This document shows, one piece after another, positions 1-64,000 of a stretch of DNA of 64,000 bases. The notes beneath the pieces were generated by a model. The model was not told where the DNA came from. It worked only from the letters and a program-made list of their open reading frames with translations, and ran no database searches. The stretch comes from Pedobacter sp. Leaf250 (GTDB lineage: Bacteria; Bacteroidota; Bacteroidia; Sphingobacteriales; Sphingobacteriaceae). The position numbers and the translations under genes were made by a program. The DNA is taken from the NCBI RefSeq assembly GCF_920984735.1, contig NZ_CAKLBU010000001.1, positions 186,001-250,000 on the forward strand, given 5' to 3'. How positions within the stretch are numbered: the first letter of the stretch is position 1; the number at the start of each line of letters is the position of its first letter.

Positions 1-696
1 ACCCAGCCAGCCATATTCGGGTAAATATGCTTCTGCCCAGGCATGTGTAGCGCCCTCGCCACGCATACCATCTTTGTTTGGACAAATGTAGCCACTTACA
101 TAACGAGATGGAATACCTGTTAACCTCAACATAGCAGTAAGTACGTGTGCAAAATCCTGACAAACGCCTGCCTTAAGTTTCAGGATTTCTTCAATAGTAG
201 TATCCACCGCAGTAATTCCTTTTATATACTCGAAATTACTGAAAACATGGGCGCAATATTTAATTGCGGTTTGGTATGGCGTGTCTTCATCGGTTTTGAT
301 CGCCAAAGCAGTTTCCTTAAGCAGATCGATTCCATTGAAAAATTCCTGTCGCAAATAGTCGATATAAGGAACTTCATATTTAATTGTATCTAAACTATAC
401 CACTGCTCGCTGCTAAACATATCATCTTGAGGTAGCGGCTTCGCAAAAGTTTCTACACTCACTTTCGAGAATATTTTTAACTGGGTATGCGGTTCGTTTT
501 GGGTAAAAGTTCCAACTTCGTTTCCATAATAATCGATGAAAATTTCAATTTCAGGGCTTCCTGAAATATTAAGATCATGTTTAATTACTTTCTGAAAATC
601 ATCTTTTATCGGAAATAAAATAATCTGATTTGCGCTATCCCGAACTGGCGACTCATATTTATAGTTGGTGATGTGTTTGATTTTAAAAATTGGCAT
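1..696 (-). CDS. Transglutaminase-like family protein (C-terminus beyond window)
   Basis: The frame is open from an ATG at 696 to the left edge, 232 codons without a stop. The N-terminal ~100 residues fit the beta-rich domain found before the catalytic core in bacterial transglutaminase-like proteins. The core is visible: Cys179 in AGVCQDFAH and His218 in GATHAWAEAY, two members of the Cys-His-Asp triad; the Asp would lie past the edge. It is the last visible gene of an operon behind alpha-E and ATP-grasp genes (45-bp gap), a long-known conserved trio. The likely role is amide-bond hydrolysis or transfer on a peptide substrate, in the cytoplasm since no signal peptide is seen. The substrate is unknown. 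Confidence 0.9.
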   Translation of the reverse strand, partial: MPIFKIKHITNYKYESPVRDSANQIILFPIKDDFQKVIKHDLNISGSPEIEIFIDYYGNEVGTFTQNEPHTQLKIFSKVSVETFAKPLPQDDMFSSEQWYSLDTIKYEVPYIDYLRQEFFNGIDLLKETALAIKTDEDTPYQTAIKYCAHVFSNFEYIKGITAVDTTIEEILKLKAGVCQDFAHVLTAMLRLTGIPSRYVSGYICPNKDGMRGEGATHAWAEAYLPEYGWLG

Positions 697-741
697 ATTC
701 TTGTTCTGTTATTATTATTAATCGGGATGATTATGTTAATG

Positions 742-1677
742 TTATGAATTTGCGAAATAATATTCGTTTAAAAGATTTCCGATGCCAAAAAGTTCGGCTC
801 TTATCTCGGTTAAATAATCGTGGAGTTGCTCTTCTTGCATGGTGTTTACGGAGCTGTAGGTAATCATACTCTTTAATCTTCCAATTTTAAAAGACAAGTT
901 ATTGTAATGATCAATATTACTTTCGATTTTTAACCTGCCAAAATAACGTTCGATATTGTGCATGGAGTACAATGCAGACCTTGGAAAATCATTGTTCAGC
1001 ATTACCAACTCAATAATGTTTTTAGCATCAAAGCCCTGGCGATAGGTTTTTAAATAAAGCTCGTAGCCACCTAATGATAATAGTAAATGTTTCCAATAAG
1101 CAATATCTGTCAATAAATCTGGATTGTCACTGATCGAACTGAATTTTATATCCAGAATATCAATAGATTGAATACTTCGTTCTAAATGTTTACCAATCTT
1201 CATGAAACTTCTGCTCTCACCACGTTCCATTGCGCTATCGGCAGTGCCATGATACAACATCACCTGTTTAATCAGGATGTCTAAAGCGGTAATGGGATCA
1301 TCTTTCTGAACATACCAAAGCAGCTTTTCATCTTTTACCGTGTGGTAATATTCATTTAAGCATTGCCATAAATCTTTAGGAATGTGTTCCTGTACACTTC
1401 GGGCATTCTCCCTTGCAAGCGTTACAATATTTAAAATGGAATTTGGGTTTTCACGGTTTAATAATAAATATTCGATTACAGCCCTGCTATCGTGTTGAAT
1501 GTCCAATAGTTCATTCTCATCATCAGCTGAAAAAATTCTGATTACTGGTTTCCAGGTAAATTCCTGAATGGTATCTTGCGATGAGGCATAATTTATTTTT
1601 AACATGCGAAGCATTCCATCGCTGCGCTCCACATATCTGCTTAACCAATATAAGCTCGATGCTACTCTACTTAACAT
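742..1677 (-). CDS. Alpha-E domain-containing protein (DUF403 type)
   Basis: This is a 311-aa, mostly helical protein. It opens with MLSRVASSLYWLSRYVERSD, the typical N-terminus of the alpha-E family, with the helix-borne E-R-S motif repeated inside (HLERSIQSIDIL, about residue 165). Alpha-E proteins have no demonstrated enzymatic activity and occur almost always beside circularly permuted ATP-grasp and transglutaminase genes. That is the arrangement here: the ATP-grasp stop is 9 bp upstream and the transglutaminase start 45 bp downstream. The length fits the family, and there is no signal peptide or membrane segment. It probably works with the two partners on a peptide, but which one is not known. 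Confidence 0.92.
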   Translation of the reverse strand: MLSRVASSLYWLSRYVERSDGMLRMLKINYASSQDTIQEFTWKPVIRIFSADDENELLDIQHDSRAVIEYLLLNRENPNSILNIVTLARENARSVQEHIPKDLWQCLNEYYHTVKDEKLLWYVQKDDPITALDILIKQVMLYHGTADSAMERGESRSFMKIGKHLERSIQSIDILDIKFSSISDNPDLLTDIAYWKHLLLSLGGYELYLKTYRQGFDAKNIIELVMLNNDFPRSALYSMHNIERYFGRLKIESNIDHYNNLSFKIGRLKSMITYSSVNTMQEEQLHDYLTEIRAELFGIGNLLNEYYFANS

Positions 1678-1686
1678 ATTTGTATT

Positions 1687-3183
1687 CTAAGAAGTTAAAA
1701 CCCATGTATCTTTACTGCCGCCACCTTGCGAACTGTTTACAACCAAAGAACCTTCTTTTAAAGCTACTCTGGTTAATCCGCCTGGAACAATTGAAATTCC
1801 ATCGGGGCCATTCAACGCAAATGGGCGCAAATCAATTCTTCTGGGTGCCAATTTTCCGTTGATAAAGCAGGGAGCAGAAGAAAGGCTGATGGTGGGCTGG
1901 GCAATGAAATTACGTGGGTCTTTTAAAATCTCTAATTTATATTCTTCAGTTTCCTGTTCAGTTGCAGCATGGCCCATTAACATGCCATAACCACCACTGC
2001 CGTTGGTTTTTTTGATCACCATCGTATTGATGTTCTGAAAAACATAATCCAGCTCATCGCGGTTGCTCAATTGGTAGGTGGGCACATTTTTTAGAATGGG
2101 TTCTTCGTTTAGATAATATTTGATCATATCTGGAACGTAGGTGTAAACGGCCTTATCATCGGCAACACCATTGCCCACCGCATTAACTATGGCTACATTT
2201 CCTTTTCTATAAGCGCCCATTAAACCTGCAACACCTAATACACTATTCGGGTTAAATACTAATGGATCTAGGTAGTCATCATCTACCCGGCGATAAATTA
2301 CATCTACCTGTTGTAGGCCCGTAGTGGTTTTCATGAAAACTTTCTGATTTTTAACCACCAAATCGCGTCCCTCAACCAGTTCTACACCCATTAACCTCGC
2401 AAGGGTTGTATGTTCATAATATGCAGAATTATACATACCAGGACTTAACAGAACAATTGTAGGATTGGAAACCGCTCGTGGTGAGAGTGCCATTAAGTTT
2501 TTATACAGAATAGCCGGGTATTCTGTAACACTTCTTACGCCACATTGTGGAATTAAATCTGGAAAGAGCCGTTTCGTAATCTCTCTGTTTTCGAGCATGT
2601 AACTTACTCCGGAAGGCGTACGCAGATTATCTTCCAATACATAAAAGGTTCCGTCGTGATCCCTGATTAAATCGATGCCGGCAATGTGTATGTATATATC
2701 GTGTAATACATTCACATTATGCATTTCTCTTAAAAAATGCGGACAGGAATAAATTACATTAATGGGCACAATTTGATCCTTAATGATAAATTGATTGCTG
2801 TACACGTCTTTTAGAAAAAGATTTAGTGCTTTCAGGCGTTGCTTAATTCCTTTTTCGATAAACGACCATTCACCAGAGGTAATGATGCGGGGGATGATAT
2901 CAAAAGGGAATATCTTTTCAATTCCTTCACCGCTATCATAAACGGTAAAGGTAATGCCTTGACTCATGAAGAGTTTTTTAGCCAACTCTTCCTTTTTGTT
3001 TAGGTTTTCGAGAGATTCTTTAGAGAAGTTATTGATGAAATTTGAGTAGTGATTTCTGTAATTTTCACTATTGAGAAACATTTCATCATAAGTTTTGGGA
3101 TGATTTAAGTAATTTTTTATAAAATTTTCTATCATTTGACTTAAATATTTGCTTAATGTATGATTTTGGTAGTAAAAAATCAT
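1687..3183 (-). CDS. Circularly permuted type 2 ATP-grasp protein
   Basis: This 498-aa protein belongs to the DUF404/DUF407 group of ATP-grasp enzymes whose nucleotide-binding elements are circularly permuted. Visible landmarks are YVLEDNLRTPSGVSYMLENR (metal/ATP-binding acidic and Asn residues), KKTNGSGGYGMLMG (glycine-rich phosphate loop) and FIAQPTISLSS followed by RRIDLRPF near the C-terminus. Such proteins are predicted ATP-dependent carboxylate-amine ligases that build or tag peptides. It is the first gene of the trio with alpha-E and transglutaminase on the same strand. I see no exact TAnnTTTG box in its very AT-rich upstream stretch. Family assignment is firm; the substrate is unknown. 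Confidence 0.93.
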   Translation of the reverse strand: MIFYYQNHTLSKYLSQMIENFIKNYLNHPKTYDEMFLNSENYRNHYSNFINNFSKESLENLNKKEELAKKLFMSQGITFTVYDSGEGIEKIFPFDIIPRIITSGEWSFIEKGIKQRLKALNLFLKDVYSNQFIIKDQIVPINVIYSCPHFLREMHNVNVLHDIYIHIAGIDLIRDHDGTFYVLEDNLRTPSGVSYMLENREITKRLFPDLIPQCGVRSVTEYPAILYKNLMALSPRAVSNPTIVLLSPGMYNSAYYEHTTLARLMGVELVEGRDLVVKNQKVFMKTTTGLQQVDVIYRRVDDDYLDPLVFNPNSVLGVAGLMGAYRKGNVAIVNAVGNGVADDKAVYTYVPDMIKYYLNEEPILKNVPTYQLSNRDELDYVFQNINTMVIKKTNGSGGYGMLMGHAATEQETEEYKLEILKDPRNFIAQPTISLSSAPCFINGKLAPRRIDLRPFALNGPDGISIVPGGLTRVALKEGSLVVNSSQGGGSKDTWVLTS

Positions 3184-3304
3184 AAAATATTTACAAAAAA
3201 TAAATTTTATATCAATTCTTAGGTCTTTTTATTAAAATTATCGATCAATTTTTGTGTTTAAATAATTTTTTAGTGAAATATTTTTATTTATTTATAAATA
3301 TTGC

Positions 3305-3334
3305 TTGCTTATATGAATAAAGTTTGTACTTTTG
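3305..3334 (+). promoter_or_regulatory. Bacteroidota-type promoter with no gene downstream
   Basis: TTGC at 3305-3308 is followed by 18 bp and TACTTTTG at 3327-3334, an exact TAnnTTTG box. The 12-mer GTACTTTTGTGA is identical to the box of the tRNA-His promoter at 25778. Transcription should start near 3340 on the plus strand, where no protein gene follows; both flanking genes are on the minus strand. Confidence 0.6.
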
Positions 3335-3372
3335 TGATGCTCGTTAATTATTATTATATATTTGGTTTAAGA

Positions 3373-3398
3373 AAAGCGCTGGCAACGGCGCTTTTTTT
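3373..3398 (+). terminator. Hairpin plus T7, first in the orphan transcription unit
   Basis: AAAGCGC pairs with GCGCTTT around an 8-nt loop and is followed by seven T on the plus strand. On the minus strand the T-run is only four long, so plus-strand use is favoured. Confidence 0.6.
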
Positions 3399-3457
3399 AT
3401 AAAATTCTTCAGACTTATTCATAATCAACATAACAACCAAACAAACTAAACTAAAAG

Positions 3458-3493
3458 AAGCTTACATTGATATCAATGTAAGCTTTCTTTTTT
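3458..3493 (+). terminator. 28-bp perfect palindrome with T-run
   Basis: AAGCTTACATTGAT (3458-3471) is followed directly by its exact reverse complement (3472-3485), then TC and six T. This looks like a strong intrinsic terminator on the plus strand, although a perfect palindrome without a loop could also be a protein-binding site. Confidence 0.55.
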
Positions 3494-3529
3494 ATGCTCA
3501 TTCGGTGAAGCGATTGATTAAATATTTAT

Positions 3530-3554
3530 GATTCTGAAACGAGTTCAGGATGAC
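3530..3554. repeat. REP-like interspersed repeat, copy 1
   Basis: The 25-bp word GATTCTGAAACGAGTTCAGG plus ATGAC contains the imperfect palindrome TGAA-N5-TTCA. A diverged copy lies at 3586-3610, and its end TCAGGATGAC recurs inside the purL 5' region at 21491. Such words are typical of short intergenic repeats scattered in Bacteroidota genomes. Confidence 0.6.
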
Positions 3555-3585
3555 TGCCTTGTTAATATGTTTTTTATGCGGATGA

Positions 3586-3610
3586 GATTCTGAAACGAAC
3601 TCGGGGTGAC
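3586..3610. repeat. REP-like interspersed repeat, copy 2
   Basis: GATTCTGAAACGAACTCGGG plus GTGAC is in the same orientation as the copy at 3530 and matches 21 of 25 positions. The pair flanks a short AT-rich spacer downstream of the ferritin gene. Confidence 0.6.
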
Positions 3611-3622
3611 GATCTGTAAAAC

Positions 3623-3652
3623 AAAAAAAAGCCATCTCACTAAAGATGGCTT
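3623..3652 (-). terminator. Terminator of the ferritin gene
   Basis: Read on the minus strand, AAGCCATCT pairs with AGATGGCTT around a 6-nt loop and is followed by a run of eight T. It lies 28 bp past the ferritin stop codon. Confidence 0.8.
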
Positions 3653-3679
3653 AAATATTTGTTTTGTTAGTTGTAATTC

Positions 3680-4207
3680 TTAATCTTCAGAATAGGTGAT
3701 TTTATTCACGTGCTTATCAATTTCCCATCTTCCAGTGCCTTCTTCGCCAATTACTTCAAATAATTCTAATGCTCTACGTGCTTTATATTCTTCTTCACGT
3801 TGCTCTTTCAAGAACCAGTTTAAAAATTCCATAGTAACAAAATCCTGTTCTTTATGGCATCTCGATGCTAAATTTTTAAAACTTTGTGTAATTGCAATTT
3901 CTGCTTCCAGGGCATCTTCAAAAACTTCTCTGAATCCGGCAAAGTCAGTTTTGATTCCTGTTACTTCTGGAGAAATTGCATTACCGCCCATATCCAAAAC
4001 ATATTTGAACAATTTCAACTGGTGCATTCTTTCTTCCTCTGATTGCTTTGTGAAATAATCAGCAGAGAAGTCGTAACCATTTTGGTTACACCATGATGCC
4101 ATTGATAAATATAATGATGAAGAGTGGGCTTCTTTTTTTATTTGCTGATTTAAAAGTGTTTCAATATCCTGTGATATTAAACATTTTATACGCATTAAAT
4201 CTTTCAT
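3680..4207 (-). CDS. ftnA: Ferritin
   Basis: This 175-aa protein is a bacterial non-heme ferritin that oxidises and stores iron inside a 24-subunit shell. The four-helix bundle carries expected ferroxidase residues: Glu in KKEAHSSSLYLSMASWC (helix A), EEERMHQLKLF (helix B) and the helix C glutamates around EDALEAEIAITQSF. The WFLKEQREEE segment is typical of helix D. The N-terminus is a few residues longer than usual, and a start at the internal Met6 is possible. The gene stands alone with its own promoter box (4232-4239) and terminator. Iron-dependent control is usual for the family, but no Fur-like site is obvious here. Confidence 0.93.
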   Translation of the reverse strand: MKDLMRIKCLISQDIETLLNQQIKKEAHSSSLYLSMASWCNQNGYDFSADYFTKQSEEERMHQLKLFKYVLDMGGNAISPEVTGIKTDFAGFREVFEDALEAEIAITQSFKNLASRCHKEQDFVTMEFLNWFLKEQREEEYKARRALELFEVIGEEGTGRWEIDKHVNKITYSED

Positions 4208-4231
4208 AATTTCTGTGCTTTAATAACAATA

Positions 4232-4239
4232 CAAATGTA
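4232..4239 (-). promoter_or_regulatory. -7 box of the ferritin promoter
   Basis: On the minus strand the sequence reads TACATTTG, an exact TAnnTTTG box, 24 bp before the ferritin ATG. No clear TTTG lies 19 bp upstream of it. Confidence 0.45.
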
Positions 4240-4492
4240 ATGTGAATTTGTTCATTTATATCATTTATTTGCTATATGAAATTAGTCTAAATTGCTGATA
4301 ATAAGTTATTTGTAATGAGTTTAAATAATGATATGCGGATGAGATATTCTGGGAATGGGGAATAGGGAATAGAAAACAGGTGATCGAATGAATAACGCCA
4401 AACGGATACTTGCTGTAAGTTAGGGAGATAGTAAGGAAGGGTCAAGGAGAAAAGATTAAAGAGCAAAGATTATATCGCAGTTTATATAACTA

Positions 4493-4587
4493 ACTATAAT
4501 TATCAAAGAACTAATAACTAATGAACCTATAAACAATTGGCTAATGAACCATTGAACTAATGAACCATTGAGCAAATGAACTAATAA
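4493..4587. repeat. Low-complexity intergenic tract with AATGAACC words
   Basis: The gene-free stretch between the ferritin and the next gene (4208-4580) holds the ferritin promoter and, at its left end, imperfectly repeated words such as CTAATGAACCATTGAA. These run slightly into the 3' end of the neighbouring ORF. I see no gene, hairpin terminator or binding site in the remainder. Confidence 0.4.
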
Positions 4588-4940
4588 ACTAATCTATAAA
4601 GACAATCACTAATCAGGTGATTTAATTTAAACATGGTAAATGCACCTTGTAACAAATCTTTTAAAGCGACAATTTCTAAGGCACTTAATAAGTAGATATG
4701 ATCGCATCCGTTAAAGGTAAGTAGCTCAAAATCTGCTCGGTGTGTATTTAATAAAAGTTCTTCAATATCAATTTGCTCCACAACCTTTTTAAGTTTTTGA
4801 AGCGATAGACAATTGTACTTGGCAAATTTTCCACCAAAATCAACATAAAAGCAATTTAATTTATCTGATTGATAAACAGAGCCATGTGCATTTGAGAATA
4901 CGTTAACCAGTTCATTGATATCGATACAAGCTTTTTCCAT
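4581..4940 (-). CDS. Hypothetical protein, 119 aa
   Basis: I do not recognise this protein. It begins MEKACIDINELVNVF and has four scattered Cys (ACID, NCFY, YNCLS, NGCDH) with alternating beta and amphipathic helical stretches (KLKKVVEQIDIEELLLN). No signal peptide or membrane segment is seen, so it is probably cytoplasmic. It lies 73 bp beyond the GNAT stop on the same strand. Its last codons run into the low-complexity tract, so the natural C-terminus may have been altered. Codon use resembles the neighbours and the frame is uninterrupted, which favours a real gene. Confidence 0.65.
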   Translation of the reverse strand: MEKACIDINELVNVFSNAHGSVYQSDKLNCFYVDFGGKFAKYNCLSLQKLKKVVEQIDIEELLLNTHRADFELLTFNGCDHIYLLSALEIVALKDLLQGAFTMFKLNHLISDCLYRLVY

Positions 4941-5013
4941 CAGTTGCGAAATTGCTCATTATTTAGATTAAATACAAATAAAAATTAAATAAATTTGTAA
5001 TGTGACAATTGCA

Positions 5014-5580
5014 CTAGTTAACCTCAACATTAAAAATCAGATGTAAATAAGTTCCGCCGAAGAAAATTTTTGTGTTTTGGGTTTTAAACTCCAATTTTTC
5101 ATACAATTCTTTTGCTCTGGTATTTTCTTTTTCAACCAATAAGCCAACTTGTTTGTGTCCAAGTTTTTTAGCCCAGGCTATTCCAGCATGAATAAGCGCC
5201 TTGCCAATTCCTTTTCCTTGTGCACTGGGTTTTACACTAATTGTATCGAAATAAAATTCTCCTTCCTGTGTTTCCGGTTCGGGATGTGAGTTGAACGTTT
5301 CATTACTGCTCATGGGATCTGCAAGAAAATTATCCCTGAGTTTAATCAGGCTTGCACCATCGTAAGCATTTAGTGAGCCAATAATTTCTTCATTTTCACT
5401 ATACACCAATGTATTCTCGAAGCTGTATTGATTGTTTTTTAATTGAAAGAAGTGCAGGAAAAATTTTGAAATAACTTCCGGGCTTTTTGAATTGACAAAC
5501 TTTCCAGCCAATTCTCCCATAGCCTGAATAATTAGCGGCACCACACTATCTGCATCCGATGGTTTTGCTGGTCTGATCAT
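5014..5580 (-). CDS. GNAT family N-acetyltransferase
   Basis: This 188-aa protein would transfer an acetyl group from acetyl-CoA to an amine. The acetyl-CoA pyrophosphate loop is visible in motif A, SVKPSAQGKGIGKALIHAG (about residues 115-133), followed by the motif B region ENTRAKELYEKLEF. The acceptor cannot be deduced. The ATG at 5580 follows the MBL-hydrolase stop with no gap, so the two are almost certainly co-translated. The N-terminus MIRPAKPSDADSVVPLI is the usual first GNAT strand and supports this start. Confidence 0.88.
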   Translation of the reverse strand: MIRPAKPSDADSVVPLIIQAMGELAGKFVNSKSPEVISKFFLHFFQLKNNQYSFENTLVYSENEEIIGSLNAYDGASLIKLRDNFLADPMSSNETFNSHPEPETQEGEFYFDTISVKPSAQGKGIGKALIHAGIAWAKKLGHKQVGLLVEKENTRAKELYEKLEFKTQNTKIFFGGTYLHLIFNVEVN

Positions 5581-6420
5581 TTATATATCCTTTAAATCGA
5601 AAGTACTGGCCACACGAATGCCTTTTTCAGTTCTTTGCAAGTTGCAACATTCATTAATTGGATCGTGCTCTAAATACAAAATATAATCGTTGTCTACTGC
5701 TTCCTCCAAAAATGCCTGTTTTTCCTTCAAGGTCTTTAATGGAAACATATCGTATGCCATTACATAAGGCAGTGGCAAATGTCCAACAGAGGGTAGGAGG
5801 TCTGCCATATACACTATTGTTTTGCCTTTGTAATTAATTTTGGGAAGCATCATTGCATCAGTATGGCCATAAGCAAAGCTGATGTTGATATTCTTTTGCC
5901 ATTCTATATTTTCTTTCTCATCGATAAATTTCATTTGCCCACTGTCTTGAATTGGCAGAATATTATCTTTTAAAAATGATGCCTTTTCTCTAGGATTTGG
6001 TTCTGTTGCCCAATCCCAGTGCTTTTTATTACTCCAGTAGTTTGCGTTTTTAAAGGTTGGAACAAGTTTGTCATTTTCTCTTGTAACGGCACCTCCAACA
6101 TGATCAAAGTGCAAATGCGTTAAAAAAACATCAGTAATATCATCTAAGCCAAAACCTAACTTAAATAGCGATCTGGTTAATGAATCTTCACCATGTAAAA
6201 AATAATGACTAAAAAACTTCTCATCTTGTTTATTGCCTATACCCGTATCTACAAGCGTAAGTTTATCTTCATTTTCTATCAAAAGACATCGCATGGCCCA
6301 AGTACAAAGGTTATTTGCATCTGCAGGATTCGTTTTTTGCCATATCACTTTAGGTACAACCCCAAACATGGCACCACCATCTAGTTTAAATAATCCAGTA
6401 TTTATTGTGTGTAGTTTCAT
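5581..6420 (-). CDS. MBL fold metallo-hydrolase
   Basis: This 279-aa protein has the metallo-beta-lactamase fold. The zinc motif is THLHFDHVGG (about residues 108-117), with a later ligand His in AYGHTDAM, an Asp in YMADLLPS and a His in YLEHDP. Family members include quorum-quenching lactonases and other hydrolases; the substrate here is open. The frame is open up to 6474, but the start at 6420 (MKLHTINTGLFKLDGG) matches family N-termini, so the 18-residue extension was dropped. It sits directly before the GNAT gene with no spacing, suggesting a shared function such as detoxification. Confidence 0.9.
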   Translation of the reverse strand: MKLHTINTGLFKLDGGAMFGVVPKVIWQKTNPADANNLCTWAMRCLLIENEDKLTLVDTGIGNKQDEKFFSHYFLHGEDSLTRSLFKLGFGLDDITDVFLTHLHFDHVGGAVTRENDKLVPTFKNANYWSNKKHWDWATEPNPREKASFLKDNILPIQDSGQMKFIDEKENIEWQKNINISFAYGHTDAMMLPKINYKGKTIVYMADLLPSVGHLPLPYVMAYDMFPLKTLKEKQAFLEEAVDNDYILYLEHDPINECCNLQRTEKGIRVASTFDLKDI

Positions 6421-6556
6421 TATAATATTAAGCAGTTTTACAGATACCAATACACAGGTACCCAGCATTCTCAAATCTGTTAAAAATAAGAAATCCCTTC
6501 AGGATTTACTGAAAGGATTTTATAATTGAAATATTTTAATTCTTTATGTTCCGGAA

Positions 6557-6886
6557 TTAAGCAGATTTATCAGGTGTTACCATTTTCAATCCAACAATAG
6601 AAAGGATTAGTAAACCTATAAAAAATATTCTCCAAAAGTTGGCATCCTCTTTAAAGTAGAGTATTCCGACCAAAACGGTACCCACAGCACCAATACCCGA
6701 CCAAATGGCATAAGCTGTACCTAGCGGAATTTGTTCAATTGCCTTGGTTAAAAACACAAAACTGATAATGACACAAACCACAAAGGCAGTAGCCCATTTC
6801 CAATTTGAAAATCCTTCTGATAATTTTAATGATGTAGTAAATCCAACCTCGAATAATCCGGCTATAATTAGTAAAATCCAATGCAT
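6557..6886 (-). CDS. Small multidrug resistance (SMR) family transporter
   Basis: This 109-aa protein has four predicted membrane helices, the classic SMR architecture of a dimeric proton-coupled exporter in the inner membrane. The essential membrane Glu is at position 13 (AGLFEVG). The signature GTAYAIWSGIGAVGT resembles the SugE/Gdx (guanidinium exporter) branch more than EmrE, but one window is not enough to fix the substrate. I looked for a guanidine riboswitch upstream and saw no obvious structure. It stands alone on the minus strand, 136 bp upstream of the MBL gene. Confidence 0.9.
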   Translation of the reverse strand: MHWILLIIAGLFEVGFTTSLKLSEGFSNWKWATAFVVCVIISFVFLTKAIEQIPLGTAYAIWSGIGAVGTVLVGILYFKEDANFWRIFFIGLLILSIVGLKMVTPDKSA

Positions 6887-7052
6887 AATGTGCTCTTTAG
6901 TTTTTAATGAAAATTTTGTAAGTTAATAATCGAACAGATAAAAGAGCTAAATGTTTTAATGGATGACCTAATTCATTCGTTGTGAGGTGCGAAGCAATAT
7001 GCTTGATATTATCAATACTTGATCTGCTTAGTTATGTGACTATAGCCATAAC

Positions 7053-7080
7053 AAAAAAAGGAGCTCAAAACTGAACTCCC
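7053..7080 (-). terminator. Terminator of lpdA
   Basis: On the minus strand GGAGTTCA pairs with TGAGCTCC (one wobble) around a 4-nt loop, followed by seven T. It begins 25 bp after the lpdA stop. Confidence 0.75.
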
Positions 7081-7105
7081 TTTTAATAATATTGATAATT
7101 TAATT

Positions 7106-8494
7106 TTATAAATGTATTACTTCTCCGTAAGCATCAGCAGCGGCTTCCATAATTGCTTCGCTCATGGTAGGGTGAGGGTGTACTGATTTAATCATTTCAT
7201 GTCCAGTAGTTTCTAATTTACGGGCTACAACGATTTCAGCAATCATTTCGGTAACGTTGGCACCAATCATGTGTGCGCCTAACAATTCACCGTATTTGGC
7301 ATCGAAAATTAATTTGATGAAACCATCTTTTGCACCAGCAGCACTTGCTTTACCTGATGCTGAGAAAGGAAATTTACCGATTTTTAATTCATAACCAGCA
7401 GCCTTTGCAGCCTTTTCTGTATAACCTACAGAAGCAATTTCAGGTGTGCAGTAAGTACAGCCCGGAATATTGTTATAATCTAATGCCTCTACATGTTGAC
7501 CAGCAATTTTCTCCACACAAATAATACCTTCTGCAGATGCTACGTGAGCCAAAGCCTGACCACCAACAACATCGCCGATAGCGTAATAACCTTTTACTGA
7601 AGTATTATAGAATTCATCAGTAACGATTTTACCTTTTTCGGTTTTGATTCCGGTTTCTTCCAGGCCAATGTTTTCGATATTAGCCACAATACCTGCAGCC
7701 GAAAGTACAATGTCGGCTTCGATTGTTTGCATACCCGATGCTGTTTTTATTGATACTTTACAGCCAGTGCCAGCAGTATCAACTGCTTCAACAGAAGCTG
7801 AAGTCATAACATCGATACCAACTTTTTTAAGACTACGCAATAATTGTTTAGAAACATCTTCATCTTCTACCGGAACCACATTTTCCATAAATTCGACGAT
7901 GGTTACTTTTGTACCCATTGTTGCATAGAAATATGCAAACTCTACACCAATAGCTCCAGAACCTACAACCACCATGCTTTTTGGTAATTCGGGAAGTACC
8001 ATTGCCTGGCGATAGCCGATAATTTTTTTGCCGTCTTGTTTAAGATTAGGTAATTCTCTTGAGCGAGCGCCGGTTGCGATAATGATATTTTTAGCGGTTA
8101 ATTCTTTTTGAGAACCATCAGCACCTTTAACTTCTAATTTGTTGCCTGGTTTTACTTTACCAGTACCCATGATGACATCGATTTTGTTTTTCTTCATCAA
8201 AAACTGAACACCTTTACTCATGCCATCAGCAACACCGCGACTGCGTTTTACAACTGCAGCAAAATCTGCTGTTGCACCTGCGGTAGTAATTCCATAGTCA
8301 GCAGCATGATTGATATATTCAAATACCTGTGCACTTTTTAACAGTGCTTTAGTAGGGATACAACCCCAGTTTAAACAAATACCACCTAATGATTCACGCT
8401 CTACAATTGCAACTTTCATTCCTAATTGTGAAGCTCTGATTGCAGCTACATAACCACCTGGGCCGCTGCCTAAAACAATAACGTCGTAATTCAT
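7106..8494 (-). CDS. lpdA: Dihydrolipoyl dehydrogenase
   Basis: This 462-aa flavoprotein is the E3 component of pyruvate, 2-oxoglutarate and branched-chain dehydrogenase complexes; it reoxidises dihydrolipoamide with NAD+. It has the N-terminal FAD-binding GSGPGG (residues 9-14), the redox-active disulfide Cys40/Cys45 in GGICLNWGCIPTKAL, the NAD-binding VVVGSGAIGVEFA, the second FAD motif YAIGDVVGG, and the C-terminal catalytic His-Glu pair in HPHPTMSEAIMEAA. Length and all motifs fit an intact enzyme. It is monocistronic here with its own terminator. The E1/E2 genes are not in the window. Confidence 0.97.
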   Translation of the reverse strand: MNYDVIVLGSGPGGYVAAIRASQLGMKVAIVERESLGGICLNWGCIPTKALLKSAQVFEYINHAADYGITTAGATADFAAVVKRSRGVADGMSKGVQFLMKKNKIDVIMGTGKVKPGNKLEVKGADGSQKELTAKNIIIATGARSRELPNLKQDGKKIIGYRQAMVLPELPKSMVVVGSGAIGVEFAYFYATMGTKVTIVEFMENVVPVEDEDVSKQLLRSLKKVGIDVMTSASVEAVDTAGTGCKVSIKTASGMQTIEADIVLSAAGIVANIENIGLEETGIKTEKGKIVTDEFYNTSVKGYYAIGDVVGGQALAHVASAEGIICVEKIAGQHVEALDYNNIPGCTYCTPEIASVGYTEKAAKAAGYELKIGKFPFSASGKASAAGAKDGFIKLIFDAKYGELLGAHMIGANVTEMIAEIVVARKLETTGHEMIKSVHPHPTMSEAIMEAAADAYGEVIHL

Positions 8495-9171
8495 ACCTTT
8501 TATAAAGAGTTTTGCTTTTAATCGTTTATCAATGTCGTAATCTTCTTGTGGAAGCAGTCTCCAAATTCAGGATAATTCTCGGATTGACGGTTAGGCCATC
8601 TTTCACATTACAATGTGGTGCTAATCATAGAACCACTAATTGCCAAAACTAAAAAAAAAATGTTAATTGGCAGTGATGATTATAGAGATACATTGTCAAA
8701 ATTTGAAAATTGACAAACAACCTTTCAATAAGTATTCATTTATAATTGAAATTTTCGAAAATTGATTGAGTAATTATCAGGTTTAGCATTTATAATAATG
8801 TTTTAAGAGATTATTATGGTCTATTAATCGCTAAACATCTTAATCGTCAGTGATTTGTCAGTTTTGGTTGTTGAAATAATTAATTTCAAAGAGCGATTTT
8901 TGGAGAAATTCTATTTATCGTGGTTTTTAGATTCGATAATGGCAATATTTTATTACTTTTTTTAATAAATATTTAATAAGGCTAACATTCGATTAATAAA
9001 CTGAAACTTAAAAGGTTAATCTAACATGTTAATTGTTGAAAAGTTTTGGAATGGTTAACGATTATTTAACATTGGATGTTAAAATCTGTTAAATATTATT
9101 AATTACATTTGCGCCAATAAAATCACCCCCGATTATTATTCAACAAACAAAAAACAATTAAAAAACAAAGT
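8495..9171. other. 677-bp intergenic region between divergent genes
   Basis: This AT-rich region separates the divergent lpdA and TonB-dependent receptor genes. It holds the receptor's putative -7 box at 9104 and presumably the lpdA promoter, for which I see no exact box. An A10 run lies near 8650. No ORF of credible composition and no clear structured RNA were found. Confidence 0.5.
9104..9111 (+). promoter_or_regulatory. -7 box before the Oar-like receptor
   Basis: TACATTTG matches TAnnTTTG and is followed by a ~54-nt A-rich leader to the ATG at 9172. The -33 element is not well conserved at 19 bp spacing. Confidence 0.45.
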
Positions 9172-12100
9172 ATGAACAAATCTTTACTTTTAAGATTAGT
9201 ACTCGTTATTGTTACAGTTGTAGGATTTACATTTGGTGCTATTGCACAGGTAACTACATCATCAATGACAGGAACAATTAAGGATGCCAAAGGCGCCCTA
9301 CCTGGTGCAAGTGTAAAAGCTACGCATACACCAACAGGTACAGTTTACTCTGTATCAACCAACAATGATGGTCGTTTTACTATTGGTGCGATGCGTGTTG
9401 GTGGTCCTTACACTATTGAAGTGAGTTTTGTTGGCTATAAGCCATCAACATTTACTGATGTTTATTTGAAAATAGGCGAACCTTATGTAATTAATCTTAC
9501 TTTAGTTGATAACAGTTCAACTTTAGCTGAAGTTAAAGTAGTAGGTCAAAGTGCTAACAGCATTTTAAATTCAAATAAAAATGGAACTTCTACTGTAATT
9601 GCAAGGCAACAAATTCAATCATTACCTACAATTACCCGTAGTGTAAACGATTTAACGCGTTTAACTCCACAAGCCAATGGCCAATCTATAGGTGGAGGTA
9701 ATTACCGTTCGAATAATTTTACTGTAGATGGTGCTAACTTTAATAACCAATTTGGTATTGGTCAAAACATCCCTGCTGGTGGTTCACCAATTTCAATTGA
9801 TGCATTGGAGCAAATCTCAATCAATGTAACACCTTATGATGTTCGTCAAACAGGTTTTACTGGTGGTTCTGTTAGTGCTGTAACCCGTTCTGGTACAAAT
9901 GCTTTTCAAGGTAATGCATTTTATACAATGCGTGGAGAAGAAAATCAAGGTAAAAGAATTGGTGATACCTATAGAATTCCTGATGCAGCTATCCAAAAAT
10001 TGGATGAGAAGAATTATGGTTTCAGTTTAGGTGGTCCAATCGTTAAAGATAAATTATTCTTCTTTGTTAACTACGAGAAAAAACATACTATTCAACCTGG
10101 AACTACAAGGATAGCTTCAACTCCAGCTTTACCTTATGGTGCACCAGGCTCTCCTAATACTGTTGTTCAAGCTTCAGCATCTTTCTTAAATGAAGTTTCA
10201 TCATACTTATTTAATACTTATGGTTATGCTACTGGACCTTATCAAGGTTATGCAAATGTTAGTGATAACGAAAAAATGTTTGCACGTTTAGATTGGAATA
10301 TTTCTAAGAACCACCGTTTCAGTGTTCGCTATAACCAAGTTGAAAGTCAAACTCCAGCATCTGCAAGTACTTCTGTAACAAACTCTGCAGTTATTGGTTC
10401 ATTAGCTTATAACAATGCAAGATCGGGCACGGCGAATAATGCTGGTTTACCTTTCTTTAACTCAAACTATTATCAGGCAGCTAACTTATATTCTGCCGTT
10501 GCTGAGTTAACTTCAAACTTTGGTAGTAAGCTTACTAACGTAGCACGTGTTACTTATTCACACCAAAATGATCCAAGAAATTCTGATAGCTCGCCATTTC
10601 CTTTAGTGGATATTTTAGATGGATCACAGACTGCAACTTCTGCAAATGCTGGTAACGTATTAACAACATTTGGTTATGAGCCATTTACTTTTGGAAACTT
10701 ACGTGATGTTAAAGGTTATACTTACAGTGATGATTTAAGTTTAGCCCTGGGCAAACATAACATTACTTTAGGTTTACAAGCTGAATTGAGTACAACAACA
10801 AATGGTTTTCAACGTTTTGGAACAGGTTTTTATAGTTTCAGATCTTGGGAAGACTTTAAAAATGGTGCAAAACCATTGCAATATTCTGTAACTTATCCTC
10901 TAACAGCTGATGGTTCTCAAGCTTTTCCTAGCTTTAAGTTTGCTCAATATTCAGCCTATTTACAAGACGAGTTCACTGTAACTGATCGTTTAAAATTAAC
11001 TGCTGGTATTCGTTTCGAACAAGCTACTTATCCAAATTCTCCTGGTATTTTAACACACCCACTAGTAGCTGCACAAACTTTTGCAGATGGTAGAAAAGTA
11101 GATACAGGTGTATTGCCAGAAAATAGAATTTCTTACTCTCCAAGATTTGGTTTTAACTGGGATGTGAACGGAGATCGTTCATTACAAGTTCGTGGTGGAT
11201 CAGGTATCTTCACAGGTCGTGTGCCATTCGTATGGATCGTTTCTCAATCTAGTGATGCTGGTTTATTACAATACTTGCAGACTTATTCAAGTGCCAATGG
11301 CGGAACCGTTCCATCATTTAATCCAAGTATAGCTCCAAACTTGCTTACTGCAACTAGGCCTGCTGCTGGAACTAGTATTCCAGGAACGATTAGTGTTATG
11401 TCTCCAGATTTGAAATTTCCTCAAACCTGGAAATCAAGTTTAGCCTTTGATATTAAATTACCATTTGGTATCGTTGGTACTTTAGAAGGAATCTATGGTA
11501 AAGATTTAAATGTTGCTGTTGCAAGAAACATCAACTTGGAAAACCCTACAGCAATCAATATCACTGGTTATCCTGATAACAGACCTTTATTTCCAAACTC
11601 TACTGCCGCAAGACAGATTGTTGATATAAACAGTGCAGGTATTCCAACTGCCAATGGTACTACTGCATTAAACGTTACGGAGATGACTAATGCAAAAGGT
11701 GGTTACAACTGGCAGGCAACTGCACAATTAACAAAACAATTTTCAAACGGTGTTTCTGCAATGATTGCCTATACACGTTCTGATCAACGTAATTATGGTG
11801 ATGGAGCAGGTGATCAATTAGGTAACTTATGGTCGATTCCAGCTACATCAACAAATCCAAATACGCCGACTTTAAGTTTTTCTCAAAACTTAAACCCAGA
11901 TCGTATTATTGCTAATATCTCTTACAGAAAAGAATATTTGAAAAACCTTTCAACGTCAATCTCATTATTTTATGAAGGTTCTCAGCAAGGTAGATATTCA
12001 TACGTATATGGTGCTGATTACAACAGAGATGGTGTTAACGGAAATGATTTAATTTATATTCCGAAGGATGCATCGGAAATGAATTTCGTAGCTATTCCTA

Positions 12101-12585
12101 CAAACTTAGTAACTTCTACTAATGCTGCTGGTGTGGTTACAACAAGAGCATATCCAAGATCATATACTGCTGCTGAACAGGCTGCTATTTTTGATGCTTA
12201 TATTTCTCAGGATCCTTACTTAAGTAAACACAGAGGTGAGTATGCAAAACGTAATGCTGCAACATCTCCTTGGAGAAATCAATTCGATTTAAGAATCACT
12301 CAGCAAGTATTCAAAAACTATGGTAAATCTAAAAATAGCTTTGAATTTACTGCAGATATCTTTAACGTAGGTAATTTGTTAAACCGCAAATGGGGTAATG
12401 TAAATTTTGTAAACAATGCTAATATTTTGGTTCCTCAAAATCCAACTCTTGTTACAGCGACTACAAAGCCAACATTTATCATGGCTGCAGCTCAAGGAGA
12501 TATTGTTAGAAATACTTTCGGTACTTCTCAAACAATTTCTTCAACGTATTACATGCAGTTCGGTGTTCGTTATAACTTTAACTAA
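9172..12585 (+). CDS. Oar-like TonB-dependent receptor with carboxypeptidase-type regulatory domain
   Basis: This 1137-aa outer-membrane protein has a signal peptide ending around AIAQ (residue 26), then a carboxypeptidase-regulatory-like beta-sandwich (SSMTGTIKDAKGALPGASVKA to about residue 115), a plug domain with RSNNFTVDGANFNNQFG, and a long beta-barrel ending in YMQFGVRYNFN with the terminal aromatic-polar pattern of OMPs. The absence of a SusD partner and the VDGANFNN region place it with Oar-type receptors rather than SusC. The ligand is unknown; Oar relatives have been linked to adhesion or protein export. It is monocistronic, with a strong terminator 24 bp after its stop. Confidence 0.9.
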   Translation: MNKSLLLRLVLVIVTVVGFTFGAIAQVTTSSMTGTIKDAKGALPGASVKATHTPTGTVYSVSTNNDGRFTIGAMRVGGPYTIEVSFVGYKPSTFTDVYLKIGEPYVINLTLVDNSSTLAEVKVVGQSANSILNSNKNGTSTVIARQQIQSLPTITRSVNDLTRLTPQANGQSIGGGNYRSNNFTVDGANFNNQFGIGQNIPAGGSPISIDALEQISINVTPYDVRQTGFTGGSVSAVTRSGTNAFQGNAFYTMRGEENQGKRIGDTYRIPDAAIQKLDEKNYGFSLGGPIVKDKLFFFVNYEKKHTIQPGTTRIASTPALPYGAPGSPNTVVQASASFLNEVSSYLFNTYGYATGPYQGYANVSDNEKMFARLDWNISKNHRFSVRYNQVESQTPASASTSVTNSAVIGSLAYNNARSGTANNAGLPFFNSNYYQAANLYSAVAELTSNFGSKLTNVARVTYSHQNDPRNSDSSPFPLVDILDGSQTATSANAGNVLTTFGYEPFTFGNLRDVKGYTYSDDLSLALGKHNITLGLQAELSTTTNGFQRFGTGFYSFRSWEDFKNGAKPLQYSVTYPLTADGSQAFPSFKFAQYSAYLQDEFTVTDRLKLTAGIRFEQATYPNSPGILTHPLVAAQTFADGRKVDTGVLPENRISYSPRFGFNWDVNGDRSLQVRGGSGIFTGRVPFVWIVSQSSDAGLLQYLQTYSSANGGTVPSFNPSIAPNLLTATRPAAGTSIPGTISVMSPDLKFPQTWKSSLAFDIKLPFGIVGTLEGIYGKDLNVAVARNINLENPTAINITGYPDNRPLFPNSTAARQIVDINSAGIPTANGTTALNVTEMTNAKGGYNWQATAQLTKQFSNGVSAMIAYTRSDQRNYGDGAGDQLGNLWSIPATSTNPNTPTLSFSQNLNPDRIIANISYRKEYLKNLSTSISLFYEGSQQGRYSYVYGADYNRDGVNGNDLIYIPKDASEMNFVAIPTNLVTSTNAAGVVTTRAYPRSYTAAEQAAIFDAYISQDPYLSKHRGEYAKRNAATSPWRNQFDLRITQQVFKNYGKSKNSFEFTADIFNVGNLLNRKWGNVNFVNNANILVPQNPTLVTATTKPTFIMAAAQGDIVRNTFGTSQTISSTYYMQFGVRYNFN

Positions 12586-12608
12586 TACTAAATTCTTATC
12601 ATAATATC

Positions 12609-12638
12609 AAAGCCCCAACTTTTTAGTTGGGGCTTTTT
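12609..12638 (+). terminator. Terminator of the Oar-like receptor
   Basis: AAAGCCCCAAC pairs perfectly with GTTGGGGCTTT around a 6-nt loop, followed by further T. It lies just after the stop at 12585. Confidence 0.85.
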
Positions 12639-12824
12639 GATTTATAAGGATTTTTTAAAATACAATTGCTCTTAAATTAATATCGAATGCGATGATGTAA
12701 TTGAGGATTCTGAAGGTGGATAATAATATTCTATATATTGAAGTGGTCTGTTTTGTGCTTTCGAGTATATTATTAAAATCCTGAAGTTTGATAATGATTT
12801 TAATGCACAGCAATTTCTCTATAC

Positions 12825-12859
12825 AAAAAAAACCGAATAGGTTATCTATTCGGTTTTTT
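12825..12859 (-). terminator. Terminator of purM, probably bidirectional
   Basis: AAAAACCGAATAG pairs with CTATTCGGTTTTT around GTTAT, with A-runs on the left and T-runs on the right, so it can act on both strands. It lies 18 bp past the purM stop on the minus strand. Confidence 0.8.
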
Positions 12860-12876
12860 CCTGTAATTATATAGTT

Positions 12877-14058
12877 CTAATTATAAACGAATGTTCCTTT
12901 TTCGCTTTCGATTGTAACTTGTTTTTGGCTTCCCTTTTCTACACGGCCAATAATTTTTGCCTCGATATTAAAGCTTTTCGATATATCGATAACGTTTTGA
13001 GCAATTTCTTCAGGGATATACAATTCCATTCTATGGCCCATATTAAATACCTTGTACATTTCTTTCCAATCGGTGCCAGATTGCTCCTGAATTAATTGGA
13101 ACAAGGGAGGGATTGGAAATAGATTATCTTTGATCACATGAATATCATCATTGATGAAATGTAATACTTTCGTTTGTGCACCACCACTGCAGTGAACAAT
13201 TCCATTGATCTGGCTTCGATAATTTTCTAATATTTTTTTAATTACCGGTGCGTAAGTCCGTGTAGGAGATAAGACTAATTTTCCAACGGTTGTTGTACCA
13301 AAACCTTCTATTTCAATTTCCTCAGTTAATTGTTTCTGACCTGAAAAAACTAAATCAAACGGAACAGCCGGATCGAAGCTTTCAGGATAATTGCTTGCAA
13401 CAGCTTTCTCGAAAACATCATGACGGGCAGAAGTTAATCCATTAGATCCCATTCCGCCGTTGTATTCTGTTTCGTATGTTGCTTGTCCGTATGATGCCAA
13501 AGCCACAATAACATCGCCTGGCTTAATGTTATCGTTGCTGATTACGTCTTCACGCTTCATGCGGCAGGTCACCGTAGAATCAACAATAATGGTGCGTACC
13601 AAATCGCCAACATCGGCAGTTTCTCCGCCAGTAGAGTAAATTGAAATGCCTTGCTCACGTAGATCAGCCAAAATTTCTTCTGTGCCATTAATTACAGCGG
13701 CAATCACTTCACCAGGAATCAAATTTTTATTCCGACCAATGGTAGAAGATAAAAGGATATTGTCGGTTGCTCCAACACAAATTAAATCATCAATGTTCAT
13801 GATAATGGCATCTTGAGCAATTCCTTTCCAGATCGACAAATCGCCAGTTTCTTTCCAATAAACATAAGCAAGGGATGATTTAGTTCCAGCGCCATCAGCA
13901 TGCATGATATTGCAATATTCATTATCGCCACCTAAAATATCGGGGATAATTTTGCAAAATGCTTTAGGGAAAATTCCTTTGTCGATATTTTTGATGGCAT
14001 TGTGCACATCTTCTTTGGAGGCGGAAACGCCACGTTGATTGTACCTGTTATCACTCAT
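12877..14058 (-). CDS. purM: Phosphoribosylformylglycinamidine cyclo-ligase (AIR synthase)
   Basis: This 393-aa enzyme closes the imidazole ring in step five of de novo purine synthesis: FGAM plus ATP to AIR. PurM-fold landmarks are HADGAGTKSSLAYVYW, the metal-binding DAIIMNIDDLICVGA, GGETADVGD and SGGAQTKVLHF. It is longer than the ~345-aa E. coli enzyme, which matches the longer Bacteroidota form. The start at 14058 gives MSDNRYNQRGVSASKEDVH and lies only 7 nt from an exact promoter box. purL is 3.7 kb away on the same strand, separated by glnN and an opposite-strand tonB-like gene, so the purine genes are not in one operon. Confidence 0.95.
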   Translation of the reverse strand: MSDNRYNQRGVSASKEDVHNAIKNIDKGIFPKAFCKIIPDILGGDNEYCNIMHADGAGTKSSLAYVYWKETGDLSIWKGIAQDAIIMNIDDLICVGATDNILLSSTIGRNKNLIPGEVIAAVINGTEEILADLREQGISIYSTGGETADVGDLVRTIIVDSTVTCRMKREDVISNDNIKPGDVIVALASYGQATYETEYNGGMGSNGLTSARHDVFEKAVASNYPESFDPAVPFDLVFSGQKQLTEEIEIEGFGTTTVGKLVLSPTRTYAPVIKKILENYRSQINGIVHCSGGAQTKVLHFINDDIHVIKDNLFPIPPLFQLIQEQSGTDWKEMYKVFNMGHRMELYIPEEIAQNVIDISKSFNIEAKIIGRVEKGSQKQVTIESEKGTFVYN

Positions 14059-14065
14059 GTTGGCG

Positions 14066-14073
14066 CAAAGATA
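14066..14073 (-). promoter_or_regulatory. -7 box of the purM promoter
   Basis: The minus strand reads TATCTTTG (exact TAnnTTTG) with only 7 nt to the purM ATG, so the transcript would be almost leaderless. A TTTG at 19 bp spacing is not evident. Confidence 0.55.
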
Positions 14074-14325
14074 AGGAATAGAGGCAAAAGGTGGAAGGTA
14101 AAAGGTAAAAGGTTTTTAGAAAGGGAAGATGTATGATAAAAAATGGGAATTGGTAGTGGGGAATGGGATATTTAAGATAGATGATGGAAAATGGATTAGT
14201 AAGCTGAAGGACTAAAGGTTTTACAATTTGTTTTACCATTTAAGGAATTTAAGAAAATGTAAGCTTGTATGTTTGGCACTTAGCACATCGAATCTTAAAA
14301 TCCTTAAATCTTAAAAATCCTGATC
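14074..14325. repeat. Low-complexity intergenic DNA between glnN and purM
   Basis: The 327-bp gap carries GGTAAAAGGTAAAAGG and GGGAATGGGATA-like purine-rich words on the plus strand, then AATCTTAAAATCCTTAAATC words. A short open frame through it (14051-14239) is pyrimidine-rich on its coding strand and has no protein-like composition. No gene is supported. The glnN terminator occupies the left end. Confidence 0.4.
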
Positions 14326-14358
14326 AAAAAAAGGGCGTAAAGTTTACACCTTACGCCC
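14326..14358 (-). terminator. Terminator of glnN
   Basis: On the minus strand GGGCGTAA pairs with TTACGCCC around a 10-nt loop, followed by seven T. It lies 28 bp beyond the glnN stop. Confidence 0.8.
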
Positions 14359-14385
14359 CATACCTTAAACCTTAAGGCTTAAAAT

Positions 14386-16560
14386 CTATTTCATGAATAA
14401 TAATTCTCTGAATTTTGGTAAAGGCCAAACGCTATCATCTACAATTTGCTCCAATTTATCTGCATGGTAACGAATCGTATCGAAGTAAGATTTAACTTTC
14501 TCGTCGTAAGCAATTGCTTTCTCGCGTGTATCTTCGATTTTGTTGGTGACTTTACGCTCTTCTAACATGGCATCGATATTGGTTTTAACAATATCTAAAT
14601 GCTCCGAAAGTTTTTTAACGATATCAAGAGATGATTTACTTTCTATACCCAATTCTTTTAATCCTTTAACGTTTGTGATTAATGAGTTTTGGTAAGCAAT
14701 TGCCGCAGGGATAATCGCAGTGTTTGCAACTTCACCCATTACACGAGCTTCGATCTGTAATTTTTTGTAGAAGTTTTCTAACATGATCTCATGACGGGCA
14801 TGAATTTCACGTTTGCTGTAAATGCCAGTTGTTTCAAATAAACCAGCCGATTTTTCAGTTAAATAAGCATCTAAAGCTTTAGGCGTAGTTTTGATGTTTG
14901 ATAAACCGCGTGTTGCTGCTTCATCTTCCCATTCCTGGCTATAGCCATTACCTTCAAAACGAATCGATTTAGATTCTTTGATGTATTTTTTGATTACCGT
15001 TAATAAAGCGATGTCTTTTTTATCACCTTTTTTAATCAATTTATCAACTTCAGCTTTGAATTTAACCAATTGCTCAGCCATGATCGCGTTTAAGATCGTC
15101 ATCGGAGCTGAAGAGTTAGCCGAAGAACCAACTGCTCTTAACTCAAATTTATTACCTGTAAAGGCGAAAGGAGAAGTACGGTTACGATCGGTATTATCCA
15201 ACAAAATTTGAGGGATTTTAGGGATACCTAACCAAAGTGCATTGTCTTCTTTGATTTTTTTGCTGATGCGTGAATGCTCAATCTCATCCAATACATCGTT
15301 CAATTGTGAACCTAAGAAGATTGAAATGATTGCAGGTGGCGCTTCGTTGGCACCTAAACGGTGATCGTTGCTTACTGATGCAATGCTTGCACGTAATAAA
15401 TCTGCATGTTCGCTTACTGCTTTAATCGTGTTTACGAAGAAAGTTAAGAACATCAGATTGTTTTTTGGCGTTTTACCCGGAGCCAACAAGTTTTTGCCAG
15501 TATCGGTAATTAACGACCAGTTATTGTGTTTACCAGATCCATTGATTCCTGCATAAGGTTTCTCGTGCAATAAAACGCGGAAGTGGTGACGACGAGCAAC
15601 TTTCTCCATCAAATCCATCAACAATTGATTGTGATCGATAGCCAGGTTGATTTCTTCGTAAATTGGCGCACATTCGAATTGAGAAGGCGCAACCTCATTG
15701 TGACGGGTTTTTAAAGGAATACCTAATTTCAGCGCTTCATTTTCAAAATCAACCATGTAAGTGAAAACACGTTCTGGAATTGATCCGAAATAATGATCTT
15801 CTAACTGCTGGCCTTTAGCAGACATATGTCCGAATAAAGCACGGCCAGTTAATAATAGGTCAGGACGAGCATTGAATAATGACTCATCAACCAAGAAATA
15901 TTCCTGTTCGATACCCAATGAAGCATTTACTTTGGTAATGCTTTTATCGAAATATTGACAAACATCTACAGCTGCTTTATCAAGCGCTGCCAATGCTTTT
16001 AATAATGGAGCTTTATAATCTAGAGCTTCACCAGTGTATGATACGAATACGGTTGGAATACAAAGTGTTTTACCTGCCTTGCTCTCCATAATAAATGCCG
16101 GAGATGATGGATCCCATGCAGTATAGCCACGAGCTTCGAAAGTGTTGCGGATACCACCGTTAGGGAAACTTGATGCATCTGGTTCTTGTTGAACCAATGC
16201 ACTGCCAGCAAATTTCTCGATAGCACCTTCGCCGCTTGGCTCAAAAAATGAATCGTGTTTTTCAGCAGTTGTACCTGTTAACGGTTGGAACCAGTGCGTA
16301 TAATGTGTTGCTCCAGAGGCCATTGCCCAAGATTTCATTGCCGTCGCAATCTGATTGGCGTCTTCAGCGTTAATTAATTCACCTTGGTTGATTGATGATA
16401 TTAATTTTTCATATACGTCCTTAGATAAGAAATCTCTCATTTTTTTCTTATCAAATACATTAGCGCCAAAAAAATCAGAAATTTTTGAAGATGGTGATTT
16501 AACTTCTGGTGAAATTCTGTTTTGAGCCTCTTTTAATGCGATGGTTCTTAAGCTTTTCAT
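14386..16560 (-). CDS. glnN: Glutamine synthetase type III
   Basis: This 724-aa enzyme makes glutamine from glutamate, ammonia and ATP. The length is right for GSIII (about 700-730 aa, against ~450 for GSI). Visible elements are the N-terminal GATHYTHWFQPLTG with EKHDSFFEP, the metal-site LGIEQEYFLVD, RHNEVAPSQFE, and GINGSGKHNNWS in the nucleotide/substrate region. GSIII is common in Bacteroidota and cyanobacteria and forms a double-ring dodecamer. The gene is monocistronic with its own terminator. An exact -7 box lies 21 bp before the ATG. Nitrogen control is expected, but no regulator gene is adjacent. Confidence 0.96.
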   Translation of the reverse strand: MKSLRTIALKEAQNRISPEVKSPSSKISDFFGANVFDKKKMRDFLSKDVYEKLISSINQGELINAEDANQIATAMKSWAMASGATHYTHWFQPLTGTTAEKHDSFFEPSGEGAIEKFAGSALVQQEPDASSFPNGGIRNTFEARGYTAWDPSSPAFIMESKAGKTLCIPTVFVSYTGEALDYKAPLLKALAALDKAAVDVCQYFDKSITKVNASLGIEQEYFLVDESLFNARPDLLLTGRALFGHMSAKGQQLEDHYFGSIPERVFTYMVDFENEALKLGIPLKTRHNEVAPSQFECAPIYEEINLAIDHNQLLMDLMEKVARRHHFRVLLHEKPYAGINGSGKHNNWSLITDTGKNLLAPGKTPKNNLMFLTFFVNTIKAVSEHADLLRASIASVSNDHRLGANEAPPAIISIFLGSQLNDVLDEIEHSRISKKIKEDNALWLGIPKIPQILLDNTDRNRTSPFAFTGNKFELRAVGSSANSSAPMTILNAIMAEQLVKFKAEVDKLIKKGDKKDIALLTVIKKYIKESKSIRFEGNGYSQEWEDEAATRGLSNIKTTPKALDAYLTEKSAGLFETTGIYSKREIHARHEIMLENFYKKLQIEARVMGEVANTAIIPAAIAYQNSLITNVKGLKELGIESKSSLDIVKKLSEHLDIVKTNIDAMLEERKVTNKIEDTREKAIAYDEKVKSYFDTIRYHADKLEQIVDDSVWPLPKFRELLFMK

Positions 16561-16580
16561 TAATTTGTTATGTTTTTTGT

Positions 16581-16588
16581 CAAAAATA
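16581..16588 (-). promoter_or_regulatory. -7 box of the glnN promoter
   Basis: The minus strand reads TATTTTTG, an exact TAnnTTTG, giving a start site about 14 nt before the glnN ATG. Confidence 0.5.
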
Positions 16589-16765
16589 GTATATTTTATT
16601 AATTTTTATAAAACAATCGTATGATTTCTATCAATTTTATTGAAAATGAAATAAAAAAATGTTTTTTAAATGAATTTTTTCATTATTCGTAAAGAAAATA
16701 GATTTTTTACTTCTTTTATGGAATTGGTGATTTTGCTACATCATGCTGTAAAAAAATTAATAGCT

Positions 16766-17605
16766 ATGTTCAATTCATCAATCAATGTGTACAAAACCGA
16801 GTGGCTCGATCTTGTATTTGCAAACCGCAACAAAACCTATGGCGCTTATGAATTAAGATCGAAGTCGTCTAAAATTATGACCAAAGCTTTATTGGTTTCG
16901 GTGAGTTTATTTTTACTACTTGCATTTGCACCAATGGTGTACAGTAAAATGTTTCCAGAAGTGGTAGAGCAGGTTGTTCCACCTAAAGTGGTTGATTTAA
17001 CGAATGTGATTCATGAAATGAAAAAGCCTGAACCCGAGAAAAAGGTGGAGCCAGCGAAAGCAGAACCGGTTAAGGTTAAAACTGTTAAAATGACCTCGAA
17101 CATTGTAGTGGTTGATAAAACAGAAATTAAAGATCCACCAACGATAAAAGAAATTCAAAATGCGGTGGTGAGCAATATAACCCAAGATGGGGAAATTAAA
17201 CCAAATTTAACTTTGGTTACACCGAGTACAAATGGCAACGGCAACGGTGTGGTTAAAGAAGGCGAGGGTGGAGGAGATTCAAACGCTGTTGTGGGTATTG
17301 AGGGCGTAGATGAATATCCGGAATTTGCAGGCGGCATGAAAGCTTTTACCAAATATATGGAGCGTAATTTACGTTATCCTTCTCGAGCACAAGAAGAAAG
17401 TATTCAGGGTAAAGTTTTTGTGAGTTTTGTAGTTGAAAAAGACGGCTCTATCACCGATGTAAAGGTTTTAAGAGGAATTGGTTTTGGGTGTGATGAAGAA
17501 GCGATGAAAGTAATCAAGAAATCTCCGTTATGGAAACCAGGTAAAAATAAAGGAACGCCCGTTCGTGTGCGTTACAATATGCCGATTAATTTTAATTTGA
17601 TGTAG
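16766..17605 (+). CDS. Energy transducer TonB
   Basis: This 279-aa protein would couple the proton-motive force, through ExbB/ExbD, to outer-membrane receptors. It has a short cytoplasmic N-terminus (MFNSSINVYKTEWLDLVFAN, typical of Bacteroidota TonB), one membrane helix at about 38-58, a Pro/Lys/Glu-rich periplasmic linker (KPEPEKKVEPAKAEPVKVK) and a C-terminal TonB domain with YPEFAGGMKAFTKYM and GSITDVKVLRGIG. The frame is open to 16670, but the upstream 32 residues are not family-like and the ATG at 16766 is preferred. exbB/exbD are not nearby. Many TonB paralogues are normal in this group, and two receptors of the window could be clients. Confidence 0.92.
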   Translation: MFNSSINVYKTEWLDLVFANRNKTYGAYELRSKSSKIMTKALLVSVSLFLLLAFAPMVYSKMFPEVVEQVVPPKVVDLTNVIHEMKKPEPEKKVEPAKAEPVKVKTVKMTSNIVVVDKTEIKDPPTIKEIQNAVVSNITQDGEIKPNLTLVTPSTNGNGNGVVKEGEGGGDSNAVVGIEGVDEYPEFAGGMKAFTKYMERNLRYPSRAQEESIQGKVFVSFVVEKDGSITDVKVLRGIGFGCDEEAMKVIKKSPLWKPGKNKGTPVRVRYNMPINFNLM

Positions 17606-17609
17606 GGAG

Positions 17610-17681
17610 GGATGGAAGATGTGAGATGGAAGATGTGAAATGGATGATGTGGGATGGAAGAGGTGAGATGGAAGATGTATT
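17610..17681. repeat. Tandem imperfect GATGGAAGATGTGA repeats
   Basis: About five adjacent copies of a 13-15-bp unit (GATGGAAGATGTGA and variants) follow the tonB-like stop. They are purine-rich on the plus strand, resemble words in the glnN-purM gap, and have no coding potential. Confidence 0.6.
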
Positions 17682-17726
17682 TGTTTAACGCTCAAATAAC
17701 TGGAATGGTGAGTGGGATTGTAAACG

Positions 17727-17761
17727 AAAAGGCTTGAGTTTTACTCAAGCCTTAGTTTTTT
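17727..17761 (+). terminator. Terminator after the TonB gene
   Basis: AAGGCTTGAG pairs with CTCAAGCCTT around a 5-nt loop, then AG and six T. It lies between the convergent TonB and purL genes; a short T-run on the other strand may let it serve both. Confidence 0.75.
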
Positions 17762-17820
17762 ATCAGATATAAAGTAGAGGAGAGGATTTTTTGTCCAATC
17801 TCTATCTTAGGTTTTCCTCC

Positions 17821-20800
17821 CTACTTAGATTCTATCCACTTCCTTGCATTTACAAAAGCTTCCATCCATGGCGATACCTCATCTTTTCTGCCTTGCGGAT
17901 AGTTTGCCCAGTGCCATTGGAATAATGAACGTTCAATATGCGGCATCATCACCAAGTGACGACCGGTTTCATCACACATCATTGCGGTATTATAATCTGA
18001 TCCGTTCGGGCTTGCCGGATAAGTTTCGTAAGCGTATTTGGCTACAATTTTGTATTGATCTTCTGCGTAAGGTAAAGAGAATCTTCCTTCGCCATGCGAT
18101 ACCCAAACGCCTAGAGTGCTTCCGGCTAAAGTTGATAACATTACCGAATTATTTTCCTGCAAGGTTAACGAAGTAAAAATACTTTCGTGTTTACCACTCT
18201 TATTGTGGAGCATTTTTGGTTTATCCTCGTGATTTTTGTTAATCAAACCAAGCTCTACAAATAACTGGCAACCATTACAAATACCAACTGATAAAGTATC
18301 GGGGCGGGCAAAGAATTTCTCTAAAGCCACCCTTGCTTTTTCATTGTATAAAAATGCACCAGCCCAACCTTTTGCCGATCCTAAAACATCAGAATTAGAG
18401 AAACCACCAACAGCGCCAATAAATTGAATGTCTTCTAATGTTTCTCTACCCGTGATCAAATCCGTCATGTGTACATCTTTCACATCAAAACCTGCCAAAT
18501 ACATGGCATTTGCCAACTCACGTTCGGAGTTACTTCCTTTTTCGCGGATAATTGCCGCTTTCGGACGAGGTTTAGCCGAATCGATTACAGGTTTCTTTCC
18601 ATCAAATTGCAATGGGAATCTGTAATTTAAAACATGGTTTTTATAGTTATCGTAACGTTCTTTCGCTAAGCCGTTTCCGGTTTGTTTACTATCCAATAAA
18701 TACGAAGTTTTAAACCAAACATCGCGTAAATGATCAATGCTGAAACTAAAACTTTCAGCAGCATTTTTTACTTCCAGCGTAGCTGATGATTTTACTTCCC
18801 CGATTTTATGGAAAGTTACACCAGCCTCAGTCAAGGTTTTTTCTGCCGAAACATCTGCCTGGAAAATCAAAGCAATGTTTTCTGCGAATAAAACTTTAAT
18901 TATATCTTGTTCTGCTAAGGCTGTCAGGTCTATTGAGGCACCTAAATCGCGATCGGCGAAACACATTTCCAATAAGGTTGTGATTAAACCACCGCTGCCA
19001 ATATCATGTCCGGCTTGTATTTTATCTTCCTTAATTAATTGTTGAATGGTGTTAAATGCTTTCGAGAATTGATAAGCATTTTTTATATCAGGCGTTTCCG
19101 TACCGATTTTATTTAAAATCTGTGCAAAAGATGAACCACCTAATTTATAAGTATCGTTAGATAGGTTGATGTAATAAATAGAACCGCCATCCTTTTGAAG
19201 TACCGGCTCAACTACTTTTGTAATGTCGTCACAATTTGCTCCTGCAGAAATGATCACCGTTCCAGGGGCGATTACATCACCATTTTTGTATTTCTGTTTC
19301 ATCGAAAGTGAATCTTTACCTGTCGGGATATTGATTCCTAAATCGATGGAAAATGCTGAACAAGCTTTAACAGCTGCATATAAACGGGCATCCTCGCCTT
19401 CGTTTTTACATGCCCACATCCAGTTTGCAGAAAGTGAAACGCTTTTTAAACCATCTTTTAGTGGTGCCCAAACGATATTTGATAAAGATTCTGCAATTGC
19501 ATTGCGGCTCCCTGCAGCTGGATCAATCAGCGCTGAAAGTGGGGCATGACCAACCGTGGTGGCAATTCCTTCTTTTCCCTGAAAATCAAGAGCCATCACG
19601 CCAACATTATTTAAAGGCAATTGCAATGGTCCGGCGGTTTGCTGTTTGGCAACACGTCCACCTACACATCGGTCTACCTTGTTGGTTAACCAATCTTTCG
19701 ATGCTACAGCCTCCAATTGCAACACCTGCTCTAAATAAGTAGTCAGCTGTGCATTATTATAAGTAACTGCGTCATATTCGCGGTTGATGGTTTGATCTTC
19801 CATCACAATTTTTGGAGAGCTGCCAAACATGTCTTTTAGTTCGAAATCCATCGGTTTTGCTCTAGTGGTTTCAGATTTAAAAGTAAAACGATGATCGCCA
19901 GTTACCTTGCCTACCGTATACATAGGTGAGCGTTCGCGGTCGGCAATTTTCTGTAAAGTTTCAATATGTTCGTTGCTGATCACCAATCCCATTCTTTCCT
20001 GGGATTCGTTGCCAATAATTTCTTTTGCGGATAGGGTAGGATCGCCAACGGGAAGTTTGTCTAAATTGATTAAACCACCGGTTTCTTCTACCAACTCTGA
20101 TAAACAGTTGAGGTGACCGCCTGCGCCGTGATCGTGGATTGAAACGATAAAGTTTTCTTCACTCTCTACCATGCCACGAACCGCATTTGCCGCCCGCTTC
20201 TGCATTTCAGGGTTGGAGCGTTGAATCGCATTTAATTCAATTCCAGATCCATGCTGACCAGTATCAGCAGATGAAACTGCTGCGCCACCCATTCCAATTC
20301 TATAATTTTCGCCACCAAGTACTACAATGTTATCGCCTTTCTGTGGTTTTAGTTTTTGTGCCTGACTTGCCTTGCCGTAACCGATACCACCAGCCAGCAT
20401 GATTACCTTATCGAAACCTAATTTGCGAGATGTATTACTGAGCTTGTCGAAATGTTCATGCTCAAAAGTTAAAACTGAACCGGAAATTAGTGGCTGACCA
20501 AATTTATTTCCAAAATCTGTAGCGCCATTTGAGGCTTTGATCAGGATATCCATGGGGGTTTGATACAACCATTCTCTTTCTTCAACACCTTTTTCCCACT
20601 CACGGCCATCTTCTAAACGAGAAAGGGCAGTCATGTAAACTGCTGTTCCGGCTAAAGGTAATGAGCCTTGTCCGCCTGCTAAACGGTCTCTGATTTCGCC
20701 ACCAGAGCCTGTTGCTGCACCATTAAAAGGTTCTACTGTGGTTGGAAAATTATGAGTTTCTGCTTTTAAGGAGATTACAGAATCGAAATCGCTTGTTGCG

Positions 20801-21519
20801 TAAAAATCTGGAATATCAGCACGTTTTGGTGCGAACTGCTGCACTTTTGGCCCTTTTATAAAAGCTACGTTATCTTTATAAGCAGAAACAATATCGTTGG
20901 GATTTTCTTCCGAAGTTTTGCGGATTAACTTGAATAATGAAGTGGGTTGTTCTTCACCATCAATTACAAAAGTGCCGTTAAATATTTTATGGCGACAGTG
21001 TTCAGAATTTACCTGCGAGAAACCAAAAACTTCCGAATCTGTTAAGGGTCTTTCCAGGTTTTTCGCTAAAGTATTTAAATATTCAACTTCCTCATCACTT
21101 AAAGATAAGCCTTCTTGTTTGTTGTATGCGGCTATATCTGTAATTTCTAAAATTGGTTCAGGTTTAATGTTGATGGTAAAAACCTCCTGATCAAGTTTAG
21201 CATATTTTTGAGAAAGCATCGGGTCATAATCAGCAAAATTTTCAGCAACAGCTTTAAATTCTTCAATTCTGATGATGCCCTGCATGTCCATATTTTGGGT
21301 AATCTCTACCGCATTGGTGCTCCAGGGGGTAATCATTGCCGCTCTTGGTCCAACGAAAAAGCCTGTTAAAGCCATTTCCTGCGAAATTCTGGCGCCGCCA
21401 AATAGCCATTCAAGTTTAGTAATATCATTTTGGGAAAGCGATTTATCTGTTTGAAGAACAAAAACCACTTGCGATTGCCCTTCGACAGGCTCAGGATGAC
21501 TAGAGAAGAAATGAATCAT
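17821..21519 (-). CDS. purL: Phosphoribosylformylglycinamidine synthase, single-chain type
   Basis: This 1232-aa enzyme converts FGAR and glutamine to FGAM in purine synthesis. It has the N-terminal PurS-like domain, two PurM-like halves (KAETHNFPTTVEPFNGAATGSGGEIRD is the metal/ATP region), and a C-terminal glutamine amidotransferase with the nucleophile Cys in VGICNGCQ and the His-Glu pair near PHIERSLFQ. The frame is open to 21675, but the start at 21519 is favoured by a promoter box at 21538-21545 and a normal MIHFF opening. Residues 6-17 (SSHPEPVEGQSQ) are encoded by an interspersed repeat inserted in frame. Otherwise the gene is intact. Confidence 0.95.
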   Translation of the reverse strand: MIHFFSSHPEPVEGQSQVVFVLQTDKSLSQNDITKLEWLFGGARISQEMALTGFFVGPRAAMITPWSTNAVEITQNMDMQGIIRIEEFKAVAENFADYDPMLSQKYAKLDQEVFTINIKPEPILEITDIAAYNKQEGLSLSDEEVEYLNTLAKNLERPLTDSEVFGFSQVNSEHCRHKIFNGTFVIDGEEQPTSLFKLIRKTSEENPNDIVSAYKDNVAFIKGPKVQQFAPKRADIPDFYATSDFDSVISLKAETHNFPTTVEPFNGAATGSGGEIRDRLAGGQGSLPLAGTAVYMTALSRLEDGREWEKGVEEREWLYQTPMDILIKASNGATDFGNKFGQPLISGSVLTFEHEHFDKLSNTSRKLGFDKVIMLAGGIGYGKASQAQKLKPQKGDNIVVLGGENYRIGMGGAAVSSADTGQHGSGIELNAIQRSNPEMQKRAANAVRGMVESEENFIVSIHDHGAGGHLNCLSELVEETGGLINLDKLPVGDPTLSAKEIIGNESQERMGLVISNEHIETLQKIADRERSPMYTVGKVTGDHRFTFKSETTRAKPMDFELKDMFGSSPKIVMEDQTINREYDAVTYNNAQLTTYLEQVLQLEAVASKDWLTNKVDRCVGGRVAKQQTAGPLQLPLNNVGVMALDFQGKEGIATTVGHAPLSALIDPAAGSRNAIAESLSNIVWAPLKDGLKSVSLSANWMWACKNEGEDARLYAAVKACSAFSIDLGINIPTGKDSLSMKQKYKNGDVIAPGTVIISAGANCDDITKVVEPVLQKDGGSIYYINLSNDTYKLGGSSFAQILNKIGTETPDIKNAYQFSKAFNTIQQLIKEDKIQAGHDIGSGGLITTLLEMCFADRDLGASIDLTALAEQDIIKVLFAENIALIFQADVSAEKTLTEAGVTFHKIGEVKSSATLEVKNAAESFSFSIDHLRDVWFKTSYLLDSKQTGNGLAKERYDNYKNHVLNYRFPLQFDGKKPVIDSAKPRPKAAIIREKGSNSERELANAMYLAGFDVKDVHMTDLITGRETLEDIQFIGAVGGFSNSDVLGSAKGWAGAFLYNEKARVALEKFFARPDTLSVGICNGCQLFVELGLINKNHEDKPKMLHNKSGKHESIFTSLTLQENNSVMLSTLAGSTLGVWVSHGEGRFSLPYAEDQYKIVAKYAYETYPASPNGSDYNTAMMCDETGRHLVMMPHIERSLFQWHWANYPQGRKDEVSPWMEAFVNARKWIESK
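21478..21501 (-). repeat. Interspersed repeat inside the purL coding start
   Basis: The plus-strand word CCCTTCGACAGGCTCAGGAT plus GACT belongs to the widespread family of short repeats that read SHPEPVEG when translated. Its end is shared with the intergenic repeat at 3530-3554. Here it lies within the first 20 codons of purL and keeps the frame. Confidence 0.7.
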
Positions 21520-21537
21520 GCTTTTTTTTTGAAAGTG

Positions 21538-21545
21538 CAAAAATA
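21538..21545 (-). promoter_or_regulatory. -7 box of the purL promoter
   Basis: The minus strand reads TATTTTTG, exact TAnnTTTG, 18 nt before the ATG at 21519. This argues against translation from the longer open frame starting at 21675, which would begin upstream of the promoter. The GAATGA-rich tract at 21567-21660 lies just upstream. Confidence 0.55.
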
Positions 21546-21739
21546 GGTTTTTTAAATTTAATGCGGGAAGGAATGAATGATTGAATGAGAGAATTTTGAA
21601 TGAATGAATGTAAAAATTAATGATAGAATAAATGAGTTTGGAATGATTGAATTTTCTATGAGATTTTAAATTCAATCATTTTATGCAACTTTGCCTCAAA
21701 CACTCAGTCCTTTTTTAATTCAAAATTCAATTATTAATT

Positions 21740-22123
21740 ATGTTTAACCGCATTCATCATATTGCTATTATTTGTGCTGATTACGAAAAGTCGAAAGATT
21801 TTTACGTTAATAAACTGGGTTTTACAATTCTGGCAGAAGTTTACCGCAAGGAGCGGAAATCGTACAAACTGGATTTAGTAGTGAACGGATTATATCAGAT
21901 TGAGTTATTTTCCTTTGAAAACCCTCCTGCAAGGCCATCGCAACCAGAAGCTCAGGGTTTACGTCATTTGGCTTTTGAGGTGGATGATATTGATTTCGAA
22001 ATTGATCGCTTAAATGCCAATGGCATTGTTACAGAAGCCATTCGGGTGGATGAGTTTACAGAGAAAAGATTTACTTTTTTTGCTGATCCAGATGGGTTGC
22101 CCTTAGAATTATATGAAAGATAA
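21740..22123 (+). CDS. VOC family protein (glyoxalase I-like)
   Basis: This 127-aa protein has the vicinal oxygen chelate fold: two beta-alpha-beta-beta-beta modules binding one metal. Candidate ligands are His in RIHHIAI (residues 6-7), Glu in YQIELF, His in GLRHLAF and Glu in GLPLELYE. It most resembles the YaeR/GloA2 subgroup, whose substrate is not established. A CAACTTTG box, one mismatch from TAnnTTTG, lies about 40 bp upstream. It starts a five-gene plus-strand run ending with fbp, though the 180-bp gap after trmN6 may break the operon. Confidence 0.88.
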   Translation: MFNRIHHIAIICADYEKSKDFYVNKLGFTILAEVYRKERKSYKLDLVVNGLYQIELFSFENPPARPSQPEAQGLRHLAFEVDDIDFEIDRLNANGIVTEAIRVDEFTEKRFTFFADPDGLPLELYER

Positions 22124-22144
22124 ATCATTTAAATTACGCTCAAT

Positions 22145-22657
22145 ATGAAGAAATTTTTGTTTAGCCTGGTGTTTGGGTTGGTCTCTTTGGAAGGTAATGC
22201 ACAAATAAAATATACAGGAAAGGTGGAGATTGGTCGTCAGATTTTTCTTTCCAGACCTATTAGGGTAGACCCAGGCCCTGGTTGGAGAGGATATCAATTA
22301 AATAACAATCAAAGTGGTTTAGATTTAAGTATTATCAATGGGATAAGTTTTAAAGATAACCTCCGTTTAGGATTTGGCGTTGGTTACCTTAATTATGAAG
22401 GGATTAGCGGGTATTCTTTCTTTGGCGATTTAGAATTCGCTACTTCGAAGGATAAAGTTTCGCCGCTATTCAATTTGAAGATCGGGCAAAGCCACATCAA
22501 TAATCAATATGATAATGGCTCTACTGATTCTTTTGTGGATTTTGGTGCAGGAATTGAATATCGAATTTCCAAAAAGATAGGATTGCAGTTGAAAGCAGGG
22601 TTTAGGTTTGTACATCAATCTATTTTTCTTCCGATAAGAATTGGTGCAAGGTTTTAG
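22145..22657 (+). CDS. Small outer-membrane beta-barrel-like protein, unknown function
   Basis: This 170-aa protein has a signal peptide (MKKFLFSLVFGLVSLEGNAQ, cleavage after about residue 20). The rest alternates polar and hydrophobic residues in strands (LRLGFGVGYLNYEG, FVDFGAGIEYRIS, LQLKAGFRFV) and ends in a terminal Phe (RIGARF). This is the pattern of an 8-strand outer-membrane barrel. No closer family is recognised. It lies 21 bp after the VOC gene and 9 bp before trmN6, so it is probably co-transcribed, though the three have no evident common function. Confidence 0.75.
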   Translation: MKKFLFSLVFGLVSLEGNAQIKYTGKVEIGRQIFLSRPIRVDPGPGWRGYQLNNNQSGLDLSIINGISFKDNLRLGFGVGYLNYEGISGYSFFGDLEFATSKDKVSPLFNLKIGQSHINNQYDNGSTDSFVDFGAGIEYRISKKIGLQLKAGFRFVHQSIFLPIRIGARF

Positions 22658-22666
22658 GGATTACAA

Positions 22667-23368
22667 ATGAGCGTTTTTAAATTCAAGCAATTTGAGGTTG
22701 ATCAGACCGGTTGTGCCATGCGCATCAATACGGATGGGGTTTTGCTCGCTGCCCTGGTTCATCATCATCATCCTAAAAAGATATTGGATATTGGAGCCGG
22801 TACCGGGGTTATTGGGCTGATGTTGGCACAGCGTTATCCTGAAGCTGATGTTTGTGCTGTAGAAATTGATCAGCAAGCAGCCGAAACCGCTGGAAAGAAT
22901 TTTGCCAATTCCGCTTTTTCAGAGCGATTATCAGTTAATCATATCGCCATCGAAAAATATCATCATCCTGAAAGATTTGATTTGATTGTTTCCAATCCTC
23001 CTTTTTTTGTTAATGATCTCAAAAATGAAGAAGTAAGAAAAGGCCTGGCCAGGCATGCCAGTGATGATTTTTTTGGTTTATTGGTTGAAAAATCAAATGA
23101 GTTATTAAGTGAATCCGGGAGCTTATGGTTCATTCTTCCGATAAAACAGGCTGAAGAAGTTATTGCGGTGGCTAAAAATTACCAGTTGACAATCAGGGTT
23201 CGTATCAACATTCATTCTGATGTACAAAAGGCCACTTTCAGGCAAATAATATGTTTGAGCAGGGTTGGTGATTTGCTGGATGAAAGCAATTTTTATATAT
23301 ACGAATCGCGTGGTGAGCATACCCTACAATATAAGAAGTTATTAAAAGATTTTTTCCTGGCATTTTAA
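22667..23368 (+). CDS. trmN6: tRNA1(Val) (adenine(37)-N6)-methyltransferase
   Basis: This 233-aa class I SAM-dependent methyltransferase has the SAM-binding motif ILDIGAGTGVIGLMLAQRYP (about residues 38-57), the acidic AVEIDQQA and the catalytic SNPPFF (about residues 105-110), an NPPF motif typical of N6-adenine methylation. The opening FKFKQFEVDQTGCAMRINTDG is diagnostic for TrmN6/YfiC, which modifies A37 of tRNA-Val. Length and start fit the family. It follows the barrel gene by 9 bp. Confidence 0.9.
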   Translation: MSVFKFKQFEVDQTGCAMRINTDGVLLAALVHHHHPKKILDIGAGTGVIGLMLAQRYPEADVCAVEIDQQAAETAGKNFANSAFSERLSVNHIAIEKYHHPERFDLIVSNPPFFVNDLKNEEVRKGLARHASDDFFGLLVEKSNELLSESGSLWFILPIKQAEEVIAVAKNYQLTIRVRINIHSDVQKATFRQIICLSRVGDLLDESNFYIYESRGEHTLQYKKLLKDFFLAF

Positions 23369-23548
23369 TTCAGTTATGATAAGATCGTATAGGAAAAAAA
23401 TCTCTACGGTCGTAAATTTTGTCGGCAAAATTGGAATTGCTGGTTTTAGTATAAAATATTTCTGCGATTTGAATTTTGGATAAATTGGTATATTTTTTCT
23501 TAGATAGGTGCGAATGTTTACCCCATACTTTACAATTCTCTTTACATT

Positions 23549-24040
23549 ATGAAAAAGATTGGTTTAATTTCTGATACTCATGGATTTCTGGATGAAGCTG
23601 TTTTTAAACACTTTGACCAGGTGGATGAAATTTGGCACGCTGGTGATTTTGGTCCAAATGTAGCAGCTCCTTTAGCAGCATTTAAACCATTGCGTGGTGT
23701 TTTCGGAAACATAGATGATCAAGCTATCAGGAATGAATTTCCGGAGCATAACCGCTTTATGTGCGAGCAGGTGGATGTATGGATGACGCATATTGGTGGT
23801 TATCCCGGTCGTTATTCTAATTTTGTAAAACCAGAAATATACACTAACCCTCCGAAGTTATTTATTACCGGCCATTCGCATATTTTAAAGGTAATGTTTG
23901 ATGAAAAGATCAAATGTTTACACATAAACCCCGGTGCAGCAGGTAAACATGGCTGGCATAAAGTAAGAACCTTGATTCGTTTTTGCATAACTGATGAAAA
24001 TATTCATACCTTAGAGGTTATAGAGTTATCGGGTAGATAA
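23549..24040 (+). CDS. Metallophosphoesterase, YfcE/MJ0936 type
   Basis: This 163-aa phosphodiesterase has all calcineurin-like metal motifs: SDTHGFLD (residues 8-15), AGDFGPN, GNIDD, a later MTHIGGY and [10 protein letters not shown]. These small cytoplasmic enzymes hydrolyse phosphodiesters with Mn or Ni; the natural substrate is unclear. A TACTTTAC box close to the promoter consensus lies about 30 bp upstream, so it may start its own transcript. fbp follows after 19 bp. Confidence 0.9.
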
Positions 24041-24059
24041 TGTAAAATATACACTAAGT

Positions 24060-25139
24060 ATGGATTGCGGCGTGAAAACATTAGGACAATTTATTATAGA
24101 AAAACAGGCAGATTTCCCTTATGCGAAAGGTGAACTTTCCAGATTATTGAGAGATATTGCCATTGCCGCTAAAATTGTAAATCGGGAGATTAACAAAGCT
24201 GGTTTGGTTGATATGATCGGCCATGTGGGTACCACCAACATTCAAGGTGAAAAACAGAAAAAGTTAGATGTTTATGCCGATCAGCAATTTATCGCCGCCT
24301 TAACCAGTGGCGGTGAATGTTGTATCATTGCGAGTGAAGAAGAAGAGGAGATCATCCATATTGAATCTCCGGTTTCGCAAAATGCAAAATATATTGTGTG
24401 CATAGATCCCATGGATGGCTCATCAAACACTGATGTGAATGTTGCGGTAGGAACCGTTTTTTCTATCTATCGCAGAAAATCGTTAGAAGGCAGAGCAGGT
24501 ATTGACGATGTTTTACAGAAGGGTACCGAACAGGTAGCCGCCGGATATATTATTTATGGCTCTTCTACGATGTTGGTTTACAGTACTGGCAAAGGGGTTA
24601 ACGGTTTTACTTTAGATCCATCGATTGGAGAGTTTTGCCTGTCGCATCCAGAAATGCGAATCCCGGAAACGGGAGTTACCTATTCGATTAATGAAGGAAA
24701 TTATGTTCACTTCCCAGAAGGTGTGAAGAAATACATTAAATATTGTCAGGTAGAGGATGATGCTACCGATCGCCCATATACTTCCCGATATATTGGTTCG
24801 ATGGTTGGCGATATCCACAGGAGTTTAATTAATGGCGGTATTTATATTTACCCAACTACTGCCCGCTCGCCAGAAGGTAAATTGCGATTGCTTTATGAAT
24901 GTAACCCGATGGCCTTTATTATTGAGCAGGCAGGAGGGAAGGCTACAACAGGTTTTGAGCGTATATTGGAAATCCAGCCTACGGCAGTTCATCAACGCGT
25001 ACCTGTATTTATCGGATCGTTAAAAATGGTGGAGAAAGCAGAAGAAATGATGTTGCTTTATACCGCAAAATCTATTTCAGTTGAAGAACATGTGGAAACC
25101 AAATTGGAAGATCTGGGTGTTGTTGGTGGAATAGATTAA
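24060..25139 (+). CDS. fbp: Class 1 fructose-1,6-bisphosphatase
   Basis: This 359-aa gluconeogenic enzyme hydrolyses fructose 1,6-bisphosphate. The metal-binding core [16 protein letters not shown] (about residues 118-133) is preceded by ASEEEEE, and the [14 protein letters not shown] and [10 protein letters not shown] segments near the C-terminus carry the substrate-site residues. The opening [12 protein letters not shown] is typical, supporting the ATG at 24060. It is slightly longer than the ~330-aa E. coli enzyme because of a C-terminal tail ([18 protein letters not shown]). It is probably co-transcribed with the phosphoesterase. Confidence 0.96.
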
Positions 25140-25151
25140 TCAATTTATCGG

Positions 25152-25625
25152 TTAAAGTAAAGTTGCTTTATTGCGTTCTGCTTCGAAAAAAGTATCAATT
25201 GCCAGGTTCTGCCTGTCTTGAGCGGCGAAAACTGCTAATCTGTCGCAACGTTCATTCTCAGGATGATCGTTGTGGCCTTTTATCCAGATAAATTTTACTT
25301 TATGGAGTTTATACAGTTCGAGAAATCGAATCCATAGGTCTTTGTTCTTTTTGTCTTTAAAATTTTTAGTTACCCAACTAAAAAGCCATTTTTTTTCTAC
25401 GGCATCTACCACATATTTAGAATCAGAATAAACGGTTACCTGTTGGTTGAGGCTTTTTAATGCTTCCAGGCCCTTTATTACTGCCAGCAATTCCATCCTG
25501 TTGTTGGTGGTCATCCTGAAGCCGCCACTTAATTCTTTATAATGCTGGCCTGCCCTTAAAATTGTTCCATAACCACCTGGGCCGGGGTTTCCGCTTGCTG
25601 CTCCGTCTGTGTAAATTTCGATCAT
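25152..25625 (-). CDS. rnhA: Ribonuclease HI
   Basis: This 157-aa endonuclease cleaves RNA in RNA-DNA hybrids. Catalytic residues are seen in order: Asp in IYTDGAASGNPGPGG (residue 7), Glu in TNNRMELLAV, Asp in VYSDSKYV and the late Asp in NERCDRLAV. The frame extends upstream to 25676, but MIEIYTDGAASG at 25625 is the family start. It converges on fbp with a 12-bp gap. A TAACTTTA box near the start may be its promoter. Confidence 0.94.
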   Translation of the reverse strand: MIEIYTDGAASGNPGPGGYGTILRAGQHYKELSGGFRMTTNNRMELLAVIKGLEALKSLNQQVTVYSDSKYVVDAVEKKWLFSWVTKNFKDKKNKDLWIRFLELYKLHKVKFIWIKGHNDHPENERCDRLAVFAAQDRQNLAIDTFFEAERNKATLL

Positions 25626-25754
25626 ATAATGCCGTAAAGTTATGTTTTTATGATTAAAATAAGCTGTATTGTGCATTGGTGATAAAATATTTTCATTTCA
25701 AATAATTGAATTTTAGCCAATTAAAAAAATGTTATTAAAACTTTGATAAAAATA

Positions 25755-25785
25755 TTTGCAAGGAATATTAAAAGTCGTACTTTTG
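25755..25785 (+). promoter_or_regulatory. tRNA-His promoter
   Basis: TTTG at 25755-25758, exactly 19 bp, then TACTTTTG at 25778-25785: a full match to the Bacteroidota housekeeping promoter consensus, 17 bp before the tRNA. It serves as the internal reference for other boxes in this window. Confidence 0.85.
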
Positions 25786-25802
25786 TGACACTAAAAAACA
25801 CG

Positions 25803-25876
25803 GTGGCTGTAGCTCAGCTGGTTAGAGTATTGGTTTGTGGTGCCGAGGGTCGTGGGTTCGAGCCCCATCAGCCACC
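25803..25876 (+). tRNA. tRNA-His (GTG)
   Basis: A full cloverleaf folds by eye: acceptor GTGGCTG with CAGCCAC, D-stem GCTC/GAGT, anticodon stem TTGGT/GCCGA with loop TTGTGGT (anticodon GTG), and T-arm GTGGG-TTCGAGC-CCCAT. Position 73 is C and the base before position 1 is G (25802), giving the G-1:C73 pair unique to tRNA-His. CCA is not encoded. Confidence 0.97.
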
Positions 25877-25882
25877 CTTTAT

Positions 25883-25921
25883 GGGGCAAGAGATTTTTAA
25901 CAATCTTTTGCCCCTTTTTTT
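25883..25921 (+). terminator. Terminator of tRNA-His
   Basis: GGGGCAAGAGATT pairs over 13 bp (one G-T) with AATCTTTTGCCCC around a 6-nt loop, followed by seven T. It lies 6 bp past the tRNA. Confidence 0.9.
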
Positions 25922-26031
25922 GTCTCCTAATTCCTTGTTTTCAAGATAGATATGTTGTGCTATTTCGTTCATCAAAAGTGTTCGATAAGTGCCATTTTCA
26001 TACGTCAATTTCTGCTGAAACAAGAAACTGA

Positions 26032-27178
26032 TCAGATATCTTTTCCCTCGACCGAGGATTTGTCATAAAAAAGGTCCAGTTTTTCAATATTCCGCATAGC
26101 TTTTTGGAGTAAACCAGCCATGTCCAGCACTGCTGCATTCTCCACATTGAGGTCATTTAACCTCGCTTCCAGGATTTCTATCCTTTTGTTGCAGTCACTT
26201 TTGATAACCTGGAAATCGCCGCCCTCGATGTCTCCGTCCAATAACAGCCACGTCCATGATCAATCTTTTTGTTCAGGTCCTCGATCTGTTTGATGTAATC
26301 CTTACGGTCATCAATAATCGAAAATGTTTGGCTTTTGTACTGGTCTGTAATTGTCTTGATGAACAGTTCAGCCACTCCTTCCCTTGGCAGGTATTTCAAG
26401 AGTTCGGTCTCAAAATCTGCATTCACCTTTTCAGCGCGAAAACGGGAGCCACAGTTGGATGTGCAATGGTAATAGGTGTAATATCCCTTTTTTCCCCTCG
26501 ACGAACTTGCCGTGAGCGACTTGCCGCAGTTGGGACACATCAGAAATCCCCTCAGGACAATTTCGCTTGGCGTAGTGATAGCAACACCAGTTTCGCGCTT
26601 CCTTGAATCCAGTATTTGCTGGACGTTGTAGAACTGCGTCTCAGTAATCAGTGCCTCGTGCTGCCCCTGAACTGTTCGCTCTGGCTCATCCTTGTATCTG
26701 GGCACCACGATCCGGCCGCAGTACATCGTGTTCCTGATACAGGTATAGAAATTATTCTTACTGCATTCCAGCCCCTTTTCCCTTGCGGCATTGAGGATGT
26801 TCTCTCCAGAGAAGTTTCCACGCTCAAGTTCCCTGAATACCCATTTCATCAGCGAGGCTTGGGGTTCAATCGGGGCAATGTATTCCTTCCCGTTTCTGCC
26901 GTTCGGTTAATGTATCCCAATGGCGCCTTGCCAGTCCATCTGCCTTCCTTTTTGGCCTGCCTGATCCCAGCCTTGGAGTTAAGTCCGCGCCTGTCGTTTT
27001 CGATCTCTGGCGTTGTAAGGTAAACGGCAAGCATCATTTTGTTTTCTGGAACCGTCAAGTCGAGTGGCTGCTCGATGGCCTGCGGATCGATGCCCGTTTT
27101 GTTCAGTGCGGAAATGGTCTGGTAGGCGTCGCTAGTGTTCCTTGAGAACCTGTCCCATTTGGTAAATAGCAGTAGATA
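26032..27178 (-). pseudogene. Large serine recombinase remnant (5'-truncated, two frameshifts)
   Basis: Spliced across frames, the minus strand encodes a site-specific recombinase of the kind found on mobile elements. It shows the end of the resolvase catalytic domain (LLFTKWDRFSRNTSDAYQ), the recombinase domain (KEGRWTGKAPLGYINRTAE, then IAPIEPQASLMKWVF), a zinc ribbon (CPNCGKSLTASSSRGKKGYY, HCTSNCGSRF) and a coiled coil. The first ~60 residues with the catalytic Ser are missing; the sequence stops at the alginate-lyase gene. One-base losses near 26895 and 26250 shift the frame, and the C-terminus looks short. The DNA is visibly more GC-rich than its surroundings, consistent with transfer. 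Its position beside tRNA-His suggests a decayed integrated element. Confidence 0.88.
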
Positions 27179-28304
27179 ATGACTCGATTCAATATTCTTT
27201 TATGCATGGCTTTCTTTATTATATCGATACATGCCTCCGGACAACAAAAGCAAAAATTTTTAATTAGTGATGAATCAGAGGTGAAGGCTACCAAGCAACA
27301 GTATCTGCTAAAAGGAAATGAAAAGTTAATGAGTAAAGCTGAAGCTGCATTGCTCAAAGGACCATTTTCAGTTACTTTCAATAAAACGAAACTTGCACCT
27401 TCTGGTGATATTCACGATTACCTGAGTCAGGCACCCTATTGGTGGCCTGATCCAAGTAAAGGAAATGGGGAGCCTTATATTCGTAAAGATGGTAGAAGAA
27501 ATCCTGAAATTTATAAACTTAATGATCGTAAACAGCTGGGAGACTTAACCGAGGTACTGAATGACCTGGCGATGGGCTTTTATCTCTCTGGGGATGAGAA
27601 ATATGCAAAACAAGCAGATGAGATTGTAAAGGTTTTTTTTTATCAATCCAGATACTAAAATGAATCCCAATTTTACCTATGCCCAATACATTACTGGCTT
27701 AAATGATGGGCGTGGAATAGGCATAATTGAAACCAGAGGTTTGATTGATATTCCTGAAGCACTGGCACTTTTGCAAGAAAGTAAATTTATGGTTCCTCAA
27801 ACCATTAACGTGGTTAAATTATGGTTTGGTGCTTATTTAAAATGGCTGCTGAATAGCCCTAATGGCAAGGGTGAAAAATTGGAGAAAAATAATCATGGTA
27901 CCAATTACGACCTGCAGGTAATAGACTTTGCTCAATTTTTGGGAGACGAGATACTGGCTAAAAAAACCATTGATGAAATAACGTTACCGAGACTTGAAAT
28001 TCAATTTGATGAGGAGGGGAGACAGCCGCTGGAAACCGCAAGGACGAATTCATGGGATTACGTAAATATGAACCTCGATGGCTGGCTAAAACTGGCCCGA
28101 TTATCCGAAAATGTTGATGTTGATCTTTGGAATAAAAAAAACGCCAAAGGTTCAGGTATAGAAGCTGCGGTAAAATGGTTACTTCCTTATGTGAAAAAGC
28201 AACAAAAATGGCCATATCAGTAGCTGAATTCATTTAATCATGATCAAGCGGATTATATTATTAAAAGAGCTAAGAAAATTTATCCATTAATGAATAATCA
28301 ATAA
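27179..28304 (+). pseudogene. Alginate lyase family protein, frameshifted and with a nonsense codon
   Basis: Two overlapping-function frames form one polysaccharide lyase of the alginate lyase family. A signal peptide (MTRFNILLCMAFFIISIHAS) is followed by the family hallmark APYWWPDPSK with GEPYIRKDGRRNPE. The frame breaks at a run of nine T (27633-27641); with eight T it continues as VFFINPDTKMNPNFTYAQY. Further catalytic-region words are ETRGLID and NNHGTNYD. A TAG at 28221 interrupts the C-terminus after KWPYQ, and the frame continues as LNSFNHDQADYIIKRAKKIY to a TAA at 28302, as expected for the full family. Two lesions make this a pseudogene, unless the T-run is a sequencing or phase-variation site. 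Confidence 0.85.
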
Positions 28305-28921
28305 ATCTTTTGTTAAGTTATCAGGATAACATTAAGTGAAATAGTGATTATTGATGTAAAGTTTAGCAGATGGCCAATTCAATCTATTTGCCCACAAAAT
28401 GACTGTGTTTTTTTAGTAACCAGAAACATCATTATGCAATATAGTACGGTGGTAGCAAGTTCAATAGGAATTTGTCTATCAAAGATAGTATAGCCAATTT
28501 GCGTGGGGAAGCTATTTTTAAATTAATCGTTCGACTATTTTACATTGGGAAATTATCAGCCATTACCGGCCCAGTGAATCGAATATACCGAAAGTGTTTT
28601 TAAAGGCTCAGTTTGAAGACACTCATTATTTTGTGAGTCAGCGAAATGCGGTATTATTTAAGCGGTGGTTTGAAGTTCATTTGAGAGCGCATTTGTAGGA
28701 ATGGGAATAATGAACAATGTTATTGAATTGTTGAAGAGCACATAGAATAAGCATTCAAAAAATATGAACTCACTTTCCAATTAAAATAATTTCAATCAAA
28801 TTTCTAGCTACTAATACAGTATTTATGCTAAGTAATGCAATTTAATAATTGGTTTATTTAACTATCATCATCAATAATATTTTGCTAGCTTTGAATTACC
28901 TAATCAAAATTTAACTCAACA
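28305..28921. other. 617-bp gene-poor stretch after the pseudogenes
   Basis: The stretch lies between the lyase pseudogene and the large surface protein. Apart from one 58-codon open fragment (28522-28695) it holds no intact gene, no clear terminator and no inverted repeats of insertion sequences that I can see. It reads as decayed DNA. Confidence 0.4.
28522..28698 (+). pseudogene. Unassigned coding fragment, 58 codons, no start
   Basis: After an in-frame TAA the frame stays open for 58 codons to a TAG. The residue mix is protein-like (for example ILHWEIISHYRPSESNIP, then FVSQRNAVLFKRWFEVHL), with Trp, His and charged residues in normal proportion. There is no ATG. It could be the tail of a vanished gene; I do not recognise the family. 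Confidence 0.3.
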
Positions 28922-31900
28922 ATCATTATCAAAAAAATAACTCTCTCCATTATTTTACAGCTTCTGTTTTTTACAGGATATGCTGCAACTTTTATTGTAA
29001 CAAGTAAGGGGGATTCTGGCCCTGGAACATTAAGAGAAGCACTTAGTTTTGCCGCTAATAATGGCAACGCAGAACAAGATATAATTCTGTTCAATATTCT
29101 TGATCATACGGAAATTGGAAGAACGATTACTTTAATAACCCAATTGCCAAACGTATCTTCAAATTTAGTTATTGATGCCTCAACCCAACCAGGGTTAAAT
29201 TTTGGAATTAGCTCTGCAAAAATAAAGATTTCAACAGAATTTCCTTTTCAGGAAACTTATTATGGTTTTGCGCTGCGAGAGGTTAGAGACATAGAGATTT
29301 ATGGTTTTTACATTCATAATCCACTAGCCTATAATCCAATGGGTAAAAGGACTTATTGGCAAGCGATATCAATCAAAAACTGCACAAATATTCGCATCGG
29401 AGCAGCTGGAAAAGGTAATGTAATTGCTGGTTTCTATGAAAATATTGGTTTTAACATTCCTGAAACATCATCAAGTTATTATTATTCGGAAAATATTACC
29501 ATTCAGGATAATTTTATTGGAGTGGAGGCTGATGGATTTACCATACCCCAAAATGAGCAACGAGCACTACAAGCTAACTATCTTTATGGAAAAGTTATTT
29601 TTGGCGGAAAGGAGAAAGAAGGTAATTTAATTCCGGCAGGGTTTGTATTGTATCAGGCCAATACTTCAGAATCTACTAATCCGAGGGATAGAGGTTACAC
29701 ACTGCCTGCTGACGTTACTATCGCAAATAATAAAATCGGGGTAGATTATAATATTACTCAAGGCTATAGTTTTTCTAGGGGAATTTGGTTAGCAACAATT
29801 ACCCCGAACGGAAAAAGTACCATCATATTGGAAGATAATGTAGTTTCAAGCACTCAAACTTATGGTATCCAAGTAAGTAATATCGGTAAACTGGTAACCT
29901 TAAGGCGGAATTACATCGGCACAGATAGAACTTTAACCAAAAAATTACCGGTTGGAGGAGTAGGGATTTTCGTTTATTATGCAGATCAAGTACTTATAGG
30001 GGGCGATGATCCTACCGATGCCAATTACATTGCTTATTGTAAGCCTGTTATGGTTTGGCCTTACTCAGTAGTTGCGGTAAAGAAGAATAGCTTCTTTTGT
30101 ACGGTAAATGCTTACCCAATGATTGAACTGGAAACTTACCGTCCAATTACTAAGATCAGTTTGGATATGGCTAATGCTACACAGGTTAAAGGTACCGCAA
30201 CTCCTAACTCTATAATTGAATTGTTTTATAATGATAAATGTGGAACCTGTTCTCCTCAAACTTATTTTGCTTCAACTACCACAGATGCTAACGGAAATTG
30301 GGAATACAAAGGCAATATTACAGGTGCGGTAATAGCTTCAGCGACATATAACAATTCAACTTCCGAATTTACACGTACAGTTATTGATATTTCAAAAACC
30401 TATACAGTGAGTACTTGTGGTAACACAGGTTCGATTCTAGGGGCACTTCCAAAAACTTCTGCTCCCGTTCAATGGGTAGATATTGAAGGTAGAGTAGTCG
30501 GCACTCAGAGCGACTTGAGAAATGTTCCGCCAGGTAAGTATAAATTACAGGTTATCGGTATAGATTGTCCAGTTGAAACTGGATATTTTGAGGTAAAGAA
30601 AAATATTGTAATTGATGCTAGCAATGTTATTATCACAAATCCTTCATGTGGGAAAGCAAATGGATCTCTTAGAGGATTAGTTGTATCTAATTACTCATCT
30701 GATCGGTGGAAGCTAAGTTGGAAAAACGAGTTAGGCCAAGATATTACTCAAGCATTTGATTTAGATAACATTAAGCCCGGGATTTACACTTTTACTGCAA
30801 GCTTAGAAAATAACACTTGTGCAGTTACATATGGGCCAATAAAATTTATAAACATTGGAGGAGTGGAGATCGATGAAAAATCTGCAGTAATAACCTCAAC
30901 TAATTGTGGAAATAAAGATGGTTCTGTGAAAGGAATTGTAATTAATAGTGATGTGCCACCACTTTATAATTGGAAAAACAGTGAGGGGAAAATTGTATCT
31001 TATGCAAAAGATCTCATCAATCAACCAGCTGGAAATTACTTTTTAGAGGTTTCGAATAGTGGTAACTGTGGCACTGTAATCTCGTCAATTTTTACAATCC
31101 CCGAATTAAATGGTATAACAATTTCTGATATTGGTATTATACATCCATCATCATGTAGTAATCAAAATGGTTCCATTACCGGGATAAAAATTTCTGGGGC
31201 AACTAGCTTTGGATGGTATGACAGTCAAAATAATTTTGTTTCGAAAAAATCATCTCCAGACTTAGAAAATGTTTTATCAGGTAGCTATTATTTAGTAGCT
31301 GGAAATGAATATTGTACTAGGAGAACTAAAGTTTACACTATCCCCAACCTTCAAAATAACACAAACTATGGGGTACCAGTTGTTCAAATTAAGAATGCCA
31401 AATGTGGAAATGCTAATGGCTCTATTCAAGTTACTTTTTTAGTCCCCGTCTATTCATATCGCTGGATAAATAAAGAACGCAATTTACAACTCAGTGAAAA
31501 ATCCTCTTCTATACAGAACCTTGTTGCTGCTACATATAGTCTATATTTATCAGATCAGAATGGCTGCGAAAAATTTTATTCAGATTACACGGTCTTGCTA
31601 GAACCGGAGATTATTTTAAATGATACACATGCATTAATCACCAATGATTTTTGTGGACTTGGCTTAGGTAGCATTTACGGTATTAGTTTTACTGGAAAAC
31701 CGCCTTTTTCTTTTCAATGGATTGATGATAAAGGAAAAGTTTTAAGCCAAGTTGAAAACATTAGTGGATTGAGAGCTGGTATTTATAAGCTAAAGGTTAA
31801 AGATTTTGTTGATTGCGAAAAAACTTATAGTTATTCAATTACGGAGCATCCCAAAGTTATTTCACTTCCAAACGTTAATGGTTTACAGATATGTGCTCCA

Positions 31901-32371
31901 GGGGAAGTAGTATTAATTGTGAATAACGTTTCTTCCGAATTTAGCTATCGATTGTATGACGATTTGGGAGATTCTAGCATTTTAATGGAAGAGAAATCTG
32001 GTCGTTTTAATATCAACGTAACGCAAAATAGAAGTTATTATGTTACACAATTTAAGGGTGACTGCGAAAGTGAAAAAATGGAGGTAAAGGTTACAGTTGG
32101 CTTCAATCTCTATAATATTCCAAACACAATATCGCCTAACGGAGATGGGATTAATGATACTTGGGTTTTAAAGAATATTGAAAGTTACCCAAATGTTTCC
32201 GTTAAGATTTTTAATAGAAATGGTAATAAGGTTTTTGAGTCTCAAAAATATCAATATCCTTTTGATGGAAAAATTAATGGCGTTGAGTTGCCTGCTGGAA
32301 TATATTATTATCAAATAAAAGTAAGTAATAACTGTAGTCCCATATCTGGCAGTCTTACAATATTAAGATAA
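28922..32371 (+). CDS. Large T9SS-secreted surface protein with repeats (gliding-motility-associated C-terminal domain)
   Basis: The frame is open from 28904 and encodes ~1149 aa. Residues 1-25 form a signal peptide (IIKKITLSIILQLLFF then TGYA), so translation should start near 28922, but the codons there are ATC ATT ATC, not ATG. The next ordinary start, TTG at 29144, would lose the signal peptide. Next come a beta-helix-like region with repeated NxIG words (residues ~90-400), a Cys-containing linker, and six repeats of 77-86 residues each opening with C-G/S-x3-G-S (30416, 30647, 30905, 31154, 31403, 31652), similar to SprB-type repeats. The C-terminus (TISPNGDGINDTWVLKN, later LPAGIYYYQIKV) is the type B T9SS sorting domain. 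It may be a surface adhesin or a gene silenced by loss of its start. Confidence 0.8.
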   Translation: MIIKKITLSIILQLLFFTGYAATFIVTSKGDSGPGTLREALSFAANNGNAEQDIILFNILDHTEIGRTITLITQLPNVSSNLVIDASTQPGLNFGISSAKIKISTEFPFQETYYGFALREVRDIEIYGFYIHNPLAYNPMGKRTYWQAISIKNCTNIRIGAAGKGNVIAGFYENIGFNIPETSSSYYYSENITIQDNFIGVEADGFTIPQNEQRALQANYLYGKVIFGGKEKEGNLIPAGFVLYQANTSESTNPRDRGYTLPADVTIANNKIGVDYNITQGYSFSRGIWLATITPNGKSTIILEDNVVSSTQTYGIQVSNIGKLVTLRRNYIGTDRTLTKKLPVGGVGIFVYYADQVLIGGDDPTDANYIAYCKPVMVWPYSVVAVKKNSFFCTVNAYPMIELETYRPITKISLDMANATQVKGTATPNSIIELFYNDKCGTCSPQTYFASTTTDANGNWEYKGNITGAVIASATYNNSTSEFTRTVIDISKTYTVSTCGNTGSILGALPKTSAPVQWVDIEGRVVGTQSDLRNVPPGKYKLQVIGIDCPVETGYFEVKKNIVIDASNVIITNPSCGKANGSLRGLVVSNYSSDRWKLSWKNELGQDITQAFDLDNIKPGIYTFTASLENNTCAVTYGPIKFINIGGVEIDEKSAVITSTNCGNKDGSVKGIVINSDVPPLYNWKNSEGKIVSYAKDLINQPAGNYFLEVSNSGNCGTVISSIFTIPELNGITISDIGIIHPSSCSNQNGSITGIKISGATSFGWYDSQNNFVSKKSSPDLENVLSGSYYLVAGNEYCTRRTKVYTIPNLQNNTNYGVPVVQIKNAKCGNANGSIQVTFLVPVYSYRWINKERNLQLSEKSSSIQNLVAATYSLYLSDQNGCEKFYSDYTVLLEPEIILNDTHALITNDFCGLGLGSIYGISFTGKPPFSFQWIDDKGKVLSQVENISGLRAGIYKLKVKDFVDCEKTYSYSITEHPKVISLPNVNGLQICAPGEVVLIVNNVSSEFSYRLYDDLGDSSILMEEKSGRFNINVTQNRSYYVTQFKGDCESEKMEVKVTVGFNLYNIPNTISPNGDGINDTWVLKNIESYPNVSVKIFNRNGNKVFESQKYQYPFDGKINGVELPAGIYYYQIKVSNNCSPISGSLTILR

Positions 32372-32516
32372 AGATACATTACAGATAAAAATTAATTCCT
32401 TTAAATTGCATACATTGAATGAACGGCACCTTCACCATAATTTAAATACTTATTTTTTGTCGGTTGAGTACTAGAATTTATTATCATGCATCAATAAATA
32501 GATAAATTTTGGGCAT

Positions 32517-32524
32517 TACTTTTG
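32517..32524 (+). promoter_or_regulatory. -7 box before the YceI gene
   Basis: TACTTTTG, identical to the tRNA-His box, lies 52 bp before the ATG. The -33 tetramer is not conserved. Confidence 0.5.
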
Positions 32525-32576
32525 ACGACAAAATCAGTATATAAATCAACCTGATTGTTAATTTAAAATTTAAGAC

Positions 32577-33245
32577 ATGAAAAAACTGTTCTTTGCGCTT
32601 CCAGCGCTATTTTTACTCGCATCTTGCGGAGGATCTTCTAGTGATAATGCGAAAACATCTACAGCGCAAACAGAAACAGCGCAAAAAGGTGAAAGTTTAA
32701 CGCTTGATACTGCTGCGACTTCTGTTGATTGGAAAGCCACGCATAAAGGTGGTTTGGCACCACGTTGGGGAAAAATAAGTGTTAGTTCTGGTAATATTTT
32801 GGTGGATAAAGATTCTTTGAGCGGTGGCGAATTTGTAATCAACCTTGGTGCATTAAAAGTTGATCCGGCTTCGGTTACTGAAAAAGATAAAAAAGCCAGT
32901 GATTTGGAAGGGCATTTAAAAAGTCCAGATTTTTTTGACGTTGCAAAATATCCGACTGCAAAATTCGTGATCACCAAAGTTGAAAAATTCACTGGTGCTC
33001 AACCCTCAAGCTTATTAACTGATCCTAATTATTTAATCAGCGGAAATTTAACCCTTAAAGACAGTACATTAAACATTACTTTTCCATCAAAGGTTGAAGT
33101 TTCTGCCACGGGTGTAAGCGCTACGGCTAAGTTTATCATTGATAGAAGTGCCTGGGGCATCAATTATAAAGCTGAAGGCAGTCCTGAGAACTGGATAATT
33201 TCGAAAGATGTAGAAATTGGATTGAACCTTAAAGCTAAAAAATAA
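32577..33245 (+). CDS. YceI family lipoprotein
   Basis: This 222-aa protein has a lipoprotein signal (MKKLFFALPALFLLASCGG, lipid-anchored Cys17) and then a YceI domain, a lipocalin-like barrel that binds isoprenoid or other hydrophobic ligands in the periplasm. Hallmarks are SVDWKATHKGGLAPRWGKIS, a GHLKSPDFFDVAKYPTAKF core and the ending DRSAWGINYKAEGSPENW. Length fits the family plus the lipoprotein leader. It is monocistronic with its own promoter box and a bidirectional terminator. The ligand is unknown. Confidence 0.93.
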   Translation: MKKLFFALPALFLLASCGGSSSDNAKTSTAQTETAQKGESLTLDTAATSVDWKATHKGGLAPRWGKISVSSGNILVDKDSLSGGEFVINLGALKVDPASVTEKDKKASDLEGHLKSPDFFDVAKYPTAKFVITKVEKFTGAQPSSLLTDPNYLISGNLTLKDSTLNITFPSKVEVSATGVSATAKFIIDRSAWGINYKAEGSPENWIISKDVEIGLNLKAKK

Positions 33246-33360
33246 TTTTGCGAAGATTAATTTTAGTATCAATACATTTCAAGATTTAGAAAATTAAAAA
33301 ACTGATTTATAAGATTTTCATTAGAATCAGTAAGCATACTTAAATACTAATCTTACTGCG

Positions 33361-33397
33361 AAAAAAATCCCATTCAACTTTGTTGAATGGGATTTTT
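33361..33397. terminator. Bidirectional terminator between YceI and SDR genes
   Basis: AATCCCATTCAAC pairs with GTTGAATGGGATT around TTT, flanked by A7 on the left and T6 on the right. It can serve both convergent genes. Confidence 0.85.
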
Positions 33398-33418
33398 TGT
33401 GTTTTCTAATGAAGAATT

Positions 33419-34177
33419 TTATATCCTAAATCCACCAGATACTTCTATTCTTTGTGCGTTGATCCACTTAGAATCATCAGAACAAAGAAAGGCAACAACA
33501 CTGCCAATATCATCAGGCAAACCAACTCTTCCCAATGCAGTTTGCGAAGAAACCAATTGATTGTATTCTGCACTATCGCGAACCGCACCGCCGCCAAAAT
33601 CTGTTTCTATTGCTCCTGGTGCAATGGAATTTACTCTGATTTTTCTGCTTCCCAATTCTACGGCCTGGTATCTTGACAGTGAATCGATTGCTGCTTTCAT
33701 GGCTCCATAGGCCGCGTAACCGGCAAAAGAAAATCTTGCCAAACCAGAAGAAGTATTTACAATGCTACTGGCATCATTTAATAAAGGCAACAATTTTTGA
33801 GTTAAGAAAAAAGGACCTTTGAAGTGGATATTCGTCATGGCATCCAAAGTTTCTTCTGTTGTGGTTTCGAAACTTTGATTGATGCCGATACCCGCATTGT
33901 TCACCAATGCGCTTAATTTTGCATCAGCGAATTCAGTATTTAAAACCGCTTTAACATCTGTTACAAACTGATCAAAACCAGCTGTTGATGAAATATCAAG
34001 GGGCAATGCAAAAGCTTTTTGTCCGATGTTTTCAATTTCTTTTACTACTTCATTTGCAGCCTCTTTTTTAGTTTGGTAGGTTAGAATGATATCAAACCCT
34101 TTATTTGCCAATGCTATTGCTGAATCTTTACCTAATCCACGGCTTGCGCCTGTTACAAGTGCTATTTTATTTGCCAT
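33419..34177 (-). CDS. SDR family oxidoreductase
   Basis: This 252-aa classical short-chain dehydrogenase would oxidise or reduce a carbonyl/alcohol with NAD(P). The Rossmann motif TGASRGLGKDSA (residues 9-20), NNAGIG, a Ser in VNTSSGLA, the catalytic YAAYGAMKAA (Tyr-x3-Lys) and the following RVNSIAPGAIETDF are all present. The TYQTKKEAA segment after strand 2 hints at NADPH. The closest style is the 3-oxoacyl-ACP reductase-like group, but the substrate is open. The AraC gene lies 84 bp upstream on the same strand and may control it. Confidence 0.92.
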   Translation of the reverse strand: MANKIALVTGASRGLGKDSAIALANKGFDIILTYQTKKEAANEVVKEIENIGQKAFALPLDISSTAGFDQFVTDVKAVLNTEFADAKLSALVNNAGIGINQSFETTTEETLDAMTNIHFKGPFFLTQKLLPLLNDASSIVNTSSGLARFSFAGYAAYGAMKAAIDSLSRYQAVELGSRKIRVNSIAPGAIETDFGGGAVRDSAEYNQLVSSQTALGRVGLPDDIGSVVAFLCSDDSKWINAQRIEVSGGFRI

Positions 34178-34261
34178 CTTTTTATTGTTTAAATTAACAA
34201 TACGAAGTTCAACATAAAAGCATTAGCAGATTTGCAGAAATCAAATGAAAATTTGTAAAAA

Positions 34262-35203
34262 TCAAACAAGAACATGTTCTCTAAAATGTTGTGGCGACTG
34301 TTTACCATATTTTTTAAAAAAATTCGAAAAATGGGCAACTTCTTCAAAGCCTAATGTGAAGGCGATTTCTGAAACATTCCATTGTGTTTGCGTGAGCAGC
34401 ATTTTGGCTTCCTGAAAAATACGGCTTCCAATGATCTCGCCTGTTGTTTTTCCGGTGGTATCTTTTAGTACCCTGTTAAGGTGATTGACGTGAACGCCTA
34501 AAATTCCGGCAAAATCTGCTGGTGTTTTCAACTGTAACAGGTGGCTGATATTTTCAATGGGGAATTGTCTTTCCAATAATTCTATAAACAATGTGGTGGT
34601 TCGGGAAGCAGCTGTTATGTTGTTTGCAATTGGCGTAATCGGTTTCAATTTCTGACCGAAATGAACCAGTTCCATCAAGTAATTTCTTAGCAAATCGTAT
34701 TTATAGGCATAATCTGAATTGATTTCATCATGTATTTTAAGGAATACGGATTCGAATTTTTGATATTGTTCTATAGAAATTTGATAAACAAAATCACTCT
34801 GGGGAGAAAAAACCGGAAGATTATCGATTTCTAAACCAATTTTTGAAGCGGGTAAAAAATCTTTTGTAAATACACAGAAATGCCCGGATTGATCGGTACA
34901 TAGATGCGTGTAATTGTATGGGATTTTTGGTGATGCAAACAACACGGCACAATCTTCAATCTCGATTGTTTTGTCGGCATATTCCACTTTATTTTTGCCA
35001 TTAATTAAACTTATTTTGTAATAAGTTCTCCTATTATAAGGCATTCCTGTTTTTGAAGTACAGGTTTTTGAGATTTCAGAAATATCAAATATGTTAAAAT
35101 GACCAACGTCTTTATGAAGGTTATCGTTCAGAAACTGATTTATATCAGGACAGCTTTCGCCTAATATATCCTTGTAGAAATCTTTGATGGTTATCGAATT
35201 CAT
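34262..35203 (-). CDS. AraC family transcriptional regulator
   Basis: This 313-aa protein has an N-terminal cupin-like sensing domain (FNIFDISEISK, then PKIPYNYTH) and a C-terminal AraC double helix-turn-helix (FAGILGVHVNHLNRVLKDTTGK and WNVSEIAFTLGFEEVAHFSN, ending in KYGKQSPQHFRE). The frame opens at 35308 and overlaps the HxlR gene; the Met at 35203 (MNSITIKDFYKDILGE) is the normal family start. It sits between the SDR and HxlR genes on the same strand and probably acts as a local activator. The inducer is unknown. Confidence 0.92.
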   Translation of the reverse strand: MNSITIKDFYKDILGESCPDINQFLNDNLHKDVGHFNIFDISEISKTCTSKTGMPYNRRTYYKISLINGKNKVEYADKTIEIEDCAVLFASPKIPYNYTHLCTDQSGHFCVFTKDFLPASKIGLEIDNLPVFSPQSDFVYQISIEQYQKFESVFLKIHDEINSDYAYKYDLLRNYLMELVHFGQKLKPITPIANNITAASRTTTLFIELLERQFPIENISHLLQLKTPADFAGILGVHVNHLNRVLKDTTGKTTGEIIGSRIFQEAKMLLTQTQWNVSEIAFTLGFEEVAHFSNFFKKYGKQSPQHFREHVLV

Positions 35204-35250
35204 TTTGTTGCAAAAATCAAAGATAGTTATTTGTGGTGATCTGGAATATA

Positions 35251-35640
35251 TTATTGCTTGTTGTTTGATCTTTCCGTTTTGATTTTCTCCCGATGTTGCA
35301 TTCCCCACTTTGTCATTGCGCCAACTACTTCTTCTAAGGTATGGCTATAAGGCAAAAGCTCGTAGGCTATGCTTACCGGATAGCCATTTTCTATTTTTTT
35401 TATGATGAATCCGTTCATTTCCAGTTCTTTAAGTTCGCTGGAAAGTACCCTTGCAGAAATGCCCGTTACCTGTCGCTGAATTTCCGTAAAACGTTTGTTT
35501 CCTCTGGCCATTGCGATAATAATCATGAGCTTCCATTTTCCACCAATGGCGTATAAGGCATCAGATACAGCCATTAAAGTTTTGTGGCAATCTTCGGTAA
35601 ACTCTTTGTTATCTGTTTGATTCTCTGCTGATTTAGCCAT
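35251..35640 (-). CDS. HxlR family transcriptional regulator
   Basis: This 129-aa winged-helix regulator has the diagnostic N-terminal Cys (EDCHKTLMAV), IGGKWKLMIIIAMARGNKRFTEIQRQ, then ISARVLSSELKELEMNGFI and the wing region YPVSIAYELLPYSHTLEEV. HxlR proteins respond to reactive electrophiles or oxidants, often through that Cys, and usually repress a divergent gene. Here a divergent SnoaL-like gene starts 108 bp away, with a 27-bp imperfect inverted repeat between them (35655-35681). This is a textbook arrangement of autoregulation plus control of the neighbour. Confidence 0.94.
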   Translation of the reverse strand: MAKSAENQTDNKEFTEDCHKTLMAVSDALYAIGGKWKLMIIIAMARGNKRFTEIQRQVTGISARVLSSELKELEMNGFIIKKIENGYPVSIAYELLPYSHTLEEVVGAMTKWGMQHREKIKTERSNNKQ

Positions 35641-35654
35641 AATAAGTTTAATAA

Positions 35655-35681
35655 TAGTCGCTAACCTTTAGGTAACGACTA
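35655..35681. promoter_or_regulatory. Putative HxlR operator
   Basis: TAGTCGCTAACC and GGTAACGACTA form an imperfect dyad around TTTA; the right arm's complement is TAGTCGTTACC. It starts 15 bp from the HxlR ATG and lies just upstream of the divergent promoter. Position and symmetry suit binding by an HxlR dimer. Confidence 0.6.
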
Positions 35682-35704
35682 ATAAATTGTAACCGAATAT
35701 ACTA

Positions 35705-35712
35705 TAGTTTTG
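35705..35712 (+). promoter_or_regulatory. -7 box of the SnoaL-like gene
   Basis: TAGTTTTG is an exact TAnnTTTG, 35 bp before the ATG at 35748. The HxlR dyad ends 23 bp upstream, close to or overlapping the expected -33 region. Confidence 0.55.
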
Positions 35713-35747
35713 CCAGTAACAATTATATATTTTAATTAAACAATAAA

Positions 35748-36188
35748 GTGATGACAATAGAAATTTTAAAAGCAAAAGAAGAACTGAGAAACTTGATTGA
35801 CAATTATGCCTCTTTAGGTGATGAGTGGAGAATATCTGAAGTGATGGATTTATTCACTCCGGATTTAACCTACAAAGTTTATATGGGAGGAAATTTAGTT
35901 GCGACTACTTCTGGTAGAGAAACTATGGAAAAAGAGTTTACAGGCCACGCCGCCCAGGTAAAAACCTACTTTACCATTAACGGGCAACATACGGTAAAAA
36001 TCGATGGAACAACAGCTACAGGGGTTTCCTTTAGTCAGATAAAAATGATCAGAGATGTGGAAGGCAAGGACGTCTTAACAGATTATAGTGTTAACTATGA
36101 AGATCAGTATATTCATCAAAATGGCAATTGGTTAATTAAAGAGCGGATTGCTCATTTTGTAATCATGGAATCGAGAACACTCTCTTAA
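35748..36188 (+). CDS. Nuclear transport factor 2 / SnoaL-like family protein
   Basis: This 146-aa protein has the cone-shaped NTF2-like fold. An N-terminal helix (LRNLIDNYASLGDEWRISEVMDLF) is followed by strands and the closing YEDQYIHQNGNWLIKERIAHF, typical of SnoaL_4-like members. The family includes isomerases, dehydratases and ligand binders; no catalytic residues can be assigned with confidence. It is divergent from the HxlR gene, across a probable operator, and so is likely its direct target. Confidence 0.85.
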   Translation: MMTIEILKAKEELRNLIDNYASLGDEWRISEVMDLFTPDLTYKVYMGGNLVATTSGRETMEKEFTGHAAQVKTYFTINGQHTVKIDGTTATGVSFSQIKMIRDVEGKDVLTDYSVNYEDQYIHQNGNWLIKERIAHFVIMESRTLS

Positions 36189-36200
36189 ACAGATGCAACA

Positions 36201-36244
36201 CAAACCGACGTACATTTTTATACAATGAAATGTACGTCAGTTTG
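36201..36244. terminator. Hairpin after the SnoaL-like gene
   Basis: CAAAC-C-GACGTACATTT pairs with AAATGTACGTC-A-GTTTG around a 10-nt loop; the T-run (GGTTTT) is short. It probably terminates the SnoaL-like transcript. Confidence 0.55.
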
Positions 36245-36344
36245 GTTTTAGGTGGGTTGATAGCAAAAGTTATTTTTCAGTGCTGTAAAAATTTATAAGA
36301 TAGCAGGGCCTTGCAAGAAATGCATCAGGCTTCATACTTATCAT

Positions 36345-37697
36345 CTACATTTCTTTCCAATTTGTTGATAAGGGCTTGTTAAATTCTACGCTCTTATAAT
36401 TGATCGTTATTTTATTTTTTCCATCGCCAGAAACGGTTGTAAACGGCATTTTGATTCCTCCAATGGTTTTATTGTTGCTGTACGCATTTATTTGTTTTTT
36501 GTTTCCAATTTGATAGCTGTCGCCTAAAATGTTAAATCGACTATCTACTATGTAAACGAATGTATGCCCATCAACTCCAAAACTTACGGCATAACCATCT
36601 TTTGTCGCTTTTACAATCCCTTTGCTAAACGCAGCTTCGTTTTGCTTCCGAAGGCCAAGTACGCCAATGTGGTCGTTGTAAATTGTTTCTTCAAGCCGCT
36701 CTTTAGTGGTGATGGTTTTCTTTCCGTTACTCCACATCCAGCCTCCATTGGCATTTACCTGTTCTACTGCGATGAGTTTGCCCTGATTATACATCTCATT
36801 TCTAAATCTATTTTGTGCCAAATCATTGTAAGAGGTTAGTTTAATGCCACTAAATTCTGCCTGAACAATATAAGTTTTTACATTATCTAATGCAGTGCCC
36901 CCATAAACTGTTCTTAAGTTTTTGAAGATTTCGTTCGCACCAGGAAGCTTCTTGTTCACTGAAGTTTTTTTGTTGCTATGCTCTTTATTTACATCCTCTG
37001 TGAAATAAAAACTTCCATCAACTACAGCCATGGCCTTATTTTTCCCGTCGCCAGCACTTGCAAAAAAGCTATGGGTAGTGGTTGTTCCATTATCGTATTT
37101 TAGCGTTAATGTACCGTCTTTTAAATTGTATTTGCCTTTTCCATCGCTTTTGGCATTTGTGCCGCCACCAATATTATCTCCGGCAATTACAGTAGTTGAT
37201 TCTCGATCGGTGGTAAAACTTCCTGCTCCATCAAAATTAAGCACTCGTTTAGCACTTGATCCCACATAAGTTGTTCCATTCGATATTCCACCGCTACCGC
37301 TGATAAACTTGAATTGATAAGATCCCTTCGGAATACTATTATCGAGATTCATTTTAAAAAGTACAAATGTTCCTGCATCGAGATTTCCAGCTTTTGTAAT
37401 TGTGAATTTACTCTTATCTCCGTTTGAATATTTTAAGAGGAGATCAGAGCCCTTGATTTCATAGGTTCCCCTTATGGCAGTTTTCCAATCTTTTTTATTT
37501 AACTCATCTGTAAAGGTTTTATCTTTTCGAAGCAGGAATACTTCATCAGTACGGTTCATGCCTCCTCCAAGTGGGTTTAAACTTAACCTTACTCCGGCAT
37601 AAACGCCAGGGAAACCGGTTGATGATTGGCAAGCGCTGGATAGGGCGGTAGTTGTAAGAAATATTATCTGCAACAAAAAGTAGTGTATCTGCTTCAT
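36345..37697 (-). CDS. Secreted protein with a LolA-like C-terminal region, unknown function
   Basis: This 450-aa protein has a signal peptide and a Cys near its end (TTALSSACQSS), so it may be a lipoprotein, though the box is imperfect. The first ~250 residues hold two similar modules (TYEIKGSDLLLKYSNGDKSK and KYNLKDGTLTLKYDNGTTT), a lipocalin-like pattern of short strands. The region from about residue 260 (ANEIFKNLRTVYGG, VKTYIVQAEF, later GIKMPFTTVSGDGKN) looks like the half-barrel fold of LolA-type proteins. I do not recognise an exact family. It stands alone, with a non-coding gap on both sides. Confidence 0.75.
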   Translation of the reverse strand: MKQIHYFLLQIIFLTTTALSSACQSSTGFPGVYAGVRLSLNPLGGGMNRTDEVFLLRKDKTFTDELNKKDWKTAIRGTYEIKGSDLLLKYSNGDKSKFTITKAGNLDAGTFVLFKMNLDNSIPKGSYQFKFISGSGGISNGTTYVGSSAKRVLNFDGAGSFTTDRESTTVIAGDNIGGGTNAKSDGKGKYNLKDGTLTLKYDNGTTTTHSFFASAGDGKNKAMAVVDGSFYFTEDVNKEHSNKKTSVNKKLPGANEIFKNLRTVYGGTALDNVKTYIVQAEFSGIKLTSYNDLAQNRFRNEMYNQGKLIAVEQVNANGGWMWSNGKKTITTKERLEETIYNDHIGVLGLRKQNEAAFSKGIVKATKDGYAVSFGVDGHTFVYIVDSRFNILGDSYQIGNKKQINAYSNNKTIGGIKMPFTTVSGDGKNKITINYKSVEFNKPLSTNWKEM

Positions 37698-37950
37698 ACA
37701 AAAGGGATTTAATGTGATTAATGAATTACAACAAAAAATATGCCTCCTTGAACATGGAGTTTAAACATTGTATTTAGCAATGATACAAACTGGCGATATT
37801 TAGCGGTCTGACTATTTCATTTAAATAAGTATGCTGGCTAATTTTACCATAGATCAAGATGGATTGCATTTTGGTCGCCTACATTTGATTAAACAAAAAG
37901 AGAATATCATCCTAAATAAAAATTGATCATCAACTAAAAACTTAGAAACC

Positions 37951-38772
37951 ATGAGTACACTAAAATTAAAAGACGGAACAGAGATTTTTTACAAAGACCA
38001 GGGTAAAGGACCAACATTAATGTTCCATCACGGATGGCCATTATCGTCAGATGATTGGGATGCACAAGTGATCTTTTTCTTGCAAAGAGGTTATCGTGTA
38101 ATTACGCATGATAGGAGAGGCCATGGCCGTTCCAGTCAGGATATTTATGGGCACGATATTGAAACTTATGCCGCTGATGCTGCCGAACTTGTAGCATTTT
38201 TAGACTTGAAAGAAGTTGTTCATATCGGACACTCTACAGGTGGTGGTGAAGTTATTCGCTATGTTAACAAATACGCCAATGGTAGAGCTAAAAAAGCCGT
38301 ATTGATTAGCGCCGTCCCACCAATTATGGTTCAAAGCGATTGTAATCCTGATGGCGTTCCAATGTCTGTATTTGATGACATCAGAGATCAAACATTAAAT
38401 AACAGACAGCAATTTTATATCGATTTAACCATTCCATTTTATGGTTATAACAGATCGGGTGCGGTTGTAAAAGAAGGTATTCAAAGAAATTGGTGGAGAC
38501 AGGGAATGATGGGCGGGATTGTTGCGCATTATGATGGAATCAAGGCATTTTCTGAAACGGATTTTAATGAAGATTTAAAAGCTGTAGAAATTCCGGTTTT
38601 GGTTCTTCATGGAGAAGATGATCAAATTGTACCTTACCAGAATGCGGCGTTAAAATCAATTAAATTATTGAAAAACGGAAAGCTCATTACTTACCCTGAT
38701 TTTTCTCATGGAATGCCAACTACCGAAGCAGCAACTATTAATAAAGATCTTTTGGCATTTATTGAGGCTTAG
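37951..38772 (+). CDS. Alpha/beta hydrolase, non-heme chloroperoxidase/arylesterase type
   Basis: This 273-aa protein has the alpha/beta hydrolase fold with oxyanion region HHGWPLSSDDW, DRRGHGRSS, the nucleophile elbow GHSTGGGEVIRY (Ser ~97), a late acid in LHGEDDQIVP and the catalytic His in DFSHGMP. These residues match cofactor-free chloroperoxidases and aryl esterases. The real role is probably ester hydrolysis, since perhydrolysis is a side reaction of the fold. There is no signal peptide. It lies at the left edge of a group rich in oxidative-stress genes (YciE-type, catalase). Confidence 0.92.
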   Translation: MSTLKLKDGTEIFYKDQGKGPTLMFHHGWPLSSDDWDAQVIFFLQRGYRVITHDRRGHGRSSQDIYGHDIETYAADAAELVAFLDLKEVVHIGHSTGGGEVIRYVNKYANGRAKKAVLISAVPPIMVQSDCNPDGVPMSVFDDIRDQTLNNRQQFYIDLTIPFYGYNRSGAVVKEGIQRNWWRQGMMGGIVAHYDGIKAFSETDFNEDLKAVEIPVLVLHGEDDQIVPYQNAALKSIKLLKNGKLITYPDFSHGMPTTEAATINKDLLAFIEA

Positions 38773-38813
38773 TTCTATCTTTAAACAGATTATCAGCCGA
38801 GTCAATCGATCGT

Positions 38814-38849
38814 AAAAAAATAAAGCCTTTCATCTCTGAAAGGCTTTAT
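38814..38849 (-). terminator. Hairpin with a T-run on the minus strand
   Basis: ATAAAGCCTTTCA pairs with TGAAAGGCTTTAT around TCTC. The long T-run is on the minus strand; on the plus strand only TTTAT is present. It may still end the hydrolase transcript. No minus-strand gene ends here. Confidence 0.55.
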
Positions 38850-39159
38850 CTGAAACAAACCATATTATAGATGGTATGGTTTGCAATCTATCTTTCTATC
38901 CTATCCAGGCATAGATCGTCCCGTGTTAAATTAGATGCTCCTAATTTGACTTTGTAAAGTTAACTGCAATACTCATCTGGTTATATAGCCCTTTACTACC
39001 ATTGGTATTAGTAAAGAAACAGAGATTTGTTTTTTGAAAATTAAAAAATTATCGGTAGTAATTTCCAACTTCATCATTCCACATTTCAGATTAAAATAAT
39101 AAGCAAAACTTAATGGTAAAATTTAGGGTTGTAAAACAAGTTACCTTACAAAACATACC
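38850..39159. other. Intergenic region with a second hairpin
   Basis: The gap before the YciE-type gene holds a further inverted repeat, CAAACCATA (38856-38864) with TATGGTTTG (38875-38883), and a short dyad TACCATTGGTA near 38997. No ORF is credible. The promoter of the YciE-type/catalase pair should lie here, but I see no exact box. Confidence 0.4.
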
Positions 39160-39714
39160 ATGAAAACAAAAGACACAGGAAGCGATCCAAAGTTTGCTTC
39201 TAAAACCAATGCTGAAGAATCACCTGCTTTAAATGAATTATTTAAAGACGGTATTGCTGATTTATACTGGGCAGAAAATCATTTGGTAAAGGCATTACCA
39301 AAAATGATTTCTGCGGCCACAGCCGATTCTTTAAAAAAAGCCATCACATCTCATTTAGAGGAGACAAAAACACATGTTGCAAGATTGGAACAGGTTTTTG
39401 AACTTTTAGGCGAAAAAGCCATCGCTAAAAAATGCGATGCAATGGAAGGGCTTACAAAAGAAGCCGAAGGAATTGTAGAAGAAACTCCACCCGGAACTGC
39501 AACCAGAGATGTAGGCATTATTCTGGCATCGCAAAAAGTAGAACATTATGAAATTGCCAGCTATGGTGGTTTGCATCAATTGGCCATTACTTTAGGCTTA
39601 ACAGATGTTGCTGATATATTGGCGCAAACGCTTGAAGAAGAAAAAGAAGCGGATACAAAATTAACCACAATTGCTGAAAACGAAATTAATTATAACGCAG
39701 CTGAAGAGGCATAA
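39160..39714 (+). CDS. YciE/YciF-type ferritin-like protein (DUF892)
   Basis: This 184-aa four-helix protein has the DUF892 pattern: LNELFKDGIADLYWAENHLVKALPKM, HLEETKTHVARLEQVFELLG, QKVEHYEIASYGGLHQLA and LAQTLEEEKEAD. The E/H residues in these helices form a di-iron site in the family. Its members are stress-induced in enterobacteria, but their activity is unresolved. The catalase gene starts 10 bp after the stop, so the two are co-transcribed and probably act together against peroxide or iron stress. Confidence 0.9.
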   Translation: MKTKDTGSDPKFASKTNAEESPALNELFKDGIADLYWAENHLVKALPKMISAATADSLKKAITSHLEETKTHVARLEQVFELLGEKAIAKKCDAMEGLTKEAEGIVEETPPGTATRDVGIILASQKVEHYEIASYGGLHQLAITLGLTDVADILAQTLEEEKEADTKLTTIAENEINYNAAEEA

Positions 39715-39724
39715 TAAAAAAGAT

Positions 39725-41917
39725 ATGGCTAAGAAAAATGCTGAAAACAATACAGCTCCTGCGCAGCAGGAAAATGATAAAACCAATAAATTAGAATCTT
39801 TTGTTGCGGATTCATCCGGACAGGTTTTAACTACCAATCATGGTGTAAAAATTAACGATGATCAAAACTCATTAAAGGCAGGAGAAAGAGGTGCAACACT
39901 ATTAGAGGATTTTATTCTTCGCGAGAAAATTACGCACTTTGATCATGAGCGAATTCCTGAACGTATTGTTCATGCCCGGGGATCGGCAGCACACGGTGTA
40001 TTTAAGGTTTATGAAGACATGTCTGAACTTACTCGTGCAGCGTTTTTGTGTGATCCAGGCGCAGAAACACCTGTTTTTGTGCGCTTTTCCACTGTTGCAG
40101 GTTCAAGAGGATCGAGCGATTTAGCAAGAGATGCTCGTGGATTTGCCGTAAAATTTTACACGCAGGAAGGCAATTTTGATTTAGTTGGAAATAACATTCC
40201 CGTATTTTTTATTCAGGATGCAGTGAAATTTCCTGATTTAATTCATGCTGTAAAACCGGAGCCAGATAATGAAATGCCGCAAGCAGCATCGGCACATGAT
40301 ACTTTTTGGGATTTTATTTCGCAATTGCCTGAATCGGCACACATGATTATGTGGGCCATGAGCGATAGAGCCTTGCCTAGAAGTTACCGGATGATGGAAG
40401 GTTTTGGCGTACATACATTTCGTTTTGTAAATGCAGAAGGCGTTTCAAATTTTGTTAAATTCCATTGGAAACCATTATTGGGTGTTCATGCAGTGGCTTG
40501 GGATGAGGCGCAAAATATATCGGGTAAAGACCCGGATTTTCATAGAAGAGATTTGTGGGATGCCATTGAAGCCGGCGCATTTCCAGAATGGGAGCTGGGT
40601 GTACAGATTATACCCGAATCGGATGAATTTAAATTTGAATTCGACATTCTTGATCCTACAAAATTAATTCCTGAAGAATTGGTTCCCGTTCAGCGCATTG
40701 GTAAAATGACGCTGAATAGAAATCCAGATAATTTCTTTGCAGAAACAGAACAAGTGGCTTTCCATGTGGGGCACGTAGTACCTGGAATAGATTTCACCAA
40801 TGACCCATTATTGCAAGGCAGGTTATTTTCTTATACTGATACACAGTTGATTAGGTTGGGTGGACCAAATTTCCACGAAATTCCAATCAATCGTCCTGTA
40901 GTACCTGTACATAATAATCAGCGTGATGGTTATATGCGTCAAACCATAAACAGGGGTAAAATCAGCTATGGTCCAAATGCTATTGCCAACAACGACCCTC
41001 AACAGGTAACAGCAGCAAACGGTGGGTTTGTTAGTTATAACGAGCGTATTGATGCCAGAAAAATCAGGGCAAGAAGCAGAAGTTTTTTCGATCATTTTTC
41101 GCAGGCGAGATTGTTTTTCAATTCGCAAAGTGATCCAGAGAAAAATCACATTATCGATGCTTTAAGTTTTGAGCTTGGTAAAGTTAAAACGGTAGAAATA
41201 CGCGAGCGCATGCTGGCTGTGTTGGCACAAATTGATAAAGGATTAGCTGGAGAAGTGGCATTTGCGCTTGGCTTGCATATCCCTGAAATTGCTTTAGAGG
41301 ATTTAAACAACAGTATTCCAGCCGATGGTAAGCGGGAAGATTATGCCTCTACCAATCCCGAAGGAAGTTTAGCGAAATCTGAAGCACTAAGTATGGCGGG
41401 CACTGTAAAGGATACAATCAAAACCAGAAAGATTGCAATTTTAGCTGCCGATGGTGTTGATGAGTCATCACTTAGCACCGTAAAAGATGCATTGGTTGCC
41501 GCAGGTGCTGTGGTTCACATCATTGCGCCAAAATTGGGCGAAATTATTTCGAAAGGAGATCAGAAAATTGTACCAGATGAAAGCTTCCTGACAGCGGCTT
41601 CAGTTTTGTATGATGCCGTATATGTTCCGGGAGGAGGAAATTCTGTCGCTACTTTAGAGGCTGAAGCCAACGCGGTTCATTTTTTAAATGAAGCATTTAA
41701 GCATTGCAAAGCTATTGCTGCTGATGATGAAGCGATCCAGGTTTTGGAATCAACTTATTTCCATAAAAAGCTACCAGCAGAATATTCTAAGGAAACTGTT
41801 TTGAGAGAGGGTGTTTTAGTTTCGGCTGATGTTGATACATTAACTTCCACTTTCATAGAAATGATTGGTATGCATCGTTTTTGGGAGCGTGAAAACCCAA
41901 GAAAAATACCAGCATAA
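39725..41917 (+). CDS. katE: Large-subunit (clade 2) catalase with C-terminal DJ-1/PfpI-like domain
   Basis: This 730-aa heme catalase dismutates hydrogen peroxide. Active-site His lies in [16 protein letters not shown], Asn in [12 protein letters not shown], and the heme-ligand Tyr in [14 protein letters not shown]; the flavodoxin-like C-terminal domain starts near residue 575 ([16 protein letters not shown]). This is the HPII/KatE architecture. The frame is open to 39671, but this overlaps the YciE-type gene; the ATG at 39725 gives a normal Lys/Asn-rich N-terminus. It is second in a two-gene operon and ends at a perfect bidirectional terminator shared with a convergent ankyrin gene. Confidence 0.95.
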
Positions 41918-41929
41918 GTTTATTAAATT

Positions 41930-41955
41930 AAAAAAGGCGCCTAGGCGCCTTTTTT
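41930..41955. terminator. Bidirectional terminator between catalase and ankyrin genes
   Basis: AAAAAAGGCGCC-TA-GGCGCCTTTTTT is a perfect 12-bp dyad, symmetric on both strands and placed between two convergent stop codons. Confidence 0.85.
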
Positions 41956-41976
41956 AATTATTGGTTTGTAAATAAT

Positions 41977-42477
41977 TTATCCAATTGTTTTTGATAAGTG
42001 TGCTTCCAGCAATTCAATTCCTTTTTCGTTACCTTGCATGGCGGCGAAATCTAGAGCATGCTGCCCTTTGTTATCCAATAGATTCACATCTGCTCCGCTA
42101 TCCAGTAACAATTGTAAAATTTCGTTTCTGCCAAACATGGCCGCAAACATCAATGCAGTTCCCCCATTTCCATGCTTTAAATTCAGCGATGCTCCATTGG
42201 AAATGAGTAATTTAGCCACTTCGAGATAACCTTTAAATGCTGAACCCATTAGAGCGGTATTGCCACCAAAATCAGCAGCATCTACATTTGCACCCGAATC
42301 TATCAGTAATTTGGCAGCTTCTAACTGATTGTTGTAACAGGCGATGATGAGAGGCGTATAACCTTTATCATCTTGAAAGTTTAGGTCTACCTTTCGGTGG
42401 ATCAATTCCTTTAAAACTTCAATTTCGCCTTTTCTGGCAGCAGGTATGGTGAGTAGGTTGATATCGTTCATGATCAT
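41977..42477 (-). CDS. Ankyrin repeat protein
   Basis: This 166-aa protein is made of about five ankyrin repeats (GYTPLIIACYNNQLEAAKLL, GNTALMGSAFKGYLEVAKLL, GTALMFAAMFGRNEILQLLL, GQHALDFAAMQGN). The frame is open to 42528, but MIMNDINLLTIPAARKG is the likely start (42477, or 42471). No signal peptide, so cytoplasmic. In some Proteobacteria small ankyrin proteins beside catalase genes are needed for full catalase activity. The convergent placement here may reflect the same link, without proof. Confidence 0.88.
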   Translation of the reverse strand: MIMNDINLLTIPAARKGEIEVLKELIHRKVDLNFQDDKGYTPLIIACYNNQLEAAKLLIDSGANVDAADFGGNTALMGSAFKGYLEVAKLLISNGASLNLKHGNGGTALMFAAMFGRNEILQLLLDSGADVNLLDNKGQHALDFAAMQGNEKGIELLEAHLSKTIG

Positions 42478-42637
42478 ATAACCTTTCTTTGAATTAAAAG
42501 TTTTGCTAGCGAAAGATATTAATAACAATAATTAATTTTAATAATTTGATAATCAATTAGTTGAATATAAAGTTGGATTCTAAAAATCCACCCTTCATCC
42601 GTTCTGCGTACATGTGTACATAACAAAAACAAAAACC

Positions 42638-43204
42638 ATGAAAAAAATCATTCTATCAGCAGTGGCTATAGTAGCTATTGCATTTGCATCAAATACTTCT
42701 GTTCAAGCGCAAGCTAAAGAAAAAACCGTTATGGTTGGTGGCGCAGCGATGTATCCTTCTAAAGATATTGTAGATAATGCAATCAATTCAAAAGATCACA
42801 CTACATTGGTAGCAGCAGTAAAAGCCGCTGGTTTAGTAGAAACATTAAAAAGTGCAGGTCCATTCACTGTTTTTGCACCAACAAATAGCGCATTCGATAA
42901 ATTACCTGCAGGTACTGTAGATAATTTGGTAAAACCAGAAAATAAGGCAACATTAACCAAAATATTAACTTACCATGTTGTTGCAGGCAATTTAGATAGT
43001 AAAGCAATTGCTGCAGCTATTAAAGCTGGAAATGGTAAAGCCGAATTAACAACTGTGCAAGGTGGAAAGCTTTGGGCCTGGATGGAAGGAAAGAAATTAG
43101 TGCTTAAAGATGAAATGGGCGGTATGAGTACTGTTACCATTGCCGATGTTCATCAAAAAAATGGTGTAATTCATGTAATTGACACTGTTTTAATGCCAAA
43201 ATAG
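42638..43204 (+). CDS. Fasciclin (FAS1) domain protein
   Basis: This 188-aa secreted protein has a signal peptide (MKKIILSAVAIVAIAFASNT, cut near VQAQA) followed by one FAS1 domain, with hallmarks FTVFAPTNSAFDKLPAGTVD, LTKILTYHVVAG and the closing NGVIHVIDTVLMPK. Single-domain bacterial FAS1 proteins are thought to mediate adhesion or matrix interaction. The open frame begins 24 nt earlier, but the ATG at 42638 gives a clean signal peptide. It is monocistronic with a terminator. Confidence 0.94.
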   Translation: MKKIILSAVAIVAIAFASNTSVQAQAKEKTVMVGGAAMYPSKDIVDNAINSKDHTTLVAAVKAAGLVETLKSAGPFTVFAPTNSAFDKLPAGTVDNLVKPENKATLTKILTYHVVAGNLDSKAIAAAIKAGNGKAELTTVQGGKLWAWMEGKKLVLKDEMGGMSTVTIADVHQKNGVIHVIDTVLMPK

Positions 43205-43225
43205 TCATCCCTATAGTTAAAATGC

Positions 43226-43260
43226 AAACCGCTTCGGAAATTATCCGGGCGGTTTTTTTT
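43226..43260 (+). terminator. Terminator of the fasciclin gene
   Basis: AAACCGC pairs with GCGGTTT, with an inner CGGA/TCCG stem, followed by T8 on the plus strand. Confidence 0.8.
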
Positions 43261-43393
43261 GTTAACTGATTTTTAACAATTTAAGTTCGAGGAAACTCTT
43301 ATATAATATGTGAACCTGTAATAATGGTACGATATGCAGTAATTCATATAAGGATTTACTTCCTGGCTATCGCGATCTTTGTATGATCATTAA

Positions 43394-44395
<1,002 letters not shown>

Positions 44396-44441
44396 TCATC
44401 CCCAAAAAGAATTTTTATTTTAACACCAAAACCATGCAAAT

Positions 44442-45059
44442 ATGAAGTTAATGAAAATGCTTGCTGCGCTGCTCGTGTTCTGTGTGATATCTTCCTGCTC
44501 GGATGCGCAGGAGAAAACCAAATCAAAAAATGGCACTAAAATATTAATTGTTTATTTGTCCAGAACGAATAATACTAAGGCCATTGCCGAGATTATTCAT
44601 CAAAAAGTTGGAGGAGATATGGTTGCGATTGAAATGGAGAAACCATACCCGGCAGATTACAAAGCTACGGTTGCTCAAGTTTCAAATGAAAACGAATCGG
44701 GATTTCTTCCGATATTAAAAACCAAAATTGAAAATATAGATGAGTATGGTGTGGTGTTTGTTGGCTTTCCAACATGGGGAATGGCTTTACCACCACCGAT
44801 GAAAAGTTTTTTACGCCAATATAATTTGAAAGGCAAAACAATTGTTCCATTTAATACGAATGCAGGTTATGGTATTGGCAGCACTTTTGAAACGGTCAAA
44901 GCTTTATGCCCTGAAAGCAATGTACTTGATGGTTTTTCTATAAAAGGCGGAGTAGAAAAAGACGGTGTTTTGCTTGCTATTCAAGGAGGTGCAAGAACAA
45001 CTGCCGAAAAAGAAGTAACTAAATGGCTTGAAAAAATTGACATTCAAATAAAACAATAA
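44442..45059 (+). CDS. Flavodoxin family protein with lipoprotein-like signal
   Basis: This 205-aa protein has an N-terminal signal with a possible lipobox (VFCVISSCSDAQ, Cys ~21), then a flavodoxin domain: KILIVYLSRTNNTKAIAEII is the FMN phosphate-binding loop, with VVFVGFPTWGMALPPPM and FNTNAGYGIGSTF in the flavin-contact positions. It belongs to the flavodoxin_4-like group. Export of an FMN protein is unusual, so it may be folded before export or face the periplasm as an apo-lipoprotein. Its stop overlaps the cupin start (TAATG), indicating translational coupling. Confidence 0.88.
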   Translation: MKLMKMLAALLVFCVISSCSDAQEKTKSKNGTKILIVYLSRTNNTKAIAEIIHQKVGGDMVAIEMEKPYPADYKATVAQVSNENESGFLPILKTKIENIDEYGVVFVGFPTWGMALPPPMKSFLRQYNLKGKTIVPFNTNAGYGIGSTFETVKALCPESNVLDGFSIKGGVEKDGVLLAIQGGARTTAEKEVTKWLEKIDIQIKQ

Positions 45060-45451
45060 TGGAAAATTTAGAAGATAACGGCTTTACACCAGCGCCATCA
45101 GCATACTTTACGGGTAATGCATTTTTAAAAATACTTGTTGCAGCCGATGAAACCACAAATTGCAACATCAGTGAAGTAGCATTTGAAAAAGGTTGTCGGA
45201 ATAACTGGCATACCCATCCTTCAAATCAGATTTTGATTGTAAAAGAAGGCGTATGTCTTTACCAGGAAGAAGGAAAACCAATACAGCATTTTAAAGTGGG
45301 TGAGGCCATTAATATTTTACCAGGTATAAAGCATTGGCATGGAGCATCTCCTGAAGAACCAATGATTCACTTTGCCATCAATACCAATACGGAAAAAGGT
45401 ATGGTTAATTGGCAGGAACCGGTAACAGATGAACAGTATCATCAGCAATAA
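45059..45451 (+). CDS. Cupin domain protein
   Basis: This 130-aa single-domain cupin binds a metal through motif 1 (NNWHTHPSNQILIVKEGV: two His plus a distal Glu/Gln) and motif 2 (INILPGIKHWHGASPEEPM). The type resembles carboxymuconolactone-decarboxylase-associated cupins acting with reductases. It overlaps the flavodoxin stop by one base and ends 14 bp from the convergent GH43-like gene. Confidence 0.9.
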   Translation: MENLEDNGFTPAPSAYFTGNAFLKILVAADETTNCNISEVAFEKGCRNNWHTHPSNQILIVKEGVCLYQEEGKPIQHFKVGEAINILPGIKHWHGASPEEPMIHFAINTNTEKGMVNWQEPVTDEQYHQQ

Positions 45452-45465
45452 CTAAAGAATAGTTT

Positions 45466-46530
45466 TTACTTTTTGTTAGGAAAGGCCATCAACAAGGCCT
45501 TAGCCTCTTTTGAAGAAAGTTTAGAAATACTTCCATGCCTGGCATCATCTGGTATTGAAGTACTATTTTCTAATTTCCAATTCAATAAATCTGCCGATGA
45601 TGAAATGCCAAACTTGTCGACCATTGGATAATCATACAATAACAACCATCCGTTTTTTACAGGATCTTTCATCACACTGGGCCCTTCGGTTATGGTTGGC
45701 GCAATTTGTCCATTATTTAATGGCCCGTTATGAATTTTGTAAGGCCCCTCAATATTTGTAGATGTTGCTAACCTAATGCCGCGGCGCTCGCCGTTTTTTG
45801 CACCAAACTCTTCTTTTTTGTGAAAAAGATAATATATGCCTTTAAACTTAGTGATTGTGCCATCGATAACAGAATAAGGCGGAGCAAACATCACTTTTGC
45901 AGCGCTAAAATTTTCCCAATCGGTTGTGGTGCAAAACCATAATTTGCTTTCTTTCCAGCCAGCATCTTTAAAGGATGATGACCAAAAGATTGTATATGTT
46001 TTAGTATTTGCGTCGAAGTAAAACTCTGGAGCCCAAATACTTCCAATAAAATTACCTGCCTCGTCTTTAACATGCTTCATTAAGGGAATAAATTTTTCGA
46101 ACTTCCAATTTATCAGGTTTTTCGATGTAGCATAAGTAACGCTTGGGCCAAATTTTTTCCTGTTTTCAGGCCCTGCGCCACCTGTGGCAATCAATCGCCA
46201 AATCCCGTCTTCTCCACGATGGATATACTGATCACGCATAAATTGATCCCAAATGGGCGCATTATTATTTAATGCAGTCCAATTGCGGCCATCGTTTAAT
46301 AAGGCCATGTGAAGTTTAGCACTCAACATAGGATTGGGCAATGGAACTTCCACGGTTTCACCTTTAGCATTAATTTCAATGCGGGTTGGGTAACGTTGCC
46401 TAAAGTAGGTGAGCATCCAAACGCTATCTGCTTTTATTTCTAATTTTTTCGGTGAAATTTTTTTCTCCTGCGCTTTGGAGATTTGCATCATTACAAAAAG
46501 CAACATTAACAAGGAAAGTATTTTTTTCAT
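45466..46530 (-). CDS. Glycoside hydrolase family 43-like secreted protein
   Basis: This 354-aa protein has a signal peptide (MKKILSLLMLLFVMMQISKA) and five-bladed propeller features: ALLNDGRNWTALN, RDQYIHRGEDGIWRLIATGG, SIWAPEFYFDANTKTYTIFW (central acid region) and PTITEGPSVMKDPVKNGWLL. This pattern belongs to GH43-like arabinanase/xylosidase relatives. I cannot fix the three catalytic acids without alignment, so activity is an inference. It follows the SMP-30-like gene by 21 bp on the minus strand, suggesting a small carbohydrate operon. Confidence 0.82.
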   Translation of the reverse strand: MKKILSLLMLLFVMMQISKAQEKKISPKKLEIKADSVWMLTYFRQRYPTRIEINAKGETVEVPLPNPMLSAKLHMALLNDGRNWTALNNNAPIWDQFMRDQYIHRGEDGIWRLIATGGAGPENRKKFGPSVTYATSKNLINWKFEKFIPLMKHVKDEAGNFIGSIWAPEFYFDANTKTYTIFWSSSFKDAGWKESKLWFCTTTDWENFSAAKVMFAPPYSVIDGTITKFKGIYYLFHKKEEFGAKNGERRGIRLATSTNIEGPYKIHNGPLNNGQIAPTITEGPSVMKDPVKNGWLLLYDYPMVDKFGISSSADLLNWKLENSTSIPDDARHGSISKLSSKEAKALLMAFPNKK

Positions 46531-46551
46531 GTGATGATTTGTTTTGTAGCG

Positions 46552-47376
46552 TTAAAACTTCAACTTATAAGCTATTACTGAATTCGCATTAAAGGTTGGC
46601 ACATAGAGTATTTTGTTCTTTTGATCGTAACCAATATCTGCTGTGTTCATTTGGCCTCGAACATCTAAAAGCTTTTGCTTAGCACCATCCTTATTAACAT
46701 GATAAATGACGCCTTCCCAGCAGGTTACGATGAAATTGCCTTTCCCATCGGGTTCGAGGCCATCGCCTGATGCCGCTAAATTTTGAGCAATCTGGGTTTC
46801 AACTTTGTTATTATCAAACCTTAAAAGTCTTGTGCCCGACAAAACATGCAACACATTGTTGATGAATTTTAAACCGTTTGGCGATACCACATCCTCTAAA
46901 TAAACTTCGCTTTTGCTATTTTCTATACGATGAATTTTATTTTTCCGCGTATCAGAAACATAAATTATTCCTGTATTATCAATTGCAATATCATTTAGAA
47001 AAACCGCATCCGGAACTTCGGTGGTATCTACAATTTTAGCAGTAGCCGTATCTATTCCATATACTACATCAAGATCGGCGACATAAATTTTTCCTTTATA
47101 AATTGCCATTCCCTTAGGTGCATTTAAGCCAGTAATCCATTTAGCGTTTTTAACACTTCCATCTACATTAAGGATAGCGATGCCACCTTTGCCATCTTTT
47201 TCATTTGCTGCACCATCAATCAGTGAAACATAAAGTTTGTTTTGACCTTCAATAAAAAGCACAGATTCTGGAACGGGAAGTTGCGCTTTCGATTCCCACA
47301 ATTTTGTAAGAGTGGTTGATTGAGCAATAGATGATAATGAAGTGAAAAGTATAATGATTGCCAGGATGTATTTCAT
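46552..47376 (-). CDS. SMP-30/gluconolactonase-like beta-propeller protein
   Basis: This 274-aa secreted protein (signal MKYILAIIILFTSLSSIAQS) has repeated propeller strands: GLNAPKGMAIYKGKIYVADLD, FLNDIAIDNTGIIYVSDTRK, SPNGLKFINNVLHVLSG and GLEPDGKGNFIVTCW. The pattern matches SMP-30/LRE-like proteins, including lactonases. The Asp/Asn residues of the central metal site seem present, but this was not confirmed by alignment. It is first in an operon with the GH43-like gene, so a sugar-lactone role is plausible. Confidence 0.82.
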   Translation of the reverse strand: MKYILAIIILFTSLSSIAQSTTLTKLWESKAQLPVPESVLFIEGQNKLYVSLIDGAANEKDGKGGIAILNVDGSVKNAKWITGLNAPKGMAIYKGKIYVADLDVVYGIDTATAKIVDTTEVPDAVFLNDIAIDNTGIIYVSDTRKNKIHRIENSKSEVYLEDVVSPNGLKFINNVLHVLSGTRLLRFDNNKVETQIAQNLAASGDGLEPDGKGNFIVTCWEGVIYHVNKDGAKQKLLDVRGQMNTADIGYDQKNKILYVPTFNANSVIAYKLKF

Positions 47377-47505
47377 GCCAGAATGATTTGGGTGATCAGC
47401 AAATTATAAAATTTAACCCCGCAAGACAAACTTTTTATGAAAATCACCTTTTGAGGTATTGTTTTCTGGATCCGTGAATGGCATTTTAGCATAAAAATAT
47501 TGGTT

Positions 47506-48270
47506 ATGTGGTATAAAACATTGGTACTTCTGTTTTTGCTTTCATCATGTGTAGAAACAGATGCTCAAAGCAAAAAAAATGCAAAAAAGTTGGTGGTTGC
47601 TAAACAGCTTTCTTTATTGTTTACGGGTAATTTTGAAGGCGTAAATGCAGGCAAAAGTATTTCGATTAGCTTAGATGCAGACAAATCAAATGTTTCAGGA
47701 TTACTGATGATGAATGGAGAATCAGCAAAAATTACCGGTATTTCTAAAAATAATAAGGCCTCAGGGCAAATAAAAGAACTGGCCAGTGGTAAAATTTATT
47801 CTTTCACTGCCGAGCAAAAATTAAATGATTTGAGTTTCTCGATCACTTTTCCTGAATACAATAATCAGGTGGTTAAAATGGATTTGAAAAAAATAACGAC
47901 TGCAAATGCCGCAATAGGGAAGAAACAAAGGGATCAAAATTTGATCGGTACTTGGCGAAATACCGAAGTGATAAGCAGCGGTAGCGGCGAATTTTATTCT
48001 TCCTTTTCTACAGATTATTTTGCCAGGTTTAATGCTGATGGAACAGCTTTGGTTTGGACAGGTAAAAGTGCTGGTGGCAGTAAAAATACAACCATCGATG
48101 CCAGCTCCAATGGTAATGCCCAAAAAATGGAATGGTACACTTCTGGTAAAACATTGTATCTGGTTGATCCAGAGAGCAAACAGGAATCGGCTGTGATTTT
48201 TTATGCTGAACCAAACCGGATGATGCTCACCAGCAATAAAAGTAAAAAGGTTTATCAGAGGATAAATTAA
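47506..48270 (+). CDS. Putative lipoprotein, unknown function, 254 aa
   Basis: The protein starts MWYKTLVLLFLLSSCVE with a good lipobox (LLSSC) and is probably anchored in the outer membrane. Residues ~30-130 (GNFEGVNAGKSISISLDADK, VVKMDLKKI) and ~145-254 (LIGTWRNTEVISSGSG, FNADGTALVWTG) form two lipocalin-like modules of short strands with LIGTW openings. No specific family is recognised. The open frame begins six bases earlier with TTG, but the ATG is preferred. A degenerate form of the operator-promoter unit seen before the next two operons lies upstream (47446-47461). Confidence 0.75.
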   Translation: MWYKTLVLLFLLSSCVETDAQSKKNAKKLVVAKQLSLLFTGNFEGVNAGKSISISLDADKSNVSGLLMMNGESAKITGISKNNKASGQIKELASGKIYSFTAEQKLNDLSFSITFPEYNNQVVKMDLKKITTANAAIGKKQRDQNLIGTWRNTEVISSGSGEFYSSFSTDYFARFNADGTALVWTGKSAGGSKNTTIDASSNGNAQKMEWYTSGKTLYLVDPESKQESAVIFYAEPNRMMLTSNKSKKVYQRIN

Positions 48271-48294
48271 GATTCAACCATTTCTTCATAAAAA

Positions 48295-48310
48295 TACCAT
48301 GCGTATGGTA
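48295..48310. promoter_or_regulatory. Inverted repeat TACCAT-GCGT-ATGGTA, putative response-regulator site
   Basis: A perfect 6-4-6 dyad (7-2-7 in NarL heptamer terms) abuts the -33 TTG of the sensor-kinase promoter. The same design occurs at 50996-51011, before the lipoprotein operon. Confidence 0.6.
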
Positions 48311-48340
48311 TTGTAGAGCATTGTATACTATTTAGTTTTG
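48311..48340 (+). promoter_or_regulatory. Promoter of the sensor kinase/response regulator operon
   Basis: TTG at 48311-48313, exactly 19 bp, then TAGTTTTG at 48333-48340 (TAnnTTTG). Transcription would start about 48347, giving a leader of ~138 nt before the kinase ATG. Confidence 0.65.
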
Positions 48341-48484
48341 TAGTGGTAGCAATTAAGATCGATGATATTCCTCTTCAGGATATCCATCAATAACCATGTT
48401 TTATTATGCATGTTGTTGATCTACAGTGATTTTTATTTTGATATACCATATAAAAATTCAAGGTAATTGCTTTTATTTGTTCAT

Positions 48485-50350
48485 ATGCTTTCAAAAATTA
48501 TCCCACCCTTATTGTTGCTGTTGGTGTTATTTAGCAGTTGCAAAAAAAACAAAAATGAAACGGTTGCCACATCGGCTCCACGTTTATCAAAAATGACCGC
48601 AGAATCATTGTTGATATTTGCTGATTCCATTAAGAAGAACTCGTCCAAATCTGATCTTAAGAAGAATCCATCTTACCTGATCGCAATGGGGTTTTATCAT
48701 GCGAAATCAGCAAAATACCGGCTATCGAATCAAATTTTTAAAGAGGCATTGGCTGTAGTAAATGATAAAGACCTTTATGCCTTAGGTAAAATCTACCATG
48801 GTTTGGGTAATGCTTCATTCAACATGGGAGAACACCCTGAAGCACTCAAGCTTTATACAAAAGCTTTACAGTATTTTGCAAAAATTGGCGATACTAAATC
48901 GCAAGCTGGAATACACTCAAATTTAGCACAACTTTTTCAACTTGATAATGATCATGCACAGGCCAGGTTACATGTAAAAACAGGGCTGGCGCTGCTTGAG
49001 AATCAAAAAAAGTCTTCTGCATATTTACTTATGCTACATGCCATGGCGAATATTTATGGCCAAAGCAATTTCATTGATAGTGCATTAATGCTTGATAAAG
49101 AAGGTTTAGCCATTTCATATGAAATCAATTTACCAGAATACACCTCAATGTTTTTGGATAATAAGGCCAATTGCTTTATGTATAGCAATAGGCCAGATAG
49201 CGCCAAAAAATATTTTTATAAAAGTATGGCTATTGATATGGCTGCGGGAAATATCAAGCAACAATCTGATACCTGGCTTAATTTAGGTGTTTTAGCATCT
49301 ATGCAGCAACAACCTGATAGTGCAGAAAAATATTTTAAAAGGTCTATTTCACTGGCCGATCGTTGTGGCTACAAATTAGGTAAAATGTATGCATTGAAAT
49401 CTTTGGGAGAACTTTACCAGGAAAAAAAACAATTTGAAGCTTCACTGAAAACACATAAAGCATATTTTGCGGTGAAAGATAGCATTGCTAATGAAAAAAA
49501 AGATGCCGCAGTTGCCGAATGGAAAGCGGTATTTGATACCGAGCAAAAAGAACAGGAAATTAAAATGGGCAAGGTAATGCTCGATCGCCAAAATATGATG
49601 ATTTACGGTATTGGAGTGATTTCTGTGTTGGCTCTATTAACTGTTTATTTTGCAGCAAAACGAAACCAGGTTCGTAAAGAAAAGACATTTAACGAACTGG
49701 CTTTTCAAAGAGAACAAAAGGCTGCAGCGGATGTAATAAATGCCGAGGAAGCTGAAAGGAGACGCATTGCGGCAGAACTTCATGATGGTGTTGGGCAAAC
49801 AATGACCGCCGCATGGCTTAACCTTCAAGCCATTGGAGCTGGTGCCAATATCAAGCCAGCAGATTCGGAGCTCCTGCAAACCACCACCAATCTGGTTCAG
49901 GAAAGTTGTACAGAAATTAGAGGAATTAGCCATAATATGATGCCTGATGTATTGCTTTCCAAAGGTCTGGTTCCTGCCACAAAAGCCTTTACAGCCAACA
50001 TTTCTCAGGATCATTTTTCGGTTATGGTATCGGCTGATGAGCAGGAATCGAAACTGGATAAAATGCAGGAACTTATGCTCTATAGGGTGATACAGGAATG
50101 CGTACAAAATACAATAAAACATGCCAGTGCCACTGAACTGGATATTTCCATTAATCATGAACCAGGTAGCATTTCTTTAATGATCGAGGATAATGGAAAA
50201 GGCTTCAATCCAAAACAAAATTTAGAAGGTGAGGGTTTGGGGATGAATAACATACGTAGTCGTGTAAATTACCTGAAAGGAACAGTAGAGTGGAATAGCA
50301 GTATAGAATACGGAGGAACGCTCGTAGCCATTCATATCCCGATATCATGA
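48485..50350 (+). CDS. TPR-containing sensor histidine kinase (NarL-type partner)
   Basis: This 621-aa kinase has a lipoprotein-like or signal N-terminus (MLSKIIPPLLLLLVLFSSCKK), about six tetratricopeptide repeats over residues 70-340 (LGNASFNMGEHPEALKLYTK and similar), a membrane helix at 371-391, then HisKA_3 with phospho-acceptor His ~433 in RRRIAAELHDGVGQTM and a HATPase with N-box CVQNTIKHA and DNGKGF. It would sense a protein or peptide signal in the periplasm through the TPRs and phosphorylate the regulator encoded next, whose ATG overlaps its stop by 4 bp. The open frame begins 18 nt earlier. Confidence 0.94.
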   Translation: MLSKIIPPLLLLLVLFSSCKKNKNETVATSAPRLSKMTAESLLIFADSIKKNSSKSDLKKNPSYLIAMGFYHAKSAKYRLSNQIFKEALAVVNDKDLYALGKIYHGLGNASFNMGEHPEALKLYTKALQYFAKIGDTKSQAGIHSNLAQLFQLDNDHAQARLHVKTGLALLENQKKSSAYLLMLHAMANIYGQSNFIDSALMLDKEGLAISYEINLPEYTSMFLDNKANCFMYSNRPDSAKKYFYKSMAIDMAAGNIKQQSDTWLNLGVLASMQQQPDSAEKYFKRSISLADRCGYKLGKMYALKSLGELYQEKKQFEASLKTHKAYFAVKDSIANEKKDAAVAEWKAVFDTEQKEQEIKMGKVMLDRQNMMIYGIGVISVLALLTVYFAAKRNQVRKEKTFNELAFQREQKAAADVINAEEAERRRIAAELHDGVGQTMTAAWLNLQAIGAGANIKPADSELLQTTTNLVQESCTEIRGISHNMMPDVLLSKGLVPATKAFTANISQDHFSVMVSADEQESKLDKMQELMLYRVIQECVQNTIKHASATELDISINHEPGSISLMIEDNGKGFNPKQNLEGEGLGMNNIRSRVNYLKGTVEWNSSIEYGGTLVAIHIPIS

Positions 50351-50991
50351 ATAAGCCTATGAACATCCGTTTGGCTATTGCCGATGATCATCAGATTGTG
50401 ATTGATGGACTTTGTGCTGCCTTAAAAAATTTCCCTTTCATCACTGTAAATGCCACGCATACCAATGGAAAGTTATTATTGGATAACCTCAAAAGTATTC
50501 CTGTTGATGTGCTGTTAACTGATGTGATGATGCCCGAGTTTAGCGGGTTGGAACTTGCAGTTGCCTTAAGGCAAGAATTTCCAGACGTAAAAATTATTGC
50601 CTTAAGCATGAGTGGCACTGGTTTGTTGGTAGAGGAGATGATTAATAAAGCGGGCATTGAAGGTTATTTGCTTAAACATTGTGGTATTGATGAATTAACT
50701 GATGCCATTCAAAAGGTATTTGCAGGCGGGCATTATTTTCAACCAACAGTGTTAGATGAATTGTCAAAGCACATTCAACTAAGAATTGATACGGTAGCGG
50801 TTCGGCTAACTACAAGAGAAAAAGAAATTATTGCGCTGATGGAAAAAGACTGCAGTAATAAGCAAATTGCAGATGTTTTATACATTTCTGTTAGAACTGT
50901 TGAAACCCACAGAAAGAACATTTTCAGAAAGACAGGTACCAATAATTTACTGGGATTAGTAAAGTGGGCCTACGAACATAAGATCCTGTAA
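50347..50991 (+). CDS. Response regulator, NarL/LuxR family
   Basis: This 214-aa regulator has a receiver domain with acidic pocket Asp13/Asp14, phospho-acceptor Asp59 (LLTDVMMPE), Ser/Thr in ALSMSGTG and Lys in YLLKHCG, plus a C-terminal LuxR helix-turn-helix (LTTREKEIIALMEKDCSNKQ, then VETHRKNIFRKTGTNNLLGL). It is translationally coupled to the kinase (ATGA overlap). NarL-like proteins bind inverted heptamers, and such dyads abut the promoters of its own operon and the next one, making it the best candidate for their regulator. Confidence 0.95.
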   Translation: MNKPMNIRLAIADDHQIVIDGLCAALKNFPFITVNATHTNGKLLLDNLKSIPVDVLLTDVMMPEFSGLELAVALRQEFPDVKIIALSMSGTGLLVEEMINKAGIEGYLLKHCGIDELTDAIQKVFAGGHYFQPTVLDELSKHIQLRIDTVAVRLTTREKEIIALMEKDCSNKQIADVLYISVRTVETHRKNIFRKTGTNNLLGLVKWAYEHKIL

Positions 50992-50995
50992 AATA

Positions 50996-51011
50996 TACCG
51001 TTGCGACGGTA
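50996..51011. promoter_or_regulatory. Inverted repeat TACCGT-TGCG-ACGGTA, putative response-regulator site
   Basis: A perfect 6-4-6 dyad sits 4 bp after the response-regulator stop and directly abuts the -33 TTG of the following promoter. It shares the outer TACC...GGTA and the exact placement with the site at 48295. Confidence 0.65.
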
Positions 51012-51041
51012 TTGTGCAAAATTTGAGCGAGCTTAATTTTG
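51012..51041 (+). promoter_or_regulatory. Promoter of the lipoprotein/TPR/propeller operon
   Basis: TTG at 51012-51014, exactly 19 bp, then TAATTTTG at 51034-51041 (TAnnTTTG). The ATG follows after 4 nt, so the mRNA would be leaderless or nearly so. Confidence 0.65.
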
Positions 51042-51045
51042 TGAT

Positions 51046-52314
51046 ATGGAAAATAAATTTTCAATATTACTTTTAACCAGCTGCCTTATTTTGGCCTTCG
51101 GATGTAAAAAAAATGAATCACTTGTTAAAGAGGATTTGGCAAATGATTTGGCACCTTTTTTCACCCCTGGAAAAGGTTTCAGGCATGTTTATACCGTATC
51201 AGAGGCTACTGCAGGTTTTGTTTCCTTTTTTCAATCAAAAGATCTTTCTGCAACCGATGATGGCAAATTACATTGGGTGTATGATCGCCATAATCCATTT
51301 AGTAAATCGAGGTATTTATACCGGAGCACCATCAATGCCTCAACAGGAGAATTATTACCAACCCAGGGAAAACCCGTAGATAAACTTGCCGACAATTATC
51401 AATGGTATAATAATGCGAATGATATAAATAAAGGCGACCGGGTAAATTTTGTTCCGTATACAGGAAATCTTTATTTAAGCTATCAATCGGCTGGCGGTAC
51501 GTTCAGCGCATCAGGCGATGTGCCCCGATTTGATTATTTGGATTATAGCTTTAATCAACACCCATACATTTACGCCAATGGCGATGTTTATATGTCGTTC
51601 TTTGAAACGGGCAGTACAGATATAGCAAGGGTTTACAGCAGAATTACAACCTTCATTTGGCGCAATGGTATCAAATCAAAAGGTGCTGGTATTGCCAGGC
51701 AATTGTGGAATTATCGGGATATGGCGATTGATTCCCTTTGGCATAAAGCAATTTCTTTTCCGGCAGGGAATAATGGTGAATCACTAGCCTGCACTTTCGA
51801 TGAGCACTCCATTTATTTATATGATGATAAAGGCAAAGTGGTGGCTACAACACCATTTGCTGGAAGAAAATTTCCCACAACCGGAGATTCGTACGCTGCC
51901 GATATTAAGTGGTATGCCAAAACATCAAAAGATATGAAGAAAGTTACTTTAATGGTTGCAGATGTCGATCGCAAAGAAGCTGTATATTATTATAGTACTT
52001 TCAGTATTGATGTTGCTACCAAAAAGATAACTGTTCTAGTTAACAATGCATCAATCGCTAAAACACCACCCATGGACTTTGATTTAGATGGAAATATCTA
52101 TTATGGAAGTTATCCAGAGCAACAAGGTGCAGTAACAGAGGTGATTAAGGTTAACGCCTCTGGCGGAAAATCGGTAATCGCCACCAATTTTATAGGCAGG
52201 CAATTAGTAGAAAAACTTTATGCACTAAACGGTAAGGTTTACATCACTGCGGTAAGCACGGCAACAGTAAAGGGCGAAAACGTAACTCGCCTTACGCTTT
52301 TGGAAAGTAATTAG
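51046..52314 (+). CDS. Putative lipoprotein, possible beta-propeller, 422 aa
   Basis: The protein has a lipobox (LTSCLILAFGC, Cys ~20) followed by KKNE, then ~400 residues of repeated short strands with aromatic turns (HPYIYANGDVYMSFFETG, DFDLDGNIYYGSYPEQQG, LYALNGKVYITAVS). This suggests a propeller on the cell surface or in the periplasm. No family is recognised. It is first in a likely operon with the TPR protein (31-bp gap) and the PQQ-like protein (71-bp gap), under a promoter with the presumed response-regulator dyad. It may be part of the sensed or produced envelope machinery. Confidence 0.8.
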   Translation: MENKFSILLLTSCLILAFGCKKNESLVKEDLANDLAPFFTPGKGFRHVYTVSEATAGFVSFFQSKDLSATDDGKLHWVYDRHNPFSKSRYLYRSTINASTGELLPTQGKPVDKLADNYQWYNNANDINKGDRVNFVPYTGNLYLSYQSAGGTFSASGDVPRFDYLDYSFNQHPYIYANGDVYMSFFETGSTDIARVYSRITTFIWRNGIKSKGAGIARQLWNYRDMAIDSLWHKAISFPAGNNGESLACTFDEHSIYLYDDKGKVVATTPFAGRKFPTTGDSYAADIKWYAKTSKDMKKVTLMVADVDRKEAVYYYSTFSIDVATKKITVLVNNASIAKTPPMDFDLDGNIYYGSYPEQQGAVTEVIKVNASGGKSVIATNFIGRQLVEKLYALNGKVYITAVSTATVKGENVTRLTLLESN

Positions 52315-52345
52315 CATGTTTTTTTAAAATAATCCCTATTTCTTC

Positions 52346-53020
52346 ATGAATATCAGATTAATCATTCTCGTTTTATTCTTCTTTGCTACAGGCATTTTCC
52401 AATTAATGGGCCAGGATATTTCTGCTGATGCCAAAATCGCAGCAAAGGAAAATAATTTTCAGCCAGCTATTTTGGAACTGACAAACATCATCGCAAAAGA
52501 TGTAAATAATGAAAAAGCACTTGTAACCCGTGCTAACTGTTACATCAGAACCGGAAATTCGAGTGCTGCACTTACAGATGCTGAAAATGTAATGAAGATC
52601 AACCCCAAAAATGCCGAGGCGGTTTTTCTGGCAGCAACGGCAATGATTGGTCTTAAAAATTATAATAAAGCTATCGATTATCTCAATCAGGCATTAACAT
52701 TAAAACCGAATTGGTTACAGGCATTACAGTTCAGGGGTAAATTATATGCCCAGATGAAAGTGTCTGATTTAGCCATTGCCGATTTAAGCAAAGTCATTTC
52801 TGCATTGCCAAATGGTGCTGAAGCTTATTTATTTCGTGGCCAAATGTATGCTCAAAAAATGAAGTTTGTTGATGCCATGAATGATTTTATTAAAGTAACT
52901 GAAATTGCTCCATTGGGATCGAAATTGAGTGAGATGGCTAAAGAAGAATTTAAGATAGCTGAAAAGGATTACAATGAGCATGCAAAAATTGGTGGAGCCA
53001 TTTTCAGATCAACACAATAA
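52346..53020 (+). CDS. Secreted TPR protein
   Basis: This 224-aa protein has a signal peptide (MNIRLIILVLFFFATGIFQL, cut near LMGQD) and four to five tetratricopeptide repeats (VTRANCYIRTGNSSAALTDA, FLAATAMIGLKNYNKAIDYL, YLFRGQMYAQKMKFVDAMND). TPRs mediate protein-protein contacts. The neighbouring sensor kinase also carries periplasmic TPRs, so the two may share a ligand or partner. It is probably periplasmic and co-transcribed with the lipoprotein upstream. Confidence 0.86.
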   Translation: MNIRLIILVLFFFATGIFQLMGQDISADAKIAAKENNFQPAILELTNIIAKDVNNEKALVTRANCYIRTGNSSAALTDAENVMKINPKNAEAVFLAATAMIGLKNYNKAIDYLNQALTLKPNWLQALQFRGKLYAQMKVSDLAIADLSKVISALPNGAEAYLFRGQMYAQKMKFVDAMNDFIKVTEIAPLGSKLSEMAKEEFKIAEKDYNEHAKIGGAIFRSTQ

Positions 53021-53091
53021 ACGAAAATCGACGCTGCTTGATGCACCTGTTATTCTCACAATAAAAGATAACCAAATTAAAACCCTATAAC

Positions 53092-55230
53092 ATGAAAAAA
53101 AGTTACATCATTGCACTATGCTGCCTTTCTATGGCAGCGCCTGCTTCAGCACAGTTTGGAAGGCTGAAAAGCCTGGTTAGCAAAAAAGATAAGCCAGCTG
53201 CTGAAACTGCTGAAAATAACACTACAAATAATTCCGCTTCGCCTGTTGAGGAAGAGAAGGAAACCAATATCGCTGGTATTCCTGCAGCAGTAAAAAGCTG
53301 GAGCATGGATTATGATAGTAACATCGATTGGTTTAGGCTAAGTCCTACAGGAAGGTTGATAGCGGGTACTAATAACGGACTTTATGGCCTTGATCCCAGT
53401 ACAGGAAAAGTAGCCTGGAAACACGATTTCTTGAAAAATATTACTAAAACAAATTATAATCCCATCAGTAATTCGCCATTTATAGCCATCGTAACGGGGA
53501 GCATGTTTAATATGCAGCAAGTTATTTTAGATGTTAGTTCAGGAAAAATTATTGCCAATACCTCCGAATTGGGAATGAAGATGGTTAATAAAAGATATAC
53601 TGTTCCATCGATGGGCGGCATCCTATTTTCAGGATATTTAAATAATGCACCTTCGCTGGTTTTTATTGATGCGGCCACAGGCGAAAAAAAATGGGTATTA
53701 AGCAAAGTGTTTGATAGCAACAGCGAAGTAATGGTGGCTAAACCACTTGCTGATGGTAAAAATGCATTGTTATTGGCCACTAATAAACGTATTTACAAAG
53801 TGGATGTAAACTCTGGAAATGTAATATGGAAGGCAGATTTCAAAACCAATACGGACGAAGGAGTTTTGGCTACCGATTTGGCTGAGGAAGTAGAGGAGAA
53901 GGAAAGTACAAAGGCTGATGAGAAAAAAGGTGGTTTCATGAAATCATTAGGTGGCTTAGGTAAAGTTCCGGGATTAGGCGCAGTTGGGAGTGCGGCCGGT
54001 GCAGCAAATTCGGCAAGCAAAATGGGTGGAATGGGTGGAAGCATGAAAGATGGTATAGCCGTTTTAGCCGATGCAGCTTATGGTAAATTCTTAATTCTCG
54101 ATAATCAGCCAGGTGTGGTCTATTATTATTCAAACCAACAAATGTCTGCTTTTAACCTGAGCAGCGGTACGCAAACCTGGCAAGCAGTTAAATTTTCTGA
54201 TCCAGTAGCGCAGGTATTATATGATGAAAGAGGATTTCTAATTTCAACGGATGATAAGAGAGCAGAATTAATACTCCTGGATTATAAAACAGGTGTAGAA
54301 AAGTGGAAACCAGTTACCTTAAGAGGGCGCATTACAGCTTTAAAGTTAAAGGGAAGCAGTTTAGCTATCGCATCAGCGAAAGAGTCGGGGAATAATTTTG
54401 TAAATATCATCGATATCAATTCTGGTTCAACCGCTGCTAAATCCGATATGAAAGTATCAGGTTACATTATGGATATTAAGCAGAATAATTCAGGCTTAAT
54501 ATATAGAACCGACCGTGAGCTGAACATTCAGGATCTCGCGACTGGTAAAGATGTTTGGGCAAAATCATTAGCCTATAAAAGAGGTGGAATCGGGATTGAT
54601 AAAGGCAATACCACTTATTTTTTTGCCGACAACCAATTGTATTTTATGGATAATGAATCTGGAGATTACAAGCCCCTGGGCAAAAGTTTAAAATTCGGGG
54701 GCGATGAAACTCCTGCGGGAATTGAATTGCGTGAGAAAGGGATATTAGTGAGTTCTTCGCAAAATATGGCATTATTTGATTGGAATGGAAACCTTATTTA
54801 CCACATTTATCAAAAGGCACCAGGTACAAGTTTGGCCAATAAGATTATGAACATAACTGCTATGGCAGTTTCGGCCAGCAATTCTGCTGCGCATGGTTTT
54901 CAAGCTGGTTTATCCGGACCTAATACCACTTCCTACAACAGCAACATGGCTGCTTCAGATCGTTGGGCTAACTTAGGAAGTGCCGCTTTATCAGATATGA
55001 AACGTCGTTTTACGGCTTCGCAAGATGCGCTGAACTATAAAGTTATTTTAACCAATGTTCAAACCAGCGACGATAGTGGTTATGGATTGGTAAGGGTGAA
55101 TAAGGATACTGGTAAAATAGAAGGAAAAGTAGTGTTGAGCGATAAAAAGCCAGATTACATTGCAGATGATACTGATAATATGGTTTTCTTAAAAGACGGT
55201 AATAAAAGCATAATCGGATATAAATTGTAA
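53092..55230 (+). CDS. PQQ-like beta-propeller repeat protein, 712 aa
   Basis: The protein has a signal peptide (MKKSYIIALCCLSMAAPASA) and several PQQ/WD-type blades with the W-x-x motif (GLYGLDPSTGKVAWKHDFL, KVDVNSGNVIWKADFK, LDYKTGVEKWKPVTL, IQDLATGKDVWAKSL). A Gly/Ala/Met-rich insertion lies at about residues 280-320 (GGLGKVPGLGAVGSAAG, MGGMGG). BamB-like scaffolds and quinoprotein dehydrogenases share this fold; no catalytic Asp or disulfide for PQQ is evident, so a scaffold or sensor is more likely. It is last in the operon, followed by a terminator. Confidence 0.85.
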   Translation: MKKSYIIALCCLSMAAPASAQFGRLKSLVSKKDKPAAETAENNTTNNSASPVEEEKETNIAGIPAAVKSWSMDYDSNIDWFRLSPTGRLIAGTNNGLYGLDPSTGKVAWKHDFLKNITKTNYNPISNSPFIAIVTGSMFNMQQVILDVSSGKIIANTSELGMKMVNKRYTVPSMGGILFSGYLNNAPSLVFIDAATGEKKWVLSKVFDSNSEVMVAKPLADGKNALLLATNKRIYKVDVNSGNVIWKADFKTNTDEGVLATDLAEEVEEKESTKADEKKGGFMKSLGGLGKVPGLGAVGSAAGAANSASKMGGMGGSMKDGIAVLADAAYGKFLILDNQPGVVYYYSNQQMSAFNLSSGTQTWQAVKFSDPVAQVLYDERGFLISTDDKRAELILLDYKTGVEKWKPVTLRGRITALKLKGSSLAIASAKESGNNFVNIIDINSGSTAAKSDMKVSGYIMDIKQNNSGLIYRTDRELNIQDLATGKDVWAKSLAYKRGGIGIDKGNTTYFFADNQLYFMDNESGDYKPLGKSLKFGGDETPAGIELREKGILVSSSQNMALFDWNGNLIYHIYQKAPGTSLANKIMNITAMAVSASNSAAHGFQAGLSGPNTTSYNSNMAASDRWANLGSAALSDMKRRFTASQDALNYKVILTNVQTSDDSGYGLVRVNKDTGKIEGKVVLSDKKPDYIADDTDNMVFLKDGNKSIIGYKL

Positions 55231-55250
55231 ATCGCTCTCAAAAATTAAAT

Positions 55251-55282
55251 GCCCTTAAGATGGTTCTTAAGGGCGTTTTATT
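55251..55282 (+). terminator. Terminator of the lipoprotein/TPR/propeller operon
   Basis: GCCCTTAAG pairs with CTTAAGGGC around a 6-nt loop, then GTTTTATTT. It ends the plus-strand run and faces the convergent nuclease-family gene. Confidence 0.75.
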
Positions 55283-55306
55283 TGATAAGCTTATTTAACT
55301 TAAAAA

Positions 55307-56365
55307 TTATTTCTCTACTTCTGCATTAATTTTCTCTTCTGCCAATTCCTTATCTTCCTGAGTAGCCTCCGGTACATCATTTAAAATTTCTGCCTTTGGG
55401 TTATATTGCAGATCTACACACATTGGAAAATGATCTGAACCACAACTTTCTAATCTTTTTATCGAACTTAACGTAAAATCTGCAGAGCAAAAAATATGAT
55501 CTAAAGGAAAACGTAAGAAAAAGTATTTAGCGTTAAAGGAATTAAAGAAACCTCGTCCGCGTCTGGGATCGAGTAAGCCGCTAATTTTTCCAAATAATTC
55601 TGTTGTGTAACTCCAGGCCACATCATTTAAATCGCCCATCACAATTACTGGATGTTGGCTTTCTTTCGCTTTATTGGCAATTAATAAAATCTCTTTATCA
55701 CGCTCTGTTGATCTTGGATTTTCTTGTGGTACAGGAGGTTCTGGATGCAAACAAAACAATTGCACCAATTTACCAGATGGTAATTTAACCAATGTTTGAA
55801 TTGAAGGAATGTCTTTCTTTACAAGATAATTCACTTGCCCGTCTGTAAGTTCATATTTTGAGTATAGCAACATCCCATAAGTGTTTTCTAGCGGAACTTT
55901 TATTTGATGGGGATAATCATTGCTCAGAAAATCCATTTCTTGCTGCCACCACATATCGGTTTCTACCAGTAAAACCACATCAGGCTTACAAGCTGCAATG
56001 ATGGATAAATATTCATTTGCTTTTCTGTTTTCTTGGTAAACGTTACCGATAAACAACTTCAAATTGGAATTGCCTTTCTCCCCGGTTGAGCTAACAATCT
56101 GTTTTTTTCCAAGAACGGTAAAAGGAAATATAAGGTAAACGAGGTATAACAGATTTAGAATAAGTGCTATAAAAACGATTATGTCCTGAGTGGTTTTTGG
56201 AAACTCGAACAAAATAATGATGGTGATTAGCGCAACATTCAATATTAATTTCTGTAAACGTGGATATTCGAACACCCTGAATATCCAAAAATCGTGGCGT
56301 ACAAATGGAACTAATGTAGAAACTACTGTTAATATGCTTAAGTAAAAAAGTACTGCATGCATCAA
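55307..56365 (-). CDS. Membrane-anchored endonuclease/exonuclease/phosphatase family protein
   Basis: This 352-aa protein has three N-terminal membrane helices (MMHAVLFYLSILTVVSTLVP, LILNVALITIIILFEF, DIIVFIALILNLLYLVYLIF) followed by an EEP domain: KLFIGNVYQENRKANEY, CKPDVVLLVETDMWW (metal Glu), HPEPPVPQ, GDLNDVAWSY (Asp/Asn) and the C-terminal GSDHFPMCVDL (catalytic His). It could act on nucleic acid, phospholipid or inositol phosphate. The acidic, Lys-rich tail is unusual. It stands alone on the minus strand. Confidence 0.9.
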   Translation of the reverse strand: MMHAVLFYLSILTVVSTLVPFVRHDFWIFRVFEYPRLQKLILNVALITIIILFEFPKTTQDIIVFIALILNLLYLVYLIFPFTVLGKKQIVSSTGEKGNSNLKLFIGNVYQENRKANEYLSIIAACKPDVVLLVETDMWWQQEMDFLSNDYPHQIKVPLENTYGMLLYSKYELTDGQVNYLVKKDIPSIQTLVKLPSGKLVQLFCLHPEPPVPQENPRSTERDKEILLIANKAKESQHPVIVMGDLNDVAWSYTTELFGKISGLLDPRRGRGFFNSFNAKYFFLRFPLDHIFCSADFTLSSIKRLESCGSDHFPMCVDLQYNPKAEILNDVPEATQEDKELAEEKINAEVEK

Positions 56366-56560
56366 ATTTTGTATCGGTAAACGTACCGGGCGCTTTAGTG
56401 TTTAGTTTATAACCGATAAACGCATGCAATGCTTCTTTGTTTGTTTGCTTGATGGAATATTTAACTTCAAAAGATTTTAAGAGATAACAATTACTTAATA
56501 TTCTATTGATAATGTAATTTTATTACCTCTAAATGATTCAATTTTAATACGCTTAATTCG

Positions 56561-56568
56561 TATTTTTG
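56561..56568 (+). promoter_or_regulatory. -7 box of the ECF sigma factor gene
   Basis: TATTTTTG (exact TAnnTTTG) ends 5 nt before the ATG at 56574, implying a leaderless mRNA. The -33 tetramer at 19 bp spacing is not TTTG. Confidence 0.45.
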
Positions 56569-56573
56569 CTGAA

Positions 56574-57176
56574 ATGTCCCTTGATAATCTGAACGATAGC
56601 GAAGAATTAAGATACCTCGAGCACCTTAAAAGTGGACGAAGGGAAGGTTTTGATTTCATCTACGCTAAATACAGTAAAATGCTGCTGCCTAAAATGCAGC
56701 GGATGATTAAACTGAATGAAATTGTAGATGAACTTTTGCAGGATGTTTTTTTAAAGGTATGGTTGAACAGAGCAGATATAGACATTAATAAATCATTCAA
56801 GGCCTGGATTTTTACTGTGGCTCAAAATACCATTTATGCATATTACCGCAAACTGGCACTTGATGTGAAAATGCAAAAATACCTTTTGGAAACTTTTGCC
56901 GAATTTTACGATCAAACTGAAGATTACATTTTTAATAAAGAACGCGTATCATTATTAAATCAGGCGATAGACAAGCTACCAATCCAACGAAAAGAAATTT
57001 TTAAGCTCTGTAAAATTGAAGGTAAAACTTATCAGGAAACTGCCGAAATTTTATCTCTTAGCTCATCTACAGTAAGCAATCAATTGGTTAGCGCAACCAA
57101 ATATATCAAGCGTTATGTCTTTTTTCATTCTCAGGAATTTATTCTCTTTTGTATCGCTGCTTACTTAAAAAGATAA
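56574..57176 (+). CDS. RNA polymerase ECF-type sigma-70 factor
   Basis: This 200-aa protein has sigma region 2 (FIYAKYSKMLLPKMQRMIKL, DELLQDVFLKVWLNR, FKAWIFTVAQNTIYAYYRKL) and region 4 (LPIQRKEIFKLCKIEGKTYQ, SLSSSTVSNQLVSATKYIKR). It is of the Bacteroidota FecI-like group that works with a FecR anti-sigma factor and a STN-bearing SusC. It lies 59 bp before FecR, with SusC/SusD after that, so it should switch on this locus when the receptor signals ligand uptake. Confidence 0.95.
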   Translation: MSLDNLNDSEELRYLEHLKSGRREGFDFIYAKYSKMLLPKMQRMIKLNEIVDELLQDVFLKVWLNRADIDINKSFKAWIFTVAQNTIYAYYRKLALDVKMQKYLLETFAEFYDQTEDYIFNKERVSLLNQAIDKLPIQRKEIFKLCKIEGKTYQETAEILSLSSSTVSNQLVSATKYIKRYVFFHSQEFILFCIAAYLKR

Positions 57177-57235
57177 AAAATAAAAAAAAGTTTAAGCATG
57201 GATAGTGTGTTTCTTTCTCTCGAGCATATTATATA

Positions 57236-58390
57236 ATGACAACGATGGAAAAAAACACTTCAAAACCAGAATTATTCGAACAATTTTTAGCTGAAAAGAG
57301 CAATGCTGCTGAATTAAATCAACTTTTTGATTATTTCGGTCATGCTGATCAGCAAGAGCTTGAAGATTTAATTGGTACTGAATTGGAGAAAGATGCTGGA
57401 GCTGCCCATGTGAATGAACAAGAACACCGCTTAGAAACCATCCATTCGAAACTTGCTAAACAGCTGTTTATTAAACCTGAAGGTAAATTGATCAAAATGA
57501 TCAGATCAACTGGTATAATTAAAATTGCTGCAACCATTTTAGTAGTCGTTTCAATTGGATTAATCATTTACAAATTTTTGAACCCACCGCAACAAATTGT
57601 ACCAGGATCAGCTATTGCTACACTCCATTTCGATGGAAAAAAAGCTACGCTTGGAATTGCTAAAAATGGTGTGATTTATCAGCAGCATGGCATTCAAATC
57701 AGTAAAAAAGCTGACGGTTCTATTGTCTACATGGCTTTAAATGCCGATTCGGCAACGGCTTCTCGATTAAACACATTGGAAACGCCAAATGGTGGAGCAT
57801 ACAAAATTACATTGGGCGACGGCTCTATTGTAATGCTAAATGCCGGATCAAAATTAATTTTTCCTACAGATTTTCGCGGATCGGAAAGAAAGGTTTTTGT
57901 ACAAGGGGAAGCATTTTTCAATGTGGCTAAAAATCCGAACAAGCCATTTATTGTAGCCGTTGGCGGAAGCGAGATTAAAGTTTTAGGAACACAATTCAAT
58001 GTAAGCAGTTATCCTGAAACCGAAGGAATTGAAGCAACTTTATTAGAAGGCAGTATCCAGTTTTCAAATTCGAGTGGCCAGGTAATTTTAAAACCGAATC
58101 AACAGGTTTTGGCAGGCTACAGCAAGTTGGATGTAAGAAATGTTTCTGCAGAGGATTTTAATGCATGGACTAGAGGCGAGTTTTTGTTTAATGATGTGCC
58201 TTTGGCCGTAGTGATGCAAAAATTAGCCCGCTGGTATAATGTAGAAGTAGACCTGGCTACATTGCCAACGAAAAATCTTTACATCAAAATATCACGCAAG
58301 GCTGATATTGATGAAGTACTGGAGAACATTTCCAAAGCCACTGGCAATAAGTTTGATTTAAATGCGAATAAGATTGTATTAGAAGAGTAA
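57236..58390 (+). CDS. FecR family anti-sigma factor
   Basis: This 384-aa protein has a cytoplasmic N-terminal region that holds the sigma factor (residues 1-85), one membrane helix (about 88-110, IKIAATILVVVSIGLIIYKF), a periplasmic FecR domain (LETPNGGAYKITLGDGSIVML, FVQGEAFFNVAKNPNKPFIV) and a C-terminal DUF4974-type domain (FLFNDVPLAVVMQKLARWYN). The last two relay contact with the STN domain of the receptor. It is the middle element of the sigma/anti-sigma/SusC chain. MEKN at 57245 is an alternative start. Confidence 0.94.
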   Translation: MTTMEKNTSKPELFEQFLAEKSNAAELNQLFDYFGHADQQELEDLIGTELEKDAGAAHVNEQEHRLETIHSKLAKQLFIKPEGKLIKMIRSTGIIKIAATILVVVSIGLIIYKFLNPPQQIVPGSAIATLHFDGKKATLGIAKNGVIYQQHGIQISKKADGSIVYMALNADSATASRLNTLETPNGGAYKITLGDGSIVMLNAGSKLIFPTDFRGSERKVFVQGEAFFNVAKNPNKPFIVAVGGSEIKVLGTQFNVSSYPETEGIEATLLEGSIQFSNSSGQVILKPNQQVLAGYSKLDVRNVSAEDFNAWTRGEFLFNDVPLAVVMQKLARWYNVEVDLATLPTKNLYIKISRKADIDEVLENISKATGNKFDLNANKIVLEE

Positions 58391-58434
58391 GATCCCCGTC
58401 GTCGTCAATTAACAACCAACCAAACTAAATTTTT

Positions 58435-61400
58435 ATGACAAACCACTACTTTCGCTTCGTCCGATCGGGATGCGGCTATTTATTAAACTGGTCGGCATTT
58501 TTATGCATAGCGATGTTAATTTCGTTAAATGCTGAGGCGCAAACCAACCAGTACAGTTTCACTCAAGCGCCACTTAATACCGTAATTTCTCAAATTTCTC
58601 AAAAAACTTCGTACGAGTTTGTGTACGATGCTGAACTGGTGAAAAAGGCCAAACCCATTACTTTTAATTTGGCTACACCCGATATTAGAATTTTGATGGA
58701 TGCCGTTACAAAAGGTCAGGATTTTACCTACGAAATTAGCAACGGACGAACCATTGTACTGAAAGTTAAAAGTGACAATGTAGAAGAATATACCTTACAT
58801 GGTATGGTTACCGATAGTATTGGTGGACCACTTCCTGGAGCTTCAGTAAAATTAAAAGGAACTAACAGATATACCACAACAGACGGTAATGGGCATTTTA
58901 ATATTAATTTATCTAATACTTATAATACCATAGATATTAATTATATAGGTTATTTGTCTGAATTACAAAGGATTGATAGAAGTACAGCTCGAAATATCGT
59001 TACTGTTAAATTAAAAAGTAATGCTTCTTTACTAGCCGATGTGGTTGTAAATGGCTATCAATCTTTACCCAAAGAAAGACAAACAGGTTCATTTGCAGTT
59101 GTTGATAGTGCAACCTTAAACAGGCAAATTAATCCCGACTTATTAGCAGCCTTAGAGGGTAAAGTTGCTGGTTTGATGTATACCAAAAATCCTAATGGAT
59201 TGAGTGCAGATCAACCAGTATTAAGAGGTGTTGGTACTTACTCTGCTAATATAGGCACAAGCCCTTTGATAGTGGTAGATGGTTTGCCTTCAGAACTTAC
59301 ACTTGACCAAATTAATCCATATGATGTAGAATCAATTACAGTGTTAAAAGATGGTGCAGCAGCATCAATATATGGATCAAGATCTGGCAATGGCGTGATT
59401 GTAATTGCTACTAAAGGTGGAAAAGCAAAGGGTGTTAATATCACTTTAAATGCTGATTTATTTATCACAGGAAAACCTGATATAGATAAAATGCATTACG
59501 CATCTACAAGCGATTTGATAGATTACGAAACTGCAGTATACAATACTGAAAGAGCTCGTTTTACCACAACGGAGTCGATGTTTAGTGGCTATGGAAATGT
59601 AAATAATGGCACAGTAAAATATTATTCACCGCTTTACGAACTCTATCGTCAGCAAGCTACCGGAGCTATTACTACTAATCAATTAAATAGCACAATTAAT
59701 CAATTAAGGCAGAATGATTATATAAAAGATTACGTTGATAACGTTTGGCAAAATGAAGTAAGACAGCGTTATAACTTGTCCTTTAACTCTGGTAATGGAA
59801 AAAGTAGCAATTATCTGTCACTAAATTATGATGCATCGGATGAGCGCATGAAATATAACAACTCTGAAAACTTTAATATTTATAACAAATCTACGTTTAA
59901 CTTAAAAAAATGGTTAACCGCTACAATTGGAATAAATGCTTCATATAATACAAGTACAACAAGTAATTTTGATTATGCAAACTATCTGATACAGCCAAGA
60001 TATGCACAAATCACTGATGCAAACGGAAACCTGGTTTATTCCGACTATGTAAATTTAAATGATGGTTTTAGTTCATCTGGTGCTGTAAATGCAGCGGTAA
60101 TTTCAACTTTAAAGAATAACAGCAATTTCAAATCATTTGGTTTCAATCTTCTCGAATCGATGCAGGAGGGTTTAACTAAAAGTAAGGCAATTAATTTAAG
60201 AACATTTGCAAACTTAAAGGCAAATATTTATAAGGGCTTAAGCTATAGCATGCAGTTTCAATATGAAAATAGAAACGCCGATAGTGAATCATTTTATGAT
60301 AAAAATAGTTATAGAATGCGTTATGCCTATAATTATTTAACCAGTTATAATGCCGCAACTGGAATTTATACCCGTAATCTACCAGATGGTGGCAGGTATT
60401 ATCAACTCAATAGAAAAAGTAATAGCTATACCTTTAGAAATCAGTTAAGTTATGATAATAGTTTTGGCAAAGATCAGGAACATAATATTGCTGCAATTGC
60501 CGGGGTAGAGATGAGGCAAACGCTTACGCCAAGAACTTTGGAAACCGTAAGGTATGGTTATGATCCGGTTACTTTAAGTTCAACAACTCTCAATATGGCT
60601 ACTTTGAGTACCGCAGGTATAACAAGTTATATAGGAGGTACGCGTACATTAAGCGCGTTGGCAACCAAGCAAGAGCAAACTAAACACAGATACCTATCCG
60701 CTTATAGCAACATGAGCTATACTTTTCAGGGGAAATATAACTTAACCGGAAGTATTCGGGTAGATCAGGCAGACTTGTTTGGTGTAGATCCACAATATAA
60801 AAATCGTCCGCTTTGGTCGGTTGGTTTAGGTTGGAATGCTAACCGTGAGGAGTTTCTGAAAAACATAGAATGGTTAAATATGCTTAAGGTAAGAGCTACC
60901 TATGGAATAAATGGTAATGTTGATCAAGGCTCATCGCCATATTTAACGGCAACATTAAGAAATGATGTTTTATTCCCTTCGCTTCAATACACCAACATAT
61001 CAACACTCCCTAATCCTAAACTGCGTTGGGAGAAAGTTGCCTCAACTAACTTTGGTATCGATTTTTCGACCTTTAATAATAGACTAAGGGGTAGTATAGA
61101 TTTATACAGCAAATACAGTAGCGATTTATTGGTAAGTACAGAATTAGATCCAACAGTAGGAGCAATATCCAGAGTGCTCAATAATGGTGCATTAAGAAAC
61201 AGAGGTATTGAATTAAACCTTACAGGCGATTGGTACAAAACAACGGATTTAACATTTAGTTCGCAATTTGTAATTGGCTTTAACAAAAATAAAGTGATGG
61301 AAGTTAATACTGCTGCTCAAAATGCTTATTCATATGTAGGTGCACCAACTAATTACTTTTTTATCAATCAACAATTTAATTCTTTATATGCTTACCGATA

Positions 61401-62037
61401 TGGAGGTATGACAAATGGTTATCCATATTTTCTGGATGAAAATGGAAATTCTAACGTTACCTTCAACGCTACAGGTGTACCAACAGCAGTAAAAGATATC
61501 ACCAATACAAACGCTATTGTAAACATGGGATCTTTAACTCCATTATATTCAGGATCATTTAGCCAAAGGGTTAGCTATAAGAGCTTCGAATTGAGCGCAA
61601 TGTTGGTTTTCTCGGGTGGTAATAAATTGAGAAAAGATGTAACAGATTTATCATCGAACACGGTTTACGATCAGGATATTACGCAAAGATGGACAGCTAC
61701 TACAACCAGCGAATTACCGCGTCTATATGTTGATTATGCCAACTCGGCATTAAATTATGCATCCACCTTGAGTTCTTTATGGAAATATTCTGATGTTCAG
61801 GTACTAGATGCTTCTTATATCAAGCTACGTAATATCATACTATCTTATAATTTACCTCAACAAGTTAGCCGTTTAATTCACGTTAGTAATGTTCGTGTAT
61901 CAGGTCAGGTTAACAATGTATGGTATTGGAGTGCAGCAGGTGATGATATTGATCCTGAAACTTATTCTGCTAATTCTGGCACCAGATCATTACAAATACC
62001 TAAAACATTCATTCTTGGTCTTAATGTAACTTTCTAA
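58435..62037 (+). CDS. SusC/RagA family TonB-linked outer membrane protein with STN domain
   Basis: This 1200-aa receptor imports a glycan or peptide with its SusD partner. It has a signal peptide (to about residue 35, LNAEAQ), an STN domain (about 37-110, NTVISQISQKTSYEFVYDAE), a carboxypeptidase-regulatory-like domain (LHGMVTDSIGGPLPGASVKL), a plug with the SusC signature (VLKDGAAASIYGSRSGNGVI) and a barrel ending in FILGLNVTF. The STN domain matches the FecR/sigma pair upstream and marks a transducing receptor. The SusD gene begins 7 bp after its stop. Confidence 0.96.
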   Translation: MTNHYFRFVRSGCGYLLNWSAFLCIAMLISLNAEAQTNQYSFTQAPLNTVISQISQKTSYEFVYDAELVKKAKPITFNLATPDIRILMDAVTKGQDFTYEISNGRTIVLKVKSDNVEEYTLHGMVTDSIGGPLPGASVKLKGTNRYTTTDGNGHFNINLSNTYNTIDINYIGYLSELQRIDRSTARNIVTVKLKSNASLLADVVVNGYQSLPKERQTGSFAVVDSATLNRQINPDLLAALEGKVAGLMYTKNPNGLSADQPVLRGVGTYSANIGTSPLIVVDGLPSELTLDQINPYDVESITVLKDGAAASIYGSRSGNGVIVIATKGGKAKGVNITLNADLFITGKPDIDKMHYASTSDLIDYETAVYNTERARFTTTESMFSGYGNVNNGTVKYYSPLYELYRQQATGAITTNQLNSTINQLRQNDYIKDYVDNVWQNEVRQRYNLSFNSGNGKSSNYLSLNYDASDERMKYNNSENFNIYNKSTFNLKKWLTATIGINASYNTSTTSNFDYANYLIQPRYAQITDANGNLVYSDYVNLNDGFSSSGAVNAAVISTLKNNSNFKSFGFNLLESMQEGLTKSKAINLRTFANLKANIYKGLSYSMQFQYENRNADSESFYDKNSYRMRYAYNYLTSYNAATGIYTRNLPDGGRYYQLNRKSNSYTFRNQLSYDNSFGKDQEHNIAAIAGVEMRQTLTPRTLETVRYGYDPVTLSSTTLNMATLSTAGITSYIGGTRTLSALATKQEQTKHRYLSAYSNMSYTFQGKYNLTGSIRVDQADLFGVDPQYKNRPLWSVGLGWNANREEFLKNIEWLNMLKVRATYGINGNVDQGSSPYLTATLRNDVLFPSLQYTNISTLPNPKLRWEKVASTNFGIDFSTFNNRLRGSIDLYSKYSSDLLVSTELDPTVGAISRVLNNGALRNRGIELNLTGDWYKTTDLTFSSQFVIGFNKNKVMEVNTAAQNAYSYVGAPTNYFFINQQFNSLYAYRYGGMTNGYPYFLDENGNSNVTFNATGVPTAVKDITNTNAIVNMGSLTPLYSGSFSQRVSYKSFELSAMLVFSGGNKLRKDVTDLSSNTVYDQDITQRWTATTTSELPRLYVDYANSALNYASTLSSLWKYSDVQVLDASYIKLRNIILSYNLPQQVSRLIHVSNVRVSGQVNNVWYWSAAGDDIDPETYSANSGTRSLQIPKTFILGLNVTF

Positions 62038-62044
62038 TTAAAAG

Positions 62045-63469
62045 ATGAAAAAATATTCATACATCATAGCAATATTACTAGTAGTTCTGGTAACTGGCTG
62101 TAAAAAATATACTGATATCACTCCAACAGGTTCCATAGTAGTAGAAACCGCTGAGGATTATTACAAACTGGTTTCTTTACCAAATAGAGCTTATCCGATT
62201 AATAACTTTCAATATTTAGTTGATGATCAATGGATTAGGGAGTCTTATGTAATTGGTCAAAAAAAGAGCATCGACATCATTAATTTTACTTTTGATGATA
62301 CAGATGCCCGTACTAATTTGCTATCAGGATCATCCTTTTATAATCAAACCTATTCTTACATTAATCGATGGAATACAGTCATATCACTTGTAGATGGAAG
62401 TAAAGGTGATGATAAAATAAAGCAGTTGGCTAAAGCTGAAGCTAAAATTTACAGGGCCTTTGATCATTTTATGTTGGTGAACGTGTATGCGAAAGCATAT
62501 GATCCGGCTACTGCAGCTACAGATGGTGGCATTTGTATAATGGACAAATATGATCTTGAAGCAAAACCAATTAAATCAACTGTTGCTCAGGTATACGATT
62601 TTATTCAAAAGGATATTGAAGAAGCACTTCCTTATCTTCAAAAAGTACCTATTGATCCATACCATCCTTCTTTAGCATTTGCTTATGGTTTAAAAGCTAA
62701 AATTCATTTATTTAAGCATGAGTTTTCTTTGGCTAAGGAAGCTGCTCAAAAATCACTAAGCTATAATAATACGATATATGATTTAGTAGCATATAGCAAA
62801 TTAGGTGGGCCTAGTACGCTACCTGTTTTAGCAGGAGAAAATCAAGAAGTACTAAGCTTCATGTATATGACTGGATATACGGAAATGAGTTTTGCCTACA
62901 CATGTATCATTAGCCCGGAATTGGTTAAGCTTTTTGGAACAAATGATGCAAGATTTAATCTGTTTATGAATACCACAAGTACAAGTTTACTTGATCCAGG
63001 TGCTGGAACTGCATATTTTAGTGTTAACTACACAAAATTCTTTTATCCAACAGTTGGTATGAAAACCACTGAAGTATATTTGATGTTAGCGGAGTGTTAT
63101 GCCCGGGAAGGCAACCTTTTAGAAGCCATGGGTATAATAAATCAATTAAGGGCTAAACGTATTTTAAGTGGTACAATTGCCCTTACATCGCCAGGAACTA
63201 TAAAAGCAACTATGAACATTATTATCGAAGAAAGAAGAAAAGAATTGCTTCTTGGATTTCATCGTTTCTTTGATTTGAAAAGATTAAACAATGAGCCTGA
63301 TTATGCCAAAACAGTTACTCATACTTTTCCTATTGTGAATAAAACTGTTCCTCAAGTTACCTATTCTCTGAGCCCTAATTCAAGATTGTATATCATTCCG
63401 TTCCCATCGGGAGCAATGAAACTCAACCCTAATTTAAGATTAAACACCAACGAAACCCTTCCGTTTTAA
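62045..63469 (+). CDS. SusD/RagB family substrate-binding lipoprotein
   Basis: This 474-aa lipoprotein (LLVVLVTGCKKYTDITPTG, Cys ~19) has the SusD helical TPR-like scaffold: KAEAKIYRAFDHFMLVNVYAKAY, AFAYGLKAKIHLFKHEFSLAKEAA and the closing IIEERRKELLLGFHRFFDLKR with LYIIPFP. It caps the SusC barrel and binds the substrate. It is slightly shorter than typical glycan-binding SusDs, which is common when the partner is a peptide or unknown substrate. The metalloprotease gene starts 1 bp after its stop. Confidence 0.95.
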   Translation: MKKYSYIIAILLVVLVTGCKKYTDITPTGSIVVETAEDYYKLVSLPNRAYPINNFQYLVDDQWIRESYVIGQKKSIDIINFTFDDTDARTNLLSGSSFYNQTYSYINRWNTVISLVDGSKGDDKIKQLAKAEAKIYRAFDHFMLVNVYAKAYDPATAATDGGICIMDKYDLEAKPIKSTVAQVYDFIQKDIEEALPYLQKVPIDPYHPSLAFAYGLKAKIHLFKHEFSLAKEAAQKSLSYNNTIYDLVAYSKLGGPSTLPVLAGENQEVLSFMYMTGYTEMSFAYTCIISPELVKLFGTNDARFNLFMNTTSTSLLDPGAGTAYFSVNYTKFFYPTVGMKTTEVYLMLAECYAREGNLLEAMGIINQLRAKRILSGTIALTSPGTIKATMNIIIEERRKELLLGFHRFFDLKRLNNEPDYAKTVTHTFPIVNKTVPQVTYSLSPNSRLYIIPFPSGAMKLNPNLRLNTNETLPF

Positions 63470-63470
63470 G

Positions 63471-64000
63471 ATGAATTTTAAACAAATTTTATTTCCGATT
63501 TCAATTGCGCTCTCGCTAACAGCATTTGGTCAGAAACCTGTTGCCAAACCAGATAGTACCGCGAAAAAAGCACCAATGGATTACAATAAAGTAATTCCAG
63601 CAACTGCTATTGGGCAAGATGGACTTTTCAATGTTCGGCAAGTTGATCAAAAATGGTTTTTCGAAGTTCCGGATAGTTTACTGGGGCGTTATTTGTTAGC
63701 CGTAACCCGGTACATTAGTACGCCGCAAGGCTTTGGGAGTTTTGGTGGCGAAAAGGTAAATGAGCAAACGCTTTACTTTCAGAAGGGAAATAATAACAAC
63801 CTTTTTTTAAAAGGGGTTATCTATCGCCAGGAAACCAAAAATACAGATGGGCCGATTTATCAAGCAGTAATGCAATCGCAAGAGAGTCCGATTGTAGCGA
63901 GTTTTGATATTAAAGCCAAAAATCCGATAACGGGCAATTATGTAATTGATGTTACCGATTTCTTTAAAAAAGATATCCCGGTGGTATCTATTTCTGCAGA
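63471..64000 (+). CDS. Zinc-dependent metalloprotease, DUF5117/DUF5118 type (cut by right edge)
   Basis: The first 176 codons are visible. A signal peptide (MNFKQILFPISIALSLTAFG) is followed by the DUF5118-like region (NVRQVDQKWFFEVPDSLLGR, YLLAVTRYISTPQGFG) and the start of a DUF5117-like region (FQKGNNNNLFLKGVIYRQE). The HExxH zinc site should lie beyond the edge. This protease type is often encoded directly after SusC/SusD in Bacteroidota, and its position suggests that the locus handles peptides rather than glycans. Family call by pattern recognition. Confidence 0.82.
   Translation, partial: MNFKQILFPISIALSLTAFGQKPVAKPDSTAKKAPMDYNKVIPATAIGQDGLFNVRQVDQKWFFEVPDSLLGRYLLAVTRYISTPQGFGSFGGEKVNEQTLYFQKGNNNNLFLKGVIYRQETKNTDGPIYQAVMQSQESPIVASFDIKAKNPITGNYVIDVTDFFKKDIPVVSISA

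Follow-up and report, generated by a model that had tools for sequence, protein, structure and literature searches.

The heptamer consensus of the response regulator NarL is TACYNMT. In E. coli, NarL activates from a 7-2-7 site, two inverted heptamers 2 bp apart, placed next to the −35 element at yeaR and ogt, yeaR having one such site immediately before the −35 element and ogt two, one of which abuts it (PMC7419079). Among Bacteroidota, Porphyromonas gingivalis has the two-component pair FimS/FimR; in its target cluster, FimR binds at the promoter of the leading gene (PMC1974823). The TAnnTTTG box of Flavobacterium psychrophilum occupies positions −12 to −5, and 5.5% of the mRNAs in that species were leaderless (PMC9723704). 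A search of the open-access literature for a defined operator of LuxR-type response regulators from Pedobacter or Chitinophagaceae returned none.

In the window, the whole 64-kb stretch of Pedobacter sp. Leaf250 DNA that was analyzed, two promoters carry inverted repeats to which, judged by comparative sequence analysis, the response regulator encoded between them very probably binds. The sequence-only reading had described two perfect dyads, each followed by TTG, 19 bp and TAnnTTTG, with no further exact copy, and the window bears this out: TACCATGCGTATGGTA (48295–48310) and TACCGTTGCGACGGTA (50996–51011) are both perfect 6-4-6 inverted repeats, TTG and exactly 19 bp separate them from TAGTTTTG (48333–48340) and TAATTTTG (51034–51041), respectively, and no third exact dyad copy was found in the 64 kb. 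Close relatives of the regulator are present in L008 (Pedobacter sp. Leaf176, 77%), L009 (P. agri, 72%) and L010 (a Chitinophagaceae MAG, 64%). The features of the locus are as follows.

48295–48310, + strand: operator 1, TACCAT-GCGT-ATGGTA, predicted centre −42.5
48311–48313, + strand: TTG that may serve the kinase/regulator promoter as −33 element, kept in L008, replaced by TTA in L009 and TCC in L010
48333–48340, + strand: −7 box TAGTTTTG of the kinase/regulator promoter, predicted transcript start near 48345
48485–50350, + strand: sensor kinase with a lipoprotein-like N-terminus, TPR repeats, a membrane helix, HisKA_3 and HATPase_c
50347–50991, + strand: NarL/FixJ-type response regulator with receiver and GerE DNA-binding domains, recognition helix SVRTVETHRKN
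50996–51011, + strand: operator 2, TACCGT-TGCG-ACGGTA, predicted centre −42.5, beginning 4 bp behind the regulator stop codon
51012–51014, + strand: TTG that may serve the target promoter as −33 element, present also in L008 and L009, absent in L010, L013, L015 and L018
51034–51041, + strand: −7 box TAATTTTG of the target promoter, predicted transcript start 51046
51046–52314, + strand: secreted lipoprotein with lipobox LAFGC, first gene of the target operon
52346–53020, + strand: TPR protein of the target operon
53092–55230, + strand: secreted beta-propeller protein (PQQ/BamB-like), conserved as the downstream target

The kinase, for which a TTG at 48467 is an alternative start, belongs to the HisKA_3 (NarX/UhpB/LiaS-like) kinases, with HisKA_3 at 46.6 bits and HATPase_c at 48.1 bits, both over the cut-off, and the regulator likewise belongs to the NarL/FixJ (LuxR-type) regulators (PF00072, 70.1 bits; PF00196, 57.9 bits; over the cut-off). 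No Pfam or NCBIfam match was obtained for the lipoprotein, and its AlphaFold model (pLDDT 37) was uninformative and was discarded. The TPR protein found no match at L008 or L009.

The combination of elements is rare in the window, which contains, on both strands, 27 perfect 6-4-6 dyads and six TTG-N19-TAnnTTTG strings; the two together were observed twice, against 0.017 expected per simulated window and a maximum of one in 60 first-order Markov sequences. The bare dyad is not rare and means little alone, since TACCRT-N4-AYGGTA occurs seven times in the 4.82 Mb genome, exactly as often as the reversed-pattern control, and it was therefore dropped as a signal. The genome-wide scan placed a dyad with a −7 box 20–24 bp away at these two promoters only, with no third place even when the box was relaxed to TAnnTT, and the strict regulon predicted in the Leaf250 genome is just these two promoters.

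Applying the F. psychrophilum box placement to the window gives the predicted starts at 48345 and 51046 and the dyad centres at −42.5. Since position 51046 is the A of the lipoprotein ATG, the lipoprotein mRNA is predicted to be leaderless. The three Pedobacter loci have TATGGAA in common just behind the −7 box; in L008 and L009 that ATG opens only 72- and 43-codon frames, which are not gene-like, so the leaderless ATG was dropped as a conserved feature and the prediction is kept for the window alone.

Both dyads are retained at the orthologous loci L008, L009 and L010, with no loss seen there. Upstream of the kinase, all three carry a TACC-N8-GGTA dyad, which is symmetric in P. agri (TACCCT/AGGGTA), imperfect in Leaf176 (TACCGT/AAGGTA) and perfect in the MAG; the inner AT/AT of the window stands against CT/AG in P. 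agri, a symmetric change in a leader that has otherwise diverged, and against an imperfect GT/AA in Leaf176. Behind the regulator match, TACCGT-N4-ACGGTA lies at 8 bp in L008 and L009 and at 18–19 bp in L010 and L018. Across 145 Pedobacter genomes, a regulator ortholog (E ≤ 1e-60) was detected in three, and the pattern TACCNT-N4-ANGGTA-N21-23-TANNTTTG occurs 10 times: twice in each of the three regulator genomes, once ahead of the kinase and once behind the regulator, and singly in 4 of the 142 genomes without the regulator, none of which has two sites (paired sites versus regulator, Fisher p about 2e-6, not corrected for phylogeny). The generic core across Sphingobacteriaceae was set aside as evidence, being present in 164 of 301 genomes with the reversed control also common.

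Among the window genes tested, L008 and L009 share only the kinase, the regulator and the propeller gene. Since the flanking genes differ, the kinase and regulator genes, the operators and the propeller gene seem to form a portable module, which appears from these comparisons to travel as one block. All three Pedobacter loci may go back to a single ancestral module and would then not count as independent events. A propeller homolog stands behind a dyad in L008, L009 and L045, and also in L166, where it is unlinked to the regulator; in another two Pedobacter genomes the propeller gene occurs with neither this regulator nor the dyad.

Several other features were observed in Pedobacter. In P. agri, a third TACC-N8-GGTA dyad (L009, 3865–3880, minus strand, 23 bp from TATTTTTG) precedes a divergent MORN-repeat ORF, possibly an extra regulon member, and the propeller ORF of the same draft contig seems frameshifted near the N-terminus (6750–6950, two tblastn pieces in different frames). 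Two Pedobacter loci from genomes without the regulator, L128 and L129, show a conserved GGTGGGTA...TACC...GGGGATTTCAGC element upstream of the propeller gene, which has no match in Rfam, and a different gene after the propeller gene, resembling a TPR kinase by eye. The Rfam search gave nothing but a tRNA.

The distance between dyad and −7 box was also found to spike at 22–23 bp, and three counts that left the spacing open agree on this. In 80 regulator loci plus the window, with the spacing not fixed beforehand, TACC-N8-GGTA stood 22 bp from a −7-like box in 22 cases and 23 bp in seven, with 0–2 cases at each of the other distances up to 59 bp, and in 197 Chitinophagaceae searched with the spacing free from 10 to 38 bp, seven of nine matches fell at 22–23 bp. 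The 15 regulator-bearing genomes contain 28 exact dyads, 16 of which have a −7 box at 22–23 bp, in one orientation, and five of which are orthologous deoC sites with the box at 5 bp. By a hand tally not corrected for phylogeny, a promoter site at 22–23 bp is present in 12 of the 15 regulator-bearing genomes versus 5 of 195 family genomes. The spike agrees with a class II promoter, in which the site abuts the −35/−33 element at a fixed distance from the −10/−7 element. The TTG had been read as part of the signature, which holds in the window; outside Pedobacter it is the spacing that is conserved and not the −33 sequence, as in L010, L013, L015 and L018, which have no TTG yet keep 22–23 bp to the −7 box.

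Ahead of the kinase or behind the regulator, TACC-N8-GGTA shows a 10-fold enrichment. Outside Pedobacter, Chitinophagaceae with close regulator relatives have the dyad at local as well as unlinked promoters. The perfect dyad is missing from the kinase/regulator locus of many close Chitinophagaceae relatives (L011, L012, L014, L016, L019 and others). The unlinked propeller homolog of L166, from the genome of L015, is 43% identical to the window protein and has a dyad and TTG-N19 before a weak −7 box. A small lipoprotein family with the motif CDSAYAS.QYK.IFVYKG (L166, 5303–5752; L146, 978–1451; L163, 970–1440) was noticed after the L166 propeller gene and, in the L018 and L013 genomes, immediately downstream of a dyad promoter. 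Five Chitinophagaceae genomes with no detected regulator of the subclass have one dyad promoter site each, suggesting that related regulators may share the dyad site. Regulator presence in Chitinophagaceae with a single unlinked site (4/6 vs 4/20) concerned the ERTVETH class throughout and was rejected as uninformative for the window regulator. At deoC in the Sediminibacterium-type genomes of L142, L145, L156, L159 and L164, 5 bp separate TACCGT-N4-ACGGTA from the TATCTTTG box downstream of it, a repressor-like placement; the Sediminibacterium sites are partly orthologous.

The sites had also been assigned to the NarL type, and this stands for their architecture: the 6-4-6 dyad has the same 16-bp footprint as a NarL 7-2-7 site, and both sites and their relatives show that layout. 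It does not stand for the base code, since 25 of 26 half-sites of the subclass have T at base 6, where the NarL consensus has A or C, and the sites are thus better called NarL-like. Related Chitinophagaceae regulators appear to share the TACC-N8-GGTA core, though with another base at the inner position. At base 5, G is found in 16 of 26 half-sites of [V/I]RTVETH regulators and C in 23 of 32 of ERTVETH regulators (G preference, Fisher p about 2e-4, exploratory and not corrected for phylogeny). The chances seem slightly under even that TPR-kinase/LuxR-type pairs in Sphingobacteriales and Chitinophagales generally use TACC-N8-GGTA, placed 22–23 bp ahead of TAnnTTTG, as a class II operator, with base 5 read through the recognition helix.

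We consider it probable, with good confidence, that the dyads are the operators of the regulator at 50347–50991 and serve class II activation of its own and the adjacent operon. The regulator is the predicted binder because the same sites recur at the same promoter distance where the regulator is found elsewhere and are nearly absent where it is not. The membrane kinase at 48485 would sense an envelope signal and phosphorylate the regulator, a dimer of which would bind the 16-bp site through its TACC-N8-GGTA core, the inner base pair preferably being G/C. From an operator that lies 22–23 bp ahead of the −7 box and immediately precedes a −33 element that is weak or missing, the dimer would act as a class II activator through contact with RNA polymerase. 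The regulator would thereby activate its own operon, presumably in a positive feedback loop, together with the neighbouring operon, of which the secreted beta-propeller protein is the conserved product. The resemblance of this geometry to NarL at ogt and yeaR suggests both the class II activation and the positive autoregulation.

The same operators and regulator could also act in the opposite sense, the phosphorylated regulator repressing both operons in negative autoregulation. A dimer at −42.5 would lie partly inside the region covered by polymerase, and the five Sediminibacterium-type deoC sites described above have the same dyad closer still to the box. Outside Pedobacter, however, the −33 element degenerates at the kinase and target promoters and the 22–23 bp stay, which fits an activator replacing the −33 contacts; repression is regarded as unlikely. 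That some other DNA-binding protein occupies the dyads in place of the linked regulator is quite improbable: the genome does hold 14 GerE matches, and related regulators elsewhere appear to use the TACC-N8-GGTA core, but paired sites occur in regulator-bearing Pedobacter genomes only, at the regulator locus, and among the 11 GerE proteins of the genome with a readable helix, VRTVETHRKN is present only in the window regulator.

There is very little chance that the dyads are RNA hairpins, for instance terminators of the preceding genes. In the window a stop codon precedes each of them by 4–24 bp, as terminators would have it, but no T-run follows them, and the fixed 22–23 bp to the −7 box would be left unexplained. 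For operator 1 this reading is ruled out, as the upstream gene is divergent in L008, L009 and L010.

Activation of both promoters by the linked regulator thus remains the preferred reading, and the proposal that they form one regulon is supported by the comparative tests that the sequence-only reading had proposed, none of which gave an outcome that would refute it. For Bacteroidota promoters it supplies a concrete predicted operator together with its regulator and a rule for the spacing, and it predicts targets in other genomes by simple search. A TPR-type kinase would be linked to a secreted beta-propeller protein, and the small self-contained module of kinase, regulator and two promoters is directly testable.

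Compared with known systems, the closest solved full-length structures to the window regulator are VraR/LiaR (7ve6, 4gvp; E about 1e-25), a comparison that covered the proteins; these regulators serve the cell-wall stress response of Firmicutes, and their kinases are of another type. FimS/FimR is likewise a Bacteroidota two-component pair, and the FimS model matches the window kinase along the TPR-to-kinase stretch, although at 48.4 bits against an NCBIfam cut-off of 600 the kinase is not a FimS; FimS/FimR concerns fimbriae, unlike the propeller operon here, and no dyad or class II geometry was found in the passages on FimR consulted in PMC1974823. E. coli NarL differs in the A or C at half-site base 6 where the window has T, in its kinase NarX, whose sensor part is unrelated to that of the TPR kinase, and in its promoter, that of the window being of Bacteroidota type; the NCBIfam NarL model scores 83.9 bits against a cut-off of 250, too low for a NarL ortholog. 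However, the window regulator belongs to the same superfamily (NarL 1a04, E 1e-17), its predicted 16-bp inverted site has the same TACC...GGTA ends and is likewise placed directly upstream of the −35 region, and the predicted dyad centre at −42.5 is close to the position from which NarL activates at ogt and yeaR.
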